In this document: positions 1-50,825 of the stretch, in pieces | Layout of the letters: each line of letters opens with the position of its first letter | Position numbering within the stretch: the stretch's first letter is position 1 | Source: Chitinophaga pinensis | GTDB taxonomy: Bacteria; Bacteroidota; Bacteroidia; NS11-12g; UBA955 | Length of the DNA stretch: 50,825 nt | Assembly (NCBI GenBank): GCA_945860565.1 | Contig: CAMAQS010000008.1 | Span: 1-50,825 of the forward strand | Reading direction: 5' to 3' | Program-made: the position numbers and the translations under genes | The notes under the pieces: model-generated | The model's input: only the letters and a program-made list of their open reading frames with translations | Database searches by the model: none | Told to the model about the DNA's origin: nothing

Positions 1-840
1 GTTTCCTCATTTACATTTGACTGGCCCGAAGCCAAAGTGGTGGTAACAATCCCGAAACTTGGCGATAAAAAGAAGTTATTGGATTTGAGTTTAAAGAATG
101 CCATTTTGTACCGACACGAAAAACTCCAACAGTACGAAAGGTTAAATCCAACAGTAAGGGTAGATAGGCTGATGGAACTGATGAAAAACGATTTGAAATT
201 GGCCGATTTTCCAAGATACATTGAGTGTTTTGACAATTCAAATTTTCAAGGCGATTATCCTGTGAGTGCCTGTGTTGTTTTTAGGGATGGGAAACCCGCA
301 AAAAATGACTATCGACACTTTAACATTAAAACAGTGGAAGGTCCGAATGATTTTGCGACCATGAAAGAAGTCATTACCAGAAGGTACACCAAGTTAATCA
401 GTGAAAATTTGCCTTTACCCAATCTTATTGTGGTAGATGGTGGAAAAGGGCAGTTGAGTTCTGCTGTTGAGGCTTTAAAGGAATTGGGTATTTATAAAAA
501 ACTAGCCATTATTGGAATTGCCAAAAGACTGGAAGAATTGTACTATCCCAATGATCCAATCCCCTTGTATTTGGATAAAAAATCTGAGACATTAAAGGTA
601 ATTCAGCATATGCGCGATGAAGCTCATCGTTTTGGTATAACACACCATCGTCAGCGCAGAGATAAGGGCACTCTTAAAACTGCCCTGACCGATATTCCGG
701 GTATAGGACCAGCTAAGGCCAAACAATTGCTAACAGAATTTAAAAGTGTGACTCGCATAAAAACAGCATCGGTAGATACATTGGCCCCGGTAGTTGGCAA
801 AGCTGCGGCAGAGATTATTTATGCGTTCTATAATACCTAA
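1..840 (+). CDS. uvrC: UvrC excinuclease, C-terminal part (5' end outside the window)
   Basis: The reading frame is open from base 1, so the N-terminal GIY-YIG nuclease domain lies upstream of the window. The 279 residues present are the second half of UvrC, which makes the 5' incision during nucleotide excision repair with UvrA and UvrB. An RNase H-like endonuclease domain shows FDNSNFQG and VVDGGKGQ, each with a catalytic Asp, and RDEAHRFGITHHR with the conserved His. A helix-hairpin-helix DNA-binding domain (IPGIGPAKAKQLL) ends the protein. An internal GTG at 37 is not a real start. The gene is followed by a GC-rich spacer. The identification is very secure. Confidence 0.97.
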   Translation, partial: VSSFTFDWPEAKVVVTIPKLGDKKKLLDLSLKNAILYRHEKLQQYERLNPTVRVDRLMELMKNDLKLADFPRYIECFDNSNFQGDYPVSACVVFRDGKPAKNDYRHFNIKTVEGPNDFATMKEVITRRYTKLISENLPLPNLIVVDGGKGQLSSAVEALKELGIYKKLAIIGIAKRLEELYYPNDPIPLYLDKKSETLKVIQHMRDEAHRFGITHHRQRRDKGTLKTALTDIPGIGPAKAKQLLTEFKSVTRIKTASVDTLAPVVGKAAAEIIYAFYNT

Positions 841-860
841 GCGAAACAATACAATCCCGC

Positions 861-913
861 AAGCTAAGGCTCTCTGGCTTCGGGCTTCGAGGGCCTCAGC
901 CGCCAGCCTCAGC
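861..913. repeat. GC-rich intergenic hairpin and octamer repeat after uvrC
   Basis: This spacer is about two-thirds G+C in an otherwise AT-rich region. GGCTCTC (868-874) can pair with GAGGGCC (889-895) with one G-U pair, enclosing a CTTCGG-type loop. The octamer GCCTCAGC occurs twice, at 893-900 and 906-913. No T-run follows, so it is not a standard intrinsic terminator, though it may still end or protect the uvrC transcript. It could also be a remnant of a dispersed repeat. Confidence 0.4.
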
Positions 914-997
914 AAAGAAATGTTGCAGAATCCCAAGAAATATTAGAAACTAGCAGAAACAAAAAACAACCGTAACTGCTATCTTCGTAGTTGCGAA

Positions 998-2203
998 ATG
1001 AACATCCCCCAAGAGAAAATAAGTCATTTATTATCAATTGCAAAAAATCATTCTCATGCAGCTATCTTGCTGTCTAACAATTACGAGGATGTATATGGTA
1101 AATATGAATTATTGGGTGGTTTCGGTGCTCAGTACATTCACCATTCACCTGAAAGTTTGAATGAGGAGGTAGAATTGGCATTCGGACACATTTCATATCA
1201 ATTTAAGAACAAACTCTATAGACAGTTTGAAAACAAAAAGGCAGAATTAACTTGGCCCGAATTTCAGTTTTTTGAACCGTTACACTGGTTAAAAATCTAT
1301 AGAAATGGGGTAGAGGAACAGTCAAAGGGGTTTCATCACATTTCAAAAGAAAATGATTCCCTTCAATCTACTAAGGAAGCAGTTGTTGAATGGAATGCTT
1401 CGCTTTCCGAAGCAGAGTACTTGATTTTGGTGGATGAAATTCGTGATAAAATTTGTGATGGAGAATTCTATGAGATGAATTTTTGCACTCAGTTTACTTC
1501 AAAATTCGACGTTGACCCATATACCTTATTCTTGAAATTAAATGAATCGGCAAAGAGTCCATTTGCCGCATTTTATAAAATGAATGACCATTATCTTATC
1601 TGTGCTAGTCCAGAGAGATTTTTAGTTAAAAAAAGGCAAAAATTAATCAGTCAGCCGATTAAAGGGACACTAAAACGCAGGTATGGTCATGAGTTGGAAG
1701 ACCGTCAAGCCCTTTTTGGAAGTGAGAAGGATAAGGCAGAAAATGTGATGATTGTGGATTTGGTGCGCAATGATTTATCGCAAATTTCGGAAGTAGGTAC
1801 AGTTAAAGTAAGGGAACTGTGCGAAATTTATACATTTTCTCATGTACATCAAATGATTTCAACGGTTGAATCCACCTTAAGAGAGCAGTGTAATTTCCCA
1901 GAAATATTAGAGGCACTTTTCCCTATGGGCAGTATGACTGGTGCCCCGAAAATTGAGGTAATGAAAAACATTGATAATTTGGAGCGTTTTTCAAGACAAC
2001 TTTACAGCGGCAGTATTGGGTATTGGGAAAAAGGAGATTTTGACTTGAATGTCGTAATCCGTAGTTTAGAATACAATTCAGGAGCGCTTTCCTTTGGCGT
2101 TGGCGGTGCCATTACCTTTGACAGCGATGCAAAAATGGAATATGAAGAGTGTTTAACAAAATCCGAAGTATTGTTGGCTTTGTTTAAAAGTGCAAAGGGA
2201 TAA
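998..2203 (+). CDS. pabB: Chorismate-binding enzyme, aminodeoxychorismate synthase component I-like
   Basis: 401 residues of the anthranilate/aminodeoxychorismate/isochorismate synthase fold. The PIKGT motif at residues 220-224 carries the lysine (K222) typical of PabB; TrpE has PIAGT. DLVRNDLSQIS and GSMTGAPKIEVM are the conserved chorismate-binding and metal-binding blocks. PabB turns chorismate plus amidotransferase-derived ammonia into 4-amino-4-deoxychorismate for folate synthesis. The N-terminal subdomain is short, and neither pabA nor pabC is adjacent. A possible -7 box TATCTTCG lies at 980-987, ten bases before the ATG. Isochorismate synthase is a less likely alternative because of the PIKGT lysine. 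The stop codon abuts the stop of the convergent regulator gene. Confidence 0.85.
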   Translation: MNIPQEKISHLLSIAKNHSHAAILLSNNYEDVYGKYELLGGFGAQYIHHSPESLNEEVELAFGHISYQFKNKLYRQFENKKAELTWPEFQFFEPLHWLKIYRNGVEEQSKGFHHISKENDSLQSTKEAVVEWNASLSEAEYLILVDEIRDKICDGEFYEMNFCTQFTSKFDVDPYTLFLKLNESAKSPFAAFYKMNDHYLICASPERFLVKKRQKLISQPIKGTLKRRYGHELEDRQALFGSEKDKAENVMIVDLVRNDLSQISEVGTVKVRELCEIYTFSHVHQMISTVESTLREQCNFPEILEALFPMGSMTGAPKIEVMKNIDNLERFSRQLYSGSIGYWEKGDFDLNVVIRSLEYNSGALSFGVGGAITFDSDAKMEYEECLTKSEVLLALFKSAKG

Positions 2204-2890
2204 TTATGATTCGAATTTATACCCTACACCTTTAACTGTGTAGATGAATTTATCGTCAAGTTTTTCGCGGATTTTGCGGACGTGAACGTCGATGGTGCGG
2301 TCTACAACTAAGACCTCGTTGCCCCATACGTTTTCAAGTATTTCGTCACGTGAAAAAACGCGGCCTGGTTTAGAAGCCAAAAACGACAATAATTCAAATT
2401 CTTTTCGCGGAAACTGCAACAATTGACCTTTGTAACCCACGTTAAATCTTTCTCTGTCAATAACCAAATCGCCCAATTCCATTTTTAAAACGTCTTCAAT
2501 TTGAGAAGGAGATTGTCTTCTTAAAATGGCTTTGATGCGGCTAATTAGCACTCTTGCTCTGATGGGCTTGGAAATATAATCGTCTGCACCAGCTTCAAAA
2601 CCTGCCAATTCAGCAAATTCTTCGCTGCGGGCTGTAAGGAAAATAACTGGAATGTTGCTGGTTTCTGGCGCATCTTTTATTTGGCGACACGCTTCCATGC
2701 CATCCATAATTGGCATCATCACGTCCATAAGAATAAGATCCGGGTTAATCTTTTTGGTTTTTTCAACCGCTTGTTGCCCATTGGCGCAAACAAACACTTC
2801 AAATCCTTCTTTATTCAGCGCATGTCTGATTAATTCGAGGATATCCTGTTCGTCATCAACGACCAAAATCTTAGTGGGTTTCTTAATCAT
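2204..2890 (-). CDS. OmpR/PhoB-family response regulator
   Basis: 228 residues. The receiver domain (about 5-120) has the acidic pair VVDDE, phospho-acceptor D56 in LILMDVMMP, the switch Thr in IFLTAR and the Lys in DDYISKP. A winged-helix DNA-binding domain (about 130-228) ends with the typical VRKIREKL ... YTVKGVGYKF. No histidine kinase is adjacent, so the signal cannot be read from context. It follows the TlpA-like gene by 51 bases; that gap holds a small inverted repeat (AGAATT/AATTCT at 2920-2935) and a TAATTTG box (2898-2904, minus strand) seven bases before the ATG, so it may have its own near-leaderless transcript. Confidence 0.93.
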   Translation of the reverse strand: MIKKPTKILVVDDEQDILELIRHALNKEGFEVFVCANGQQAVEKTKKINPDLILMDVMMPIMDGMEACRQIKDAPETSNIPVIFLTARSEEFAELAGFEAGADDYISKPIRARVLISRIKAILRRQSPSQIEDVLKMELGDLVIDRERFNVGYKGQLLQFPRKEFELLSFLASKPGRVFSRDEILENVWGNEVLVVDRTIDVHVRKIREKLDDKFIYTVKGVGYKFES

Positions 2891-2941
2891 GACTGTGCAA
2901 ATTAAGATTTTTATGTTAAAGAATTTGTTAATTCTATGTTA

Positions 2942-4177
2942 CTAAGGTGTTGTTTTTTCATTTTGGTCTGCAGAACCAAGAAGAGATTCAAGTTTTGCCT
3001 CAAGTTCTTCACCCCTTAATCCTTTGGCCAAAATTCGACCCTCTTTGTCCAATAAAATGGTTTGCGGTATGGAATGAACATCATATAATTGTGCAGCACT
3101 ACTTTGCCAACCCATAAGGTCACTCACGTGAATCCATGTCAAATTATCGGCTTTTATAGCACCTTTCCAGCGGGTAGCATCTTGATCTAAAGAAACACCT
3201 AAAATTTCAAATCCACGGTTTTTGTATTTAGCATAAACCCTGGTAACATTGGGGTTTTCTCTTCTACAAGGTCCGCACCAACTAGCCCAAAAATCAATCA
3301 AAACAACCTTGCCTTTTAATGAAGAAAGGGCAAACGGTTTTCCATCGGGTTGTTTTAAATTAATTTCTGGTGCCTGGGCGCCAATCATTAGTTTCGCTTC
3401 TGAATTAAATTTTGTGATAATACCTTGGGTGTATTTAGAAGTTTCATCCGCAGCTTTTGCGCATGTTACGGCGTGTTTGAACAAATCAAAACCTGGATTT
3501 TGCAATGCGCCAAACGTAATAATAAAATAGGGTATAAATCCTTTTTTCTGCTTTAATGCTAGATCCATTACGAATTCATCACGCTGTTTTACCAAGGTTG
3601 TGTAACGATTTCTTAGTACTTCCGCTTGGGCTGCGCCTTCTTGTTTTTGGGGGATTTTTTTGGATTCTTCTTCCAATAAACGAACCTCTGAAATAAAGTT
3701 AACATTCATGTCTAACAACGTCTTTAATGTTTTACTGTCATCAGTTTCGTTGCCCTTCACATCGTATTTTACGAGATTGCCATTGAGTTCAATATTGAGT
3801 TTAAGCTTGGAGTTGTTTTCCAAAGCCAAAAATGCAGATGTTTCTGGTCCCATTTGTAATTGACAGAAAATCATTTCTTTGGTATTCCCTTTTAAGTTAA
3901 AATTGCCATTTTCATCGGTTCTAGCACTGTCTATAAAAATTAATTGACTTGGAGTTAATTCCCAAAGAATAAGTAAGTGTTTGGGTTGGTTCTTTAAATT
4001 GCCTGAAACTACAAAACCATTTTCTACTTTTTCGAGTGTGGAACTTGTAGGGGTAATTAATTCTTGTACCCAAGCGTTTAAATCATTTTTTATTTCATTG
4101 GCCTTTAAGTTATTGCAGCTAGCAAAAAAACACAACGACAGTCCTAGTGAAAATATAAGCAAGGGCTTTTTTAACAT
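2942..4177 (-). CDS. TlpA-like thiol-disulfide oxidoreductase lipoprotein
   Basis: 411 residues from the ATG at 4177. This start gives a clean lipoprotein signal with Cys21 in FFASC; a longer open frame to 4300 would run into truB and lacks a signal. Residues 50-130 resemble the DUF4369-type N-terminal domain common in Bacteroidota thioredoxin lipoproteins. The C-terminal half is an AhpC/TSA-TlpA thioredoxin domain with the active site WCGPC (CGPC at 301-304). The family reduces or isomerises disulfides in periplasmic or surface proteins, often for cytochrome c maturation or redox homeostasis; the substrate here is unknown. It sits 58 bases after truB. DsbD, at 20.7-22.8 kb, could supply electrons. 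Confidence 0.88.
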   Translation of the reverse strand: MLKKPLLIFSLGLSLCFFASCNNLKANEIKNDLNAWVQELITPTSSTLEKVENGFVVSGNLKNQPKHLLILWELTPSQLIFIDSARTDENGNFNLKGNTKEMIFCQLQMGPETSAFLALENNSKLKLNIELNGNLVKYDVKGNETDDSKTLKTLLDMNVNFISEVRLLEEESKKIPQKQEGAAQAEVLRNRYTTLVKQRDEFVMDLALKQKKGFIPYFIITFGALQNPGFDLFKHAVTCAKAADETSKYTQGIITKFNSEAKLMIGAQAPEINLKQPDGKPFALSSLKGKVVLIDFWASWCGPCRRENPNVTRVYAKYKNRGFEILGVSLDQDATRWKGAIKADNLTWIHVSDLMGWQSSAAQLYDVHSIPQTILLDKEGRILAKGLRGEELEAKLESLLGSADQNEKTTP

Positions 4178-4235
4178 AAATCCAAAGATACAAAATAGAA
4201 TGATTCTTTTTTTACCCTTAGTTGAAAATTGCAGA

Positions 4236-4904
4236 TTAATCGACTGATTCAGATTTAACATCCTGCGGATGCAATGCGTTTTCCACCAAATAATCGCCAA
4301 TTTTAGTCCTTCTTAGTGCTTTTAAATAGGCGCCAGAGTTTAGTTTTAAGCCAAAGTCGCGTGCGATACTTCTTATATATGTACCTTTTGAACATACGAT
4401 TCGAAAATCGATTTCTGGCATTTCAAAACGGGTAATTTCAAATTCTTTGATTAATATTTTTCTGGATTTTAAAACGGCATCACCCCCTTTTCTTGCGATG
4501 TCATAAGCCCTTTGTCCTTGCACTTTTATCGCTGAAAACAGGGGAGGGGTCTGATCTGTTTCCCCCAAAAAAGTCAAAACAGTCTCTTCAATTAATTTTG
4601 ATGTAATGTGTTCAATGGGATAAATTTGGTCACTGGTTGTCTCTAAATCAAAACTCGGTGTGGTTTCACCAAGAAAAAAGGTGCCTGTGTATTCTTTTTC
4701 TTGGCTTTGAATGGATTCAATGGATTTGGTCATTTTGCCGGTGCACATGATCAATAACCCTGTAGCAAGGGGGTCTAATGTTCCTGCGTGACCAATTTTT
4801 TTTGATTTTAGTCCGAATTTTACCTTCTTTACCGCCTGAAAAGAAGTCCATCCGTAGGGTTTATCGACTAAAATTACGCGTGCGGGTTCTACTTCTGGGT
4901 TCAA
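4236..4904 (-). CDS. truB: tRNA pseudouridine-55 synthase
   Basis: 222 residues. The signature GHAGTLDPLATG contains the catalytic Asp (D44), and VDKPYGWTSFQAV and CSKGTYIRSIARD are the other conserved blocks of TruB, which converts U55 of the T-loop of tRNAs to pseudouridine. It is shorter than the about 314-residue E. coli protein because the C-terminal PUA domain is missing, as is usual in this phylum. The start is a TTG that overlaps the TGA of the upstream gene (TTGA), implying translational coupling; no in-frame ATG would preserve the conserved N-terminus. Confidence 0.95.
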   Translation of the reverse strand: MNPEVEPARVILVDKPYGWTSFQAVKKVKFGLKSKKIGHAGTLDPLATGLLIMCTGKMTKSIESIQSQEKEYTGTFFLGETTPSFDLETTSDQIYPIEHITSKLIEETVLTFLGETDQTPPLFSAIKVQGQRAYDIARKGGDAVLKSRKILIKEFEITRFEMPEIDFRIVCSKGTYIRSIARDFGLKLNSGAYLKALRRTKIGDYLVENALHPQDVKSESVD

Positions 4905-6823
4905 TGGATAATGATTTTTCTAGTTTCAGAGAGTCCTAAGTTATCCATTAGTTTTAATTGATATAATCCACTGGGTAAGTTGTGGGTATGCATTTTGTAA
5001 AAATGGGTGCCTTCTTCAACTTTAAATTGAAAGTTATAGTGATGAGAGGTGGCAGAAACACTTTGACCATTCATTAAATACAGTTCAGCATTTAAAGTTT
5101 GGGCTTGCTTGGTTTTCCATTCTATGTTTACAATTCCTTGATTGCTGGGAACGGGAAAAACGCGAATGTCTGAAACAGGTTGTTCCCAAACCGTATCTTT
5201 TAGCCGCACTCTTGAAATAAAAGAACTCATTCCTGAGGACTTTCCATAAGATCCAACCATATAGAATACGCCGGGTTCATTGAATTTTAGTTGAATCCCT
5301 TCATAATCTCCCCAGCGTTGTTCGTCTGGATTAATTCCACCGTAATTAATGAGGGATTCACCGTTTTTGATTTTTACAAATTTCGAATATTCACCATACC
5401 TATTTTGATAAAACATGCCCATTCCAGGGAAGTCTTTGATGCTAGAAAACACGGCGGTAGTGATGGTACTTGGGTCTCCGTCATTCATGCTGGCATAAGC
5501 CATTGCTGGATATCCAAATTCCAAGGTATCATCAGTGAAAAGATGTGCTTTAATAACAGGAGTTTCTGTGGCTTTGTAAATGTGTCCGTGAAGTAAATGT
5601 GCCTGCATGGTTTCAAAATTCATACAGTTTTGCATGTACTGAATGTGGTCTCCATTGCGAATGGCAGTTAAAACCCGGGCATCGTTGGTGCGTAATTTAT
5701 AGTTTAAGTTAACACTGGGTTGTAATGCACTTGGAGGGAAGGCATAAGGCACGTCTGATTTAAGAACTTTCAGCTCATAATTTGCCAAACCACTCTTTTG
5801 AGTATTGGTAATTCGGTGTAAAAAAACAGTATCATTTTTTTCAGTGTAAGGTCTAACGCTGAGGAAATAATTGTCGATGCCATCGGGCATTGGACCATTC
5901 TGTGCGGCGCAGATACTCCAAATACTTACACCCTCATATTTAATGTTGTGAAAAAAGTTCTTATGCAGGGTATCTCCGTTGTATCCATCTTCTTTTCTCA
6001 CTTGCCAAATTACCGCTTCGCGAAATCCCTCTTCCCAACTAGAGCCATTGGCCAATAAATTTACCGTAAAGAAAAGGTCTTCTTTGGTTTGACTTACAAT
6101 TGGATAATCACTCCACACCGTGTCGCTAATGGGTTTACCGGGTATTTTATACACATTCCAAGGTTTTAAAGGATCGCCTTCTTGTGAAAACCCAACCACA
6201 ATAAAGCTGGTTTTATCAGTAACACCGTGCATATATAACACAATAAAACGGTCGGTATATGGGTCATAAACAACACGGGGATCGTAAATACGTGTCAACG
6301 CCGGGATGTTGTCTACTTTAATATTTGTATTTGGGAAATACTGTAGAGACCACGATTTTAGCACTTTTCCAGTATCGTTGTGAACGCGAATGATGGTATT
6401 CATCACGGATATAAATTTTCCGTCGTTTGCAACTGCAATGTGGTTGTCGTTTGGTGTTCCACTTCCCAATGCGCCATCCGTTTTCGTTTCTATGGTTGGA
6501 TTTAGGTCTGTGGCTTTTGTTGGATTGCCTTTAATTATACCTCTTTGGTTTTTTTCACGTCTAATTTTAGCGTCTCTTTTAGAGTCAATTTTTTTTCGAA
6601 GAATATCATCTATCCCTAAAGGCAGGGGCATTTCTTGTTGGTTTGCAACGGCAGTTTCTACCCAAACATCTGGAACCGACATGGGGTCAAATTTATTCCA
6701 AAGTGGACTTTTTACATCGCGAATAATTTGCACTTGACTTGATACAGTGCAAACAGTCGTGGCTAAAAATATAAATAATCCGGTTTTTAAGATTGATGTA
6801 TAATATTGAAAATTTGTATTCAT
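4901..6823 (-). CDS. Large secreted protein with T9SS type A sorting domain, function unknown
   Basis: 640 residues. A hydrophobic signal segment (about 10-30) ends near VSSQ, and a C-terminal domain (about 555-640) starts with IRVFPVPSNQG and ends with SGLYQLKLMDN ... TRKIIIH, the pattern of type IX secretion sorting tails. The protein is therefore predicted to be exported through the T9SS and released or anchored at the surface. The middle contains repeated YDPYTDRF/YPAMAY-like stretches reminiscent of beta-propeller blades, but I recognise no catalytic domain. It is placed between murB (14 bases) and truB (4-base overlap), which looks like a co-transcribed unit without an obvious functional link. 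Confidence 0.8.
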   Translation of the reverse strand: MNTNFQYYTSILKTGLFIFLATTVCTVSSQVQIIRDVKSPLWNKFDPMSVPDVWVETAVANQQEMPLPLGIDDILRKKIDSKRDAKIRREKNQRGIIKGNPTKATDLNPTIETKTDGALGSGTPNDNHIAVANDGKFISVMNTIIRVHNDTGKVLKSWSLQYFPNTNIKVDNIPALTRIYDPRVVYDPYTDRFIVLYMHGVTDKTSFIVVGFSQEGDPLKPWNVYKIPGKPISDTVWSDYPIVSQTKEDLFFTVNLLANGSSWEEGFREAVIWQVRKEDGYNGDTLHKNFFHNIKYEGVSIWSICAAQNGPMPDGIDNYFLSVRPYTEKNDTVFLHRITNTQKSGLANYELKVLKSDVPYAFPPSALQPSVNLNYKLRTNDARVLTAIRNGDHIQYMQNCMNFETMQAHLLHGHIYKATETPVIKAHLFTDDTLEFGYPAMAYASMNDGDPSTITTAVFSSIKDFPGMGMFYQNRYGEYSKFVKIKNGESLINYGGINPDEQRWGDYEGIQLKFNEPGVFYMVGSYGKSSGMSSFISRVRLKDTVWEQPVSDIRVFPVPSNQGIVNIEWKTKQAQTLNAELYLMNGQSVSATSHHYNFQFKVEEGTHFYKMHTHNLPSGLYQLKLMDNLGLSETRKIIIH

Positions 6824-6837
6824 TAGATTCCACTAAA

Positions 6838-7848
6838 TTACCAAATATTCACTTCGAATTCCAAATGAATTTGAAATTTGTTGTAAATATCGTGTTGAAT
6901 TTTTTCTGCAAGAGTTTTTATTTCGGATCCTTTCCCACCACCATAATGCACTAAAACGAGGGCTTGATTTTTGTGAACGCCAACATTTCCTTCTTTATAA
7001 CCTTTCCAACCAGCGGTTTCAATAAGCCATCCAGCTGCTATTTTTACCTGTGTTTCATTGATGGAAAAGGATTTTATATTTGGATACTCTTGTTGAATGT
7101 CGGACAATTGGGATTTTGAAATAACAGGATTTTTAAAGAAAGAACCTGAGTTTCCAATGTCTTTTGGATCTGGCAGTTTGCTACTTCGAATCGATATTAC
7201 GGCATTGGAGATGTCTTTTATTTTGGGGGATGTGATTTCGCGCTCCGTTAAAATTTGTTGAATGTCGCCATAGCTGCTGTTTGTTTGAGGATTTTTGGAA
7301 AGCGTAAAGGAAACATAACAAATTATCCATTCTCCTGGGTGCTGTTTAAAATAGCTGTCTCTGTATCCAAACCGACAATCTTGATTAGAAAACCGACGAA
7401 ATTGGCCTGTTTTGGTATTGAATGCGCGGAGTGATTCAAACGTGTCTTTGATTTCAACACCATAAGCACCAATATTTTGAATCGGTGCTGCCCCTACAGA
7501 ACCTGGAATTAAACTGAGGTTTTCTATTCCACCCCAACCATTGTCGACACAATACATCACAGCATCGTGCCAATTTTCACCTGCTCCGAAATGTACAGTC
7601 ACCGTAGTTTCTGTTTCTGAAACAAGTTCTTTTTTCAATAGTTTATTGAGCAGAACCAATTGAGAAAGGTTTTCGGTTAGCAATAAGTTTGAGCCTCCAC
7701 CTATTGTTTTGTATGGTTGATTAAATTGTCCATTTTGGTATAATTCAATTATATCTTGCTCACTGTGAATTTCTATCAATTCGGTGGCAAGAATGTCGAA
7801 TCCAAACGTGTTTAAAGATTTTAAGGAGACATTTTCAAATTTAATCAC
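6838..7848 (-). CDS. murB: UDP-N-acetylenolpyruvoylglucosamine reductase
   Basis: About 336 residues, a type I MurB, which reduces UDP-GlcNAc-enolpyruvate to UDP-MurNAc in peptidoglycan synthesis using FAD and NADPH. Visible motifs are the FAD-binding GGGSNLLL, IPGSVGAAPIQNIGAYG, GYRDSYFK, the catalytic Ser region SGSFFKNP and the C-terminal Glu in LEFEVNIW. The frame can begin at a TTG (7854) or GTG (7848); GTG gives MIKFENVSLKSLNTFG, which matches the family N-terminus. A TATTTG box lies directly in front of it. It leads the minus-strand run down to the response regulator. Confidence 0.95.
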   Translation of the reverse strand: MIKFENVSLKSLNTFGFDILATELIEIHSEQDIIELYQNGQFNQPYKTIGGGSNLLLTENLSQLVLLNKLLKKELVSETETTVTVHFGAGENWHDAVMYCVDNGWGGIENLSLIPGSVGAAPIQNIGAYGVEIKDTFESLRAFNTKTGQFRRFSNQDCRFGYRDSYFKQHPGEWIICYVSFTLSKNPQTNSSYGDIQQILTEREITSPKIKDISNAVISIRSSKLPDPKDIGNSGSFFKNPVISKSQLSDIQQEYPNIKSFSINETQVKIAAGWLIETAGWKGYKEGNVGVHKNQALVLVHYGGGKGSEIKTLAEKIQHDIYNKFQIHLEFEVNIW

Positions 7849-7999
7849 ATACAAATAAAGTTATAATTTTGATAAGTCTCAATAGAAATGCCTGATATTG
7901 TATGGGTATTGGATCACTTGAAGATTTAGAATTGGTTTTTTTTAATGAAATTTTAGAAATCCTTAAACCAAATGTGGGGTATTTTGTTTAACTTAGACT

Positions 8000-8455
8000 A
8001 TGAATGTTTTAACAAACATGGGCATACTGCTGTTTTTTTTCATCCTTATGGAAGGAGTTGCTTGGTTTACCCACAAATATATCATGCATGGCTCAATGTG
8101 GTTTTGGCACGAAAGTCATCACAAACCAAGAAAAGGAGTCTTTGAACTAAACGATTTGTTCGGTTTTATGTTTGCAGTCCCGTCTATTTTGTTAATTGTT
8201 TTGGGTTCGTTTTCTTTGGATTGGCGATTTTATGCTGGATTAGGCATAGCATTGTATGGTTTTGCCTATTTTTTGGTTCACGATGTCTTTGTTCATCAAA
8301 GGGTTAAATGGTTGAAGAAAACCAATCTTCCGTATTTCAGGGCAATGAGAATGACCCACCACTTACATCATGCAGTGCATTCAAAACACGGAGCTGAGGC
8401 TTTTGGATTTTTGTTTGTATTGCCAAAATTTTACAAAAGATTTAATGACAAATAA
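8000..8455 (+). CDS. crtZ: Beta-carotene hydroxylase
   Basis: 151 residues, membrane protein of the fatty-acid hydroxylase superfamily. The histidine clusters of di-iron CrtZ enzymes are all present: HKYIMH (25-30), HESHH (37-41), HDVFVH and HHLHH. CrtZ adds 3-hydroxyl groups to beta-ionone rings. The ATG at 8000 is the first in frame. It is followed by crtI with an 11-base overlap and then crtB, so the three form one translationally coupled operon. It acts on a cyclised carotenoid, yet no lycopene cyclase is encoded here. Confidence 0.93.
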   Translation: MNVLTNMGILLFFFILMEGVAWFTHKYIMHGSMWFWHESHHKPRKGVFELNDLFGFMFAVPSILLIVLGSFSLDWRFYAGLGIALYGFAYFLVHDVFVHQRVKWLKKTNLPYFRAMRMTHHLHHAVHSKHGAEAFGFLFVLPKFYKRFNDK

Positions 8456-9929
8456 AAAAGTAACAATTGTAGGAGCTGGATTGGGCTCGTTGGCAACCGC
8501 TTTGCGGCTGTCCCACCAAGGATATGCTGTAACAATTTTAGAAAAAGAAGAGAACGCAGGTGGCCGATTAAACATCCTTAAAAAGGACGGATTTACCTTT
8601 GATGTAGGACCTTCGTTTTTTTCAATGAGTTATGAATTTCATGAATTGTTCAACAGTATTAATGAGCCAATTCCTTTTGAACTCAATGAACTGAATCCAT
8701 TGTATACTGTAAATATTGCGGGGTCTAATCGTGTGTTTCAAATTTATAAAGATTTGGACAAGCTAGCAAAGGAATTTGAAGGCATAGAAGATGATTTTGA
8801 GCGCAAAGTCAGAAATTATTTGAAAGGCGCAAAAGAGATTTTTCACGATACCGAATATCGGGTAGTAAAGAAAAATTTTGATTCTATAATCGGTTTTATT
8901 CGCTCTATGGCCACCGTTCCATTAAAGCACCTTCCCAAATTATTCCGCACTTTTTGGCAAGAATTGGAAAGACATTTTGATTCAGAAGAAGTAAAAATCA
9001 TTTTCTCTTTGGTTGCATTTTTCTTGGGAGCCACTCCTTTTAATACGCCTTCGGTTTATAATTTATTGAATTATACAGAATTACAACACGATGGATATTG
9101 GAATGTAAAAGGAGGTATGTATAAAATTGTAGAAGGGATATTGCCAATTTTAGCGAAAAAAGGTGTTGTCATTCAATACAATACAGAAATTGTGAAAGTG
9201 GTTGTTTCTAAAAAGCAATTAACCGCTGTTGTAGATCAAGATGGAACTGTTTATGAATCCGATATTTTTGTGATAAATGCAGATGCAGCCTGGTTTAGAG
9301 GTAAATTCTTAAATCGTAAAAAGTTTACAGAAGAAAAATTGGATGCCATGGAATGGACTTTAGCCCCTTTTACCATTTATTTGGGTGTAAAAGGAACTAT
9401 TCCAGGAATTCACCACCATAATTATTTCTTGGGCGATAATTTTAGAGACTACGCCGATACTATTTTTAGAAGCTCAGTGGCCCCTAAAAAACCATATTAT
9501 TATGTAAATGTGGCCAGTAAAAGCAATCCAGATTGCGCGCCTGAAAATTGTGAAAACTTGTTTATATTGTGTCCTGTTCCAGATTTAAGGGTAAAGCCCA
9601 ATTGGGATGATGCAGAAACGCTGGCAACAGAAATCATTGCCGATTTATCTGAAAGAGTAGGTTACGATATCACAAACAATTTAATGACTAAAACTGTTTA
9701 TACTCCGGTGGATTGGCAGAAAATGTTTAATTTGTATAAAGGAAGTGGATTGGGATTGGCACATGGGTTGAATCAAATTGGTGCATTCCGCCCATCCAAC
9801 AAAGACGAAGAATTATCCAACCTTTATTATGTAGGGGCAAGTACAGTACCTGGAACTGGTCTACCTATAGTTGTAATAGGATCAAAATTAGTAACAGAAA
9901 GAATTAATCATGAGCATTCAATTATTTGA
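8445..9929 (+). CDS. crtI: Phytoene desaturase
   Basis: 494 residues from the ATG at 8445; a longer frame from 8370 only extends into crtZ. The N-terminus is an FAD-binding Rossmann fold (VTIVGAGLGSLATALRLS, then ENAGGR). The C-terminus has YYVGASTVPGTGLPIVVIG, the CrtI-family signature. CrtI performs four desaturations of phytoene to lycopene at the membrane. It overlaps crtZ by 11 bases and crtB by 20 bases. A paralogue (crtD) lies at 15386-16849. Confidence 0.95.
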   Translation: MTNKKVTIVGAGLGSLATALRLSHQGYAVTILEKEENAGGRLNILKKDGFTFDVGPSFFSMSYEFHELFNSINEPIPFELNELNPLYTVNIAGSNRVFQIYKDLDKLAKEFEGIEDDFERKVRNYLKGAKEIFHDTEYRVVKKNFDSIIGFIRSMATVPLKHLPKLFRTFWQELERHFDSEEVKIIFSLVAFFLGATPFNTPSVYNLLNYTELQHDGYWNVKGGMYKIVEGILPILAKKGVVIQYNTEIVKVVVSKKQLTAVVDQDGTVYESDIFVINADAAWFRGKFLNRKKFTEEKLDAMEWTLAPFTIYLGVKGTIPGIHHHNYFLGDNFRDYADTIFRSSVAPKKPYYYVNVASKSNPDCAPENCENLFILCPVPDLRVKPNWDDAETLATEIIADLSERVGYDITNNLMTKTVYTPVDWQKMFNLYKGSGLGLAHGLNQIGAFRPSNKDEELSNLYYVGASTVPGTGLPIVVIGSKLVTERINHEHSII

Positions 9930-10749
9930 TAAAACATCCAAAGAAATAAGTAAAAGAATCTCTTTAAATTATTCTACAAGTTTTTCTTTGGGAATCAAAT
10001 TGCTATCGAAAGATTTTCGATGGGCCGTTTTTGCAACTTACGGATTTGTAAGATTGGCTGATGAAATTGTGGATACATTTCACGGATACAATAAAGCCAG
10101 AATGTTGTCCGATTTTAAATTTCAAACCTATCAAGCAATTGAAGAGGGAATTAGTATAAATCCAGTATTACATGCTTTTCAAATGGCAGCAAATCAATTT
10201 GGAATAGGCCGCGATTTAATAGAGCCATTTTTCCAAAGTATGGAACAAGATTTGAAGAAAAGCACCCACGATATCTCCTCTTATAACGAATACATCTACG
10301 GTAGTGCGGAGGTAGTTGGTCTAATGTGCTTGAGAATCTTTTGTAAAGGAAATGAGCAAGAATACCTAAAATTGTTGCCTGCCGCACGCAGTTTAGGTGC
10401 AGCTTTTCAAAAAGTGAATTTTTTGAGGGACATTAAAAGCGACATAGAGGAAAGAGGAAGGGTTTATTTTCCAGGAGTAAACTTTGAATATTTTACCGAT
10501 GAAGATAAAATGACCATCATTGAAGACGTGAAATTGGACTTCGAAAAAGCACTAATTGGCATAAAACAACTTCCTTTGGGATGTAGATTGGGCGTTTATA
10601 CTGCTTACATTTACTATCTTAAATTATTGGAAAAAATTGAACGAACAACTGCCACGGAAATAATGAACAAGAGAATTCGCATTCGCAACTCTCAAAAGAT
10701 TGTTTTGTTGGCCGAAAGTTATGTTCGGGAAAAGTGGATGTCTGCTTAA
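9910..10749 (+). CDS. crtB: Phytoene synthase
   Basis: 279 residues of the squalene/phytoene synthase family. The two Asp-rich substrate-Mg sites are visible: ADEIVD near residue 52 and FLRDIKSDIEERGRVYFP near residue 175. It condenses two geranylgeranyl diphosphates to phytoene, the first step of the carotenoid pathway. The start lies inside the end of crtI (20-base overlap). Its TAA shares the tetranucleotide TTAA with the stop of convergent radA. Confidence 0.96.
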   Translation: MSIQLFDKTSKEISKRISLNYSTSFSLGIKLLSKDFRWAVFATYGFVRLADEIVDTFHGYNKARMLSDFKFQTYQAIEEGISINPVLHAFQMAANQFGIGRDLIEPFFQSMEQDLKKSTHDISSYNEYIYGSAEVVGLMCLRIFCKGNEQEYLKLLPAARSLGAAFQKVNFLRDIKSDIEERGRVYFPGVNFEYFTDEDKMTIIEDVKLDFEKALIGIKQLPLGCRLGVYTAYIYYLKLLEKIERTTATEIMNKRIRIRNSQKIVLLAESYVREKWMSA

Positions 10750-12101
10750 CCAAATAACCATCCAAAAACTTCATCCACCTTGCCAAATGCATGAATCTTT
10801 AGTTTGCGGTTAGGGTCTTCTGGGATTTTGTTGTATTTAGAAACTATCATATCTGTAAATCCTAATTTTTCAGCTTCGGTAATGCGCTGTTCTATTCTTT
10901 GAACGGCTCTCACTTCACCAGATAAACCAACCTCCCCAGAAAATACAAAACCTTGTGGTATGGCAAAACCTTGGTAGCTGCTCATTATTGCTGTCATTAA
11001 TGGCAAATCCAAAGCTGGATCTTCTAATCGCAATCCACCAGCAAGATTCACGAATACATCGGATTGACCCAACCTAAATCCACACCGTTTTTCCAATACC
11101 GCCAATAACATATTTAATCTACGCAGATCAAATCCTGTGGCAGAACGTTGTGGCATTCCATAAACGGCTGAACTAACCAATGCTTGTACTTCTAATAAAA
11201 GGGGTCTTATGCCTTCTAATACGCATCCTATTCCGATTCCACTAAGGGGCTCATCTCTTTGTGCGAGCCAAATTTCTGATGGGTTTTTTACAGGTACCAA
11301 TCCGGAACCTTGCATTTCATAAATCCCCATTTCTTGGGTGCTACCAAATCTATTTTTTAGAGTGCGCAATATTCTATAAACATGATGGCGGTCCCCTTCA
11401 AACTGCAAAACAGTATCTACCATGTGTTCTAACAATTTAGGTCCGGCAATGGCCCCGTCCTTGGTAATATGTCCTATTAGAAAAACCGGCGTATTTGTTT
11501 CTTTTGCAAATTGCAAAAGTTTTCCTGTACACTCCCTAATTTGAGAAATACTTCCGGGACTTGCTTCTAAAACGTCTGAATACAACGTTTGAATCGAATC
11601 TACTATTAATATTTCTGGTGGTTCTTTGGCTACAATATCTAAAATATTCTCAAGCATTGTTTCGGTAAGAACCCTGCATTGGCTATTTTGAATTCCTATA
11701 CGTTCTGCGCGCAGTTTTATTTGGGATTCACTTTCTTCACCACTAACATATAAAACGTCAGAATTCATCTGTAATGCCATTTGCAAGAGCAATGTACTTT
11801 TCCCTATTCCAGGTTCTCCTCCCAATAAAACAACTGCTCCTGGAACCAATCCTCCTCCTAAAACCAAGTTTAACTCACTGTCAGATATTGGTTTTTTTTC
11901 AAATCCTTCTGGTGATATTTCGTGTATTAAGGTTGCAGAAACCAATTTTCTGGTAGATTTTTTCCATGCATTTACAGAATTTGTGGCCTTAATCTCCTCG
12001 GCAAAGGTATTCCACTCTTCACAACCCGGACATTTTCCTATCCATTTTGAACTTTCAAATCCACATGAGCGGCAGAAAAAAGCAGATTTTGTTTTGGCCA
12101 T
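10746..12101 (-). CDS. radA: DNA repair protein RadA (Sms)
   Basis: 451 residues. An N-terminal zinc finger (C10, C13, C24, C27), a RecA-like ATPase with Walker A GGEPGIGKST, the RadA-specific KNRFGS motif and a C-terminal Lon-protease-like domain (AGGLRLEDPALDLPLMTAI) are all present. RadA promotes branch migration of recombination intermediates. It is monocistronic. A TAATTTG box (12106-12112, minus strand) sits four bases before the ATG, so the mRNA may be leaderless. Confidence 0.97.
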   Translation of the reverse strand: MAKTKSAFFCRSCGFESSKWIGKCPGCEEWNTFAEEIKATNSVNAWKKSTRKLVSATLIHEISPEGFEKKPISDSELNLVLGGGLVPGAVVLLGGEPGIGKSTLLLQMALQMNSDVLYVSGEESESQIKLRAERIGIQNSQCRVLTETMLENILDIVAKEPPEILIVDSIQTLYSDVLEASPGSISQIRECTGKLLQFAKETNTPVFLIGHITKDGAIAGPKLLEHMVDTVLQFEGDRHHVYRILRTLKNRFGSTQEMGIYEMQGSGLVPVKNPSEIWLAQRDEPLSGIGIGCVLEGIRPLLLEVQALVSSAVYGMPQRSATGFDLRRLNMLLAVLEKRCGFRLGQSDVFVNLAGGLRLEDPALDLPLMTAIMSSYQGFAIPQGFVFSGEVGLSGEVRAVQRIEQRITEAEKLGFTDMIVSKYNKIPEDPNRKLKIHAFGKVDEVFGWLFG

Positions 12102-12179
12102 AGTACAAATTACATCAGTTTCATCGGAAATTCCTTTAGATTCTTTCTAAATAATTTTCTTTTTGTTCAGCAAGTGTCT

Positions 12180-12187
12180 TAAATTTG
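12180..12187 (+). promoter_or_regulatory. -7 box TAAATTTG upstream of the Nfu gene
   Basis: Exact match to the Bacteroidota -7 consensus TAnnTTTG, ending five bases before the ATG. No TTG -33 element lies at the standard 17-23 base distance. Transcription would begin at or close to the start codon. Confidence 0.5.
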
Positions 12188-12192
12188 TGGTT

Positions 12193-12762
12193 ATGGAAAA
12201 GAACATCAACGACATCGTCACCGTATATTCTGAAGCTACACCCAATCCTGAAAGCATGAAGTTCGTGGCAAATAGAATGTTGCTGGCTAATGACAGTGCC
12301 GATTTTAGGAATAAAGCCGCTGCAGAAAGTAGTCTTTTAGCCAAAGCGTTGTTTGAAATGTCTTTTGTTCAAGGAGTGTTTATCATGAATAATTTTGTGA
12401 GTATTACAAAAAATAGCGATTATGAGTGGTTTGACCTTATTCCTGATTTGAGAAACTTTTTTATTGAATGGATAGAAGATGGAAAAGAAATCGTATCCCC
12501 CAAAAAAGAATTAAGCTCAGAAGAAGAAACCGTTATTGAGCGTAAAATAAAGCAATTATTGGAAGATCATGTGCGTCCTGCCGTTGAAATGGATGGTGGA
12601 GCCATTGATTTTAAAAGCTTTAAGGATGGGATTGTTACAGTACAATTAAAAGGCAGTTGCAGTGGTTGTCCATCATCTACAATGACTTTAAAATCGGGGA
12701 TTGAAAATTTATTGAAGCGCATGGTTCCTGAAGTGGAATCTGTAGAAGCAGAAAGTGTTTAA
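12193..12762 (+). CDS. NifU/Nfu-type iron-sulfur scaffold protein
   Basis: 189 residues from the ATG at 12193. The N-terminal Nfu_N domain (TPNPESMKFV) is followed by a NifU C-terminal domain with VRPAVEMDGG and the cluster-binding pair C156/C159 in CSGCPSS. Such proteins carry a Fe-S cluster and pass it to client enzymes. This fits with HscA at 33.5 kb and with the radical-SAM clients MtaB and QueE in the window. A frame beginning at 12163 extends into the promoter box and was not used. Confidence 0.93.
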   Translation: MEKNINDIVTVYSEATPNPESMKFVANRMLLANDSADFRNKAAAESSLLAKALFEMSFVQGVFIMNNFVSITKNSDYEWFDLIPDLRNFFIEWIEDGKEIVSPKKELSSEEETVIERKIKQLLEDHVRPAVEMDGGAIDFKSFKDGIVTVQLKGSCSGCPSSTMTLKSGIENLLKRMVPEVESVEAESV

Positions 12763-12795
12763 TACTTTACATTAAAGCACTCAAGTTCTTTGTGA

Positions 12796-12829
12796 TTGTT
12801 GTTTTTTTAACAACAAAAGAGCATATTTG
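12796..12829 (+). promoter_or_regulatory. Promoter of the acyl-CoA synthetase gene with embedded palindrome
   Basis: TTG (12799-12801), 20 bases, then CATATTTG (12822-12829) resembles the Bacteroidota promoter with one mismatch in the -7 box. The -33 TTG lies inside a perfect inverted repeat, TTGTTGTT (12796-12803), T5 loop, AACAACAA (12809-12816). The hairpin is not followed by a T-run, so it is more likely a regulator-binding site than a terminator. Confidence 0.5.
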
Positions 12830-12850
12830 TCGACTTATTACTGTTTATAC

Positions 12851-14767
12851 ATGACAAATAACGCAGAGCAAAGAATGAAAAATGATCCTGGGTTTAAATC
12901 CCTCCATCATTTTTTTTTAAATTCAGCACACAACATACACAATCCAGATCACACGTATCTTATTCAAAAAATTGAAGGTAATTGGAAAGAATTTTCCTAC
13001 CGTTATTTATTGAATGAAATAGATAAAGTAACCGCTTTTTTTATGCAAAGTGGCCTTAATAGAGGCGATCGCGTTGCAATATTGTTAGAAAATTGTCCGG
13101 AATATTACATCATTGATCAATCTTTGCAAAAATTGGGTTTGGTTAATGTTTCTATTTATCCAACCCTAACTCCGGAAGAAACTAAATTTATTTTAAATGA
13201 TTCTGGATCAAGGATGTTGTTTGTAGGCAATCCATTTTTGCTAAAAAAGTTTCAAAAGGTAGAAAGTGAATGCCCAACCGTGCAAAAAGTTATCTTTATG
13301 CCTTCAGACAAGGAAGAAGGCGGATTGGTCATAAATTATACCACCTTAATATATCAGGGTGAAGCTGTTTTCCCTCAATTTAAAGATTCTATTGAAGAAC
13401 GGTTCTCACAAATTGAAAAATCCGATTTGGCAACACTCATTTATACCAGCGGAACCACAGGCGTTCCCAAGGGTGCTATGTTGACACATTACAATTTCAT
13501 GAGCAATTGCTACGATGCGAAAGAACTCTGTAATGCCATTGACGAAACCGATTTGTACCTGTCTTTTTTGCCTTTGAGTCACGTGTTTGAACGCATGGCC
13601 ACCATGTATTTAAGTACTTGGGTTGGGGCATCGGTTGCTTTTTCTGAAGGCATAGAAAAGGTAGCCGCAAATATCATGGAAATAAGACCCACGGTTATGG
13701 CAACAGTTCCGAGGTTATTGGAAAGAATTCATGAAAAAGTGGTAAAAAATGCCACTGCTGGTGGAGGAATTAAAGCCAAAATATTTAATTGGGCCATTTC
13801 TGTAGGTGAGGATTTAAGAGAAACAAAAGATGCTGGCAAAAGTATTGGTCCGGTGTTAGCTTTGAAAGGCAAAATTGCTGAAAAATTGGTTTTTAGTAAA
13901 ATCAAAGCCAAAATGGGTGGACGCATGAAAATGTTCGTTTCTGGTGGCGGTGCTTTGCCCCAACATGTAGGAGAGTTTTTTGCCAATTTGGGATTAAAGG
14001 TTCAAGAGGGGTATGGGTTAACTGAAACATCTCCATTTGTTACCGTAAATGAATTTCATCGACAATTATACGGCACAGTAGGCCGAGTTGCTCCTAGACA
14101 ATTTGTGGCCATTCAAAATATTGAAACTTTAGAAATTATAGCTATACAGAACTTTGACGACTTCAATGAAAATTATGGCAGTGAGGAAGGTGAAATTTTG
14201 ACCAAAGGACCAAATGTTATGCTTGGATATTGGCAGAATGAAAGCGAAACTCAAAAAGTTTTTGACCAAGATGGGTGGTTTCATACCGGAGACATCGGAC
14301 GTTTTGATAGAGGCTATTTGAAAATCACAGATAGGCTAAAAAACATGTTAAAAACCTCTTTAGGGAAAAATATCTATCCAACACAAATAGAGAACGTTTA
14401 CCTTAAAAGTCCGAGAATTGATCAGGTTTTTATCATTGGGGATAAACGCGAATATCTAACGGCCATCATAGTGCCAAGTGCAGATGCACTCGCTGAAGAA
14501 TTGCCAAATAGGGCAGAAGTGTTGAAACAAGATGGGATTTTTATTAATGACCCTGAAATTGAAACATGGATTGCACAAGATGCAAAAAAATTGGGCATGG
14601 GAATGGCCAAGTTTGAACGTATCAGGGACTTTTTAGTAAAAAGGGAACCATTTAGCGTTGAAAGCGGGGAAATGACCATCTCATTAAAAGTGAAACGTAA
14701 GGTAGTGCACGATCGATACGAAAAAGAAATTGATGAAATGTATGCCCGCCAGGATTGTCCGCTTTAA
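12851..14767 (+). CDS. Long-chain fatty acid--CoA ligase (AMP-forming)
   Basis: 638 residues from the ATG at 12851; the longer TTG start at 12827 would overlap the promoter. ANL-superfamily motifs are in order: P-loop IYTSGTTGVPKGAML, GYGLTETSP, GWFHTGDIG and KITDRLKNMLKTSLGKNIYP. It activates fatty acids to acyl-AMP and then acyl-CoA for beta-oxidation or lipid synthesis. The large size and the KTSLGKNIYP hinge resemble bacterial FadD15-like long-chain enzymes. It is monocistronic, and its TAA shares TTAA with the stop of cruF. Confidence 0.93.
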   Translation: MTNNAEQRMKNDPGFKSLHHFFLNSAHNIHNPDHTYLIQKIEGNWKEFSYRYLLNEIDKVTAFFMQSGLNRGDRVAILLENCPEYYIIDQSLQKLGLVNVSIYPTLTPEETKFILNDSGSRMLFVGNPFLLKKFQKVESECPTVQKVIFMPSDKEEGGLVINYTTLIYQGEAVFPQFKDSIEERFSQIEKSDLATLIYTSGTTGVPKGAMLTHYNFMSNCYDAKELCNAIDETDLYLSFLPLSHVFERMATMYLSTWVGASVAFSEGIEKVAANIMEIRPTVMATVPRLLERIHEKVVKNATAGGGIKAKIFNWAISVGEDLRETKDAGKSIGPVLALKGKIAEKLVFSKIKAKMGGRMKMFVSGGGALPQHVGEFFANLGLKVQEGYGLTETSPFVTVNEFHRQLYGTVGRVAPRQFVAIQNIETLEIIAIQNFDDFNENYGSEEGEILTKGPNVMLGYWQNESETQKVFDQDGWFHTGDIGRFDRGYLKITDRLKNMLKTSLGKNIYPTQIENVYLKSPRIDQVFIIGDKREYLTAIIVPSADALAEELPNRAEVLKQDGIFINDPEIETWIAQDAKKLGMGMAKFERIRDFLVKREPFSVESGEMTISLKVKRKVVHDRYEKEIDEMYARQDCPL

Positions 14768-15405
14768 AATCCAAGCTGAATAAGTATGTAAAGTCCTACA
14801 AAAAACAGCAGTTGAATCACATATAGGGAAGAAGCAATCTTGTTTTTTGTGGGTTTTGCCATGTAATTGTATAGTCTATGAAAGATTAAGGCTATTACAA
14901 ACCAAGCAATATAGTTTTGAAGCGGCACTGAATGTGATTTCCAATCCCAAAAGTCATATTTCATGGCAACTGGTTCTAAGAAAAAATCATATATGGTCAT
15001 AAGCAGGGCACCAATTCCAGCTGCTACCCAAGGATTTTTTACCCGACCCACCAAAATATTGGAACTGTAATAAATCATTGCGGCCCAATTAAGTCCTATT
15101 AAATAAGGTACATCCAACCATTTGGCTCCAAATGTTTTACCGTACGAATAATCGCCAAATATGAGTTTGGTTTGGACCCCTGCGAGCTCAACAAAAAAAC
15201 CTAAAATTCCAATAATAAGAAGAATGCTTATTTCTGGAAAACTCCACTTTTTGGAAAATACAAGTGCAAGTAAAAACGAGACAATTAAGTTGTAAGGAGT
15301 AAGTTTTAGAAACAATGGATTTAATGAGGGAATTGAGAAGCCAATTATCCCAACTGTATAAATAATTGCCAAAATGGCTATAAATCTATTTTCTAGGGTT
15401 TGCAT
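14764..15405 (-). CDS. cruF: Carotenoid 1,2-hydratase, CruF-like (DUF422 family)
   Basis: 213 residues, largely hydrophobic with about six to seven membrane segments. ELAGVQTKLIFGDYSYG and the IYDFFLEPVAMKYDFW stretch are typical of the CruF/DUF422 carotenoid family, which hydrates the psi end of acyclic or monocyclic carotenoids to give a 1'-hydroxyl. It overlaps the preceding crtD by 20 bases, so the two are coupled. With CrtD it would form the 1'-hydroxy-3',4'-didehydro end group found in saproxanthin and myxol. The exact substrate is inferred. Confidence 0.82.
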   Translation of the reverse strand: MQTLENRFIAILAIIYTVGIIGFSIPSLNPLFLKLTPYNLIVSFLLALVFSKKWSFPEISILLIIGILGFFVELAGVQTKLIFGDYSYGKTFGAKWLDVPYLIGLNWAAMIYYSSNILVGRVKNPWVAAGIGALLMTIYDFFLEPVAMKYDFWDWKSHSVPLQNYIAWFVIALIFHRLYNYMAKPTKNKIASSLYVIQLLFFVGLYILIQLGF

Positions 15406-16849
15406 TTGGTGTTATTTTATTTACAATTTGAGCACTAAGCAAGCATAAAGGAATTCCTCCACCTGGATGAACACTGCCGCCGCAAAAGTATAGATTATTT
15501 ATTTTGGAAGAAAAATTTGCTTGCCTAAAGAAAGCAGAGAGTCTATTGTTGCTGCTACTGCCATATAAACTGCCCTTGTCGCTACTTGTTCTGGTTTCAA
15601 TCCGAATGGGGTCTAGATAATCTTCCACTTCAATGAGCTTGGCAATGTCTTCATTCAGCATTTTTGAAAGTTTTTGGAGGATGTTTTTTTTTGCTTGTGC
15701 CCGCAATTCTTCCCATGACTGCCCTTGATTGTGGGGTGCATTTATCATTACGAACCAGTTTTCTCCATAAGATGGAGCATCGGTTTTGATTTTTTTGGAT
15801 GTTATATTAATGTATACAGTAGGATCGTCACATAATGACTTTAAATTGAAGATATGGTTAAATTCATTTTTGTAATCAGCAGAAAAAAAGATGTTGTGGA
15901 CGTCTAATTCTGGAAATGTTTTTTTGATACCCCAATAGAAAATGAGTGCAGAGCTGCTATTCTCGGCTTTTTTTATTTGGGGGGGAAGGGTTTCGTTGAG
16001 TAATTTTTGATATACCACTTTTGCATCGCAATTGGCTATTACAAAATCAGGCGTATAAATATTTTTAGAACTTGTAACGGAGTAAATAACCTTTTCCTTT
16101 TTTTGAATGGATTGAACGGATTCGTTAAACTTGAATTCTACTTTTAGTTTTATGGCTTGTTTGTATAGGATGTCTGCAATGTCGCGCATTCCATTTTCAG
16201 GTAAGTAAGCTCCATGGTGAAATTCTAGGTGTGGTATTACCAGGAGTGTTGCTGGCGCAGAATAGGGATTGGAGCCATTGTATGTTGCATATCTATCAAA
16301 AAACTGTATTAGTTTGGGATTGTCAATTTTAGAGGCAAGTGCATTGTGCATAGTGGTAAACATATTTAAACGCCATAAATTCAAAATGCCCTTAATGCCA
16401 CTTTTCGACAAATAGGTAGACCATTTATGCAAACTATTCTCCAAAAATACAGGTGAGGTGATGTCGTAAATGGATTTTGATTTTTTTAGCAATGCATTTA
16501 TTTTCTCATCAGGTTCATTAAAAAAGACCGAAGCTTCTTTTATAAATTGAGATTGATTTTTACTAACACTAAAATGGGAAGAGTCTGGAAAAAAATAGTT
16601 GCATAAGGTATCTAATTGTTTGTATTTAAATTCAGTTTTAAGATCAGGTTCTAACAAATCAACCACAAATTGTGGCATTGTAAATAAACTTGGACCAGTA
16701 TCAAAGCGGTAATTTCCAATTTGTAAGGCATTCAATTTTCCACCATAAGTTGGACTTGCTTCTAAAACGGTAACTAAATGTCCTTTTTTAGCCATGTGAA
16801 TGGCGCTTGCCAATCCACTAATTCCGCTACCAATTACAATAACCTTCAC
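15386..16849 (-). CDS. crtD: Hydroxycarotenoid 3,4-desaturase, CrtD-like (CrtI family)
   Basis: 487 residues. N-terminal FAD-binding fold (VIVIGSGISGLASAIHMA, then YGGKL) and the C-terminal CrtI signature FCGGSVHPGGGIPLCLLSA. It is a paralogue of crtI. The coupled cruF (20-base overlap) argues for the 3,4-desaturation of a hydroxylated end group instead of phytoene desaturation. The start is a GTG at 16849: the nearby ATG is out of frame, and GTG puts the dinucleotide fold at the N-terminus. A CAACTTTG box (16860-16867, minus strand) lies ten bases upstream. A diapophytoene-type oxidase role is possible but less likely. Confidence 0.82.
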   Translation of the reverse strand: MKVIVIGSGISGLASAIHMAKKGHLVTVLEASPTYGGKLNALQIGNYRFDTGPSLFTMPQFVVDLLEPDLKTEFKYKQLDTLCNYFFPDSSHFSVSKNQSQFIKEASVFFNEPDEKINALLKKSKSIYDITSPVFLENSLHKWSTYLSKSGIKGILNLWRLNMFTTMHNALASKIDNPKLIQFFDRYATYNGSNPYSAPATLLVIPHLEFHHGAYLPENGMRDIADILYKQAIKLKVEFKFNESVQSIQKKEKVIYSVTSSKNIYTPDFVIANCDAKVVYQKLLNETLPPQIKKAENSSSALIFYWGIKKTFPELDVHNIFFSADYKNEFNHIFNLKSLCDDPTVYINITSKKIKTDAPSYGENWFVMINAPHNQGQSWEELRAQAKKNILQKLSKMLNEDIAKLIEVEDYLDPIRIETRTSSDKGSLYGSSSNNRLSAFFRQANFSSKINNLYFCGGSVHPGGGIPLCLLSAQIVNKITPNANPRK

Positions 16850-17001
16850 ATTTTTTTAACAAAGTTGACATAAAAATGTTGAAGTTTTACGTCTAAATAC
16901 TTAGAAATTGTTTTTTTTCATTATGTTTTTTTGGCTTATAGAATTGAATATCAAGTATATGGGTCTTTTTTTAGGAAATATTAAAAAAAAAAATAAAACT
17001 T

Positions 17002-17031
17002 TTGTAGATTGTGAATTTAGTTATAAATTTG
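17002..17031 (+). promoter_or_regulatory. Bacteroidota-type promoter of the 62-residue lipoprotein gene
   Basis: TTG (17002-17004), 19 bases, TAAATTTG (17024-17031): full match to TTG-N17-23-TAnnTTTG. It leaves a leader of about 25 bases before the ATG at 17064, one of the few clear leaders in the window. Confidence 0.8.
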
Positions 17032-17063
17032 CCGCACATTCAATCGAAAAAAAACTAATTAAA

Positions 17064-17252
17064 ATGAAAAAAATCACTTTCGCTTTAGCAGCTTGCGTAG
17101 TATTCGCTTTCGCTGCTTGTGGTAACAACAACACTGAAACTACTAATTCTGATTCTACTGCTGTAGATTCTTCTGCAATGGAACAACCAATGACTACTGA
17201 CACAATGAGTCAAGATTCAACAACTGGTGCTGATTCAGCTACAAAAAAGTAA
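17064..17252 (+). CDS. Small Ser/Thr/Asp-rich lipoprotein, function unknown
   Basis: 62 residues. MKK..FALAACVVFAFAAC is a lipoprotein signal with the lipid-accepting Cys at about residue 19. The mature part is short and of low complexity, with runs of Asn, Thr, Ser and Asp plus several Met, and no recognisable domain. Only the ATG at 17064 fits the promoter at 17002-17031; a longer frame from 16908 starts before it. With its own strong promoter and a strong terminator just downstream it is monocistronic and could be abundant. Similar short tails occur in many Bacteroidota, generally uncharacterised. Confidence 0.8.
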   Translation: MKKITFALAACVVFAFAACGNNNTETTNSDSTAVDSSAMEQPMTTDTMSQDSTTGADSATKK

Positions 17253-17273
17253 TCTTTAACAAGAAAAAATTTT

Positions 17274-17303
17274 AAAGGCACTTGCATAAGTGCCTTTTTT
17301 TTT
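17274..17303 (+). terminator. Intrinsic terminator of the small lipoprotein gene
   Basis: Perfect 10-bp stem AAAGGCACTT (17274-17283), loop GCAT, AAGTGCCTTT (17288-17297), running into nine T (17295-17303). It lies 21 bases after the stop codon. Confidence 0.92.
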
Positions 17304-17312
17304 GCAAATTTG
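17282..17312 (+). promoter_or_regulatory. Promoter overlapping the upstream terminator
   Basis: TTG at 17282-17284, in the loop side of the terminator hairpin, 20 bases, then CAAATTTG at 17305-17312, which ends five bases before the ATG at 17318. The -7 box has one mismatch (C for T). Terminator and promoter share about 22 bases. Confidence 0.55.
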
Positions 17313-17317
17313 TAGTA

Positions 17318-17692
17318 ATGAAGATAAGAATACTTTCACTTCTTTTCTTATTAGTTGGTTTAAATGTCTCAACGCAAGCAAGTTACCGTCTTCCAGAAGA
17401 GGGAGGTCCTGTATTGTCTGGTGGACCAGAATTTACGCTTACACCAAATCCGGTGAATGGTTCATATTTTCATGTAAATATTAACTTCTCTGAAAATGAT
17501 TATCCAGATGCAGCCATTGTTATTTCGGATGTGTTGGGTAAAATAGTGTACTTCCATGGACTTAAAAAAGGTGATTTCATTGAAGGTCGTGTTCGCATTG
17601 CCGTAATGGATGCCTCTTTAGATAAAGGTGTTTATTTTGTTCAAGTAAAAAGCGGTGATTATACCCGCACGCTCAAGTTAGCAATTCGTTAA
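17318..17692 (+). CDS. Mini secreted protein consisting almost entirely of a T9SS sorting domain
   Basis: 124 residues. Signal peptide MKIRILSLLFLLVGL..STQA, about 20 residues of linker, then from FTLTPNPVNGSYF to the end a T9SS type A sorting domain (VISDVLGKIVYF, LDKGVYFVQVKSGDYTRTLKLAIR). No cargo domain is left. The ATG at 17318 is supported by the promoter box; the frame from 17282 overlaps the terminator. It is followed by the acetyltransferase gene (6 bases) and then rhomboid. It could be a small surface or lipopolysaccharide-bound protein, or a decayed remnant, but the intact signal and frame argue for function. Confidence 0.8.
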   Translation: MKIRILSLLFLLVGLNVSTQASYRLPEEGGPVLSGGPEFTLTPNPVNGSYFHVNINFSENDYPDAAIVISDVLGKIVYFHGLKKGDFIEGRVRIAVMDASLDKGVYFVQVKSGDYTRTLKLAIR

Positions 17693-17698
17693 TCTTTT

Positions 17699-18151
17699 AT
17701 GATTATTCGTTCAGCCCGCATCTCCGATGTTGAGGCTATTCATCATTTAATTCTTCAGTTAGCAGAATACGAAAAGGCGCCTGAAAAAGTGGTCTCTACA
17801 CCCGAAGTATTGTCCACAGCTCTATTTCAATCACATCCTTGGGTGTTTGCGTGGGTTGCTGAAACATCATCTCAAGAAATTGTTGGTACTGCCATTTGTT
17901 ACTTGCGTTATAGTACTTGGAATGGCCCAGTTTTATATCTCGAAGATTTAATAGTGGATCAAACTTTTAGAAGAAAAAATATTGGAACCCTGCTCATGCA
18001 CGAAATCATAGGCTTTGCCAAATTGAATTCATACCGCCACATTACTTGGCAGGTACTCGATTGGAATTCATCGGCAATAGATTTTTATAAGAAATTTGAT
18101 GTGAATTTAGACTCTTCTTGGGTAAATGTAATTCTGCCCATTGAAAAATGA
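17699..18151 (+). CDS. GNAT N-acetyltransferase, diamine/thialysine acetyltransferase-like
   Basis: 150 residues. YLEDLIVDQTFRRKNIGTLLM is the acetyl-CoA binding motif A, and TWQVLDWNSSAIDFYKKF is the motif B signature of the SSAT (spermidine/spermine or thialysine N-acetyltransferase) branch. It would acetylate a small amine with acetyl-CoA in the cytoplasm; the substrate is inferred. It lies 6 bases after the mini-T9SS gene and overlaps rhomboid by ATGA. Confidence 0.88.
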   Translation: MIIRSARISDVEAIHHLILQLAEYEKAPEKVVSTPEVLSTALFQSHPWVFAWVAETSSQEIVGTAICYLRYSTWNGPVLYLEDLIVDQTFRRKNIGTLLMHEIIGFAKLNSYRHITWQVLDWNSSAIDFYKKFDVNLDSSWVNVILPIEK

Positions 18152-18774
18152 AAACCTATTTAATTTCCGCAATTGGTGCGTTCTGCACAATGATACTGTT
18201 GCTGGTTATTTTTTTATTCCAGAATCCTTCAAGTACATCATTTTTTGCAACACATCCACGAGAATGGAATCAATTTTTTACGGCGTTTACAGGATCCTGG
18301 TTACACGGAGATGTTTCTCATCTTTCTGGGAACCTCATTTCATTGGCGGGATTATTTGCCTTGTATATCTTACTTTTTCCGGGAAAGTGGTTCATTTTTT
18401 TTATTTTACAATTTATAACTTCTGGAATCATATTGTTTTTCCTCTCACCAGAAGGAATTTCACATATAGGGGCTTCTACTTGGGCTTATTCTTACGTGGG
18501 ATTTTTATCGTTAATTACATTAATGCATCCTAACGCACGTGTGAAATCCTATTTTTTATTGGTCTGTTTATGGTACGGAGGAATGTGGTGGGGATTGTTG
18601 CCCTTAATACCGGGGATATCTTACCACGGACACATTAGTGGACTAATAGCTGGTGTTTTAATTGCCCTTTTATTTCAAGGTTCATGGTTCAAATATTTAC
18701 CCAATATTGTAGCTCCATCTTGGTCAAATGAAGACGAATTGAAGGAAAGTAATCCTTATGATAATTTTAAATAG
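18148..18774 (+). CDS. Rhomboid-family intramembrane protease
   Basis: 208 residues with about six membrane helices. Rhomboid landmarks: HxxxN at H58-N62 (HLSGN), the serine motif GAST with S110, and HxxGxxxG at H162 (HISGLIAG). The Ser-His dyad is intact although GxSG reads GAST, so it is probably active and cleaves membrane helices of unknown substrates. The start overlaps the acetyltransferase stop by four bases. The stop (TAG) directly abuts that of the convergent transporter. Confidence 0.85.
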   Translation: MKTYLISAIGAFCTMILLLVIFLFQNPSSTSFFATHPREWNQFFTAFTGSWLHGDVSHLSGNLISLAGLFALYILLFPGKWFIFFILQFITSGIILFFLSPEGISHIGASTWAYSYVGFLSLITLMHPNARVKSYFLLVCLWYGGMWWGLLPLIPGISYHGHISGLIAGVLIALLFQGSWFKYLPNIVAPSWSNEDELKESNPYDNFK

Positions 18775-20016
18775 TTAGTTATTCCAGGCTTTTTGTTTTG
18801 AATCTTTGAAAAGAAAAACAAAGGCTATGGCTACAATTAGCGCATAGATGGCAAAAGTCATCCAAATGTTATTCCATTGCTTGCTTCCATCTTGATTTAT
18901 GAAAAAGTGTTGAATAATATAACCACTACTTAGACTTCCGAATACTGCACCTACACCGTTTACCATTGTTGTAAATAAACCTTGCGCACTCGATCTTATT
19001 TCTTTATTAGCAGATTGTTCAATAAATAACGAGCCTGAAATATTAAAGAAATCAAATGCCATTCCGTAAATAATGCAAGATAAAACAATCATCCACAACC
19101 CACTTCCCGGATCGCCATAGGCGAAAAGTGCAAAACGTAGAACCCAGGCTATCATACTGATTAACATCACTTGTTTGATCCCAAATCGTCTCATAAAAAA
19201 TGGAATGGCCAAAATGAATAAGGTTTCACTAATTTGAGAAATACTCATAATCATGGCGGGATATTTTACTGCCAACGATTGTGCATATTCGGTTTTTGAA
19301 GAGAACTCATGTAAAAATGTATCCCCATAAGCATTTGTAAGTTGCAAGGCTGCGCCAAGTAACATGGAAAAGGTAAAAAATACGGCAAATTGGCGGTCCT
19401 TAAAAAGTTGGAACGCACTCAATCCAAAAATTGAAGCCAATTTAATTGGTCCTTTTTGCCTGCCTAAGGGAGGACAATCTGGCAAAGTGAACGAAAATAT
19501 CCCTAAAAATACCGATACAAATGAGGCCAAATAAAATTGATTGGCAGAGGTTTCATTTTTGGTTAAACTTATTGTCCACAAAGCGCAAATGAAACCAACT
19601 GTCCCCCAAACCCTGATTGGAGGAAAGGATTTGATTACGTTAAAGTTTCTAGTGGTTAATATATGGTAAGCCACGGTATTTGACAGTGAAATTGTGGGCA
19701 TGTAGAAAATCATGGTGGCCAAAATTATCCAAAACATGTCCTGCGGACTATTTGCTTGAGGAATAAAGAACAAGCCTATGGCACCCAATAAATGAAGCAC
19801 GCCATATAATTTTTGAGCAGGAATAAGTTTATCGGCAAGAATACCCGTAATGGCAGGCATGAACAAGGAAGCCAAACCCATGGTAGAAAAAATCACCCCG
19901 AACTCTGTAGAATCCCATTTTTTGTTATTAAACCAGTAAGCTCCAATGGTGATTAACCAACAGCCCCAGATAAAAAATTGTAAAAAGCTTATTACTGTTA
20001 ATCTAAATTTTATCAT
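18775..20016 (-). CDS. Nucleoside:H+ symporter family MFS transporter
   Basis: 413 residues, 12 predicted membrane helices. The N-terminus (RLTVISFLQFFIWGCWLITIGAYWF) and FSTMGLASLFMPAITGILADK are characteristic of the NupG/XapB nucleoside permease family. It would import nucleosides driven by the proton gradient. It is preceded by a TATATTTG -7 box. The gene upstream on the same strand, gmhA, is 72 bases away and probably in a different transcript. Confidence 0.87.
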   Translation of the reverse strand: MIKFRLTVISFLQFFIWGCWLITIGAYWFNNKKWDSTEFGVIFSTMGLASLFMPAITGILADKLIPAQKLYGVLHLLGAIGLFFIPQANSPQDMFWIILATMIFYMPTISLSNTVAYHILTTRNFNVIKSFPPIRVWGTVGFICALWTISLTKNETSANQFYLASFVSVFLGIFSFTLPDCPPLGRQKGPIKLASIFGLSAFQLFKDRQFAVFFTFSMLLGAALQLTNAYGDTFLHEFSSKTEYAQSLAVKYPAMIMSISQISETLFILAIPFFMRRFGIKQVMLISMIAWVLRFALFAYGDPGSGLWMIVLSCIIYGMAFDFFNISGSLFIEQSANKEIRSSAQGLFTTMVNGVGAVFGSLSSGYIIQHFFINQDGSKQWNNIWMTFAIYALIVAIAFVFLFKDSKQKAWNN

Positions 20017-20030
20017 TTGTTAAAGAACTC

Positions 20031-20038
20031 CAAATATA
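20031..20038 (-). promoter_or_regulatory. -7 box TATATTTG upstream of the nucleoside transporter gene
   Basis: Exact TAnnTTTG on the minus strand, 14 bases before the ATG at 20016. No TTG occurs at the standard distance. Confidence 0.45.
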
Positions 20039-20088
20039 GCAGAATTCTCAAAGACTAATTTTACCACAAAAATTGAATTTGACTAAAA

Positions 20089-20676
20089 TCATGTGGAATA
20101 ACCGAGCTCTTGCTCAATTCCATCAATAATGCTATGGATTACTTTAATATGAATCTCTTGGGCTCTATCGGCAAAATCGCTTTTTGGTGCGCGTACTTCA
20201 ATGTCACATAAATCTTTTATTTTGCCCCCATCTTTACCTGAAAGTCCAATTACAGTCATGCCTATTTTTTTAGCTTCTAACATGGCTTGATACACGTTTT
20301 CGCTATTCCCACTCGTGCTAATTCCCAACAAAACATCTCCAGGTTTACCATGCGCTTGAACATATCTTGAAAATATTAAGTCGTAACCATAATCGTTGCC
20401 AACACAGGTTATATGACTAGAATCACTGATTGATATTGCGGGCAATGCAGGACGATTGTGTTTGTAGCGTCCTGTTAGTTCCTCTGCAAAGTGCATAGAA
20501 TCACAATGACTTCCGCCATTGCCGCACGATAAAATTTTACCACCGTTTTTAAAACTATCTGAAATGACGTTTACACATTGAGAAATTTTGTGAAAATTAT
20601 TTTCGTCAGAAAGAAAAGCTTCAAGCACCGTTTGGGCCTCGGTAAAATGGATTTTTATAGATTGTGAACGATCCAT
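20089..20676 (-). CDS. gmhA: D-sedoheptulose 7-phosphate isomerase
   Basis: 195 residues of the SIS-domain sugar isomerase family. [20 protein letters not shown], the [10 protein letters not shown] phosphate loop and the C-terminal [12 protein letters not shown] helix are diagnostic of GmhA (E. coli protein 192 residues). It makes D-glycero-D-manno-heptose 7-phosphate, the first step to heptose for lipopolysaccharide or glycans. It follows dsbD by 3 bases. Other heptose genes are not in the window. Confidence 0.95.
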
Positions 20677-20679
20677 GTT

Positions 20680-22782
20680 TTAGTTCTTTTTGCTATTGTA
20701 TCGGGTTATACCGTCTTCTAGGAATTGTTTAAATGGCGCAACTTTGAATTCAAAATAATCAGCACCATAAGCAGGTTGCAACAATTCCTCGTTTGCATCG
20801 AGTAAACAGTACAATGGTTGTGTAGATTTTCCAAAATAGTATTCTTCTAACTCTGCGTTTTTTTCTCCTAAGGTTGTAATGGTTTTACCAGAAGATTTAC
20901 TATTGTATTGTTCGTTTTTGGGTAACTTTATTTTTTTGTCATCCACATAAAGCGATACCACAATATATTTATCTTTTAACAATTTAAGTACTTCAGGATC
21001 TGACCAAACTTTTTCTTCCATTTTGCGGCAGTTAACACAGCCGTGTCCTGTGAAATCAATAAACAATGGTTTCTTTTGTTCACGGGCACATGCCAATGCT
21101 TGATCATAATCGTAATAACTGCTAATTCCGTGAGGACTGTGTAAAAGGTTAGAATATTTTGGTGATTCGCACAATCCAGCTGATGATTCGGCAGATCTAT
21201 CCATTCTAAAATCTTGGGTGCTCATTGGAGGTAAATATCCTGCCAATCCTTTAAGTGGCGCACCAAACATTCCAGGAATCATGTAGGCCACAAATGTAAA
21301 TACCAGAATAACGAGTGAAAGTCTAAAAACACTTAACTTTTTTGTTGGAGAGTCGTGATCAAATTGAATTTTTCCCAACAAATACAATCCCAACAAAGAA
21401 AAGATTACAATCCAAACAGCCAAATAAATTTCTCTGTCTAAAATTCCCCAGTGATAGGTTTGGTCTGGAATGCTTAAGAATTTCATGGCAAATGCCAATT
21501 CTACAAATCCGAGAACTACTTTAACACTGTTTAACCAACCACCACTTTTAGGTAAGTTGTTTAACCAAGATGGAAACAAGGCCAAAAGCCCAAAGGGCAA
21601 AGCAAACGCCAATGAGAAACCGAACATAGCAACTATTGGCCTAGATGCACCACCATGCACGGCTTCAACCAATACAGTGCCTACAATTGGGCCAGTACAG
21701 GAAAAAGAAACCAATGCGATGGTAACTGCCATAAAAACAGCTCCAGTTAGTCCTCCCTTATCCGCCTGTTGGTCTACTTTATTTACGATCCAAGAAGGTA
21801 GAGTAATTTCAAATGCCCCAAAAAAACTGGCAGCAAATACCACAAATATGACAGTAAAAAATACATTTGGCAACCAATGTGTACTCAACCAATTGGCCGC
21901 ATTTGCGCCGAAGGCAAAAGCCACAATGGTACCTACTACTGTATAAAGTGCAATAATGGATATAGAAAATACAAAAGAATCGCGCAGTGCCAATTTTCGG
22001 TTTTTGTTCTTAATGAAAAACGAAACCGTCATAGGAATCATAGGGAACACACAAGGGGTGAGCAAGGCGGTTAAACCAGATAAGAATGCTAGAATAAACA
22101 AACCCATCATTCCTTCTGATGTTTCTTTGGATTGTTTACCATCAAACGTTTTAACAGAGGTTAGTTTTTCGGCCTTTAAATAATCTGGTGTTTCATTGTT
22201 TGCGGTTATAGGTGCAACCTGATTAGAGTCATCAACTGCGGAAGGTTCTTCTGTCATTGTCTCATCAGGGGGAGCGATTTGGACATCCATTTTCCCTAAA
22301 ACAGCTAATGAACCCAATGTTATGGCAGCATCTCTAATATTTTCACAGCCTGATTCATTGCAAATTTGACCGTTAAATAGCATTTTTATGCCGTTGATGG
22401 ATGACAATACCCTTATTTTCTGCCGAAATTCTCCTTTGTAGGTGAATTCACCTGTGGAACAATTCCAAACTTCGGTTTCCTTAACCATGTGATCTCCAAT
22501 TCCTTTTATTTTACCAATGAGTTCAAAAGAAGGGTTTTTATCGAAATCTATACTTGCCCGTATTGGGCCGTCATCTTCGGGGCAATCACTTTTTTCACTG
22601 TAAACATGAAACCCTTTAGCTACATTAAATTTGATGATAATTTCAATTACATCACCTGCTTTTGGTGCCGTTTTAGTTGAGTAACTTGCCGTAAATGTGG
22701 GCTTTGGAAAACCAGCGCTATAACCATTGATTAACGCTGTTATGCCCAAAATGAAAAGTAGTGCCTTTTTAATGAGTTTCAT
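20680..22782 (-). CDS. dsbD: Thiol:disulfide interchange protein DsbD
   Basis: 700 residues. A signal peptide leads to a periplasmic N-terminal beta-sandwich domain (about 25-165, containing a Cys pair in FNGQICNESGCEN). A DsbD/CcdA transmembrane domain follows (about 225-510) with the redox Cys in LLTPCVFPMIP and VSFSCTGPIVG. A C-terminal thioredoxin domain has the active site GCVNCRK near residue 590. It moves electrons from cytoplasmic thioredoxin to periplasmic partners such as TlpA-like proteins. It heads an operon with gmhA. A TATTTTTG box lies six bases before the ATG. Confidence 0.94.
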   Translation of the reverse strand: MKLIKKALLFILGITALINGYSAGFPKPTFTASYSTKTAPKAGDVIEIIIKFNVAKGFHVYSEKSDCPEDDGPIRASIDFDKNPSFELIGKIKGIGDHMVKETEVWNCSTGEFTYKGEFRQKIRVLSSINGIKMLFNGQICNESGCENIRDAAITLGSLAVLGKMDVQIAPPDETMTEEPSAVDDSNQVAPITANNETPDYLKAEKLTSVKTFDGKQSKETSEGMMGLFILAFLSGLTALLTPCVFPMIPMTVSFFIKNKNRKLALRDSFVFSISIIALYTVVGTIVAFAFGANAANWLSTHWLPNVFFTVIFVVFAASFFGAFEITLPSWIVNKVDQQADKGGLTGAVFMAVTIALVSFSCTGPIVGTVLVEAVHGGASRPIVAMFGFSLAFALPFGLLALFPSWLNNLPKSGGWLNSVKVVLGFVELAFAMKFLSIPDQTYHWGILDREIYLAVWIVIFSLLGLYLLGKIQFDHDSPTKKLSVFRLSLVILVFTFVAYMIPGMFGAPLKGLAGYLPPMSTQDFRMDRSAESSAGLCESPKYSNLLHSPHGISSYYDYDQALACAREQKKPLFIDFTGHGCVNCRKMEEKVWSDPEVLKLLKDKYIVVSLYVDDKKIKLPKNEQYNSKSSGKTITTLGEKNAELEEYYFGKSTQPLYCLLDANEELLQPAYGADYFEFKVAPFKQFLEDGITRYNSKKN

Positions 22783-22788
22783 TGCTTA

Positions 22789-22796
22789 CAAAAATA
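22789..22796 (-). promoter_or_regulatory. -7 box TATTTTTG upstream of dsbD
   Basis: Exact TAnnTTTG on the minus strand ending six bases before the ATG, predicting a leaderless or nearly leaderless message. No -33 TTG at the expected distance. Confidence 0.45.
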
Positions 22797-22910
22797 TATT
22801 AATTTCTAATGGTATAGACGGACTTTTATCACTTTTAAACCAATTTGTGAACAATAAATCTCGTGAATTCGTTAAAATGGCTTTAGGTTTGGATAAAATT
22901 GTACACAAGA

Positions 22911-24404
22911 ATGAGTAAAAGAGGTGCAAATATACTCTGCTTAGTGAGCGCATTTTATGCGGTAATTGGGGCTGCACAGTCACATAAGTCATTAACTACC
23001 AAACAATATATAGATTCTTTTAGCGCAATTGCCATGGAAGAAATGCGGGTTAATGGAGTGCCAGCAAGTATAACACTAGGACAAGGTATTTTAGAGAGTG
23101 CTTCTGGAAATTCTAAATTATCTAAGGAATGCAATAACCATTTTGGCATAAAGTGTCGAAAAAATTGGAATGGAAAATTTTGCCTTGCAGACGATGATGC
23201 AAAAGATGAGTGCTTTAGAGGGTATGAAACTTCATTTGAAAGTTATAGAGACCATTCCTTATTTTTAAAATCTAGCAGTCGTTATGCTTCTCTTTTTGAA
23301 CTCGTTCCAACCGATTATCAAGGTTGGTCAAACGGTTTAAGAGATGCAGGCTACGCCACAAATCCAGCCTATGGTAATATCTTAATCAAAATTATTCAGA
23401 AATACAGGTTAAGTTTATATGACAGTATTGTGGTGCTCGGTGAAGATTTTTTTACTTCTGGGGAAATGAAAAGATTGGAAATTAACGGCATTCCAGCTAT
23501 TGCAGCAAGACAAGGAGATGATGTAGAACGAATCGCAACAGAAAATAAACTTAAAGCTTGGCAAATTTATAAGTACAACGATTTGGAAAAGTCGGAACTG
23601 ATAAATCCCGGTGAGATTTTGTATCTAAAACCAAAGCGAAAAACATCCCCCGAAAACATACACATTATAAAACGTGGAGAAACCATGCGCGATGTTTCTC
23701 AGATATATGCCATTAAAGTGAAATCGCTGTATAAAATGAATCAACTTAAAGCCGGTCAAGAACCAGAAATAGGGGAAGAAATTTATTTAAGTACCAAAAG
23801 AACAGATCCTCCAAAAGTAATGGCTAAAGGCAAAGTCCCAATGTCTACTGCTTCTCAAATAATGTCTGCTACAAAAAATATCTCAGATGCCAACATGCAC
23901 GATGTACAACCAGGGGAAACTATTGAAATGATTGCCGACAGATATAAAGTGTCGGTTCTTAACATTGTTAGATGGAACGATTTAGAGTATGCAGAAGTTG
24001 GTGTGGGGCAAATTCTAGTGATGTCTCCGAATGTTAAAGCGTCAGCATCTGTTACCTCAGTAACTGAAAATTCCACCGATTTAACGCCTAAAACACACGT
24101 TGTTACCAAAGGACAAACTGCGTATTCTATTGCACGTCTTTATGGATTAGATCCAACTTTGGTTGTGCAGTGGAATGGATTGTCAAAAAGATTGTTAAAG
24201 GTAGACGACGTGGTTTATTTATACGACCGCAGTAAAGAAAGCAATGTAATTCCCGATAACAAACCGGAAATACATTTTGTGAAATTGGGTGAAACCCTGT
24301 TTTCAATAAGTAAGAAATATTCTTTGTCGGTAGAAGAGTTAAAGAGAATTAATCGATCAAACAACAATTCTATCGTTATTGGACAAAAAATAAAGTTAAA
24401 ATGA
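22911..24404 (+). CDS. Glucosaminidase-domain protein with five LysM repeats
   Basis: 497 residues from the ATG at 22911. A signal peptide (about 1-23) is followed by a glucosaminidase/FlgJ-like domain (about 30-165) with the catalytic-region ITLGQGILESASGNSKLS and CNNHFGIKC. Then come five LysM peptidoglycan-binding repeats, the first degenerate: around IAARQGDDVERIA, IIKRGETMRDVS, VQPGETIEMIA, VTKGQTAYSIA and VKLGETLFSIS. It probably cleaves or remodels cell-wall glycan at the periplasmic face. A TAGGTTTG box (22884-22891) lies 19 bases upstream. The TGA directly abuts the lysC stop. Confidence 0.92.
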   Translation: MSKRGANILCLVSAFYAVIGAAQSHKSLTTKQYIDSFSAIAMEEMRVNGVPASITLGQGILESASGNSKLSKECNNHFGIKCRKNWNGKFCLADDDAKDECFRGYETSFESYRDHSLFLKSSSRYASLFELVPTDYQGWSNGLRDAGYATNPAYGNILIKIIQKYRLSLYDSIVVLGEDFFTSGEMKRLEINGIPAIAARQGDDVERIATENKLKAWQIYKYNDLEKSELINPGEILYLKPKRKTSPENIHIIKRGETMRDVSQIYAIKVKSLYKMNQLKAGQEPEIGEEIYLSTKRTDPPKVMAKGKVPMSTASQIMSATKNISDANMHDVQPGETIEMIADRYKVSVLNIVRWNDLEYAEVGVGQILVMSPNVKASASVTSVTENSTDLTPKTHVVTKGQTAYSIARLYGLDPTLVVQWNGLSKRLLKVDDVVYLYDRSKESNVIPDNKPEIHFVKLGETLFSISKKYSLSVEELKRINRSNNNSIVIGQKIKLK

Positions 24405-25670
24405 TTATCTTAATACAAAGTGTGCGGCATTACCAACGTGCTGTTTTAAGATAACAGCACCCAATTCACCGGAATATTCTTCAATTTTTTCATTGCCCGG
24501 TTGATAAATGCTCAATAGTTTTAAATCGTTGGTTACATTTACGTTAAGACCCAATTCGGAAAGTTCATTTTGCAGAGGCAAATGTTGATTTTCTTTGTTA
24601 TCTATAATGCAGCGAAAATGAATCGCGGAATTTTGCATTATGTTGAGTCTAACTTTGTTCTTGCTCATTATTTGAAAAATCTGTTGCAGATTGTCCTCAG
24701 CAATGAAATTGAAATCGGCGGTACTAATTTCCAGCATCAACTGATTTTCTTTCAGTATTTTACAAGGAACAGCGAGTGTAGAACTTGAATTGGAGACTTT
24801 TGTGCCTTGGTTGTCTTGGTTTATGAATGACCTTACAAACAAAGGAATATTTGATGCTTTAAGTGGTTGTACTGTTTTTGGATGTATTACGGAAGCTCCG
24901 TAATAGGCCAATTCAATTGCATCGTTGTATGTAAGTTCAGGAATAATAACTGATTCAGAAAACTTTTTAGGATCAGCATTCATTACCCCATTTACATCCT
25001 TCCAAATACTTACCGATTCAGCATGCAATAATTTCCCAAAAATTGCAGCAGAATAATCGCTCCCTTCTCTGCCCAAGGTGGTTGTTTCTCCCTTTTCTCC
25101 TTTTCCGATAAACCCTTGAGTGATGATTAAATTTTTCTGAGATAAAGGCAATAATCTATTGGTTACTATACGTTCGGTTTCTTCCCATTGCACGCGGGCA
25201 TCCCTATATCTACTGTCAGTAATAATGAAATTTCTGGCATCTACCCATTGATTTCGAATCCCAATACTCAATAAGTATGCACTTACAATACGCGTAGAGA
25301 TGAGTTCACCATAACATACAATTTGGTCGTACAAAAAATCATAATCGTCCAGTAGATTGTTATTGTCAATCAAACATTCTAATTCCAAAAAAAGATTTTC
25401 CACTTCATTCATCCACATTGATGCGGAATTGCCTAACAATTCATTTATGAGTGTTTGGTGGGATGTTTTAATCTCTTGAAGGATTTCGTATCCTTGTTTG
25501 TTGTAATGATAGCAGGCATTTACCAACCGCTCTAATGCATTTGTGTTTTTCCCCATTGCACTAATCACCACGAGTAAATTGTGTTGATTGTTGTAAGAAA
25601 TAATTTGAGCTACATTTTTCACTCCATCGGCATCTTTCACAGATGCGCCACCAAATTTATATATCTTCAT
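24405..25670 (-). CDS. lysC: Aspartate kinase (monofunctional)
   Basis: 421 residues. KFGGASVKD starts the amino-acid kinase domain, with [14 protein letters not shown] and [13 protein letters not shown] as nucleotide and substrate-binding motifs. Two ACT-type regulatory segments follow (about 300-400). It phosphorylates aspartate, the entry to lysine, threonine and methionine synthesis. There is no fused homoserine dehydrogenase. It is divergent from fbp. Confidence 0.94.
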
Positions 25671-25749
25671 GTGCTTTCAGGATTTTTCAAGGAAAATCGA
25701 AGTTTTTTTAGTTGCTTTGCAAAATAAATACTTAAATCACGAAATCCCT

Positions 25750-26769
25750 ATGCCATTTGCCGAAATAATTACCCTCGAACAGTTCATTGTAGATCAACAA
25801 TCATTATATAAAGATGCCGATGGGTCTTTAAGTAGAATATTTCGGTCAATTGAGTTGGCTACAAAAATTGTGAACAGGGATGTTCGCAAGGCCGGATTGG
25901 TAGATATATTGGGAAATCATGGTGGCACCAATACCCATGGGGAAGAACAAAAGAAACTCGATGTCATCGCCAATGATATTTTTATCGCTGCATTGTCTAA
26001 ATCTGGTGAAGTGAGTGTCGTGATTTCAGAAGAAAACGATGACCCTATTTTTGTTGAAGGTGCTGAAGAAGAAAAATACATTGTTGCCATTGACCCATTA
26101 GATGGCAGCAGCAACATAGATGTGAATGCGAGTATCGGTACGATTTTTTCCATTTATAGAAGACCTTCCAATTCTAAAATGGTTACAGTTGAAGATTGTT
26201 TGCAAAAAGGCAAACACCAAGTTGCGGCGGGTTATGTGATTTATGGTAGCAGTACCATGCTTGTTTATACCACAGGTTTAGGTGTAAATGGTTTCACACT
26301 AGACGACAGTATACAGGAGTTTTGTTTGTCTCACCCAAATATTCAAACACCAACTACTGGAAAAGTATTTAGTATAAATGAAGGCAATTATGCCGATTTT
26401 CCTGATGGTGTAAAAGCGTATATTGATTATTGCAAAGAAAAAGATGCGAGTACCAATCGTCCTTATGGTGCTCGTTATATTGGTAGTTTAATTGCAGATT
26501 TTCACCGCAATTTATTAAAGGGTGGAATTTTCATGTATCCCCCAACAGAAAAAACCCCTAAAGGAAAATTGCGCTTAATGTACGAATGTAATCCTATGGC
26601 ATTCATTGTAGAGCAAGCTGGTGGAATGGCATCAACAGGAGTGGAACGCATTTTGGATGTTAAACCAACAGATTTGCACCAAAGAGCGCCTATTTTTATC
26701 GGGTCTACCGAGATGGTCGAAAAAGCATTAGAAATGCTCAATCATCCGGAAATTGCAGTTACGAATTAA
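25750..26769 (+). CDS. fbp: Fructose-1,6-bisphosphatase, class I
   Basis: 339 residues from the ATG at 25750, which gives the family N-terminus [11 protein letters not shown]. An earlier ATG at 25669 overlaps the lysC start codon and adds non-family sequence. The metal-binding signature [19 protein letters not shown] and the C-terminal [21 protein letters not shown] are diagnostic. It catalyses the committed gluconeogenic step. Its 3' end overlaps recO by 11 bases on the opposite strand. Confidence 0.96.
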
Positions 26770-27454
26770 TTTCGTCAATTATTGCCAAAGATTTTAACGA
26801 TTTATTTGGAAAGGCATGAAATTGAAGGTGCAGAACCAATGCGTTGAGTAAATCTCTTCTTTCCATGCGTGAAAGTTGTAAATCTTGTCCGTCTTGTATT
26901 CGGTTAACCGCAATTGTCATCCATGCTGGTTGTGGCTTTATGCCCTCATTTGGCGCATATTCTGCCACTATATTCGATTTTTCTAAGTGAACGGATGTAT
27001 ATCCGCCCCAATGCACATCGTAACCCAATTGGCTGCATAATCCTAAAGTAAATTGTATCGGGTGATAACTCCAAGAGCTAGATTTTTTTAGATTGTCCCA
27101 CTGCTCCATCAAAAATGCAAATAACTCATTTTCAGGTTGATTTTCCTGTAAACTGGCAGACAATAATTCCAAATAGAATTGTTGAATTTGCAAAATAACA
27201 GGGTGGGGTATACCCATTTCATTGTTCAATATTCGTGTTTCTTTTACGCGATTTAATCCCCCATCTTTTTTTAGATTAAAAACAATTTCTAAAAAGTTAC
27301 CGGGCTGGAAATAAGCATTGTGGGTTTTAGACTTTTGGACACCTTGAACTATAAAACTGAGTAATCCGCAGTCTTCAGTAAAAACTTTGGCGATAACCGA
27401 ATGATCGGTATATGGAATTTTACGAAGTACCAGCGCCCTAGTTTTTGTGAGCAT
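26759..27454 (-). CDS. recO: DNA repair protein RecO
   Basis: 231 residues. N-terminal OB fold ([22 protein letters not shown] ... [10 protein letters not shown]) followed by the helical RecO domain. There is no zinc cysteine cluster, as in many Gram-negative RecO proteins. It loads RecA on SSB-coated DNA with RecR. Only six bases separate it from the upstream TolB-like gene, so it appears to be the last gene of the haem-uptake unit, which would tie a repair gene to iron-responsive transcription unless it has an internal promoter. Confidence 0.93.
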
Positions 27455-27460
27455 GGCGCT

Positions 27461-28603
27461 TTAATCTACCCAGTCTGCAATAAACAAATTGGTATCTCGC
27501 GTACCGCCATTATTCCGATTGCTGCTAAAAATAAGCTTTCTACCGTCTGGACTAAACATTGGGAATGCGTTGAAAATAGAATTGTTGGTTATTAATTCTA
27601 AGTTTTCACCATTGGTGTCAATGGTATACAATTGAAAATTATAACCTCTGTCGCTTTTATGATTGCTGCTAAAAATAATTTTTTTACTTGATGGCAAGAA
27701 AAACGGGGCCCAGTTGGCTTTCCCTAACTTGGTAATTTGTTTTAAATCTGTGCCATCTACATTTACAGTGTAAATTTCCATATTAGTAGGTGCGACTAAA
27801 TTTTTAGATAAATAATTTTTATAGGTTTCTATTTCCTCTGTTGTGGTTGGTCTTGAAGCACGGAATACCAATTTTTTAGAATCTGGTGAGAAGAATGCTC
27901 CACCGTCATAACCCAATCCGTTGGTTATTTGACGCGGATTTTTCCCGTCAATGTCCATTATCCATAGTTCTAAGTCACCGCTTCTGGTACTTGTAAATAC
28001 GATGCTTTTGCCATCCGGGGAAACGGTTGCTTCGGCATCATAACCAGGTTCAGATGTTAATTGTTTGATTATTTTTCCTGATTTATCAGAAACAAATATG
28101 TCGAATGTGTTGTAAATGGGCCATAAATAGGCTCCATTTGTTTCGGGGGATGGGGGACATTCTTTGGCCCCCAAATGGGTGCTTGCATACAACATGGTAG
28201 AATCGCCAGGCATAAAATATGAGCAGGTAGTTCTACCCAAACCTGTACTCAACATGGCAGGTTTACCGGAGTGTTGGTTTAATTCATCAATTTTTGAATA
28301 GAATATCTGGTCGCATTCTACACCCCATTGTTTGTTGTTACTTTGAAAAACGATTGATTTATTGTCGAAACTAAAATAGGCTTCAGCATTATCTCCCCCA
28401 AAAGTAAGTTGACGAAGATTTGTTAAGTGTGGCTCTGGATTAGATTGGATTGCCACATCTGTGGTATGTGGAGCAGTTTTGTCTAAACCATGTTGATGAG
28501 TTGCTTCGACTTTTGAATCAGTTTTACCAACCTGTTTTTGCGCAGATATGCAGGATGTCCCTAAAAATGCGAAAGTGAAAATACCTAACGTTATTGAATT
28601 CAT
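27461..28603 (-). CDS. TolB-like beta-propeller (PD40) exported protein
   Basis: 380 residues. The N-terminus is an export signal with a Cys near residue 18 (LGTSC), an imperfect lipobox. At least five WD40-like PD40 blades follow, recognisable by repeats such as ATVSPDGKSIVFTSTRSGDLELWIMD, FFSPDSKKLVFRA and MFSPDGRKLIFSSNR. Such propellers bind other proteins or ligands in the periplasm. Its position between an HmuY-like lipoprotein gene (19 bases) and recO (6 bases) suggests co-transcription with the haem-uptake genes; no direct role can be read from the sequence. Confidence 0.85.
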   Translation of the reverse strand: MNSITLGIFTFAFLGTSCISAQKQVGKTDSKVEATHQHGLDKTAPHTTDVAIQSNPEPHLTNLRQLTFGGDNAEAYFSFDNKSIVFQSNNKQWGVECDQIFYSKIDELNQHSGKPAMLSTGLGRTTCSYFMPGDSTMLYASTHLGAKECPPSPETNGAYLWPIYNTFDIFVSDKSGKIIKQLTSEPGYDAEATVSPDGKSIVFTSTRSGDLELWIMDIDGKNPRQITNGLGYDGGAFFSPDSKKLVFRASRPTTTEEIETYKNYLSKNLVAPTNMEIYTVNVDGTDLKQITKLGKANWAPFFLPSSKKIIFSSNHKSDRGYNFQLYTIDTNGENLELITNNSIFNAFPMFSPDGRKLIFSSNRNNGGTRDTNLFIADWVD

Positions 28604-28622
28604 TTGTTCTTTTGGTGGGAAT

Positions 28623-29654
28623 TTAATTTAGAATTTGCCAAGCCAATTTTGGGAAACCTTTCCTGCCTTGGTCGTCATAAAAATCAACAAAACGCATTTT
28701 GAAAAAGTTCCCATTCTTCGTTTTTAATATATAATAACGATTTGGCACTATGGTGTATTTACCCGCAGACTGACTGTATTGTTTCCAATCATATCCAATC
28801 TCATCGAGTTTTTTATTGTAAAACTGTTTGCTTGCGTAATCTAGGTTGCAATCTTCAAAGGCAATGCCATTGTCTATTTGGCAGACAGATAATTTTTGGT
28901 CATTGATTAAAGCTCCTCGAATTATGTATGGGTACATTTTTCCATTGTCGTCCGGAATGGTTTCTTTATAAGTGGTAAAGACAATATCCCACATGTTATT
29001 GTCAACAGGTTCATTTTTTACTAAATCTTTGGTAAAAAATGAAAAATAGGCATAATTATAATTGGTGTTGGTGTAAATTTTAGTTAGGTAAAATTCACTT
29101 GGTTCATACACAAAGCCCCATTGAAATTCATAAACACCACCGCGTACAGTGTGAATTTTCATTTTAATGTAACGTTTTGTGTACGAAGAATCAGTTCCAA
29201 GATCAATGATATAGGTCTCGTTTGAAAGTCCGCTATATCCTTGTGGTTGTTTTACAAAACAATTCTTAAAAGCGAGTGAATCAGCATCTCCGCAGGGAGA
29301 ATCAAACTCCCAATTTAATTTTTTCAGATCTAATACATGAATATCGTTAAAGGGCACATTTAGTACTTTTGCGACGCTGTAATTGGAATGTTTACCTGCA
29401 CACAATATGATTTTAGGTTCTCCATTGCATGAAAACCCCAAATCCCATTGTCCAAAAGCATTCGTGTATTCTTTTTGAGATTCGAAATCAAACCACAACT
29501 GATTTTGGTAAAATTCGCCCATAGCAAAACTCTTGGTTTGTAAACCAGCAGGTACATTGGGTTTAGGGTATAGAGCTTCTTCTTTCTCACAACCTGAAAA
29601 CAGCACCGCCAAAACGGGCAAAATAAAGCTGTATAATAGGTACTTTTTCAACAT
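28623..29654 (-). CDS. HmuY-like haem-binding lipoprotein
   Basis: 343 residues from the ATG at 29654; a GTG one codon earlier is possible. Lipobox LFSGC with Cys22. The mature protein shows the HmuY-family layout: two modules with W-D-x-x-F strands (QWDLGF at 69-74 and MWDIVF) and a C-terminal block IGYDWKQYS ... YYILKTKNGNFFKMRFVDFYD. HmuY of Porphyromonas captures haem at the surface and hands it to the receptor HmuR. It overlaps the TonB-dependent receptor stop by one base (TGATG). It resembles the T9SS-tailed protein at 31948-33258 in several blocks. Ligand identity is inferred from family and context. Confidence 0.82.
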   Translation of the reverse strand: MLKKYLLYSFILPVLAVLFSGCEKEEALYPKPNVPAGLQTKSFAMGEFYQNQLWFDFESQKEYTNAFGQWDLGFSCNGEPKIILCAGKHSNYSVAKVLNVPFNDIHVLDLKKLNWEFDSPCGDADSLAFKNCFVKQPQGYSGLSNETYIIDLGTDSSYTKRYIKMKIHTVRGGVYEFQWGFVYEPSEFYLTKIYTNTNYNYAYFSFFTKDLVKNEPVDNNMWDIVFTTYKETIPDDNGKMYPYIIRGALINDQKLSVCQIDNGIAFEDCNLDYASKQFYNKKLDEIGYDWKQYSQSAGKYTIVPNRYYILKTKNGNFFKMRFVDFYDDQGRKGFPKLAWQILN

Positions 29655-31927
29655 CACAAAGTTAAGGTCAAATTGATAAATATATTTCTGCCGGGTGCAA
29701 TATTTACGCCACTATTTCCACTGCCATGTATACCACCAGAGGTGGTTCCTGTAGCCGTTAAGGAAGTAACATTAAATAGGTTTTTGCAACCAAGCTGAAT
29801 TTTTAAATGTTTGTTATATAGTGTTTTAATAAAGCTCAAATCACTTAAATAGTAAGGGGAGATGGTGTAAAAACTTCCTGATGACAGAAATCCTTTTGTT
29901 TCGCCAGTATATCTACTAAAAAATTGAACGGAAAAATTAAGCGATTGAACGACATATTCAATGTTCATATTCGATTGAACTAAATTCCATCTCGATAAAG
30001 ATTCTTCTGGACTCGTTTTTGAATGGTTTAAGATATAAGCGCCTCCAAGACCAATATTCCATTGTTTCCAAACAAGATTGGTACTTGCTGAACTACCTGT
30101 ACTGTGCATTTCCCCAATATTTATGTACTGATATAAATTGGTATTTATATCTAATAGTGACAATTGGATTTGATTTTTTATAAAATTCGAAAAACCCGAA
30201 ACTTTAAAAGTGGCAGCAGATTTGGGATTGATTTGATGTCTGTAATCAATAGAGGCATTGAAATTATCGGCAATTTCTGCGCTCAAATTTTCATTGCCTT
30301 GAACATTGTGGTTTAAATCTACAAATAGAAAGTACAATTCTTTAGCATTTGGTGCACGGAATCCTTTGGCATATGAAGCCCTGAAAAACAAATGTTTGGA
30401 AATTTGATATTTCAATTGAATCGAAGGTACAATGGGTGCTAGTTTTAAATTGTCCCCCAATATCCCCGGCATCGGATTTCTTCCGAACCTATTGTTATAG
30501 GCAATACGCAATGACGGTTTAATTTGTAATTTTCGGATTCCAGTATACTCAACGGATCCAAACAAGGCAAAGTCTTGGATTCGCCCATCTTTTAAAATTC
30601 GCTGGGTTTGAATGTCTTCGTTTTGGTATTCATAGCCAATTAAAATATCACTTAACACGGATTTTGGAGTGTACTGAAACAATCCCCTTAAATTTATTTG
30701 CGTGTTGAGCGTGGTATCTTGGTCTTCTGGTCTAGTTAAGGTTTCTGTTCCGGTTACCAGATTTCTTCTTACCATAGATTTTGTCCGGTAATAAATGTTG
30801 TGTGAATTTTGAAGTTGCAAGCTGGCTTTTTTGCTCAGATTGATTTCGGTGATAGAGGTAAAATCCGCGCGGACGGTATTGAAATAATTGTTATACCCTG
30901 TTACACTTACAAGATTAAATTCTGCATCGCTTCTGTCCGTAAGCCTTTCAAGAAAGATGCTGCCTGAATTGCTTTGTTTTACAAATTTATTGGCATAGTT
31001 TAGACCTAAGTTGGCAAAGAGTTTTGTTTTAGGTTTCCAATCTAAACTACGGGTATTGGTATTAAAGTCCATTCCGTCAAAAAAGTACCGACCCAAATCT
31101 AAATTATAACCATAATGATGGTTGAAATTATTCTTTGATTTGTGACTGAATCCTTGCATAATGCCAGCATCTATATTTTGATTTCCAACCCAGTCGCTGA
31201 AATATTTTAGGTTTGCACTTGATTGATTTTTGAGTGGCCTTTTGGTAATCACATTTATGATACCTCCAATTGCATCGGTGCCATAAACAACACTCATGGG
31301 ACCTTCAATGATTTCTATTCGTTCAATGTTGTTGGCCAAAATCTGTGAGACGTCAATGTTTCCATTTAATCTGCCAATCATAGGGACACCATTAATTAAT
31401 ATTTTTACATTTTGACCGCCTAGACCCTGAAGCTGCATGGTTGTTCCTAAACTTGGATCCTGATTCAATTGCACACCAGACTGATTTTGTAAAACTTCTC
31501 CCAAGTTTTGGGCACCCATATTTTGTATGGTTGTTTTTGAAATGGTGGTAACAGAATAGGGATTGGCGGTGGCCAATTTAGGTTGAATGCTACCGGTAAT
31601 AGAAACTGGATTAATACGCTGTAAATTGCTATTAATTACGAAGGTTTTGGATATTTCTTTTTCTGAAATTTTAGGGTTGTTAATCGCAAAACTGCCTATT
31701 TCTATACTTTGAATATAAATGTTGTATGGTAGACTGTCGGAAATGGAAATTTCTCCATTTTCATTCGTTGTATATTGTGTTTTACCACGTGCATTTTCAA
31801 AGACAATGGGAATACCCATCATCACGTTCCCTTCTTGGTCTACGAATGTGATTGTCCGAGACCTATCTTGAGCACACAAAGGTATGCTCAAGATAAATGT
31901 CAGAATAATGAAAAAGGACTTTGCCAC
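29654..31927 (-). CDS. TonB-dependent outer-membrane receptor (probable haem/iron receptor)
   Basis: 757 residues. Signal peptide (about 1-20, ending LCAQ), a carboxypeptidase-regulatory-like domain (about 22-100), the plug domain (about 115-230: NLGEVLQNQSGVQL, IERIEIIEGPMSVVYGTDAIGGIINVITK), then a 22-strand-type beta-barrel to the C-terminus. Start is GTG; no nearby ATG keeps the signal peptide. It imports a ligand with TonB energy. Genes on both sides encode HmuY-like proteins, so haem is the best guess; the diagnostic HmuR His residues cannot be placed by eye. Confidence 0.88.
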   Translation of the reverse strand: MAKSFFIILTFILSIPLCAQDRSRTITFVDQEGNVMMGIPIVFENARGKTQYTTNENGEISISDSLPYNIYIQSIEIGSFAINNPKISEKEISKTFVINSNLQRINPVSITGSIQPKLATANPYSVTTISKTTIQNMGAQNLGEVLQNQSGVQLNQDPSLGTTMQLQGLGGQNVKILINGVPMIGRLNGNIDVSQILANNIERIEIIEGPMSVVYGTDAIGGIINVITKRPLKNQSSANLKYFSDWVGNQNIDAGIMQGFSHKSKNNFNHHYGYNLDLGRYFFDGMDFNTNTRSLDWKPKTKLFANLGLNYANKFVKQSNSGSIFLERLTDRSDAEFNLVSVTGYNNYFNTVRADFTSITEINLSKKASLQLQNSHNIYYRTKSMVRRNLVTGTETLTRPEDQDTTLNTQINLRGLFQYTPKSVLSDILIGYEYQNEDIQTQRILKDGRIQDFALFGSVEYTGIRKLQIKPSLRIAYNNRFGRNPMPGILGDNLKLAPIVPSIQLKYQISKHLFFRASYAKGFRAPNAKELYFLFVDLNHNVQGNENLSAEIADNFNASIDYRHQINPKSAATFKVSGFSNFIKNQIQLSLLDINTNLYQYINIGEMHSTGSSASTNLVWKQWNIGLGGAYILNHSKTSPEESLSRWNLVQSNMNIEYVVQSLNFSVQFFSRYTGETKGFLSSGSFYTISPYYLSDLSFIKTLYNKHLKIQLGCKNLFNVTSLTATGTTSGGIHGSGNSGVNIAPGRNIFINLTLTL

Positions 31928-31947
31928 TTTAATTGAAACGATTTCAA

Positions 31948-33258
31948 TTAGTTTCTAGAGATGATTTTTGAAGTTTTCCCGTGGTTATGGTAAACTTCCA
32001 ATATGTAATTGCCAGTTGGAATTCCATCCAATTGAATGGTTAAAGTTCCATTGTTGTCAGCTTCAATTTGTTTGGTTGTCAATATTTTTCCATCTATTGA
32101 ACGAATTACAATAGAAGTTGCCAATGTGTTTTCTTCCATTTTAACAAAAAGTTCATTTTGTGCTGGTATTGGATATAAATTCACTCTTGAATTATTCAAA
32201 TATTCGGCAGATGACAATGTCAACAACTTTGTGCGCTCTAACATTACGTTCCCTGAAGCAGCACCTGCAAATTTCTTGAAACGCATTCCCCAATAATCAG
32301 CTCCTGTTGCGTTTGGTATTTCTACAATGTAGTTTACGCTATCTAAAATAACAAAAGTACTGCCATTGAACATTTTCCAATCAGATCCAATTTTGGTTAA
32401 ATCATTTCTAAATCCTTTTCCACCCACAGTATCCGTTTTGGATTCACTAACATGTGTGTTTGCGTTTTCAATAAAACTTTCCCAAGTTGTATTTGCAATT
32501 TTCACAGATTGAATGCCTCTTTTAGTCTCAACACCTGCTGTTAAGTAAGGAATGTATTTAGTACCATCGAATGCAGGAGCATAATATCTGCAGAAATTTA
32601 AATTCCAAGCGGCATTGCTTGGTTCAACCAGAACTTGTTTTTTTGATTCTAAATGGAAATATTTATAAGTAGCGCCATCAAATTTGCTTTGTTTTAAAGT
32701 GTCTGGCACTGGAAACGCAGCATCAATTTGGTCAAATTGAAAAACCAAATCGCCGTTCGGTTCTTGTGAAATGGGTAAAAACTTGAAAAATTTAGGATTT
32801 TGTGTGTTTTCGCCAATGGTAATTAGATACAAAGAATCACCTTTAACTTGGTGTGTTCCAGCATCGTAAACGCCCCAAGAAAAATCCCACATATTGTCTG
32901 GGTTTACTTGTTGGTTAATTGCTCCTTTTTCATGAATATGGATGTCGTTCATTGGTCGCACCCAAGTTCTCCAACCCATGGTATCGAAATCTGTATAATC
33001 TGATAGATCTCCTTTTGGATACAAATAGACATTCACTCCTGCAGTGTGGTTAAAACGGATACAGTTATCGCGTGTATTTGAAGTGTGTGCAATTTGCCAA
33101 CTTGCAACTGGTGAAGATTTATATTTACCAGTTGAAATATCGTAAAATGCTTGGTTAGAATATCCAGGACCCATTGAAATGGTATCCACAAAAGTCTGTG
33201 ATTTACTTTGCGGTATTAAACAAAGCAATGCCGTTAAAATGATGATGGTTTTTTTCAT
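31948..33258 (-). CDS. HmuY-like secreted protein with T9SS sorting domain
   Basis: 436 residues from the ATG at 33258. Signal peptide (1-20), a two-module HmuY-like region (MWDFSW at 123-128, AWNLNF at 217-222, then IGSDWKMF near 290 and YWGMRFKKF near 322), and a C-terminal T9SS sorting domain (about 357-436, beginning VNLYPIPAQNEL). It shares the NDIH and IG-DWK blocks with the lipoprotein at 28623-29654, which supports homology. It is predicted to be a secreted or surface-attached haem scavenger. First gene of the unit, 20 bases before the receptor gene. Confidence 0.78.
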   Translation of the reverse strand: MKKTIIILTALLCLIPQSKSQTFVDTISMGPGYSNQAFYDISTGKYKSSPVASWQIAHTSNTRDNCIRFNHTAGVNVYLYPKGDLSDYTDFDTMGWRTWVRPMNDIHIHEKGAINQQVNPDNMWDFSWGVYDAGTHQVKGDSLYLITIGENTQNPKFFKFLPISQEPNGDLVFQFDQIDAAFPVPDTLKQSKFDGATYKYFHLESKKQVLVEPSNAAWNLNFCRYYAPAFDGTKYIPYLTAGVETKRGIQSVKIANTTWESFIENANTHVSESKTDTVGGKGFRNDLTKIGSDWKMFNGSTFVILDSVNYIVEIPNATGADYWGMRFKKFAGAASGNVMLERTKLLTLSSAEYLNNSRVNLYPIPAQNELFVKMEENTLATSIVIRSIDGKILTTKQIEADNNGTLTIQLDGIPTGNYILEVYHNHGKTSKIISRN

Positions 33259-33282
33259 GTTTATATTTTGTTTTTCGCGATA

Positions 33283-33316
33283 CAAAACTACTCATGTTTC
33301 AAAAAGGTTACCACAA
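33283..33316 (-). promoter_or_regulatory. Promoter of the haem-uptake unit
   Basis: On the minus strand: TTG (33314-33316), 23 bases, TAGTTTTG (33283-33290), then 24 bases to the ATG. It fits the Bacteroidota consensus at the long end of the allowed spacing. Confidence 0.6.
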
Positions 33317-33339
33317 TGTAAATGTAAAGTTCGTGTCAT

Positions 33340-33356
33340 ACAATGAGTCAAATTGT
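33340..33356. promoter_or_regulatory. Short inverted repeat between the haem unit and hscA
   Basis: ACAAT (33340-33344) and ATTGT (33352-33356) are separated by 7 bases, upstream of the -33 element of the haem-uptake promoter. It could bind a regulator. It is short and does not match a Fur box, so confidence is low. Confidence 0.25.
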
Positions 33357-33434
33357 GTGTTTTTTTGAGCATAATTGAGTATGTTATGATTTGTGTCATC
33401 TTTTCAAGGGCTTGCAATATTTTTCACTACAAAA

Positions 33435-33463
33435 TTGTTATTCAATTTCACATCGTAACTTTG
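33435..33463 (+). promoter_or_regulatory. Promoter of hscA
   Basis: TTG (33435-33437), 18 bases, TAACTTTG (33456-33463), exact match to the consensus, 16 bases before the ATG at 33480. Confidence 0.75.
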
Positions 33464-33479
33464 AACCTCAATTAATAAA

Positions 33480-35354
33480 ATGGGAAAAATTAGTATCAAT
33501 ATTGCCTCTGCTACCATTGAGCTTAAAAAGTATATTATAGGTATCGATTTGGGAACCACCAATTCATTGGTTGCTTATGTTCCAAATGGCGAAACAACGC
33601 CTGTTTTAGTGAAAATAAATGATCAAAATTTAGTGCCTTCTATTGTTTACTTTAATCATCAATCAGAGCCGTTGGTTGGCATTAATGCAAAATCACAATT
33701 GGTAGATTTTCCAGAACGAACAATTTTCTCTGTAAAGCGATTGTTGGGTAAAAATTATGCAGAATTATTAAACCATGCCAAACACATTGGCTATTCAATT
33801 ATAGACGACAATTCCGATAATCTAGTGAAAGTTGAAATAGATGGGAAATTTTATAACCCCATTCAATTGTCTTCCATTATTCTCAAAGAGTTAAAATCAC
33901 AAGCAGAAAAAACGCTAAATGTTGAAATTACCCAAGCGGTAATTACTGTTCCTGCCTATTTTAACGATACCCAAAGACAAGCAACCAGAGATGCGGGTAA
34001 ATTGGCTGGCTTAGATGTTTTAAGAATTATTAATGAACCTACTGCCGCCGCTTTGGCCTATGGTGAAAGTCGGCCAGAAGAAATCAAGACCATTTTGGTT
34101 TACGATTTGGGCGGTGGAACTTTCGACGTTTCCATCGTGCAGTTGGAAAATGGCATCTTTGAAGTACTTTCTACTCACGGGGATACCTATTTAGGGGGCG
34201 ACGATATAGACAAAGGCATCGTGGATTTTTGGTTGTCTAGCGTTCATGAACTTTCAGAAACCCAAAAAGAAATTCTTAGACCAAAGTGGAGAGTAGAAGC
34301 AGAAAATGCAAAAATTAATCTTTCAAACGACCCCAATACGCCTTATGTGTTTTCAACCAGTATAGAAGGAGAAACTACTGAATTGGTGTTAAATAAATCA
34401 AATTTTGATGAAATCATAAAGCCACTTATCGCAAAAACAAAAGTCTCCGTAATAAAGGCGTTAAAAGATGCAACATTAAACATTTCTGATATACAAGAAG
34501 TTGTACTTGTTGGTGGAAGCACTAAATTGCCACATGTTGGTACAATGTTGCGTGAATTTTTTCCAAATGTTCCATTAAACAATGCCATTAATCCAGACGA
34601 AGTTGTTGCTTTGGGTGCCGCCATCGAAGCGGATATATTGGCTGGAAACAGAACCGATATCTTGTTGTTAGATGTAACGCCCCTTTCATTGGGAATTGAA
34701 ACAGCAGGTGGCTTAATGGATGTCATTATCCCTCGAAATGCCAAAATACCGACCAGAGTTGCGCGTGAGTACACCACCTCTTTAGATGGTCAAGTGAATC
34801 TAAAAATTTCGGTTTTTCAAGGTGAAAGAGAGTTGGTCGCCGAAAATAGAGAATTGGGAACCTTTATACTTAAAAATATTCCACCAATGCCTGCGGGTTT
34901 TCCCAAAATCGAAATTCAATTTGCATTAAACGCCGATGGAATGTTAAAAGTACTTGCCAAAGAACTTCGCAGTGGGGTAGAGCAAGAAATTGACATTCAA
35001 CCGACTTACGGGCTTACAGACCAACAGGTTGAAGAAATGTTAATGGCCGGTTTAGAGCATGCACAAAGTGATATTGAAATTAGATTGTTACAGGAGGCCA
35101 AAAATGAAGCCACCCAAATAATCTATACCACCGAAAAGTTTATACAAAATCACAGTAAATTATTGAATGAATTGGAAATTTCTGAAACATTACAATTTGT
35201 AAATGATTTGAAGTTTGCTCTCGGATTAACAGATAGACATGCAATTCAACAGAAAATTGAGGCTTTAAACGAATTTACCCGTCCATTTGCCGAGAGAATT
35301 ATGGATATTGCAGTTTCACAAGCGTTAAAAGGAAATAACATTAGCAGTTTATGA
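33480..35354 (+). CDS. hscA: Hsp70-type chaperone, HscA-like (Fe-S cluster assembly)
   Basis: 624 residues. Full Hsp70 architecture: ATPase domain with [45 protein letters not shown] and [13 protein letters not shown]; substrate-binding domain from about 390 with [16 protein letters not shown]; helical lid. The extra N-terminal stretch before the ATPase domain (MGKISINIA) and the size are those of HscA, not DnaK. HscA helps transfer Fe-S clusters from the IscU scaffold. iscU and hscB are not nearby. It overlaps the next gene by ATGA. Confidence 0.88.
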
Positions 35355-36031
35355 AAAAGAAACTCATTTTTTTCTTGTTTTGGGGGATGTCTTATGGTGC
35401 ATTTGCTCAAAATGGTTCAGCAGATAAAGAACCCAATTATGGCATGAAAATGGGTATTGGCTTGCATTCTTTTCACGGTGCTGAGCTTAAAAATCCAACT
35501 CCAACCATGGGTTATGTGGCTGGATTGTACATCCACGACAATTTATCAAAAGGCAAAATACATTTTCAAGCAGGTTTAGATATTCGCTTTAGGGGTTCTA
35601 ATTTTGACAATGCCAATACCGGAGATACTGCCGTCAATACCGCTTATACAAAAATTGGATTGGTTACTTTAGATATGCCTTTTGCTATATTGTACTCATT
35701 GCAACCGTCGAAAAAAGAAAAGGCTCCATTTTTAACCGCTGGTTTTGTGGTTGGATATATAATGAGGTCTACCGTTTATATTGGACCAGATAAAATTCCG
35801 TTAAACCGCTCTGTCTATACCCAAACGTGGGATAATCTTCCCTTAAAACCCATTGAGATGCAGGCATCCATCGGGTTTCAACAAAAATTTGCCGATGTAG
35901 GGATCCAAATAAACCTAACTTATGGGTTATCGAATTTAAATAACAACTTCAGAATTGAAAATATTTCCCCCATAACGGGAACCGGAAAAAGTATTGGAAC
36001 TTGGGGATTGGAAGGCGCAATTATCTTTTAA
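35351..36031 (+). CDS. Outer-membrane beta-barrel protein (PorT/OMP_b-brl type)
   Basis: 226 residues. Signal peptide ending AFAQ, then alternating strands typical of a small eight-stranded barrel with Gly-rich turns ([43 protein letters not shown] at the end). The role is unknown; relatives include PorT-like proteins. The start overlaps the hscA stop by four bases, so it is co-transcribed, although a functional link with Fe-S assembly is not evident. Confidence 0.8.
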
Positions 36032-36040
36032 TCTATCATT

Positions 36041-36074
36041 TTGACTGATTTTTAAATCACTCTAACTAAATTTG
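36041..36074 (+). promoter_or_regulatory. Promoter of mtaB with palindrome in the spacer
   Basis: TTG (36041-36043), 23 bases, TAAATTTG (36067-36074). The spacer contains a perfect inverted repeat TGATTT-TT-AAATCA (36046-36059) that could be an operator. The -7 box ends seven bases before the TTG start codon. Confidence 0.55.
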
Positions 36075-36081
36075 CATTGTT

Positions 36082-37386
36082 TTGACAAAATCCGTTGCTC
36101 TATATACCCTTGGCTGTAAATTAAACTTTGCGGAAAGCAGCACCATATCGCAGCAATTGGTGAAAAATGGATTCCAAAAGGCCGATTTTCAAAGTGGCGC
36201 CGATTTATATGTCATCAATACTTGCAGCGTTACCGATCATGCTGATAGGAAGTGTAAAAAAGTGGTTCGCGAAGCCCTTAAATACAATCCAAATGCGTAC
36301 ATCGTTGTAGTTGGATGTTATGCACAGCTCAAACCCAAAGAAATTTCCCAAATTCCTGGAGTAGACATGGTGTTAGGCGCAGCGGAAAAATTCCAATTAA
36401 TGGATTATCTCCATTCTTTGGAAAAAGAACCGCGCACCAGATTGCACAATCAACCCATAAAAGAAGTCAACGACTTTGTACCAGGTTTTAGCGAAGGCGA
36501 TAGAACCAGAATGTTTTTGAAGGTTCAAGATGGCTGCGATTATTTTTGCAGTTTTTGTACCATTCCGTTGGCACGGGGTAAAAGCCGCAGTGCGACTGTG
36601 ATTGATACCATATCGGAAGTTAAAAAAGCCACCCAAAAAGGCATTCAAGAAGTGGTTTTAACCGGCGTAAATTTGGGGGATTTTGGCGTAAATCACGGTG
36701 AAAAATTCATTGATCTACTTCATGAATTGGATGCCATAGATGAAGTAAAACGCTATAGAATTAGCAGCATTGAACCCAATTTACTTACCAATGAAATTAT
36801 AGATTTTGTAAGTAAGAGTAAACGCTTTGTTCCCCATTTTCACATTCCATTGCAGAGTGGGAGCGATGAAATTCTAGTTAGAATGCGCAGAAAATATTTA
36901 AGAGATTTATATAAATCGCGCATTGAATATATAAAACAAGTTATGCCCGACTGCTGTATTGGTGTGGATGTAATTGTAGGTTTTCCGGGTGAAACCGATG
37001 ATCACTTTTTGGAAACTTACGATTTTATACAACAACTCGACATTAGTTACCTCCACGTTTTTCCATACAGTGAACGTCCCAATACCACCGCCAGAAAAAT
37101 GAAGGAAATTGTTCCCCTTGGCGTTCGCGGTGAAAGAACGACGCAATTAAGAAGCCTCAGCGAAAAGAAAAAACGGGCATTTTATGAGTCTCAAATTGGT
37201 AAAACCCGCCCGGTTTTGTTCGAAGCCGACGAAAAAGGAGGAATGATGTCAGGATTTACCGACAATTATGTAAAAGTTGTGACTGATTACGATCCCTTGC
37301 TCATTGAAGCCATGTTGCCAGTGCAATTGTTGAAAATAAATGCAGAATGCACCGTAGAAGGATTGTTTGATACTGTTGAAATTTAA
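36082..37386 (+). CDS. mtaB: tRNA t6A37 methylthiotransferase
   Basis: 434 residues. N-terminal UPF0004 domain with cluster ligands C12, C48 and C79, radical-SAM motif C152-x3-C156-x2-C159 (GCDYFCSFCTIP), and a TRAM domain at the C-terminus. ALYTLGCKLN distinguishes MtaB from MiaB and RimO. It converts t6A37 to ms2t6A37 in tRNAs reading ANN codons. The start codon is TTG at 36082: an in-frame TAA lies five codons upstream and no ATG keeps C12 at the N-terminus. Confidence 0.92.
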   Translation: MTKSVALYTLGCKLNFAESSTISQQLVKNGFQKADFQSGADLYVINTCSVTDHADRKCKKVVREALKYNPNAYIVVVGCYAQLKPKEISQIPGVDMVLGAAEKFQLMDYLHSLEKEPRTRLHNQPIKEVNDFVPGFSEGDRTRMFLKVQDGCDYFCSFCTIPLARGKSRSATVIDTISEVKKATQKGIQEVVLTGVNLGDFGVNHGEKFIDLLHELDAIDEVKRYRISSIEPNLLTNEIIDFVSKSKRFVPHFHIPLQSGSDEILVRMRRKYLRDLYKSRIEYIKQVMPDCCIGVDVIVGFPGETDDHFLETYDFIQQLDISYLHVFPYSERPNTTARKMKEIVPLGVRGERTTQLRSLSEKKKRAFYESQIGKTRPVLFEADEKGGMMSGFTDNYVKVVTDYDPLLIEAMLPVQLLKINAECTVEGLFDTVEI

Positions 37387-37400
37387 CCGTAATTTGTGGC

Positions 37401-38579
37401 GTGTTTCCTACTTTATACCATTTCTTAAAAGATATTTTTGGCGTTGAAATTCGGTTTCTTGAAATCGTAAATACGTTTGGACTATTTGTGGCTTTTGCCA
37501 TTGCTGGGGCCTATTGGGCCATGCAAAAAGAATTTGCACGCAAGGCTAAATTGGGTCAATTTCCAAGTAGAATCACAAAACAAACGTTGGGAATCCCTTT
37601 CACGAAGTCTGAATATATTAGCAGTGGTCTTATTTCCTTTTTTTTCGGTTATAAAATCATTTATTTGGCCGTAAATACCGGTCCAGATTTTTCCCCGCAA
37701 GAACATATTTTCAACACGGATGGCAACCTTTTATTTGGTTTAATCTTTGCCGCATTATCCCTTTCATTTAAATATTATACCGACAAAAAACAAAGGCTAA
37801 ATCCACCAGTAGAAAAGGAATTTTCCATATCTCTAAGCGAAGAAATGGGCACGGTAACGGGCGTGGCCTTGATTTCTGGTTTTTTTGGTGCAAAATTGTT
37901 TCACATATTAGAAACACCAGAGAATTTTAACTTTAAATCAATAGTAGAGCAGTTTTTTACCACTGGGGGATGGACATTCTACGGCGGACTAATTATGGGT
38001 GGTTTGGGTGTGCTGTTGTACACCAGAAGCAAAGGGTATCATTGGTTGCACGTTTTAGACGGCGGTGGACCGGCAATGATGTTGTCTTATGGCATAGGCC
38101 GATTCGGATGTCATTTTGCAGGCGATGGCGATTGGGGTGTTGCGAATCTCTCAAAAAGTAGTTGGTTGCCAGACTGGGCTTGGGCCTACAAATATCCACA
38201 CAATGTTTTGGGTAAAGATTATGCTTCAAGTGGCATGGAGCCTATCCCAGGTTGCACAGGCGATTATTGCTTCCAACTTTCAACACCTGTTTTCCCAACT
38301 CCATTGTACGAGGCCTTGTCGGCGTTGTTGATTTTTGCAATTTTGTGGTTTTGGTTGAGAAATAAATCTTTATTGCCCGGGCAGTATTTTGGGGTCTACT
38401 TGATTTTTGCCGGTGTAGAAAGGTTTATGATAGAAATTATCCGCGAACATGGCGACAGTTTGTATCGTTTTGGGGGGATGGTTTTTTCACAAGCCCAAAT
38501 GATTTCGTTGTTTCTCATCGGATTAGGTATAGGATTAATCGTTTTGGCAAAAATGCGAATCTTAAAAGTGCGAAATTGA
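37401..38579 (+). CDS. lgt: Prolipoprotein diacylglyceryl transferase
   Basis: 392 residues, about seven or eight membrane segments. GWTFYGGLIMGGLGV and GRFGCHFAGDGDWG correspond to the Lgt signature containing the essential Arg; PTPLYEALSALLIF and YFGVYLIFAGVERFMIEIIRE complete the family pattern. It is about 100 residues longer than E. coli Lgt because of a cytoplasmic insertion common in Bacteroidota. It adds diacylglycerol to lipobox cysteines, including those of lipoproteins encoded in this window. The start is GTG, with TAATTTG four bases before it. 14 bases after mtaB. Confidence 0.92.
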   Translation: MFPTLYHFLKDIFGVEIRFLEIVNTFGLFVAFAIAGAYWAMQKEFARKAKLGQFPSRITKQTLGIPFTKSEYISSGLISFFFGYKIIYLAVNTGPDFSPQEHIFNTDGNLLFGLIFAALSLSFKYYTDKKQRLNPPVEKEFSISLSEEMGTVTGVALISGFFGAKLFHILETPENFNFKSIVEQFFTTGGWTFYGGLIMGGLGVLLYTRSKGYHWLHVLDGGGPAMMLSYGIGRFGCHFAGDGDWGVANLSKSSWLPDWAWAYKYPHNVLGKDYASSGMEPIPGCTGDYCFQLSTPVFPTPLYEALSALLIFAILWFWLRNKSLLPGQYFGVYLIFAGVERFMIEIIREHGDSLYRFGGMVFSQAQMISLFLIGLGIGLIVLAKMRILKVRN

Positions 38580-38584
38580 GGATT

Positions 38585-39115
38585 ATGCGTTTTTTAGTCT
38601 TATTGTGCCTGGTTTTGGTTTCGTCACCGGTATTTTCTCAAGGAACAGATTCTACGGTTATAGATTTTGAGAGAATGGATCCTGTATTAATTTCAGGAAG
38701 TTTAGATGCAGAGAACATAAAGAATTATAAGATATTAAAAAGAAGGGTGGTTAAAACCATGCCCTATGCCAAAATGGCTGCATTTCGAATTCGGGCAATG
38801 GAAGACAAACTGGCTACCATTAAAAGCAATAAGGACAGGAAAAAATACATCAAACAATGTGAAAAAGCAATTAAAGCAATGTATACCGAACAGCTTAAGA
38901 ACCTTACCAAAGGGGAAGGGCAGGTTTTAATGAAATTGCTTCACAGAGAAACGGGTAAAACCTCTTGGCAAATTTTAAAGAATTATAGGGGTACTACCGA
39001 AGCCATTTTTTGGCAAGCATTTGGAAGTTTTTGGGGCCATGATTTAAAGGAAGAATTTGATCCAATTGTGGATTATCAGATCGAAAACATCATCAAAGTA
39101 GAACGATTAGAGTGA
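38585..39115 (+). CDS. DUF4294 exported protein
   Basis: 176 residues from the ATG at 38585; a TTG nine bases earlier overlaps the lgt stop. Signal peptide ending VFSQ. The mature part is mostly helical and basic, with the AFRIRAMEDKL ... RKKYIKQCEKAIKAMYTEQLKNLT block of Bacteroidota DUF4294 proteins. Function unknown. It is coupled to lgt with a 5-base gap and converges on the ABC permease gene with a 9-base overlap. Confidence 0.85.
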   Translation: MRFLVLLCLVLVSSPVFSQGTDSTVIDFERMDPVLISGSLDAENIKNYKILKRRVVKTMPYAKMAAFRIRAMEDKLATIKSNKDRKKYIKQCEKAIKAMYTEQLKNLTKGEGQVLMKLLHRETGKTSWQILKNYRGTTEAIFWQAFGSFWGHDLKEEFDPIVDYQIENIIKVERLE

Positions 39116-40060
39116 GTGGGCCCTGTGTTTGCCGTCTTTAATAAAAGAATATAACAGTATTGGCGCTCCAATTAGAGCACATATTGGATTCACTTGCAGA
39201 ATCAAACCTTCAAATAAATGGTGTGCTAAATAATCGGCGGAAACACACAACATCATCCCCCAAAATAAAGTGGGTAACAATATTTTCCCATGGCTTTCAG
39301 TTTGGTTTAATCTTTTGGCAATATGTGGTGCCACCAATCCCACAAATCCAATAGGACCAATGTATGCAGTAATCCATCCTGCCAAAAGTCCACCAATCAA
39401 TATCATTCCACGGCGCAGAGCATTTATGGAAGACCCTGATGAAATGGCGTAAATATCCCCCAATAAATATGAATCCAATACATAACGATTCCACCAAATA
39501 TAGACAACCGCAATTAGGGTTGGCGCCAAAAGTAAAAATAGTTGATCCGATTGAATCCGTTCAAAACTACCCATCCCCCAAAACGTAAATTGTTTAATTT
39601 GTTCCCCATCTCCAAATTGTTGAAGCAATTCTACGCCTGCCCCAAATACAAAACTTAAAACCATTCCTGTTAGCAATAACCGTGAAGTGCTCTCAAATCC
39701 TTTGTTCATTAATAATTGTAACCCGAGAGCAGATAGAGCACCAACAAGACTTCCAACAAGCGGACTGAAGGTATTCGTTAATCCGGGAAAAGAAAAAACC
39801 ACAATGGCCATTCCCAGGCTAGCTCCAGGTGTTACGCCTAATAAATAGGGTCCTGCCAATGGATTGCGAAACAATGTTTGCATAATTAGACCCACAGCAG
39901 ACAATCCAGCACCGGCGAACAATGCACCCAAAACCCTCGGGATTCGGAATTGGGTAAAAATATCGCTATTTAAGGTTATATCATCGGTGAAAATTCCTAA
40001 ATCCAACAAGGATAGGCCTACAATGGCTAAAGGGAGTAGGAATAGTTGGAATCGGCGCAT
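39107..40060 (-). CDS. FecCD-family ABC transporter permease
   Basis: 317 residues from the ATG at 40060; a longer frame runs back into the binding-protein gene. About nine to ten membrane helices. FRIPRVLGALFAGAGLSAVGLIMQTLFRNPLAGPYLLG and IGPIGFVGLVAPHIAK are the BtuC/FecCD signatures for vitamin B12, haem and iron-siderophore uptake. Its start overlaps the upstream stop by one base (TAATG). No ATPase gene follows; the next gene on the other strand overlaps by 9 bases. Confidence 0.92.
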   Translation of the reverse strand: MRRFQLFLLPLAIVGLSLLDLGIFTDDITLNSDIFTQFRIPRVLGALFAGAGLSAVGLIMQTLFRNPLAGPYLLGVTPGASLGMAIVVFSFPGLTNTFSPLVGSLVGALSALGLQLLMNKGFESTSRLLLTGMVLSFVFGAGVELLQQFGDGEQIKQFTFWGMGSFERIQSDQLFLLLAPTLIAVVYIWWNRYVLDSYLLGDIYAISSGSSINALRRGMILIGGLLAGWITAYIGPIGFVGLVAPHIAKRLNQTESHGKILLPTLFWGMMLCVSADYLAHHLFEGLILQVNPICALIGAPILLYSFIKDGKHRAHSL

Positions 40061-41154
40061 TATTCTATTTTGCGGTAAAAATACGCATCTTCGGATTGGG
40101 ATTGAAACAGCCTTGTCAAATCTTTTAATAAGAAATCTGGTCGCAATGCGCCATAATCCCAATATGGATTAGCGCCGGTAGATTCAATTTTTTTGTCGTT
40201 TTGATAACAAGAAATGTGGTCAAAAACAGTGTTGGGAATGCGGTTTTCAATTTTTTTGATGCAAGATTTCGAGTCGCACACTCCGGGATGTATCCATATT
40301 GTTGATTTTTTTAAAGCGATTACGGCTTCTTCAATTCCTAGTTGAAAGGAGTTGACATCATTTGGGGAGTTTTTATTCAGCCATGCTGGGGTTGCTCCAG
40401 CATCTGTTATTAAAGTGGTCATCAGATTCTTGCGAGATGGCACCATCCAAACGCCGCTGTATGGAAGGTTTATCATTACCACGGGTCCTTTAAAATTTGC
40501 CTTTTTTAGGTCGTTGTAATTTTTGGCAATGACAGTAAATAAAGAATCGGACATTTTTGATTGGTAAAAAATGGCGCCAAAAACACGAATCCACTCTGCA
40601 CGAGCCAAAGGATGCACTTCAAGGTGATTTTGAATGAAAATGATAGAATGCGCTTCTGAATTTAGTCGTTCTAGTTGTTTTTTGTCTTGCTTAGAAATAT
40701 AGTAGGCAAAAGTGATGTCTGGTTTTTCATTCATTATTTGCTCGACATTTACATTGCCAAGTGGGTTTACAGAAATGACCTTTTGAGAGGGTGAAAATGT
40801 TTCAGAACAATGGTATTTTAGGTTGTCTACAGCAACGATGTGTTGTTGTTTGTTTAGGGCCCAAATAAAACGACTGAAAATGGCGGTCAACGATACAATG
40901 CGTTTGGTCTGTTTTATTTTAGAATAACCATTGTGAACGCTAGATTTTCCCCAAAAGAATCGTCCGATACACGTATTTGTATCCTGAAATACCTCCAAAA
41001 ATGTGTCACCATGTTGGGTGCCAATTTTGAACAGTTGGGCATATTGATTTTTTTGCCATTGAATGTTGGGCTTTGACAAAGGTGTTTTTTTTGAGTCAGA
41101 TTTACATCCCCCAAAAACAAACAAGAAAATAACAATGAATCCAAAATTCCGCAT
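40060..41154 (-). CDS. ABC transporter periplasmic binding lipoprotein (iron/B12 class)
   Basis: 364 residues. Lipobox LFVFGGC with Cys17. The fold is BtuF/FhuD-like: KRIVSLTAIFSRFIWAL, the IMNEKPDITFAYYI segment and AEWIRVFGAIF helix match periplasmic-binding family 2. In Bacteroidota such proteins often pass corrinoids, haem or siderophores to a FecCD permease, which is the coupled next gene. The ligand is unknown. Confidence 0.85.
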   Translation of the reverse strand: MRNFGFIVIFLFVFGGCKSDSKKTPLSKPNIQWQKNQYAQLFKIGTQHGDTFLEVFQDTNTCIGRFFWGKSSVHNGYSKIKQTKRIVSLTAIFSRFIWALNKQQHIVAVDNLKYHCSETFSPSQKVISVNPLGNVNVEQIMNEKPDITFAYYISKQDKKQLERLNSEAHSIIFIQNHLEVHPLARAEWIRVFGAIFYQSKMSDSLFTVIAKNYNDLKKANFKGPVVMINLPYSGVWMVPSRKNLMTTLITDAGATPAWLNKNSPNDVNSFQLGIEEAVIALKKSTIWIHPGVCDSKSCIKKIENRIPNTVFDHISCYQNDKKIESTGANPYWDYGALRPDFLLKDLTRLFQSQSEDAYFYRKIE

Positions 41155-41206
41155 GTTATGGCAAAGGTAGATTAAAAAATAAGACAGCTAAAAATTGTGT
41201 GAATCT

Positions 41207-41530
41207 ATGGCAATTAAAATAGTGGATATTTGTAGAGTGAATCTTCCATTGCTAAAATACAAATACCTCATATTTTACACTCTTCTGCTGTTTTGGATGT
41301 CGTTTTTCGACAACAATAGTTTCGTTTATCGGTATAAATTGGCAAGAGAAATTACCCATTTGGAAGAAAGTATAGAAATTCACAAAGACAAAATTGTGGA
41401 ATTGCGTAGGCAGAAAAAAGAATTGATTGGAAACGACCGAAATTTAGAAAAATTTGCCCGAGAGAAGTATCTTATGAAAAAAGACAATGAAGATGTTTTT
41501 ATCATTGTAGAACCTTCAGAAGAAGAGTGA
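41207..41530 (+). CDS. FtsB/DivIC-like septum formation initiator
   Basis: 107 residues from the ATG at 41207. A single membrane helix (YLIFYTLLLFWMSFF) is followed by a coiled coil (about 45-80, EITHLEESIEIHKDKIVELRR) and NLEKFAREKYLMKKDNEDVFII, the conserved FtsB/DivIC tail. It is a bitopic divisome protein bridging FtsL and FtsQ. No other division genes are adjacent. Confidence 0.87.
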   Translation: MAIKIVDICRVNLPLLKYKYLIFYTLLLFWMSFFDNNSFVYRYKLAREITHLEESIEIHKDKIVELRRQKKELIGNDRNLEKFAREKYLMKKDNEDVFIIVEPSEEE

Positions 41531-41613
41531 AAATAATGGGATACCAAAATAATAGTTGAAAAAAGTGTTTATAAAAAGCGTATTAATGTGCATTTCTATT
41601 CAGAGTACATCGA

Positions 41614-41621
41614 TAGTTTTG
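41614..41621 (+). promoter_or_regulatory. -7 box TAGTTTTG upstream of dnaN
   Basis: Exact TAnnTTTG, 28 bases before the dnaN ATG, in a 119-base intergenic region. No TTG is at the usual distance. Confidence 0.45.
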
Positions 41622-41649
41622 CAGTACTGCTAAAAAAAGAGATTTACTT

Positions 41650-42774
41650 ATGAAATTTATAGCTTCCTCAAGCGACTTATTGCAACATTTACTTACGGTA
41701 AATGGCGCCATTATGTCTAAACCCATCATTCCAATTTTGGAGAATTTTTTGTTCGACATTGGAGATGATAAAGTAACCATATTCAGTACCGATTTAGAGA
41801 CCAGCATGACAACTGCCTTAAAGGTAGAAGCCAAAGAGAAAATGAAGATTGCGGTACCAAGTAAAATGGTAATCGACATCTTACGTTCACTTCCAGACCA
41901 AACGGTTTCTTTTAATATTGATCCAAATAGTTTCGCCATAGAAGTGGTGAACGAAAGCGGACGTTATAAAATGGCAGGTCAAGATGGTGTTGATTTTCCA
42001 ACACTTCCAGAAAAAAGTGGAGAAGGTAGTTTTACCGTTCCTGCAAACGTTTTATTGCGTGCAGTGAGTAAAACCATTTTTGCTGCTGGAACAGATGAGT
42101 TGCGTTTAAATTTGACCGGTTTGTTTGTAGAAATGAAAAACAATTTGGTGAATTTTGTTGCAACAGACGCAAATAAATTGGTTCGTTATACACGTAAGGA
42201 CATCAATCCGCAGGTAGAGCACAGTTTTATCATTCCCAAAAAGCCTTTAAATCTATTGAAAACGGCTTTGCCAAATGACGAGACTCCAGTTATTGTAGAT
42301 TACAATAGGGCAAATGTGTTTTTTACATTCGGAGATACACAATTGATTTGTCGTTTGTTGGATGAAAAATATCCAGAATATTCAGCGGTAATTCCTACGG
42401 AAAATCCAAACAGCTTGAATATTTCTAGAATGCACTTATTGAGCGCCATCAATCGTATAAGTATTTTCGCTTCTAGAACCACTCATCAAGTGCGTTTCAA
42501 AATTGCTGGCAGTGAATTAATTATTTCTGCTGAAGATTTAGAAATGGCGAATGAAGCTGTTGAGAAAATACCTTGCGAATACGACGGAGAAGACATGGAA
42601 ATTGGATTCAATGCCAGATTCTTAAAGGAAATGTTGTCAACATTAGACGGAGAGATGGTACAGATTCAATTGTCTCAACCAAATAGGGCCGGTTTGCTCG
42701 TGCCAATGCAGCAAGATGCGAATGAGAATATTACCATGCTCATTATGCCGATGATGCTGAATAATAGCTACTAA
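41650..42774 (+). CDS. dnaN: DNA polymerase III beta sliding clamp
   Basis: 374 residues with the three clamp domains; KFIASSSDLLQHLLTVNGAI starts domain I and the C-terminus ends in MLIMPMML, the usual clamp tail. It encircles DNA and holds the polymerase. dnaA is not adjacent, and no DnaA-box cluster is visible, so the replication origin is not shown to be here. A strong terminator follows. Confidence 0.97.
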   Translation: MKFIASSSDLLQHLLTVNGAIMSKPIIPILENFLFDIGDDKVTIFSTDLETSMTTALKVEAKEKMKIAVPSKMVIDILRSLPDQTVSFNIDPNSFAIEVVNESGRYKMAGQDGVDFPTLPEKSGEGSFTVPANVLLRAVSKTIFAAGTDELRLNLTGLFVEMKNNLVNFVATDANKLVRYTRKDINPQVEHSFIIPKKPLNLLKTALPNDETPVIVDYNRANVFFTFGDTQLICRLLDEKYPEYSAVIPTENPNSLNISRMHLLSAINRISIFASRTTHQVRFKIAGSELIISAEDLEMANEAVEKIPCEYDGEDMEIGFNARFLKEMLSTLDGEMVQIQLSQPNRAGLLVPMQQDANENITMLIMPMMLNNSY

Positions 42775-42796
42775 TAGTTTATAAAATAATACATTG

Positions 42797-42827
42797 AAGG
42801 CTGTCTCAAAAGGGCAGCCTTTTTTTT
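42797..42827 (+). terminator. Intrinsic terminator of dnaN
   Basis: Stem AAGGCTGTC (42797-42805) pairs with GGCAGCCTT (42813-42821) with one G-U pair and a 7-base loop, running into eight T (42820-42827). Confidence 0.88.
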
Positions 42828-42833
42828 GATATC

Positions 42834-42926
42834 CCGATAACCGACCGGAATCCGGCCGGGCCGACCCCTATTTGGTTGGGTCGACCCTGGTGGTCGACCG
42901 AAATATCGTCGGGTCGACCGATAACC
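42834..42926. repeat. Left REP cluster
   Basis: Three GGTCGACC palindromes at 42879-42886, 42892-42899 and 42912-42919, the first within the 10-base palindrome GGGTCGACCC. Upstream is a CCGGAATCCGG palindrome (42845-42855) running into CCGGCCGG. The octamer CGATAACC occurs at both edges (42835-42842 and 42919-42926). The first two palindromes form the 23-base unit GGGTCGACCC, TGGT, GGTCGACCG. Confidence 0.75.
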
Positions 42927-42937
42927 AATTGCGAATT

Positions 42938-43450
42938 TTATTCCTTTTTCTTCTTTTTTGATGGATTTTCTTTGATATAATTAGAAATACGAAAGTAGGA
43001 TTCCTGGGTTTTAAAAATAACGTCCCAATAACTTAGTTGCCACAATTTTTTATGAAAGGGTTTCCAATTGGATTGTTTTACTCCTTGGATATAATTTACC
43101 GTTACAATAGATTTAAATGCCCCGATCATATCTCCAATCGTTTTTCGTTTAATTTCTGTAGCATTTTCACCTATTGAACTTGACACAATTTCTAATATAG
43201 CATGAAAATGATTCGGCATAACAACGAAACTATGCAAAACGATGTTGTGATATCGACTAGTTAGCATTAACCATTCATTATGGACCATTTTACCCGCTTC
43301 ATTTAATATCATTTCTCTATTAACTATTTGCCCAAATAAACAAAGCTTATTTTGTGTGCTAATGGTTATAAAATAATAGCCTGGTTTTGAGTAATCGTAG
43401 CCCTTTAAACGGATAATCTTTCGTTGGGGTTTCTTGGGGTCGTGTTGCAT
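42938..43450 (-). CDS. REP-associated tyrosine transposase (RAYT, Y1/HUH family)
   Basis: 170 residues from the ATG at 43450; the frame stays open to another ATG at 43507 (189 residues), but the family N-terminus RKIIRLKGYDYSKPGYYFITI begins just after the later one. The HUH metal motif is H81-F-H83 in VMPNHFHAI. The nucleophile tyrosine is probably Y141 (LWQLSYWDVIF) or Y120. RAYTs are single-copy relatives of IS200 transposases that nick REP hairpins and spread or maintain them. No tnpB accompanies it. A Lys-rich tail ends the protein. An inverted repeat AATCTT/AAGATT (43459-43475) precedes the start. It is flanked by the REP clusters listed here. Confidence 0.88.
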   Translation of the reverse strand: MQHDPKKPQRKIIRLKGYDYSKPGYYFITISTQNKLCLFGQIVNREMILNEAGKMVHNEWLMLTSRYHNIVLHSFVVMPNHFHAILEIVSSSIGENATEIKRKTIGDMIGAFKSIVTVNYIQGVKQSNWKPFHKKLWQLSYWDVIFKTQESYFRISNYIKENPSKKKKKE

Positions 43451-43574
43451 AATTTCAGAATCTTTTGTTAAGATTATTTTGAATTGTCTTGCATTAACGA
43501 CTAACATTTAAATATGTTGCAGTCTGTGAATCGCTTTGTGACTTGAATATTTGCAATTTTCACAAAGACGGCTT

Positions 43575-43679
43575 GGATCGACCCGTAATCTGTTGGGTCG
43601 ACCCTATATGGTTTGTCGACCCATGTGGTCGCCCGGATTATAGACCCTGTTAGTCTACCAGTAATCTGTTTGCCGACCA
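43575..43679. repeat. Right REP cluster: tandem, partly decayed copies
   Basis: GGATCGACCC (43575-43584) and GGGTCGACCC (43595-43604) form an inverted pair around GTAATCTGTT. GTCGACCC (43615-43622) and GGTCGCCC (43627-43634) make a copy of the 23-base unit at 43613-43635 with 18 of 23 matches. A further decayed copy follows with arms TAGAC/GTCTA (43641-43657). The decamer GTAATCTGTT recurs at 43585-43594 and 43661-43670, suggesting tandem duplication. Confidence 0.65.
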
Positions 43680-43740
43680 ACTTGTAAAAGAAAAATTTGG
43701 AAAGATTTTTTGGAACAATGTCTCAATGTGCATTGTGTAT

Positions 43741-43786
43741 ATGGTGCATCGGTCGACCACAAGGGTCGACCCCACATTATGGTGCA
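43741..43786. repeat. Inverted REP copy bracketed by an 8-base direct repeat
   Basis: The 23-base unit lies at 43750-43772 in the opposite orientation to the left copy (GGTCGACC, ACAA, GGGTCGACCC). ATGGTGCA occurs at 43741-43748 and again at 43779-43786, so the copy is framed by an exact direct repeat, as after insertion of a mobile unit. Chance cannot be excluded for eight bases. Confidence 0.6.
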
Positions 43787-43803
43787 GTTAATTCAAGGGA
43801 ATG

Positions 43804-43852
43804 ATTATTTAAAATAATGTGCAATTGGAAAGATAATCAATGGAAATCATTG
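43804..43852. repeat. AT-rich palindromes in the RAYT-yggS spacer
   Basis: ATTATTT-A-AAATAAT (43804-43818) and CAATG-GAAAT-CATTG (43838-43852) are perfect inverted repeats. A third CAATG-TG-CATTG lies at 43724-43735. No coding potential is seen around them. Confidence 0.4.
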
Positions 43853-43928
43853 CAAATTATTGATGGTTAATTTTGCATTACGCTATTGGTTCGACGCTAT
43901 CTGTCGATTGATATAAATGCCGGATTTC

Positions 43929-44004
43929 CCGGAATATTGAAATCTAAAATAGAAGAATCAATCAATAAGCAATATCCGGTTGGATTGACCCTAGTGGTGG
44001 CCCA
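43929..44004. repeat. Hairpin and decayed REP copy near the end of yggS
   Basis: CCGGAATATTG (43929-43939) and CAATATCCGG (43970-43979) can pair with a one-base bulge around a 30-base loop. Directly after it, 43982-44004 matches the 23-base REP unit at 17 of 23 positions in the same orientation as the left copy. Confidence 0.5.
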
Positions 44005-44072
44005 ATTTTCAAATTGTAATCTAATCTCCATTAAACATGGTCTGCACAAAACCACCTAATTCAATTCCACCC

Positions 44073-44732
44073 TCACCCAAAACACGCACTTCCAATGCGA
44101 ACCATTGTAGAGCCGTGTTCTATCGCCAGCATGTAATCGCCGCTCATGCCGATAGACAACTCCTTGAAAGACGCGTCGTTAGAGAAATATTCAGATTTGA
44201 TGTGCGAAAAATGCAAATGCGCTTGTTCAAATTCTGATTTTATGAGGTTTTTGTCCTCCGTGAATGTGGCCATTGCCATTAAACCAGAAATTTGCACGTG
44301 TGGCAATGACAGTTTAGTTGCCGCATCAAAAAAAGCTTTTATTTCGTTTGGGGGGATTCCAAACTTGCTTTCTTCTTGAGCCAAGTGCAGCTGAATTAAA
44401 CAGGGGATAATCCGTCCAAATTTTGATGCTTGGACATTGATTTCTTCCAGCAATTTTAAACTGTCCACAGAATGTATCATGGCAATGAATTCTGCAATGT
44501 ATTTTACCTTATTGCTTTGCAAATGTCCAATTAAATGCCATTCAATGTCTTTTGGTAACATTTCATATCTCTCCAAAAGTGCTTGAACCCTGTTTTCGGC
44601 AAACAAACGGATGCCAAAATGATAGGCCGCTTCGATTTCTTGTATTTCTCGATATTTAGAAACCACAATTAATTTGGCTTTTTCATCTATTTCTTGTTGT
44701 ATCCTTCGAATATTTTCTGCGATTCGGCTCAT
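44073..44732 (-). CDS. YggS-family pyridoxal phosphate homeostasis protein
   Basis: 219 residues. The PLP-lysine is K26 in LIVVSKYREI; WHLIGHLQSNKVKYI and the C-terminal LSIGMSGDYMLAIEHGSTMVRIGSACFG are diagnostic. It is a single-domain, fold-type III PLP protein with no known catalytic activity that buffers PLP and amino-acid pools. It is transcribed divergently from the DUF4296 gene with only 20 bases between start codons. Confidence 0.94.
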   Translation of the reverse strand: MSRIAENIRRIQQEIDEKAKLIVVSKYREIQEIEAAYHFGIRLFAENRVQALLERYEMLPKDIEWHLIGHLQSNKVKYIAEFIAMIHSVDSLKLLEEINVQASKFGRIIPCLIQLHLAQEESKFGIPPNEIKAFFDAATKLSLPHVQISGLMAMATFTEDKNLIKSEFEQAHLHFSHIKSEYFSNDASFKELSIGMSGDYMLAIEHGSTMVRIGSACFG

Positions 44733-44738
44733 TTATTT

Positions 44739-44746
44739 TAACTTTG
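44739..44746 (+). promoter_or_regulatory. -7 box TAACTTTG upstream of the DUF4296 operon
   Basis: Exact TAnnTTTG ending six bases before the ATG at 44753. It lies in the 20-base gap between two divergent start codons. No -33 TTG at the usual distance, where the yggS coding sequence begins. Confidence 0.5.
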
Positions 44747-44752
44747 CGTATA

Positions 44753-45088
44753 ATGCGTACGGGGTTTTACAAATTAACAATAGTTTTATTGATTCTGCTA
44801 ACAGGATGTGCTGAAAAACCAAGCATTGAAAAAGATAAATTAAAAGATATTTTGGTGGATGCTTTTCGTTTCGAAGCGGGCCAACAGATTTCTTCAAATT
44901 ATATGCTGCTTCCTGATTCCTTATGGACTGTAAATTACCGGTTTATTTTAAAAAAACACGGGGTTTCAGAAGCAGAATTTAAGAAAACCATGGATTTTTA
45001 CAAACACGATCCCGTAGCATTTAGTGCACTGCTCGATCCGGTAATTGAAGAATTGAAACAAGAAGAAGCAAAATCCTTTAAGCGTTGA
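44753..45088 (+). CDS. DUF4296 lipoprotein
   Basis: 111 residues from the ATG at 44753; a TTG nine bases earlier falls inside the -7 box. Lipobox LLTGC with Cys about 19. The mature protein is a small helical domain with LKDILVDAF and RFILKKHGVSEAEFKKTMDFYKHDP, the DUF4296 pattern of Bacteroidota. Function unknown. Its TGA overlaps the TTG start of mutS2, so it leads a coupled operon with mutS2 and possibly folD-queE. Confidence 0.85.
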   Translation: MRTGFYKLTIVLLILLTGCAEKPSIEKDKLKDILVDAFRFEAGQQISSNYMLLPDSLWTVNYRFILKKHGVSEAEFKKTMDFYKHDPVAFSALLDPVIEELKQEEAKSFKR

Positions 45089-47508
45089 TTTATCCAGCTC
45101 ATTTTGAATCCGTGGTTGGATTCTCTGCCATTCGCCAAGAAATTGTGGACCGCTGCATTTTTGATTCATCGAAATCTCTTGCTGCAAGTTTCGAAATGTC
45201 CATTCAAACTGAAAACATTTCTCACAATTTGGATTTGTTGGATGAGTGCAATGCCTTGTTACAACAGTTTCCTTCTTTGTTTTCTTGGCAACAAGCCAAA
45301 GACATTTCACCTTGGTTGAAATATTTACATGTGGATGGATTCTTTTTGGAAGAAGAAGAATTGCAAGGAATACTCCTCGTACTTAAACAATACACCCGCT
45401 TTTTAACCACTGTTCAAAATAGGTCAAGCGAGTATCCTCAGTTTGTTCAACTCATGTCGGCAAACGATGCGGTAAAACCTTGTGTTTCTGCCATCGAACA
45501 AGTGATTGATGAAGAAGCACACATCAAATTATCCGCCACCCCCGTATATCAAAAACTGTCTCAAGAAATAAACCGGTTGGAGCGCGAAATTCGTCAACAA
45601 ACCAAAGTGATTTTTAGAGAATGGAAGGCTTTGGGTTTTGTTGCCGACACCGATGTAACCATCAGAGAAGAACGTTTGGTTATACCCGTTTTGGCCGAAT
45701 ACAAACGCAAAGTGCAAGGTTTTGTCAAAGACATTTCTGCAACTGGAAAAGTACTGTTTGTTGAACCAACTGCCATTCTCGAAATCAACAACCGATTGAA
45801 AGAACTTTTTGCCGAAAGACGGCGCGAGCGCGAGAAAATCCTAAAACAACTCACTGCAAGCTTAAAACCGCATCACGAAGGGTTAGAAAACCTCATGTCG
45901 GCTATGGCAGAAGCAGATTTTGTGTATGCCAAACAACAGGTATGTTCAAGAATAGGTGCAGAACGCCCCATCTCTCAATCAAATACGGAATTGGTTTTGA
46001 AACAAGCCTTTCATCCGGTTTTAAAACAAGAGTTAGGAAAACAAAATAAAAAAATCGTTCCATTGAACTTAACAATGGATCAAGAACGAGTAATAGTGGT
46101 GAGTGGACCAAATGCAGGTGGTAAAAGTGTGGTTCTCAAAACCGCCCTTTTATTACAATACATGTACCAATGCGGATTGTATATCTGCGCTTTGCCAGAT
46201 AGTAAACTCAGTATTTTTGAACATTTAATGATAGATTGTGGCGATGGACAATCAATAGAAGAGGGGTTGAGTACGTTTAGTGCGCACTTAAAAAACCTGA
46301 AATCTATGATTGACATTGCCAATGAAAAAACATTTATAGGCTTGGATGAATTGGGAACTGGAACAGATCCCCGTTACGGTGCACCCATTGCACAAGCCGT
46401 TTTGGAAAGAATGGTAGAACGCAAGTCATTCGTAATTGCCACTACCCACTTTTCCCAAATTAGAGAATGGGGCAGAAATGTACAATCCGTGGCTCAAGGC
46501 AGCATGGCTTATGATGCCGTTCACTTGCAACCGCTTTACACATTTGTGATGGGGAAACCGGGCAGTTCATTCGCCTTAGAACTTATGCGCAAAACAGGAT
46601 TCGATTCAGAGTGGATGGAACGAATTGGCAATTTGGCTGGAAAAGAGCTAGGTAAAACAGAAGATTTGATGCTGGACCTTGAGCGAAAAACGCAACAACT
46701 CTCACTTCAAATTGCAGAAAACGCACAGAGAAATAATCAATTAAAACAGTTAATTGAGGAATACACTGAGTTAAAAAATGTTCTTCAATCTAAAAAGAAA
46801 GTGGTTATGGAGCAAACGAAAAAAGAAGCGCAGTCTCTTTTATCAAAAGCCAATCAACAGATTGAACAAACCATTCGTATTATTAGAGAGAATTCAGCGG
46901 AAAAGAAAAAAACCACGCACGTTCGTAAACAATTGGATGAATTTAAAACATCCATGGAACGCAAGCTAGAGAACAAAATGGGAGACAACCCAACAGCGGC
47001 ATCTTCAGTTCCAGTTAAAGTTGAACCCGAAAAACCATCCCCCGAAAAAAAGATCATAAATATCATTCCAGGATCTCGGGTGAAACATAAATTAAATGGG
47101 CAAAAAGGAGAAGTAATCGACATTAAAAAAGACAAAGTGTTGGTGGTTTTTGGGTTAATCAAAATGTGGATTCCCAAAGCAGAGTTGGAAAGTACCCAAG
47201 AAGGAAATACCACCAACATTCAACAAAAAACCACTGGGTTTAATTGGGTAGAACGCCAATCGGCCTATAATACGTCTATTGATTTACATGGGTTGCGTGC
47301 TGAACAAAGCATAGAAGTCATTACAAAATGGATGGATGAGGGGTATGCCTTAGGACATAAACGGTTGAAAATCATACATGGTAGAGGAACGGGTGCCTTA
47401 AGAAAAGCAATTCGCTTGCATCTAAAATCTGTAAACTATGTAAAATCCTATGAAAATGAACGCTCAGATATGGGTGGCGATGGGTGTACAATTATTGTGC
47501 TTAATTGA
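45085..47508 (+). CDS. mutS2: MutS2 family ATPase/endonuclease
   Basis: 807 residues. MutS core domains III-V without mismatch-recognition domain I; Walker A GPNAGGKSV near residue 343, LDELGTGTDP as Walker B, a long coiled coil (about 540-640), and a C-terminal Smr nuclease domain with IDLHGLR and IHGRGTGALR. MutS2 acts on recombination intermediates or collided ribosomes in different bacteria. The start is TTG overlapping the previous stop (TTGA); it gives MIYPAHFE, matching relatives. Confidence 0.95.
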   Translation: MIYPAHFESVVGFSAIRQEIVDRCIFDSSKSLAASFEMSIQTENISHNLDLLDECNALLQQFPSLFSWQQAKDISPWLKYLHVDGFFLEEEELQGILLVLKQYTRFLTTVQNRSSEYPQFVQLMSANDAVKPCVSAIEQVIDEEAHIKLSATPVYQKLSQEINRLEREIRQQTKVIFREWKALGFVADTDVTIREERLVIPVLAEYKRKVQGFVKDISATGKVLFVEPTAILEINNRLKELFAERRREREKILKQLTASLKPHHEGLENLMSAMAEADFVYAKQQVCSRIGAERPISQSNTELVLKQAFHPVLKQELGKQNKKIVPLNLTMDQERVIVVSGPNAGGKSVVLKTALLLQYMYQCGLYICALPDSKLSIFEHLMIDCGDGQSIEEGLSTFSAHLKNLKSMIDIANEKTFIGLDELGTGTDPRYGAPIAQAVLERMVERKSFVIATTHFSQIREWGRNVQSVAQGSMAYDAVHLQPLYTFVMGKPGSSFALELMRKTGFDSEWMERIGNLAGKELGKTEDLMLDLERKTQQLSLQIAENAQRNNQLKQLIEEYTELKNVLQSKKKVVMEQTKKEAQSLLSKANQQIEQTIRIIRENSAEKKKTTHVRKQLDEFKTSMERKLENKMGDNPTAASSVPVKVEPEKPSPEKKIINIIPGSRVKHKLNGQKGEVIDIKKDKVLVVFGLIKMWIPKAELESTQEGNTTNIQQKTTGFNWVERQSAYNTSIDLHGLRAEQSIEVITKWMDEGYALGHKRLKIIHGRGTGALRKAIRLHLKSVNYVKSYENERSDMGGDGCTIIVLN

Positions 47509-47514
47509 TATTGG

Positions 47515-47548
47515 TTGTTTTACAAATGATTGAAAGGAGTTAACTTTG
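47515..47548 (+). promoter_or_regulatory. Promoter of folD
   Basis: TTG (47515-47517), 23 bases, TAACTTTG (47541-47548), with the ATG five bases later at 47554, so the folD message would be nearly leaderless. Confidence 0.6.
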
Positions 47549-47553
47549 TAGCC

Positions 47554-48435
47554 ATGGCAGAAATTTTGGATGGAAAAGCAGTTTCCGATTTTTTTAAACA
47601 AGAAATTGCAAAGGAGGTGTTAGCCATTACCGCAGCTGGAAATAGAGCTCCACACTTAGTAGCCATTTTGGTAGGCAACGACGGTGGCAGTAAAACCTAC
47701 GTTGAAGCCAAGAAAAAAGCTTGTAAATTGGTGGGTTTTGAGGGGACAGTTTTATATTTTCCAGATACAATTTCGCAAGATGAATTGTTAGCAAAAGTGA
47801 ACGAAATTAATGACGACCCAAACATTGATGGATTGATTGTTCAACTGCCTTTGCCAAAACACATAAATGAAAATGCCGTTACCCAAACCATTGTTCCTGA
47901 GAAAGATGTAGATGGTTTTCACGACATTAACATGGGTAAACTCGCAAAAGGAGACAACTCGGGATATACTTCTGCTACACCCCTAGGAATTACCATGTTG
48001 TTAAAATATTATGGCATTGAAACAGCAGGAAAACATGCTGTGGTCATTGGTCGAAGCAACATTGTTGGCAGACCAATGAGCATTTTATTGTCTAATTCCA
48101 GTGAAACTGGGAATGCCACGGTTACGCTAACCCATAGCAGGACTCAAAATCTAAAAGACATAACACTTCAAGCCGATATTATAGTGGCTGCAATAGGTCA
48201 ACCAAACTTTGTAAGCGCCGATATGGTTAAGCCCGGTGCAATAGTCATTGATGTTGGAATCACCCGTTTAGACGATTCCTCCAAGAAGGCCGGATGGAGA
48301 CTTGCTGGTGACGTCGATTTTGCGGCTGTAGAAAAAATTGCGGGTAAAATAACTCCGGTGCCAGGCGGAGTTGGACCGATGACTGTAATAGGCCTGTTAT
48401 ACAATACTTTACAAGCTAGAAAAAGACAATTATGA
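47554..48435 (+). CDS. folD: Methylenetetrahydrofolate dehydrogenase/cyclohydrolase
   Basis: 293 residues from the ATG at 47554. The catalytic Lys region YVEAKKKACK, QLPLPKHI, the NADP-binding GRSNIVGRPM and the signature PGGVGPMTV are all present. It interconverts methylene-, methenyl- and formyl-tetrahydrofolate. A TTG start at 47530 would precede the promoter box and was rejected. The stop overlaps queE by four bases (ATGA). Confidence 0.96.
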   Translation: MAEILDGKAVSDFFKQEIAKEVLAITAAGNRAPHLVAILVGNDGGSKTYVEAKKKACKLVGFEGTVLYFPDTISQDELLAKVNEINDDPNIDGLIVQLPLPKHINENAVTQTIVPEKDVDGFHDINMGKLAKGDNSGYTSATPLGITMLLKYYGIETAGKHAVVIGRSNIVGRPMSILLSNSSETGNATVTLTHSRTQNLKDITLQADIIVAAIGQPNFVSADMVKPGAIVIDVGITRLDDSSKKAGWRLAGDVDFAAVEKIAGKITPVPGGVGPMTVIGLLYNTLQARKRQL

Positions 48436-49031
48436 ACCAATATCCTGTGATGGAGCACTTTTACACCATTCAAGGTGAAGGCGTTTATGCTGGATATGCC
48501 GCCTATTTTATTCGTTTGGCGGGATGCGATGTTGGATGTACTTGGTGCGATGTAAAAGAAAGTTGGCACACCGAAGGCTATCCGAAAATGTCGGAACACG
48601 ATATGTTGGAATTGCTATTGGCAGCTGGAGCAAACCGTTGCGTAATAACCGGTGGAGAACCAACACTATACGATTTGAATCCCATTTGTGATCTGTTCCA
48701 CGAAAATGGAATAACCATGCACATTGAAACTTCGGCAGTGAATGAGATACGTGGTAATTTTGATTGGATTTGTGTGTCGCCCAAAAAGTTTAAATCTCCC
48801 ATAAAACAGGAAGTAGAAAAGGCCCATGAACTAAAAGTGGTGATTTTTAATAAATCTGACTTTCAATGGGCCGAAGATTGGGCTCCTTTTTGCAACCAAA
48901 CGTGTAAATTGTTGTTGCAGCCGGAGTGGGATAAAAAAGAAGCCATGATGCCCTTAATTATTGATTATGTGAAGGCGAATCCGCATTGGCAGATTTCGTT
49001 GCAAACACACAAATACATCCACGTTCCTTAA
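48432..49031 (+). CDS. queE: 7-carboxy-7-deazaguanine synthase
   Basis: 199 residues. Radical-SAM cluster ligands C32, C36 and C39 in GCDVGCTWCD, with the substrate-binding YTIQGEGVYAG at the N-terminus and VITGGEPT. It makes the 7-deazaguanine core for queuosine. Coupled to folD by a 4-base overlap; no other que genes are nearby, so the operon joins folate and queuosine metabolism, both of which draw on GTP. Confidence 0.94.
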   Translation: MNQYPVMEHFYTIQGEGVYAGYAAYFIRLAGCDVGCTWCDVKESWHTEGYPKMSEHDMLELLLAAGANRCVITGGEPTLYDLNPICDLFHENGITMHIETSAVNEIRGNFDWICVSPKKFKSPIKQEVEKAHELKVVIFNKSDFQWAEDWAPFCNQTCKLLLQPEWDKKEAMMPLIIDYVKANPHWQISLQTHKYIHVP

Positions 49032-49089
49032 AAAAAGACGAATTCACAGGGTGTGTGTAATTCATGCCTTTCAACATTTTTCTTTCATT

Positions 49090-49097
49090 TAATTTTG
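49090..49097 (+). promoter_or_regulatory. -7 box TAATTTTG upstream of the serine hydrolase gene
   Basis: Exact TAnnTTTG ending five bases before the ATG at 49103. No -33 TTG at the usual distance. It supports 49103 as start over the earlier ATG at 49064. Confidence 0.5.
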
Positions 49098-49102
49098 AAC
49101 CC

Positions 49103-50227
49103 ATGTGGCTTTCCGAAGTTCGAGTGCTTTTTTTATTGGTTTGTCTGGGATTTACATCCCTGCAAGCACAACAGTTTAAGCCCAAATTTAAAGCCAAAAC
49201 AACTGAACAAAGTTTGAAGGAGACCACCGTTCCATTTTCGGATACCACTCAGAAAAAAATTGCCAATTTTTTCAAGTATCACGCTTACGTTGGCGATTTT
49301 AATGGTACCTACCTAATGTTTAAAAGGGATAGCCTTATTTATGGCTCCCATGGTTATTCCATTCATAGCACCAAAGACTCTGTATTGCCCGGTGACATTT
49401 TTCAACTCGCTTCTGTATCGAAAATTTTTACCGGTATGAGTGTAATGATGTTGCATCAAGATGGCGTTTTAAATATCGATGATTCAGTCCATTGGTATAT
49501 TCCTGAACTCATTGTTAAGAATTTAACCATAAGACAGTTGCTTAGTCATACCAGTGGATTGCCGGATTATTTTTATCTGAGTTATAGAGATTTTGTTTTG
49601 GATGAAGGACAAACACACTTGCGAAACGAACAAATTGTTCAACTGATTAATCAGCAAGGTCCAAGGAAATTTGCTTGGCCCGGATATTACGATTATTGCA
49701 ACACAAATTATGTGTTTCTAAGTCTAATTGTAGAAAGGGTTACCTCAAAGGATTTTCGCTCATTTGTAAATGACAATGTATTTAGAATGGCGGACATGAA
49801 ATTTAGCCATATATGCAATTTTGATAGTTTGGCCTTGGTGAATTATCCCGTGCAAGGGTATAACAACTGGAATGTATTTGATGATGTGATGTTTAATGGA
49901 ACTACAGGTGATAAAGGCGTTTATTCCAATGTGTTTGAAATGTTTTTGTTGGATAGGGCCTTGCGTGGTTCTTATATTTTACATAAAAATACCAAAGATG
50001 AAATGTGGACACCGCAAACGGTTACCAGTTCGGATGGATATTATGCCCTTGGTTGGAGGGTGCGTTGGATAGACAATCAAAAATGGGTGTTTCACAACGG
50101 ATGGTGGAAAGGGTTTAGAACCTATTATTGGCGCTGCTTAGACGACGATAAGTGTTTCGTAGTTCTAACAAACAATGTTCATGGACGCTTTTTGAGTACT
50201 GTAGAAATGGTTTCTCTGCTTCGCTGA
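49103..50227 (+). CDS. Exported beta-lactamase-family serine hydrolase
   Basis: 374 residues from the ATG at 49103; the longer frame from 49064 lacks a proper signal and starts before the -7 box. Signal peptide ends near SLQA. Class C/penicillin-binding fold motifs: SVSK (S104-K107), YCN (Y198-N200) in YDYCNTNY, and HNG in VFHNGWWKG. LTIRQLLSHTSGLPDYF is characteristic of this esterase/peptidase family. It is more likely an esterase or D-aminopeptidase than a true resistance enzyme. One base separates its stop from that of the convergent gene. Confidence 0.9.
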   Translation: MWLSEVRVLFLLVCLGFTSLQAQQFKPKFKAKTTEQSLKETTVPFSDTTQKKIANFFKYHAYVGDFNGTYLMFKRDSLIYGSHGYSIHSTKDSVLPGDIFQLASVSKIFTGMSVMMLHQDGVLNIDDSVHWYIPELIVKNLTIRQLLSHTSGLPDYFYLSYRDFVLDEGQTHLRNEQIVQLINQQGPRKFAWPGYYDYCNTNYVFLSLIVERVTSKDFRSFVNDNVFRMADMKFSHICNFDSLALVNYPVQGYNNWNVFDDVMFNGTTGDKGVYSNVFEMFLLDRALRGSYILHKNTKDEMWTPQTVTSSDGYYALGWRVRWIDNQKWVFHNGWWKGFRTYYWRCLDDDKCFVVLTNNVHGRFLSTVEMVSLLR

Positions 50228-50228
50228 A

Positions 50229-50825
50229 TTATTCGGAAATTACAATTCTTTTCAATCCGAAATTACACCGAATGGTGTAAATGCCTGGCGAAAATTTATC
50301 GACGTTGGCTTCTTGGTTTTCTATTTTGAGGGATGTGAACTGTCCATTCATGGAAATAAGTTCAGCCCATGCCACCTGGTGCGGAAATACAATTTTATTT
50401 TGCTGAACATTGTGATAAATGCGTGCAAGAATTGGATTTTTTTCTACAGAATTAAACTGTCCTTGATTGATTACGCCTACTGCATCTAAATCAAAACCAC
50501 TACTAATAAATGGAGTAGGCCAGGGGTCGTTGATGATATTTCCGCGGCTATCTATGCTGCCTTTTTGCGTTTCGATATTCCCTATCACGTCTATTATTTT
50601 AACGAAATATATAGTTGAAGGAAATTCTGGACTATCCACAAAATCTTCCAAATCGAAAGGGGTTCCATACGGCATGCGGTATTTTCCAGCCAAATTGTGA
50701 ATGGAATCAGCCATTGTTGCGCCGAATGAAGATGTTTGAATATTTGTTGAAGTGAGCGATACAGAGGGGAATCTATAAAAACGAACTCCATCTTCACTCA
50801 CTTCCACATGTGCCAGTTCCAAAAA
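50229..50825 (-). CDS. C-terminal part of an exported protein, probably T9SS-sorted (5' end outside window)
   Basis: The frame is open to the window edge, giving 198 residues of a larger protein. Text such as FPSTIYFVKIIDVIGN and HVEVSEDGVRFYRFPSVS recalls cell-surface proteins that display dates or labels in Bacteroidota, but I do not recognise a catalytic domain. The last 70 residues (WAELISMNGQFTSLKIEN, FSPGIYTIRCNFGLKRIVIS) resemble a T9SS sorting tail. Its start lies beyond 50825. Confidence 0.65.
   Translation of the reverse strand, partial: FLELAHVEVSEDGVRFYRFPSVSLTSTNIQTSSFGATMADSIHNLAGKYRMPYGTPFDLEDFVDSPEFPSTIYFVKIIDVIGNIETQKGSIDSRGNIINDPWPTPFISSGFDLDAVGVINQGQFNSVEKNPILARIYHNVQQNKIVFPHQVAWAELISMNGQFTSLKIENQEANVDKFSPGIYTIRCNFGLKRIVISE

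Follow-up and report, generated by a model that had tools for sequence, protein, structure and literature searches.

The described transposase systems that appear closest to the locus considered here are the RAYT (TnpA_REP) enzymes of subclass 2.4 (Bertels group 4), which have been reported in Bacteroidetes and Cyanobacteria and whose REPs often lie within the gene itself (Quentin et al. 2018, PMC6006769). The E. coli enzyme reads the head of its REP with W94, Q95, E100, H101 and R104 (PMC6006769), and no substitution in its GTAG head is tolerated, whereas in Marinomonas Mb a change of the third head base shifts the cleavage site (PMC8266576).

The window, meaning the whole stretch of 50,825 nt that was analysed, is an entire contig (C8) of a 2.39-Mb genome comprising 156 contigs (88% complete). 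Between dnaN and yggS it contains an intergenic space of 1298 bp (42775-44072) that holds a RAYT gene together with REPs. As the earlier note had observed, the 23-base unit at 42878-42900 (GGGTCGACCCTGGTGGTCGACCG) and the reverse complement of the unit at 43750-43772 (GGGTCGACCCTTGTGGTCGACCG) differ at a single base (22/23 identical) and enclose a transposase gene; the RAYT reading frame (42938-43507, minus strand) is intact between them. In a repeat search, the inverted pair grew to 42875-42901 and 43749-43775 (27 nt, 93% complementary, with 847 nt between). Around it lie degenerate REP arms (CGACCGG...GGCCGACC; 42842-42866) directly after the terminator-like hairpin of dnaN, an additional head with a single arm, GTCG GGTCGACC (42908-42919, plus strand), degraded units clustered upstream of the RAYT gene (GATCGACC, GTTG GGTCGACC, and TGTCGACC CATGT GGTCGCCC; 43575-43681), and a degenerate unit, GGATTGACC CTAGT GGTGGCCC, near the yggS end (43983-44004, plus strand). 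With degraded units on both sides of the full ones, the intergenic space as a whole forms a small cluster of REPs.

Assignment of the gene draws on a family profile, a structure match and motifs. The NCBIfam profile NF047646 (REP_Tyr_transpos) matched with an E-value of 2.4e-14 and 53.5 bits, under its curated cut-off of 80, and a profile built from RAYT relatives matched E. coli TnpA_REP (PDB 4er8) at 4.4e-7; a Pfam search with the window RAYT gave no match. The HUH motif (H100-F-H102) and the single catalytic Tyr (Y177-IKE-NP) are conserved in the alignment, and the W156 Q157 pair is present. Since homologues begin at M20 of the window protein, the true start is probably at 43450, giving a predicted protein of 170 aa. 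An AlphaFold run on three sequences returned a pLDDT of 37, and this unusable model was left out of the evidence. A comparison with the nearest relative yielded a pN of 0.22 against a saturated pS of 0.87, which points to purifying selection on the RAYT. A pseudogene was considered and rejected, given the open reading frame and the low pN relative to pS, though dS is saturated. The gene is single-copy, and two distant RAYT-like genes occur elsewhere in the same genome, on contigs C26 and C48 (31% and 28%). Membership of IS200/IS605 was not indicated, as NF033573 reached only E 0.23 and the single gene has no near-identical copies.

The enclosing repeats follow a simple plan: a 4-nt head (GTNG), an 8-nt arm, a CTNGT loop and a second 8-nt arm, forming a perfect 8-bp stem. 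The plus-strand unit at 42875-42899 consists of head GTTG, arm GGTCGACC, loop CTGGT and arm GGTCGACC (-9.6 kcal/mol, z -3.75; 38.3 bits), and the minus-strand unit at 43751-43775 of head GTGG, arm GGTCGACC, loop CTTGT and arm GGTCGACC (-9.3 kcal/mol, z -3.80; 39.8 bits), so that both fold as single-stranded DNA at about -9.5 kcal/mol (z about -3.8). The two units are mutually inverted, with both heads facing outward from the RAYT gene. Two palindromes per unit had been described previously; they are present, but are corrected here to the two arms of one hairpin closed by the CTNGT loop. Likewise, the GTT seen ahead of the units belongs to a 4-nt head, GTNG, that occupies the position of the canonical GTAG. 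In an alignment of 18 units, filtered in part for hairpins, seven of the eight stem pairs change on both sides (covariation score 0.46 versus 0.13 when shuffled). Because of that filtering, the better covariation evidence comes from the unfiltered matches in genome G097, where sequences at two mismatches carry mostly compensatory pairs (for example GTCGCCC/GGGCGAC) around an unchanged loop.

Copies of the unit extend beyond this space, and all copy numbers given here are counts from pattern or model searches. At up to one mismatch, GGTCGACC occurs 17 times in the window against 5.2 expected, a count reached in 0 of 100 shuffles, and the pattern GGTCGACC-N3-25-GGTCGACC occurs nine times genome-wide against none for the reversed control. 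A pattern search allowing three mismatches returned 14 matches on contigs C8, C49, C83 and C153 against one in the control (roughly 10-14 overall against 0-1), and a covariance model recovered nine. Chance palindromes were ruled out as a source by the shuffle, reversed-control and pattern-control counts. The repeat is thus not confined to this locus; the units read on these four contigs lie between the main ORFs, as an intergenic, multicopy repeat of low number (9-14), whereas classical REPs exceed 100 per genome. Contigs C49 and C83 terminate 10 and 73 bp past a unit; it is therefore probable that the repeat interrupts the assembly and that the copy counts are too low. On C83 (G000:C83:7690-7765; L010 3195-3265), a half-REP has been amplified in tandem as a 14-nt head-to-tail array, GGTCGAACCCTTGT, of about four copies.

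Within the genus, RAYT and repeat are missing together: the RAYT was absent from 13 of 13 same-genus genomes, and so was the REP when sought in the same 13 with both the pattern and the covariance model. At the eight dnaN-yggS junctions that could be read among them, a RAYT was found at none. The gap measures 6-180 bp in five of these and about 0.65-1 kb, with a different small gene, in three, which makes the junction a variable spot in the genus and prevents an exact insertion boundary from being placed. In one congener (G002; L178), the gap contains a GGTAGAG tandem array.

An IS-like element in which RAYT and REPs travel jointly, with the inverted REPs as its ends, would fit both a gene bounded by inverted REPs and congeners without a RAYT at this junction. 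We nevertheless consider it unlikely, as the window gene exists in one genomic copy, further REP remnants lie outside the inverted pair, the other REP loci of the genome have no RAYT in view, and the variable junction yields no precise target boundary.

A survey of 395 genomes of the class detected a RAYT (E 1e-25 or better) in 34 and a match to the REP model in 41. Both were present in 16 of the 34 RAYT genomes against 3.5 expected (odds ratio 11.9, p 6e-9), and in 12 of 30 against 2.8 once the four genomes used in building the model were removed (odds ratio 9.0, p 2e-6), although these p-values are optimistic because the surveyed genomes are related to one another. Many of the model matches fall in or beside RAYT genes. 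Together with the joint absence in congeners, this co-occurrence speaks against a repeat equally common in genomes without the RAYT. The model found no match in the remaining 18 of 34 RAYT genomes, so those relatives use other REPs. In a tree built from 59 RAYTs, the window protein clusters with those of G015 and G355 (93/80) inside a group of eight (88/73), with moderate branch supports around it and a long branch of its own (0.83 versus 0.1 in its sisters). In six of the other seven members the hairpin lies within the RAYT gene or next to it; for the remaining one, G355, the REP model gave matches at that place. In the nearest relative, G015 (61%), a unit of the form GTAGGGGCGACC-CTTGT-GGTCGCCC lies inside the gene.

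By its motifs and by the in-gene REPs of its relatives, the window RAYT fits subclass 2.4. The motifs NH[IFV]H, WQ and YIxNNP of that subclass appear here as NHFH, WQ and YIKENP, with E replacing the first N, so that YIxxNP is shared, as are an occurrence in Bacteroidetes and long hairpins, headed by GT[AG]G in some of the units here. Near relatives of the window gene contain an in-frame REP (GTA GGG TCG ACC CTT GTG GTC GAC, encoding VGSTLVVD), as in subclass 2.4. Such in-gene REPs are present in L028, L126, L127, L219 and L221 and absent from the window gene, which has flanking REPs only; in-gene REPs are predominant in the subclass rather than universal. The window protein further differs from subclass 2.4 in its guide contacts (D/V/K instead of E/H/R) and in a head loosened to GTNG. 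Similarity to E. coli TnpA_REP (group 2) extends to the HUH/Y1 core, the REPtron arrangement with flanking REPs, and the guide-region W and Q; the E. coli REP, in contrast, has a bulged stem and a strict GTAG, where the window REP has a perfect 8-bp stem, a CTNGT loop and a GTNG head. Subclass 2.6 shares a Bacteroidetes host and REPs without strict GT[AG]G (PMC6006769). It is distinguished, however, by YIH[QN]NP, an insertion of 21 residues and structures that are weak and atypical; among the relatives of the window gene, hairpins are instead canonical and strong, and REPs occur inside the gene as they do in 2.4. Overall, the missing internal REP, the three changed guide contacts and the loose third head base make the locus only slightly unusual.

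Taken together, the identity of the RAYT, the enclosing units, their joint absence in congeners and the class-wide co-occurrence agree with the earlier proposal of a RAYT with its cognate REP. We put the probability at about 0.9 that the locus is a REPtron, that is, a single-copy, domesticated IS200-like HUH tyrosine transposase (RAYT/TnpA_REP, of subclass 2.4 by features and relatives) with flanking REPs of its cognate class. Most likely, judging from sequence comparison, the RAYT acts on the enclosing hairpin; since the genome contains two other RAYT-like genes, assignment of the REPs to the window RAYT rests on position and clade. In such a system, the REP strand, once single-stranded (for example, as lagging-strand template), would fold into the GTNG-headed hairpin, whose head and loop the RAYT would read; its catalytic tyrosine would then cut near the hairpin, and the strand would be rejoined. 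Over evolutionary time, REPs may have been copied or moved in this way into a few intergenic sites.

The earlier note had also suggested a recognition code particular to this system. A RAYT with its own code, in which D162, V163 and K166 (at the positions of E. coli E100, H101 and R104) accept any third head base, is unlikely, although there are observations in its favour. The guide positions of the window protein read W, Q, D, V and K, where those of G015 and most relatives end in E, H and R, and it is the sole D/V/K RAYT in the survey. The full hairpins of its genome are varied (GTTG three times, GTAG three times, GTCG, GTGG and one TTAT; n=9), and looser units add the heads GTGC, GTCG and ATCC; GTAG, the hairpin foot of the superfamily, is seen class-wide, and here 3/9 full hairpins carry GTAG and 1/9 GTGG. 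Steering of cleavage by the third head base also has the precedent of Marinomonas Mb cited above. Against this, the evidence comes from one genome; a non-A third base, found in 5/8 heads here versus 5/22 in other Bacteroidia, is not a significant excess (p 0.08); GTTG heads also accompany E/H/R RAYTs (L219, L221); the flanks of nine units display no cleavage dinucleotide matching the guide base; and drift in old REP copies would give the same variety of heads. A code of its own thus survives only as a hint, given by the changed contact residues and by a loose third head base that falls short of significance. The published head-reading data and the D/V/K change do make acceptance of GTNG by the window RAYT testable. 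A still more tentative possibility is that a RAYT with changed contacts tolerates any third head base such that each REP copy could direct its own cleavage dinucleotide (C plus the complement of N); if true, the REP population would have several insertion specificities within one genome.

It is improbable that another RAYT of the genome, on C26 or C48, serves the repeats and that the window gene is a bystander. One Flavobacteriales genome (G027) does carry CGTCGACC-CTNGT hairpins, and the one RAYT detected there, distant from the window RAYT (about 28%), belongs to the clade of the C26 gene. However, the palindrome flanking the C26 RAYT (G000:C26:3833-4565; L185 1333-2073) is another one, GCCAAGGCATGCCTT, in the forms GCGCCAAGGCATGCCTTGGCGG and GTAGCGCCAAGGCATGCCTTTACGCTAC with a GTAG...CTAC double foot, and it is essentially restricted to that locus, bar one match at two mismatches. 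Moreover, RAYTs of the C26 clade have no adjoining CTNGT hairpin of the window type, while the window gene's close relatives have such hairpins inside the gene or next to it. A distinct palindrome at C26 agrees with the published rule that every RAYT has its own REP. Least probable is that the GGTCGACC palindromes have nothing to do with the RAYT and serve as double-strand sites of a dimeric regulator, or as terminators. Both arms do form perfect 8-bp palindromes, and two loci (dnaN on C8 and one on C83) start directly after terminator-like hairpins; but related REPs keep loop and head with non-palindromic arms (GGGCGACC/GGTCGCCC), stem changes are compensatory, and the hairpin co-occurs with RAYTs.

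The hairpin is also found in other lineages. When 84,980 species genomes were scanned for GTCGACCCTNGTGGTCGAC, with the head left free, 55 stretches emerged, 13 of which have GTAG directly before the stem and many others of which are single, high-GC, chance-like matches. The unit is multicopy in a Chloroflexi MAG (CRAIB_MAG58), in a Thermomicrobiales genome (ACE_NR_CHLO14) and in a Flavobacteriales MAG from the family to which the window belongs, a MAG in which most heads are GAAA; HKST-UBA75 contains many related units. In an Oscillospiraceae MAG (Bacillota) the hairpin adjoins a RAYT, and Cloacibacterium rupense and a Bacteroidia MAG each have one GTAG-headed unit in frame within a RAYT gene. 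With multicopy hairpins in Chloroflexota MAGs and one beside a RAYT in Bacillota, the idea of a Bacteroidota-specific class is rejected. Nor is the class set apart by lacking GTAG: nearly all units in multicopy genomes outside Flavobacteriales are GTAG-headed, as are the in-gene units of near relatives, with GTNG seen here. Among the papers searched, none was found on the exact repeat or on its peptide, VGATLVVAP.

Several variants of the unit were recorded alongside. In G027 (CANHTS Flavobacteriales RE-26jul17-241), L089, L093, L100 and L195, stem and loop are kept while GAAA(C) replaces the GTAG head. L129 (HKST-UBA75) has a RAYT with GTAG-headed, CTTGT-loop hairpins in which the stems are replaced (CAGCGGAG, CGGGGCAG), and G098 (ACE_NR_CHLO14) holds several GTCGACC-TTTAT-GGTCGAC copies, with stem kept and loop changed, alongside the CTNGT type. 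No relative of the window RAYT was found on viral contigs; a single contig classed as viral (L070, IMGVR_UViG_3300031555_010585, 418-438) has the repeat, as one unit of this REP class with a GTAG head.

The locus is therefore a further example of a known gene-plus-repeat system, not a new Bacteroidota-only class. The RAYT-REP systems that fit subclass 2.4 gain from it a clear example in Flavobacteriales, with a simple hairpin consensus (GTNG head, covarying stem and CTNGT loop) common to Bacteroidota, Chloroflexota and Bacillota. Published RAYT biochemistry, as reviewed, covers groups 2 and 3 only, and a natural D/V/K RAYT, together with near relatives that have E/H/R and the same stem, offers a handy pair for tests of guide reading.
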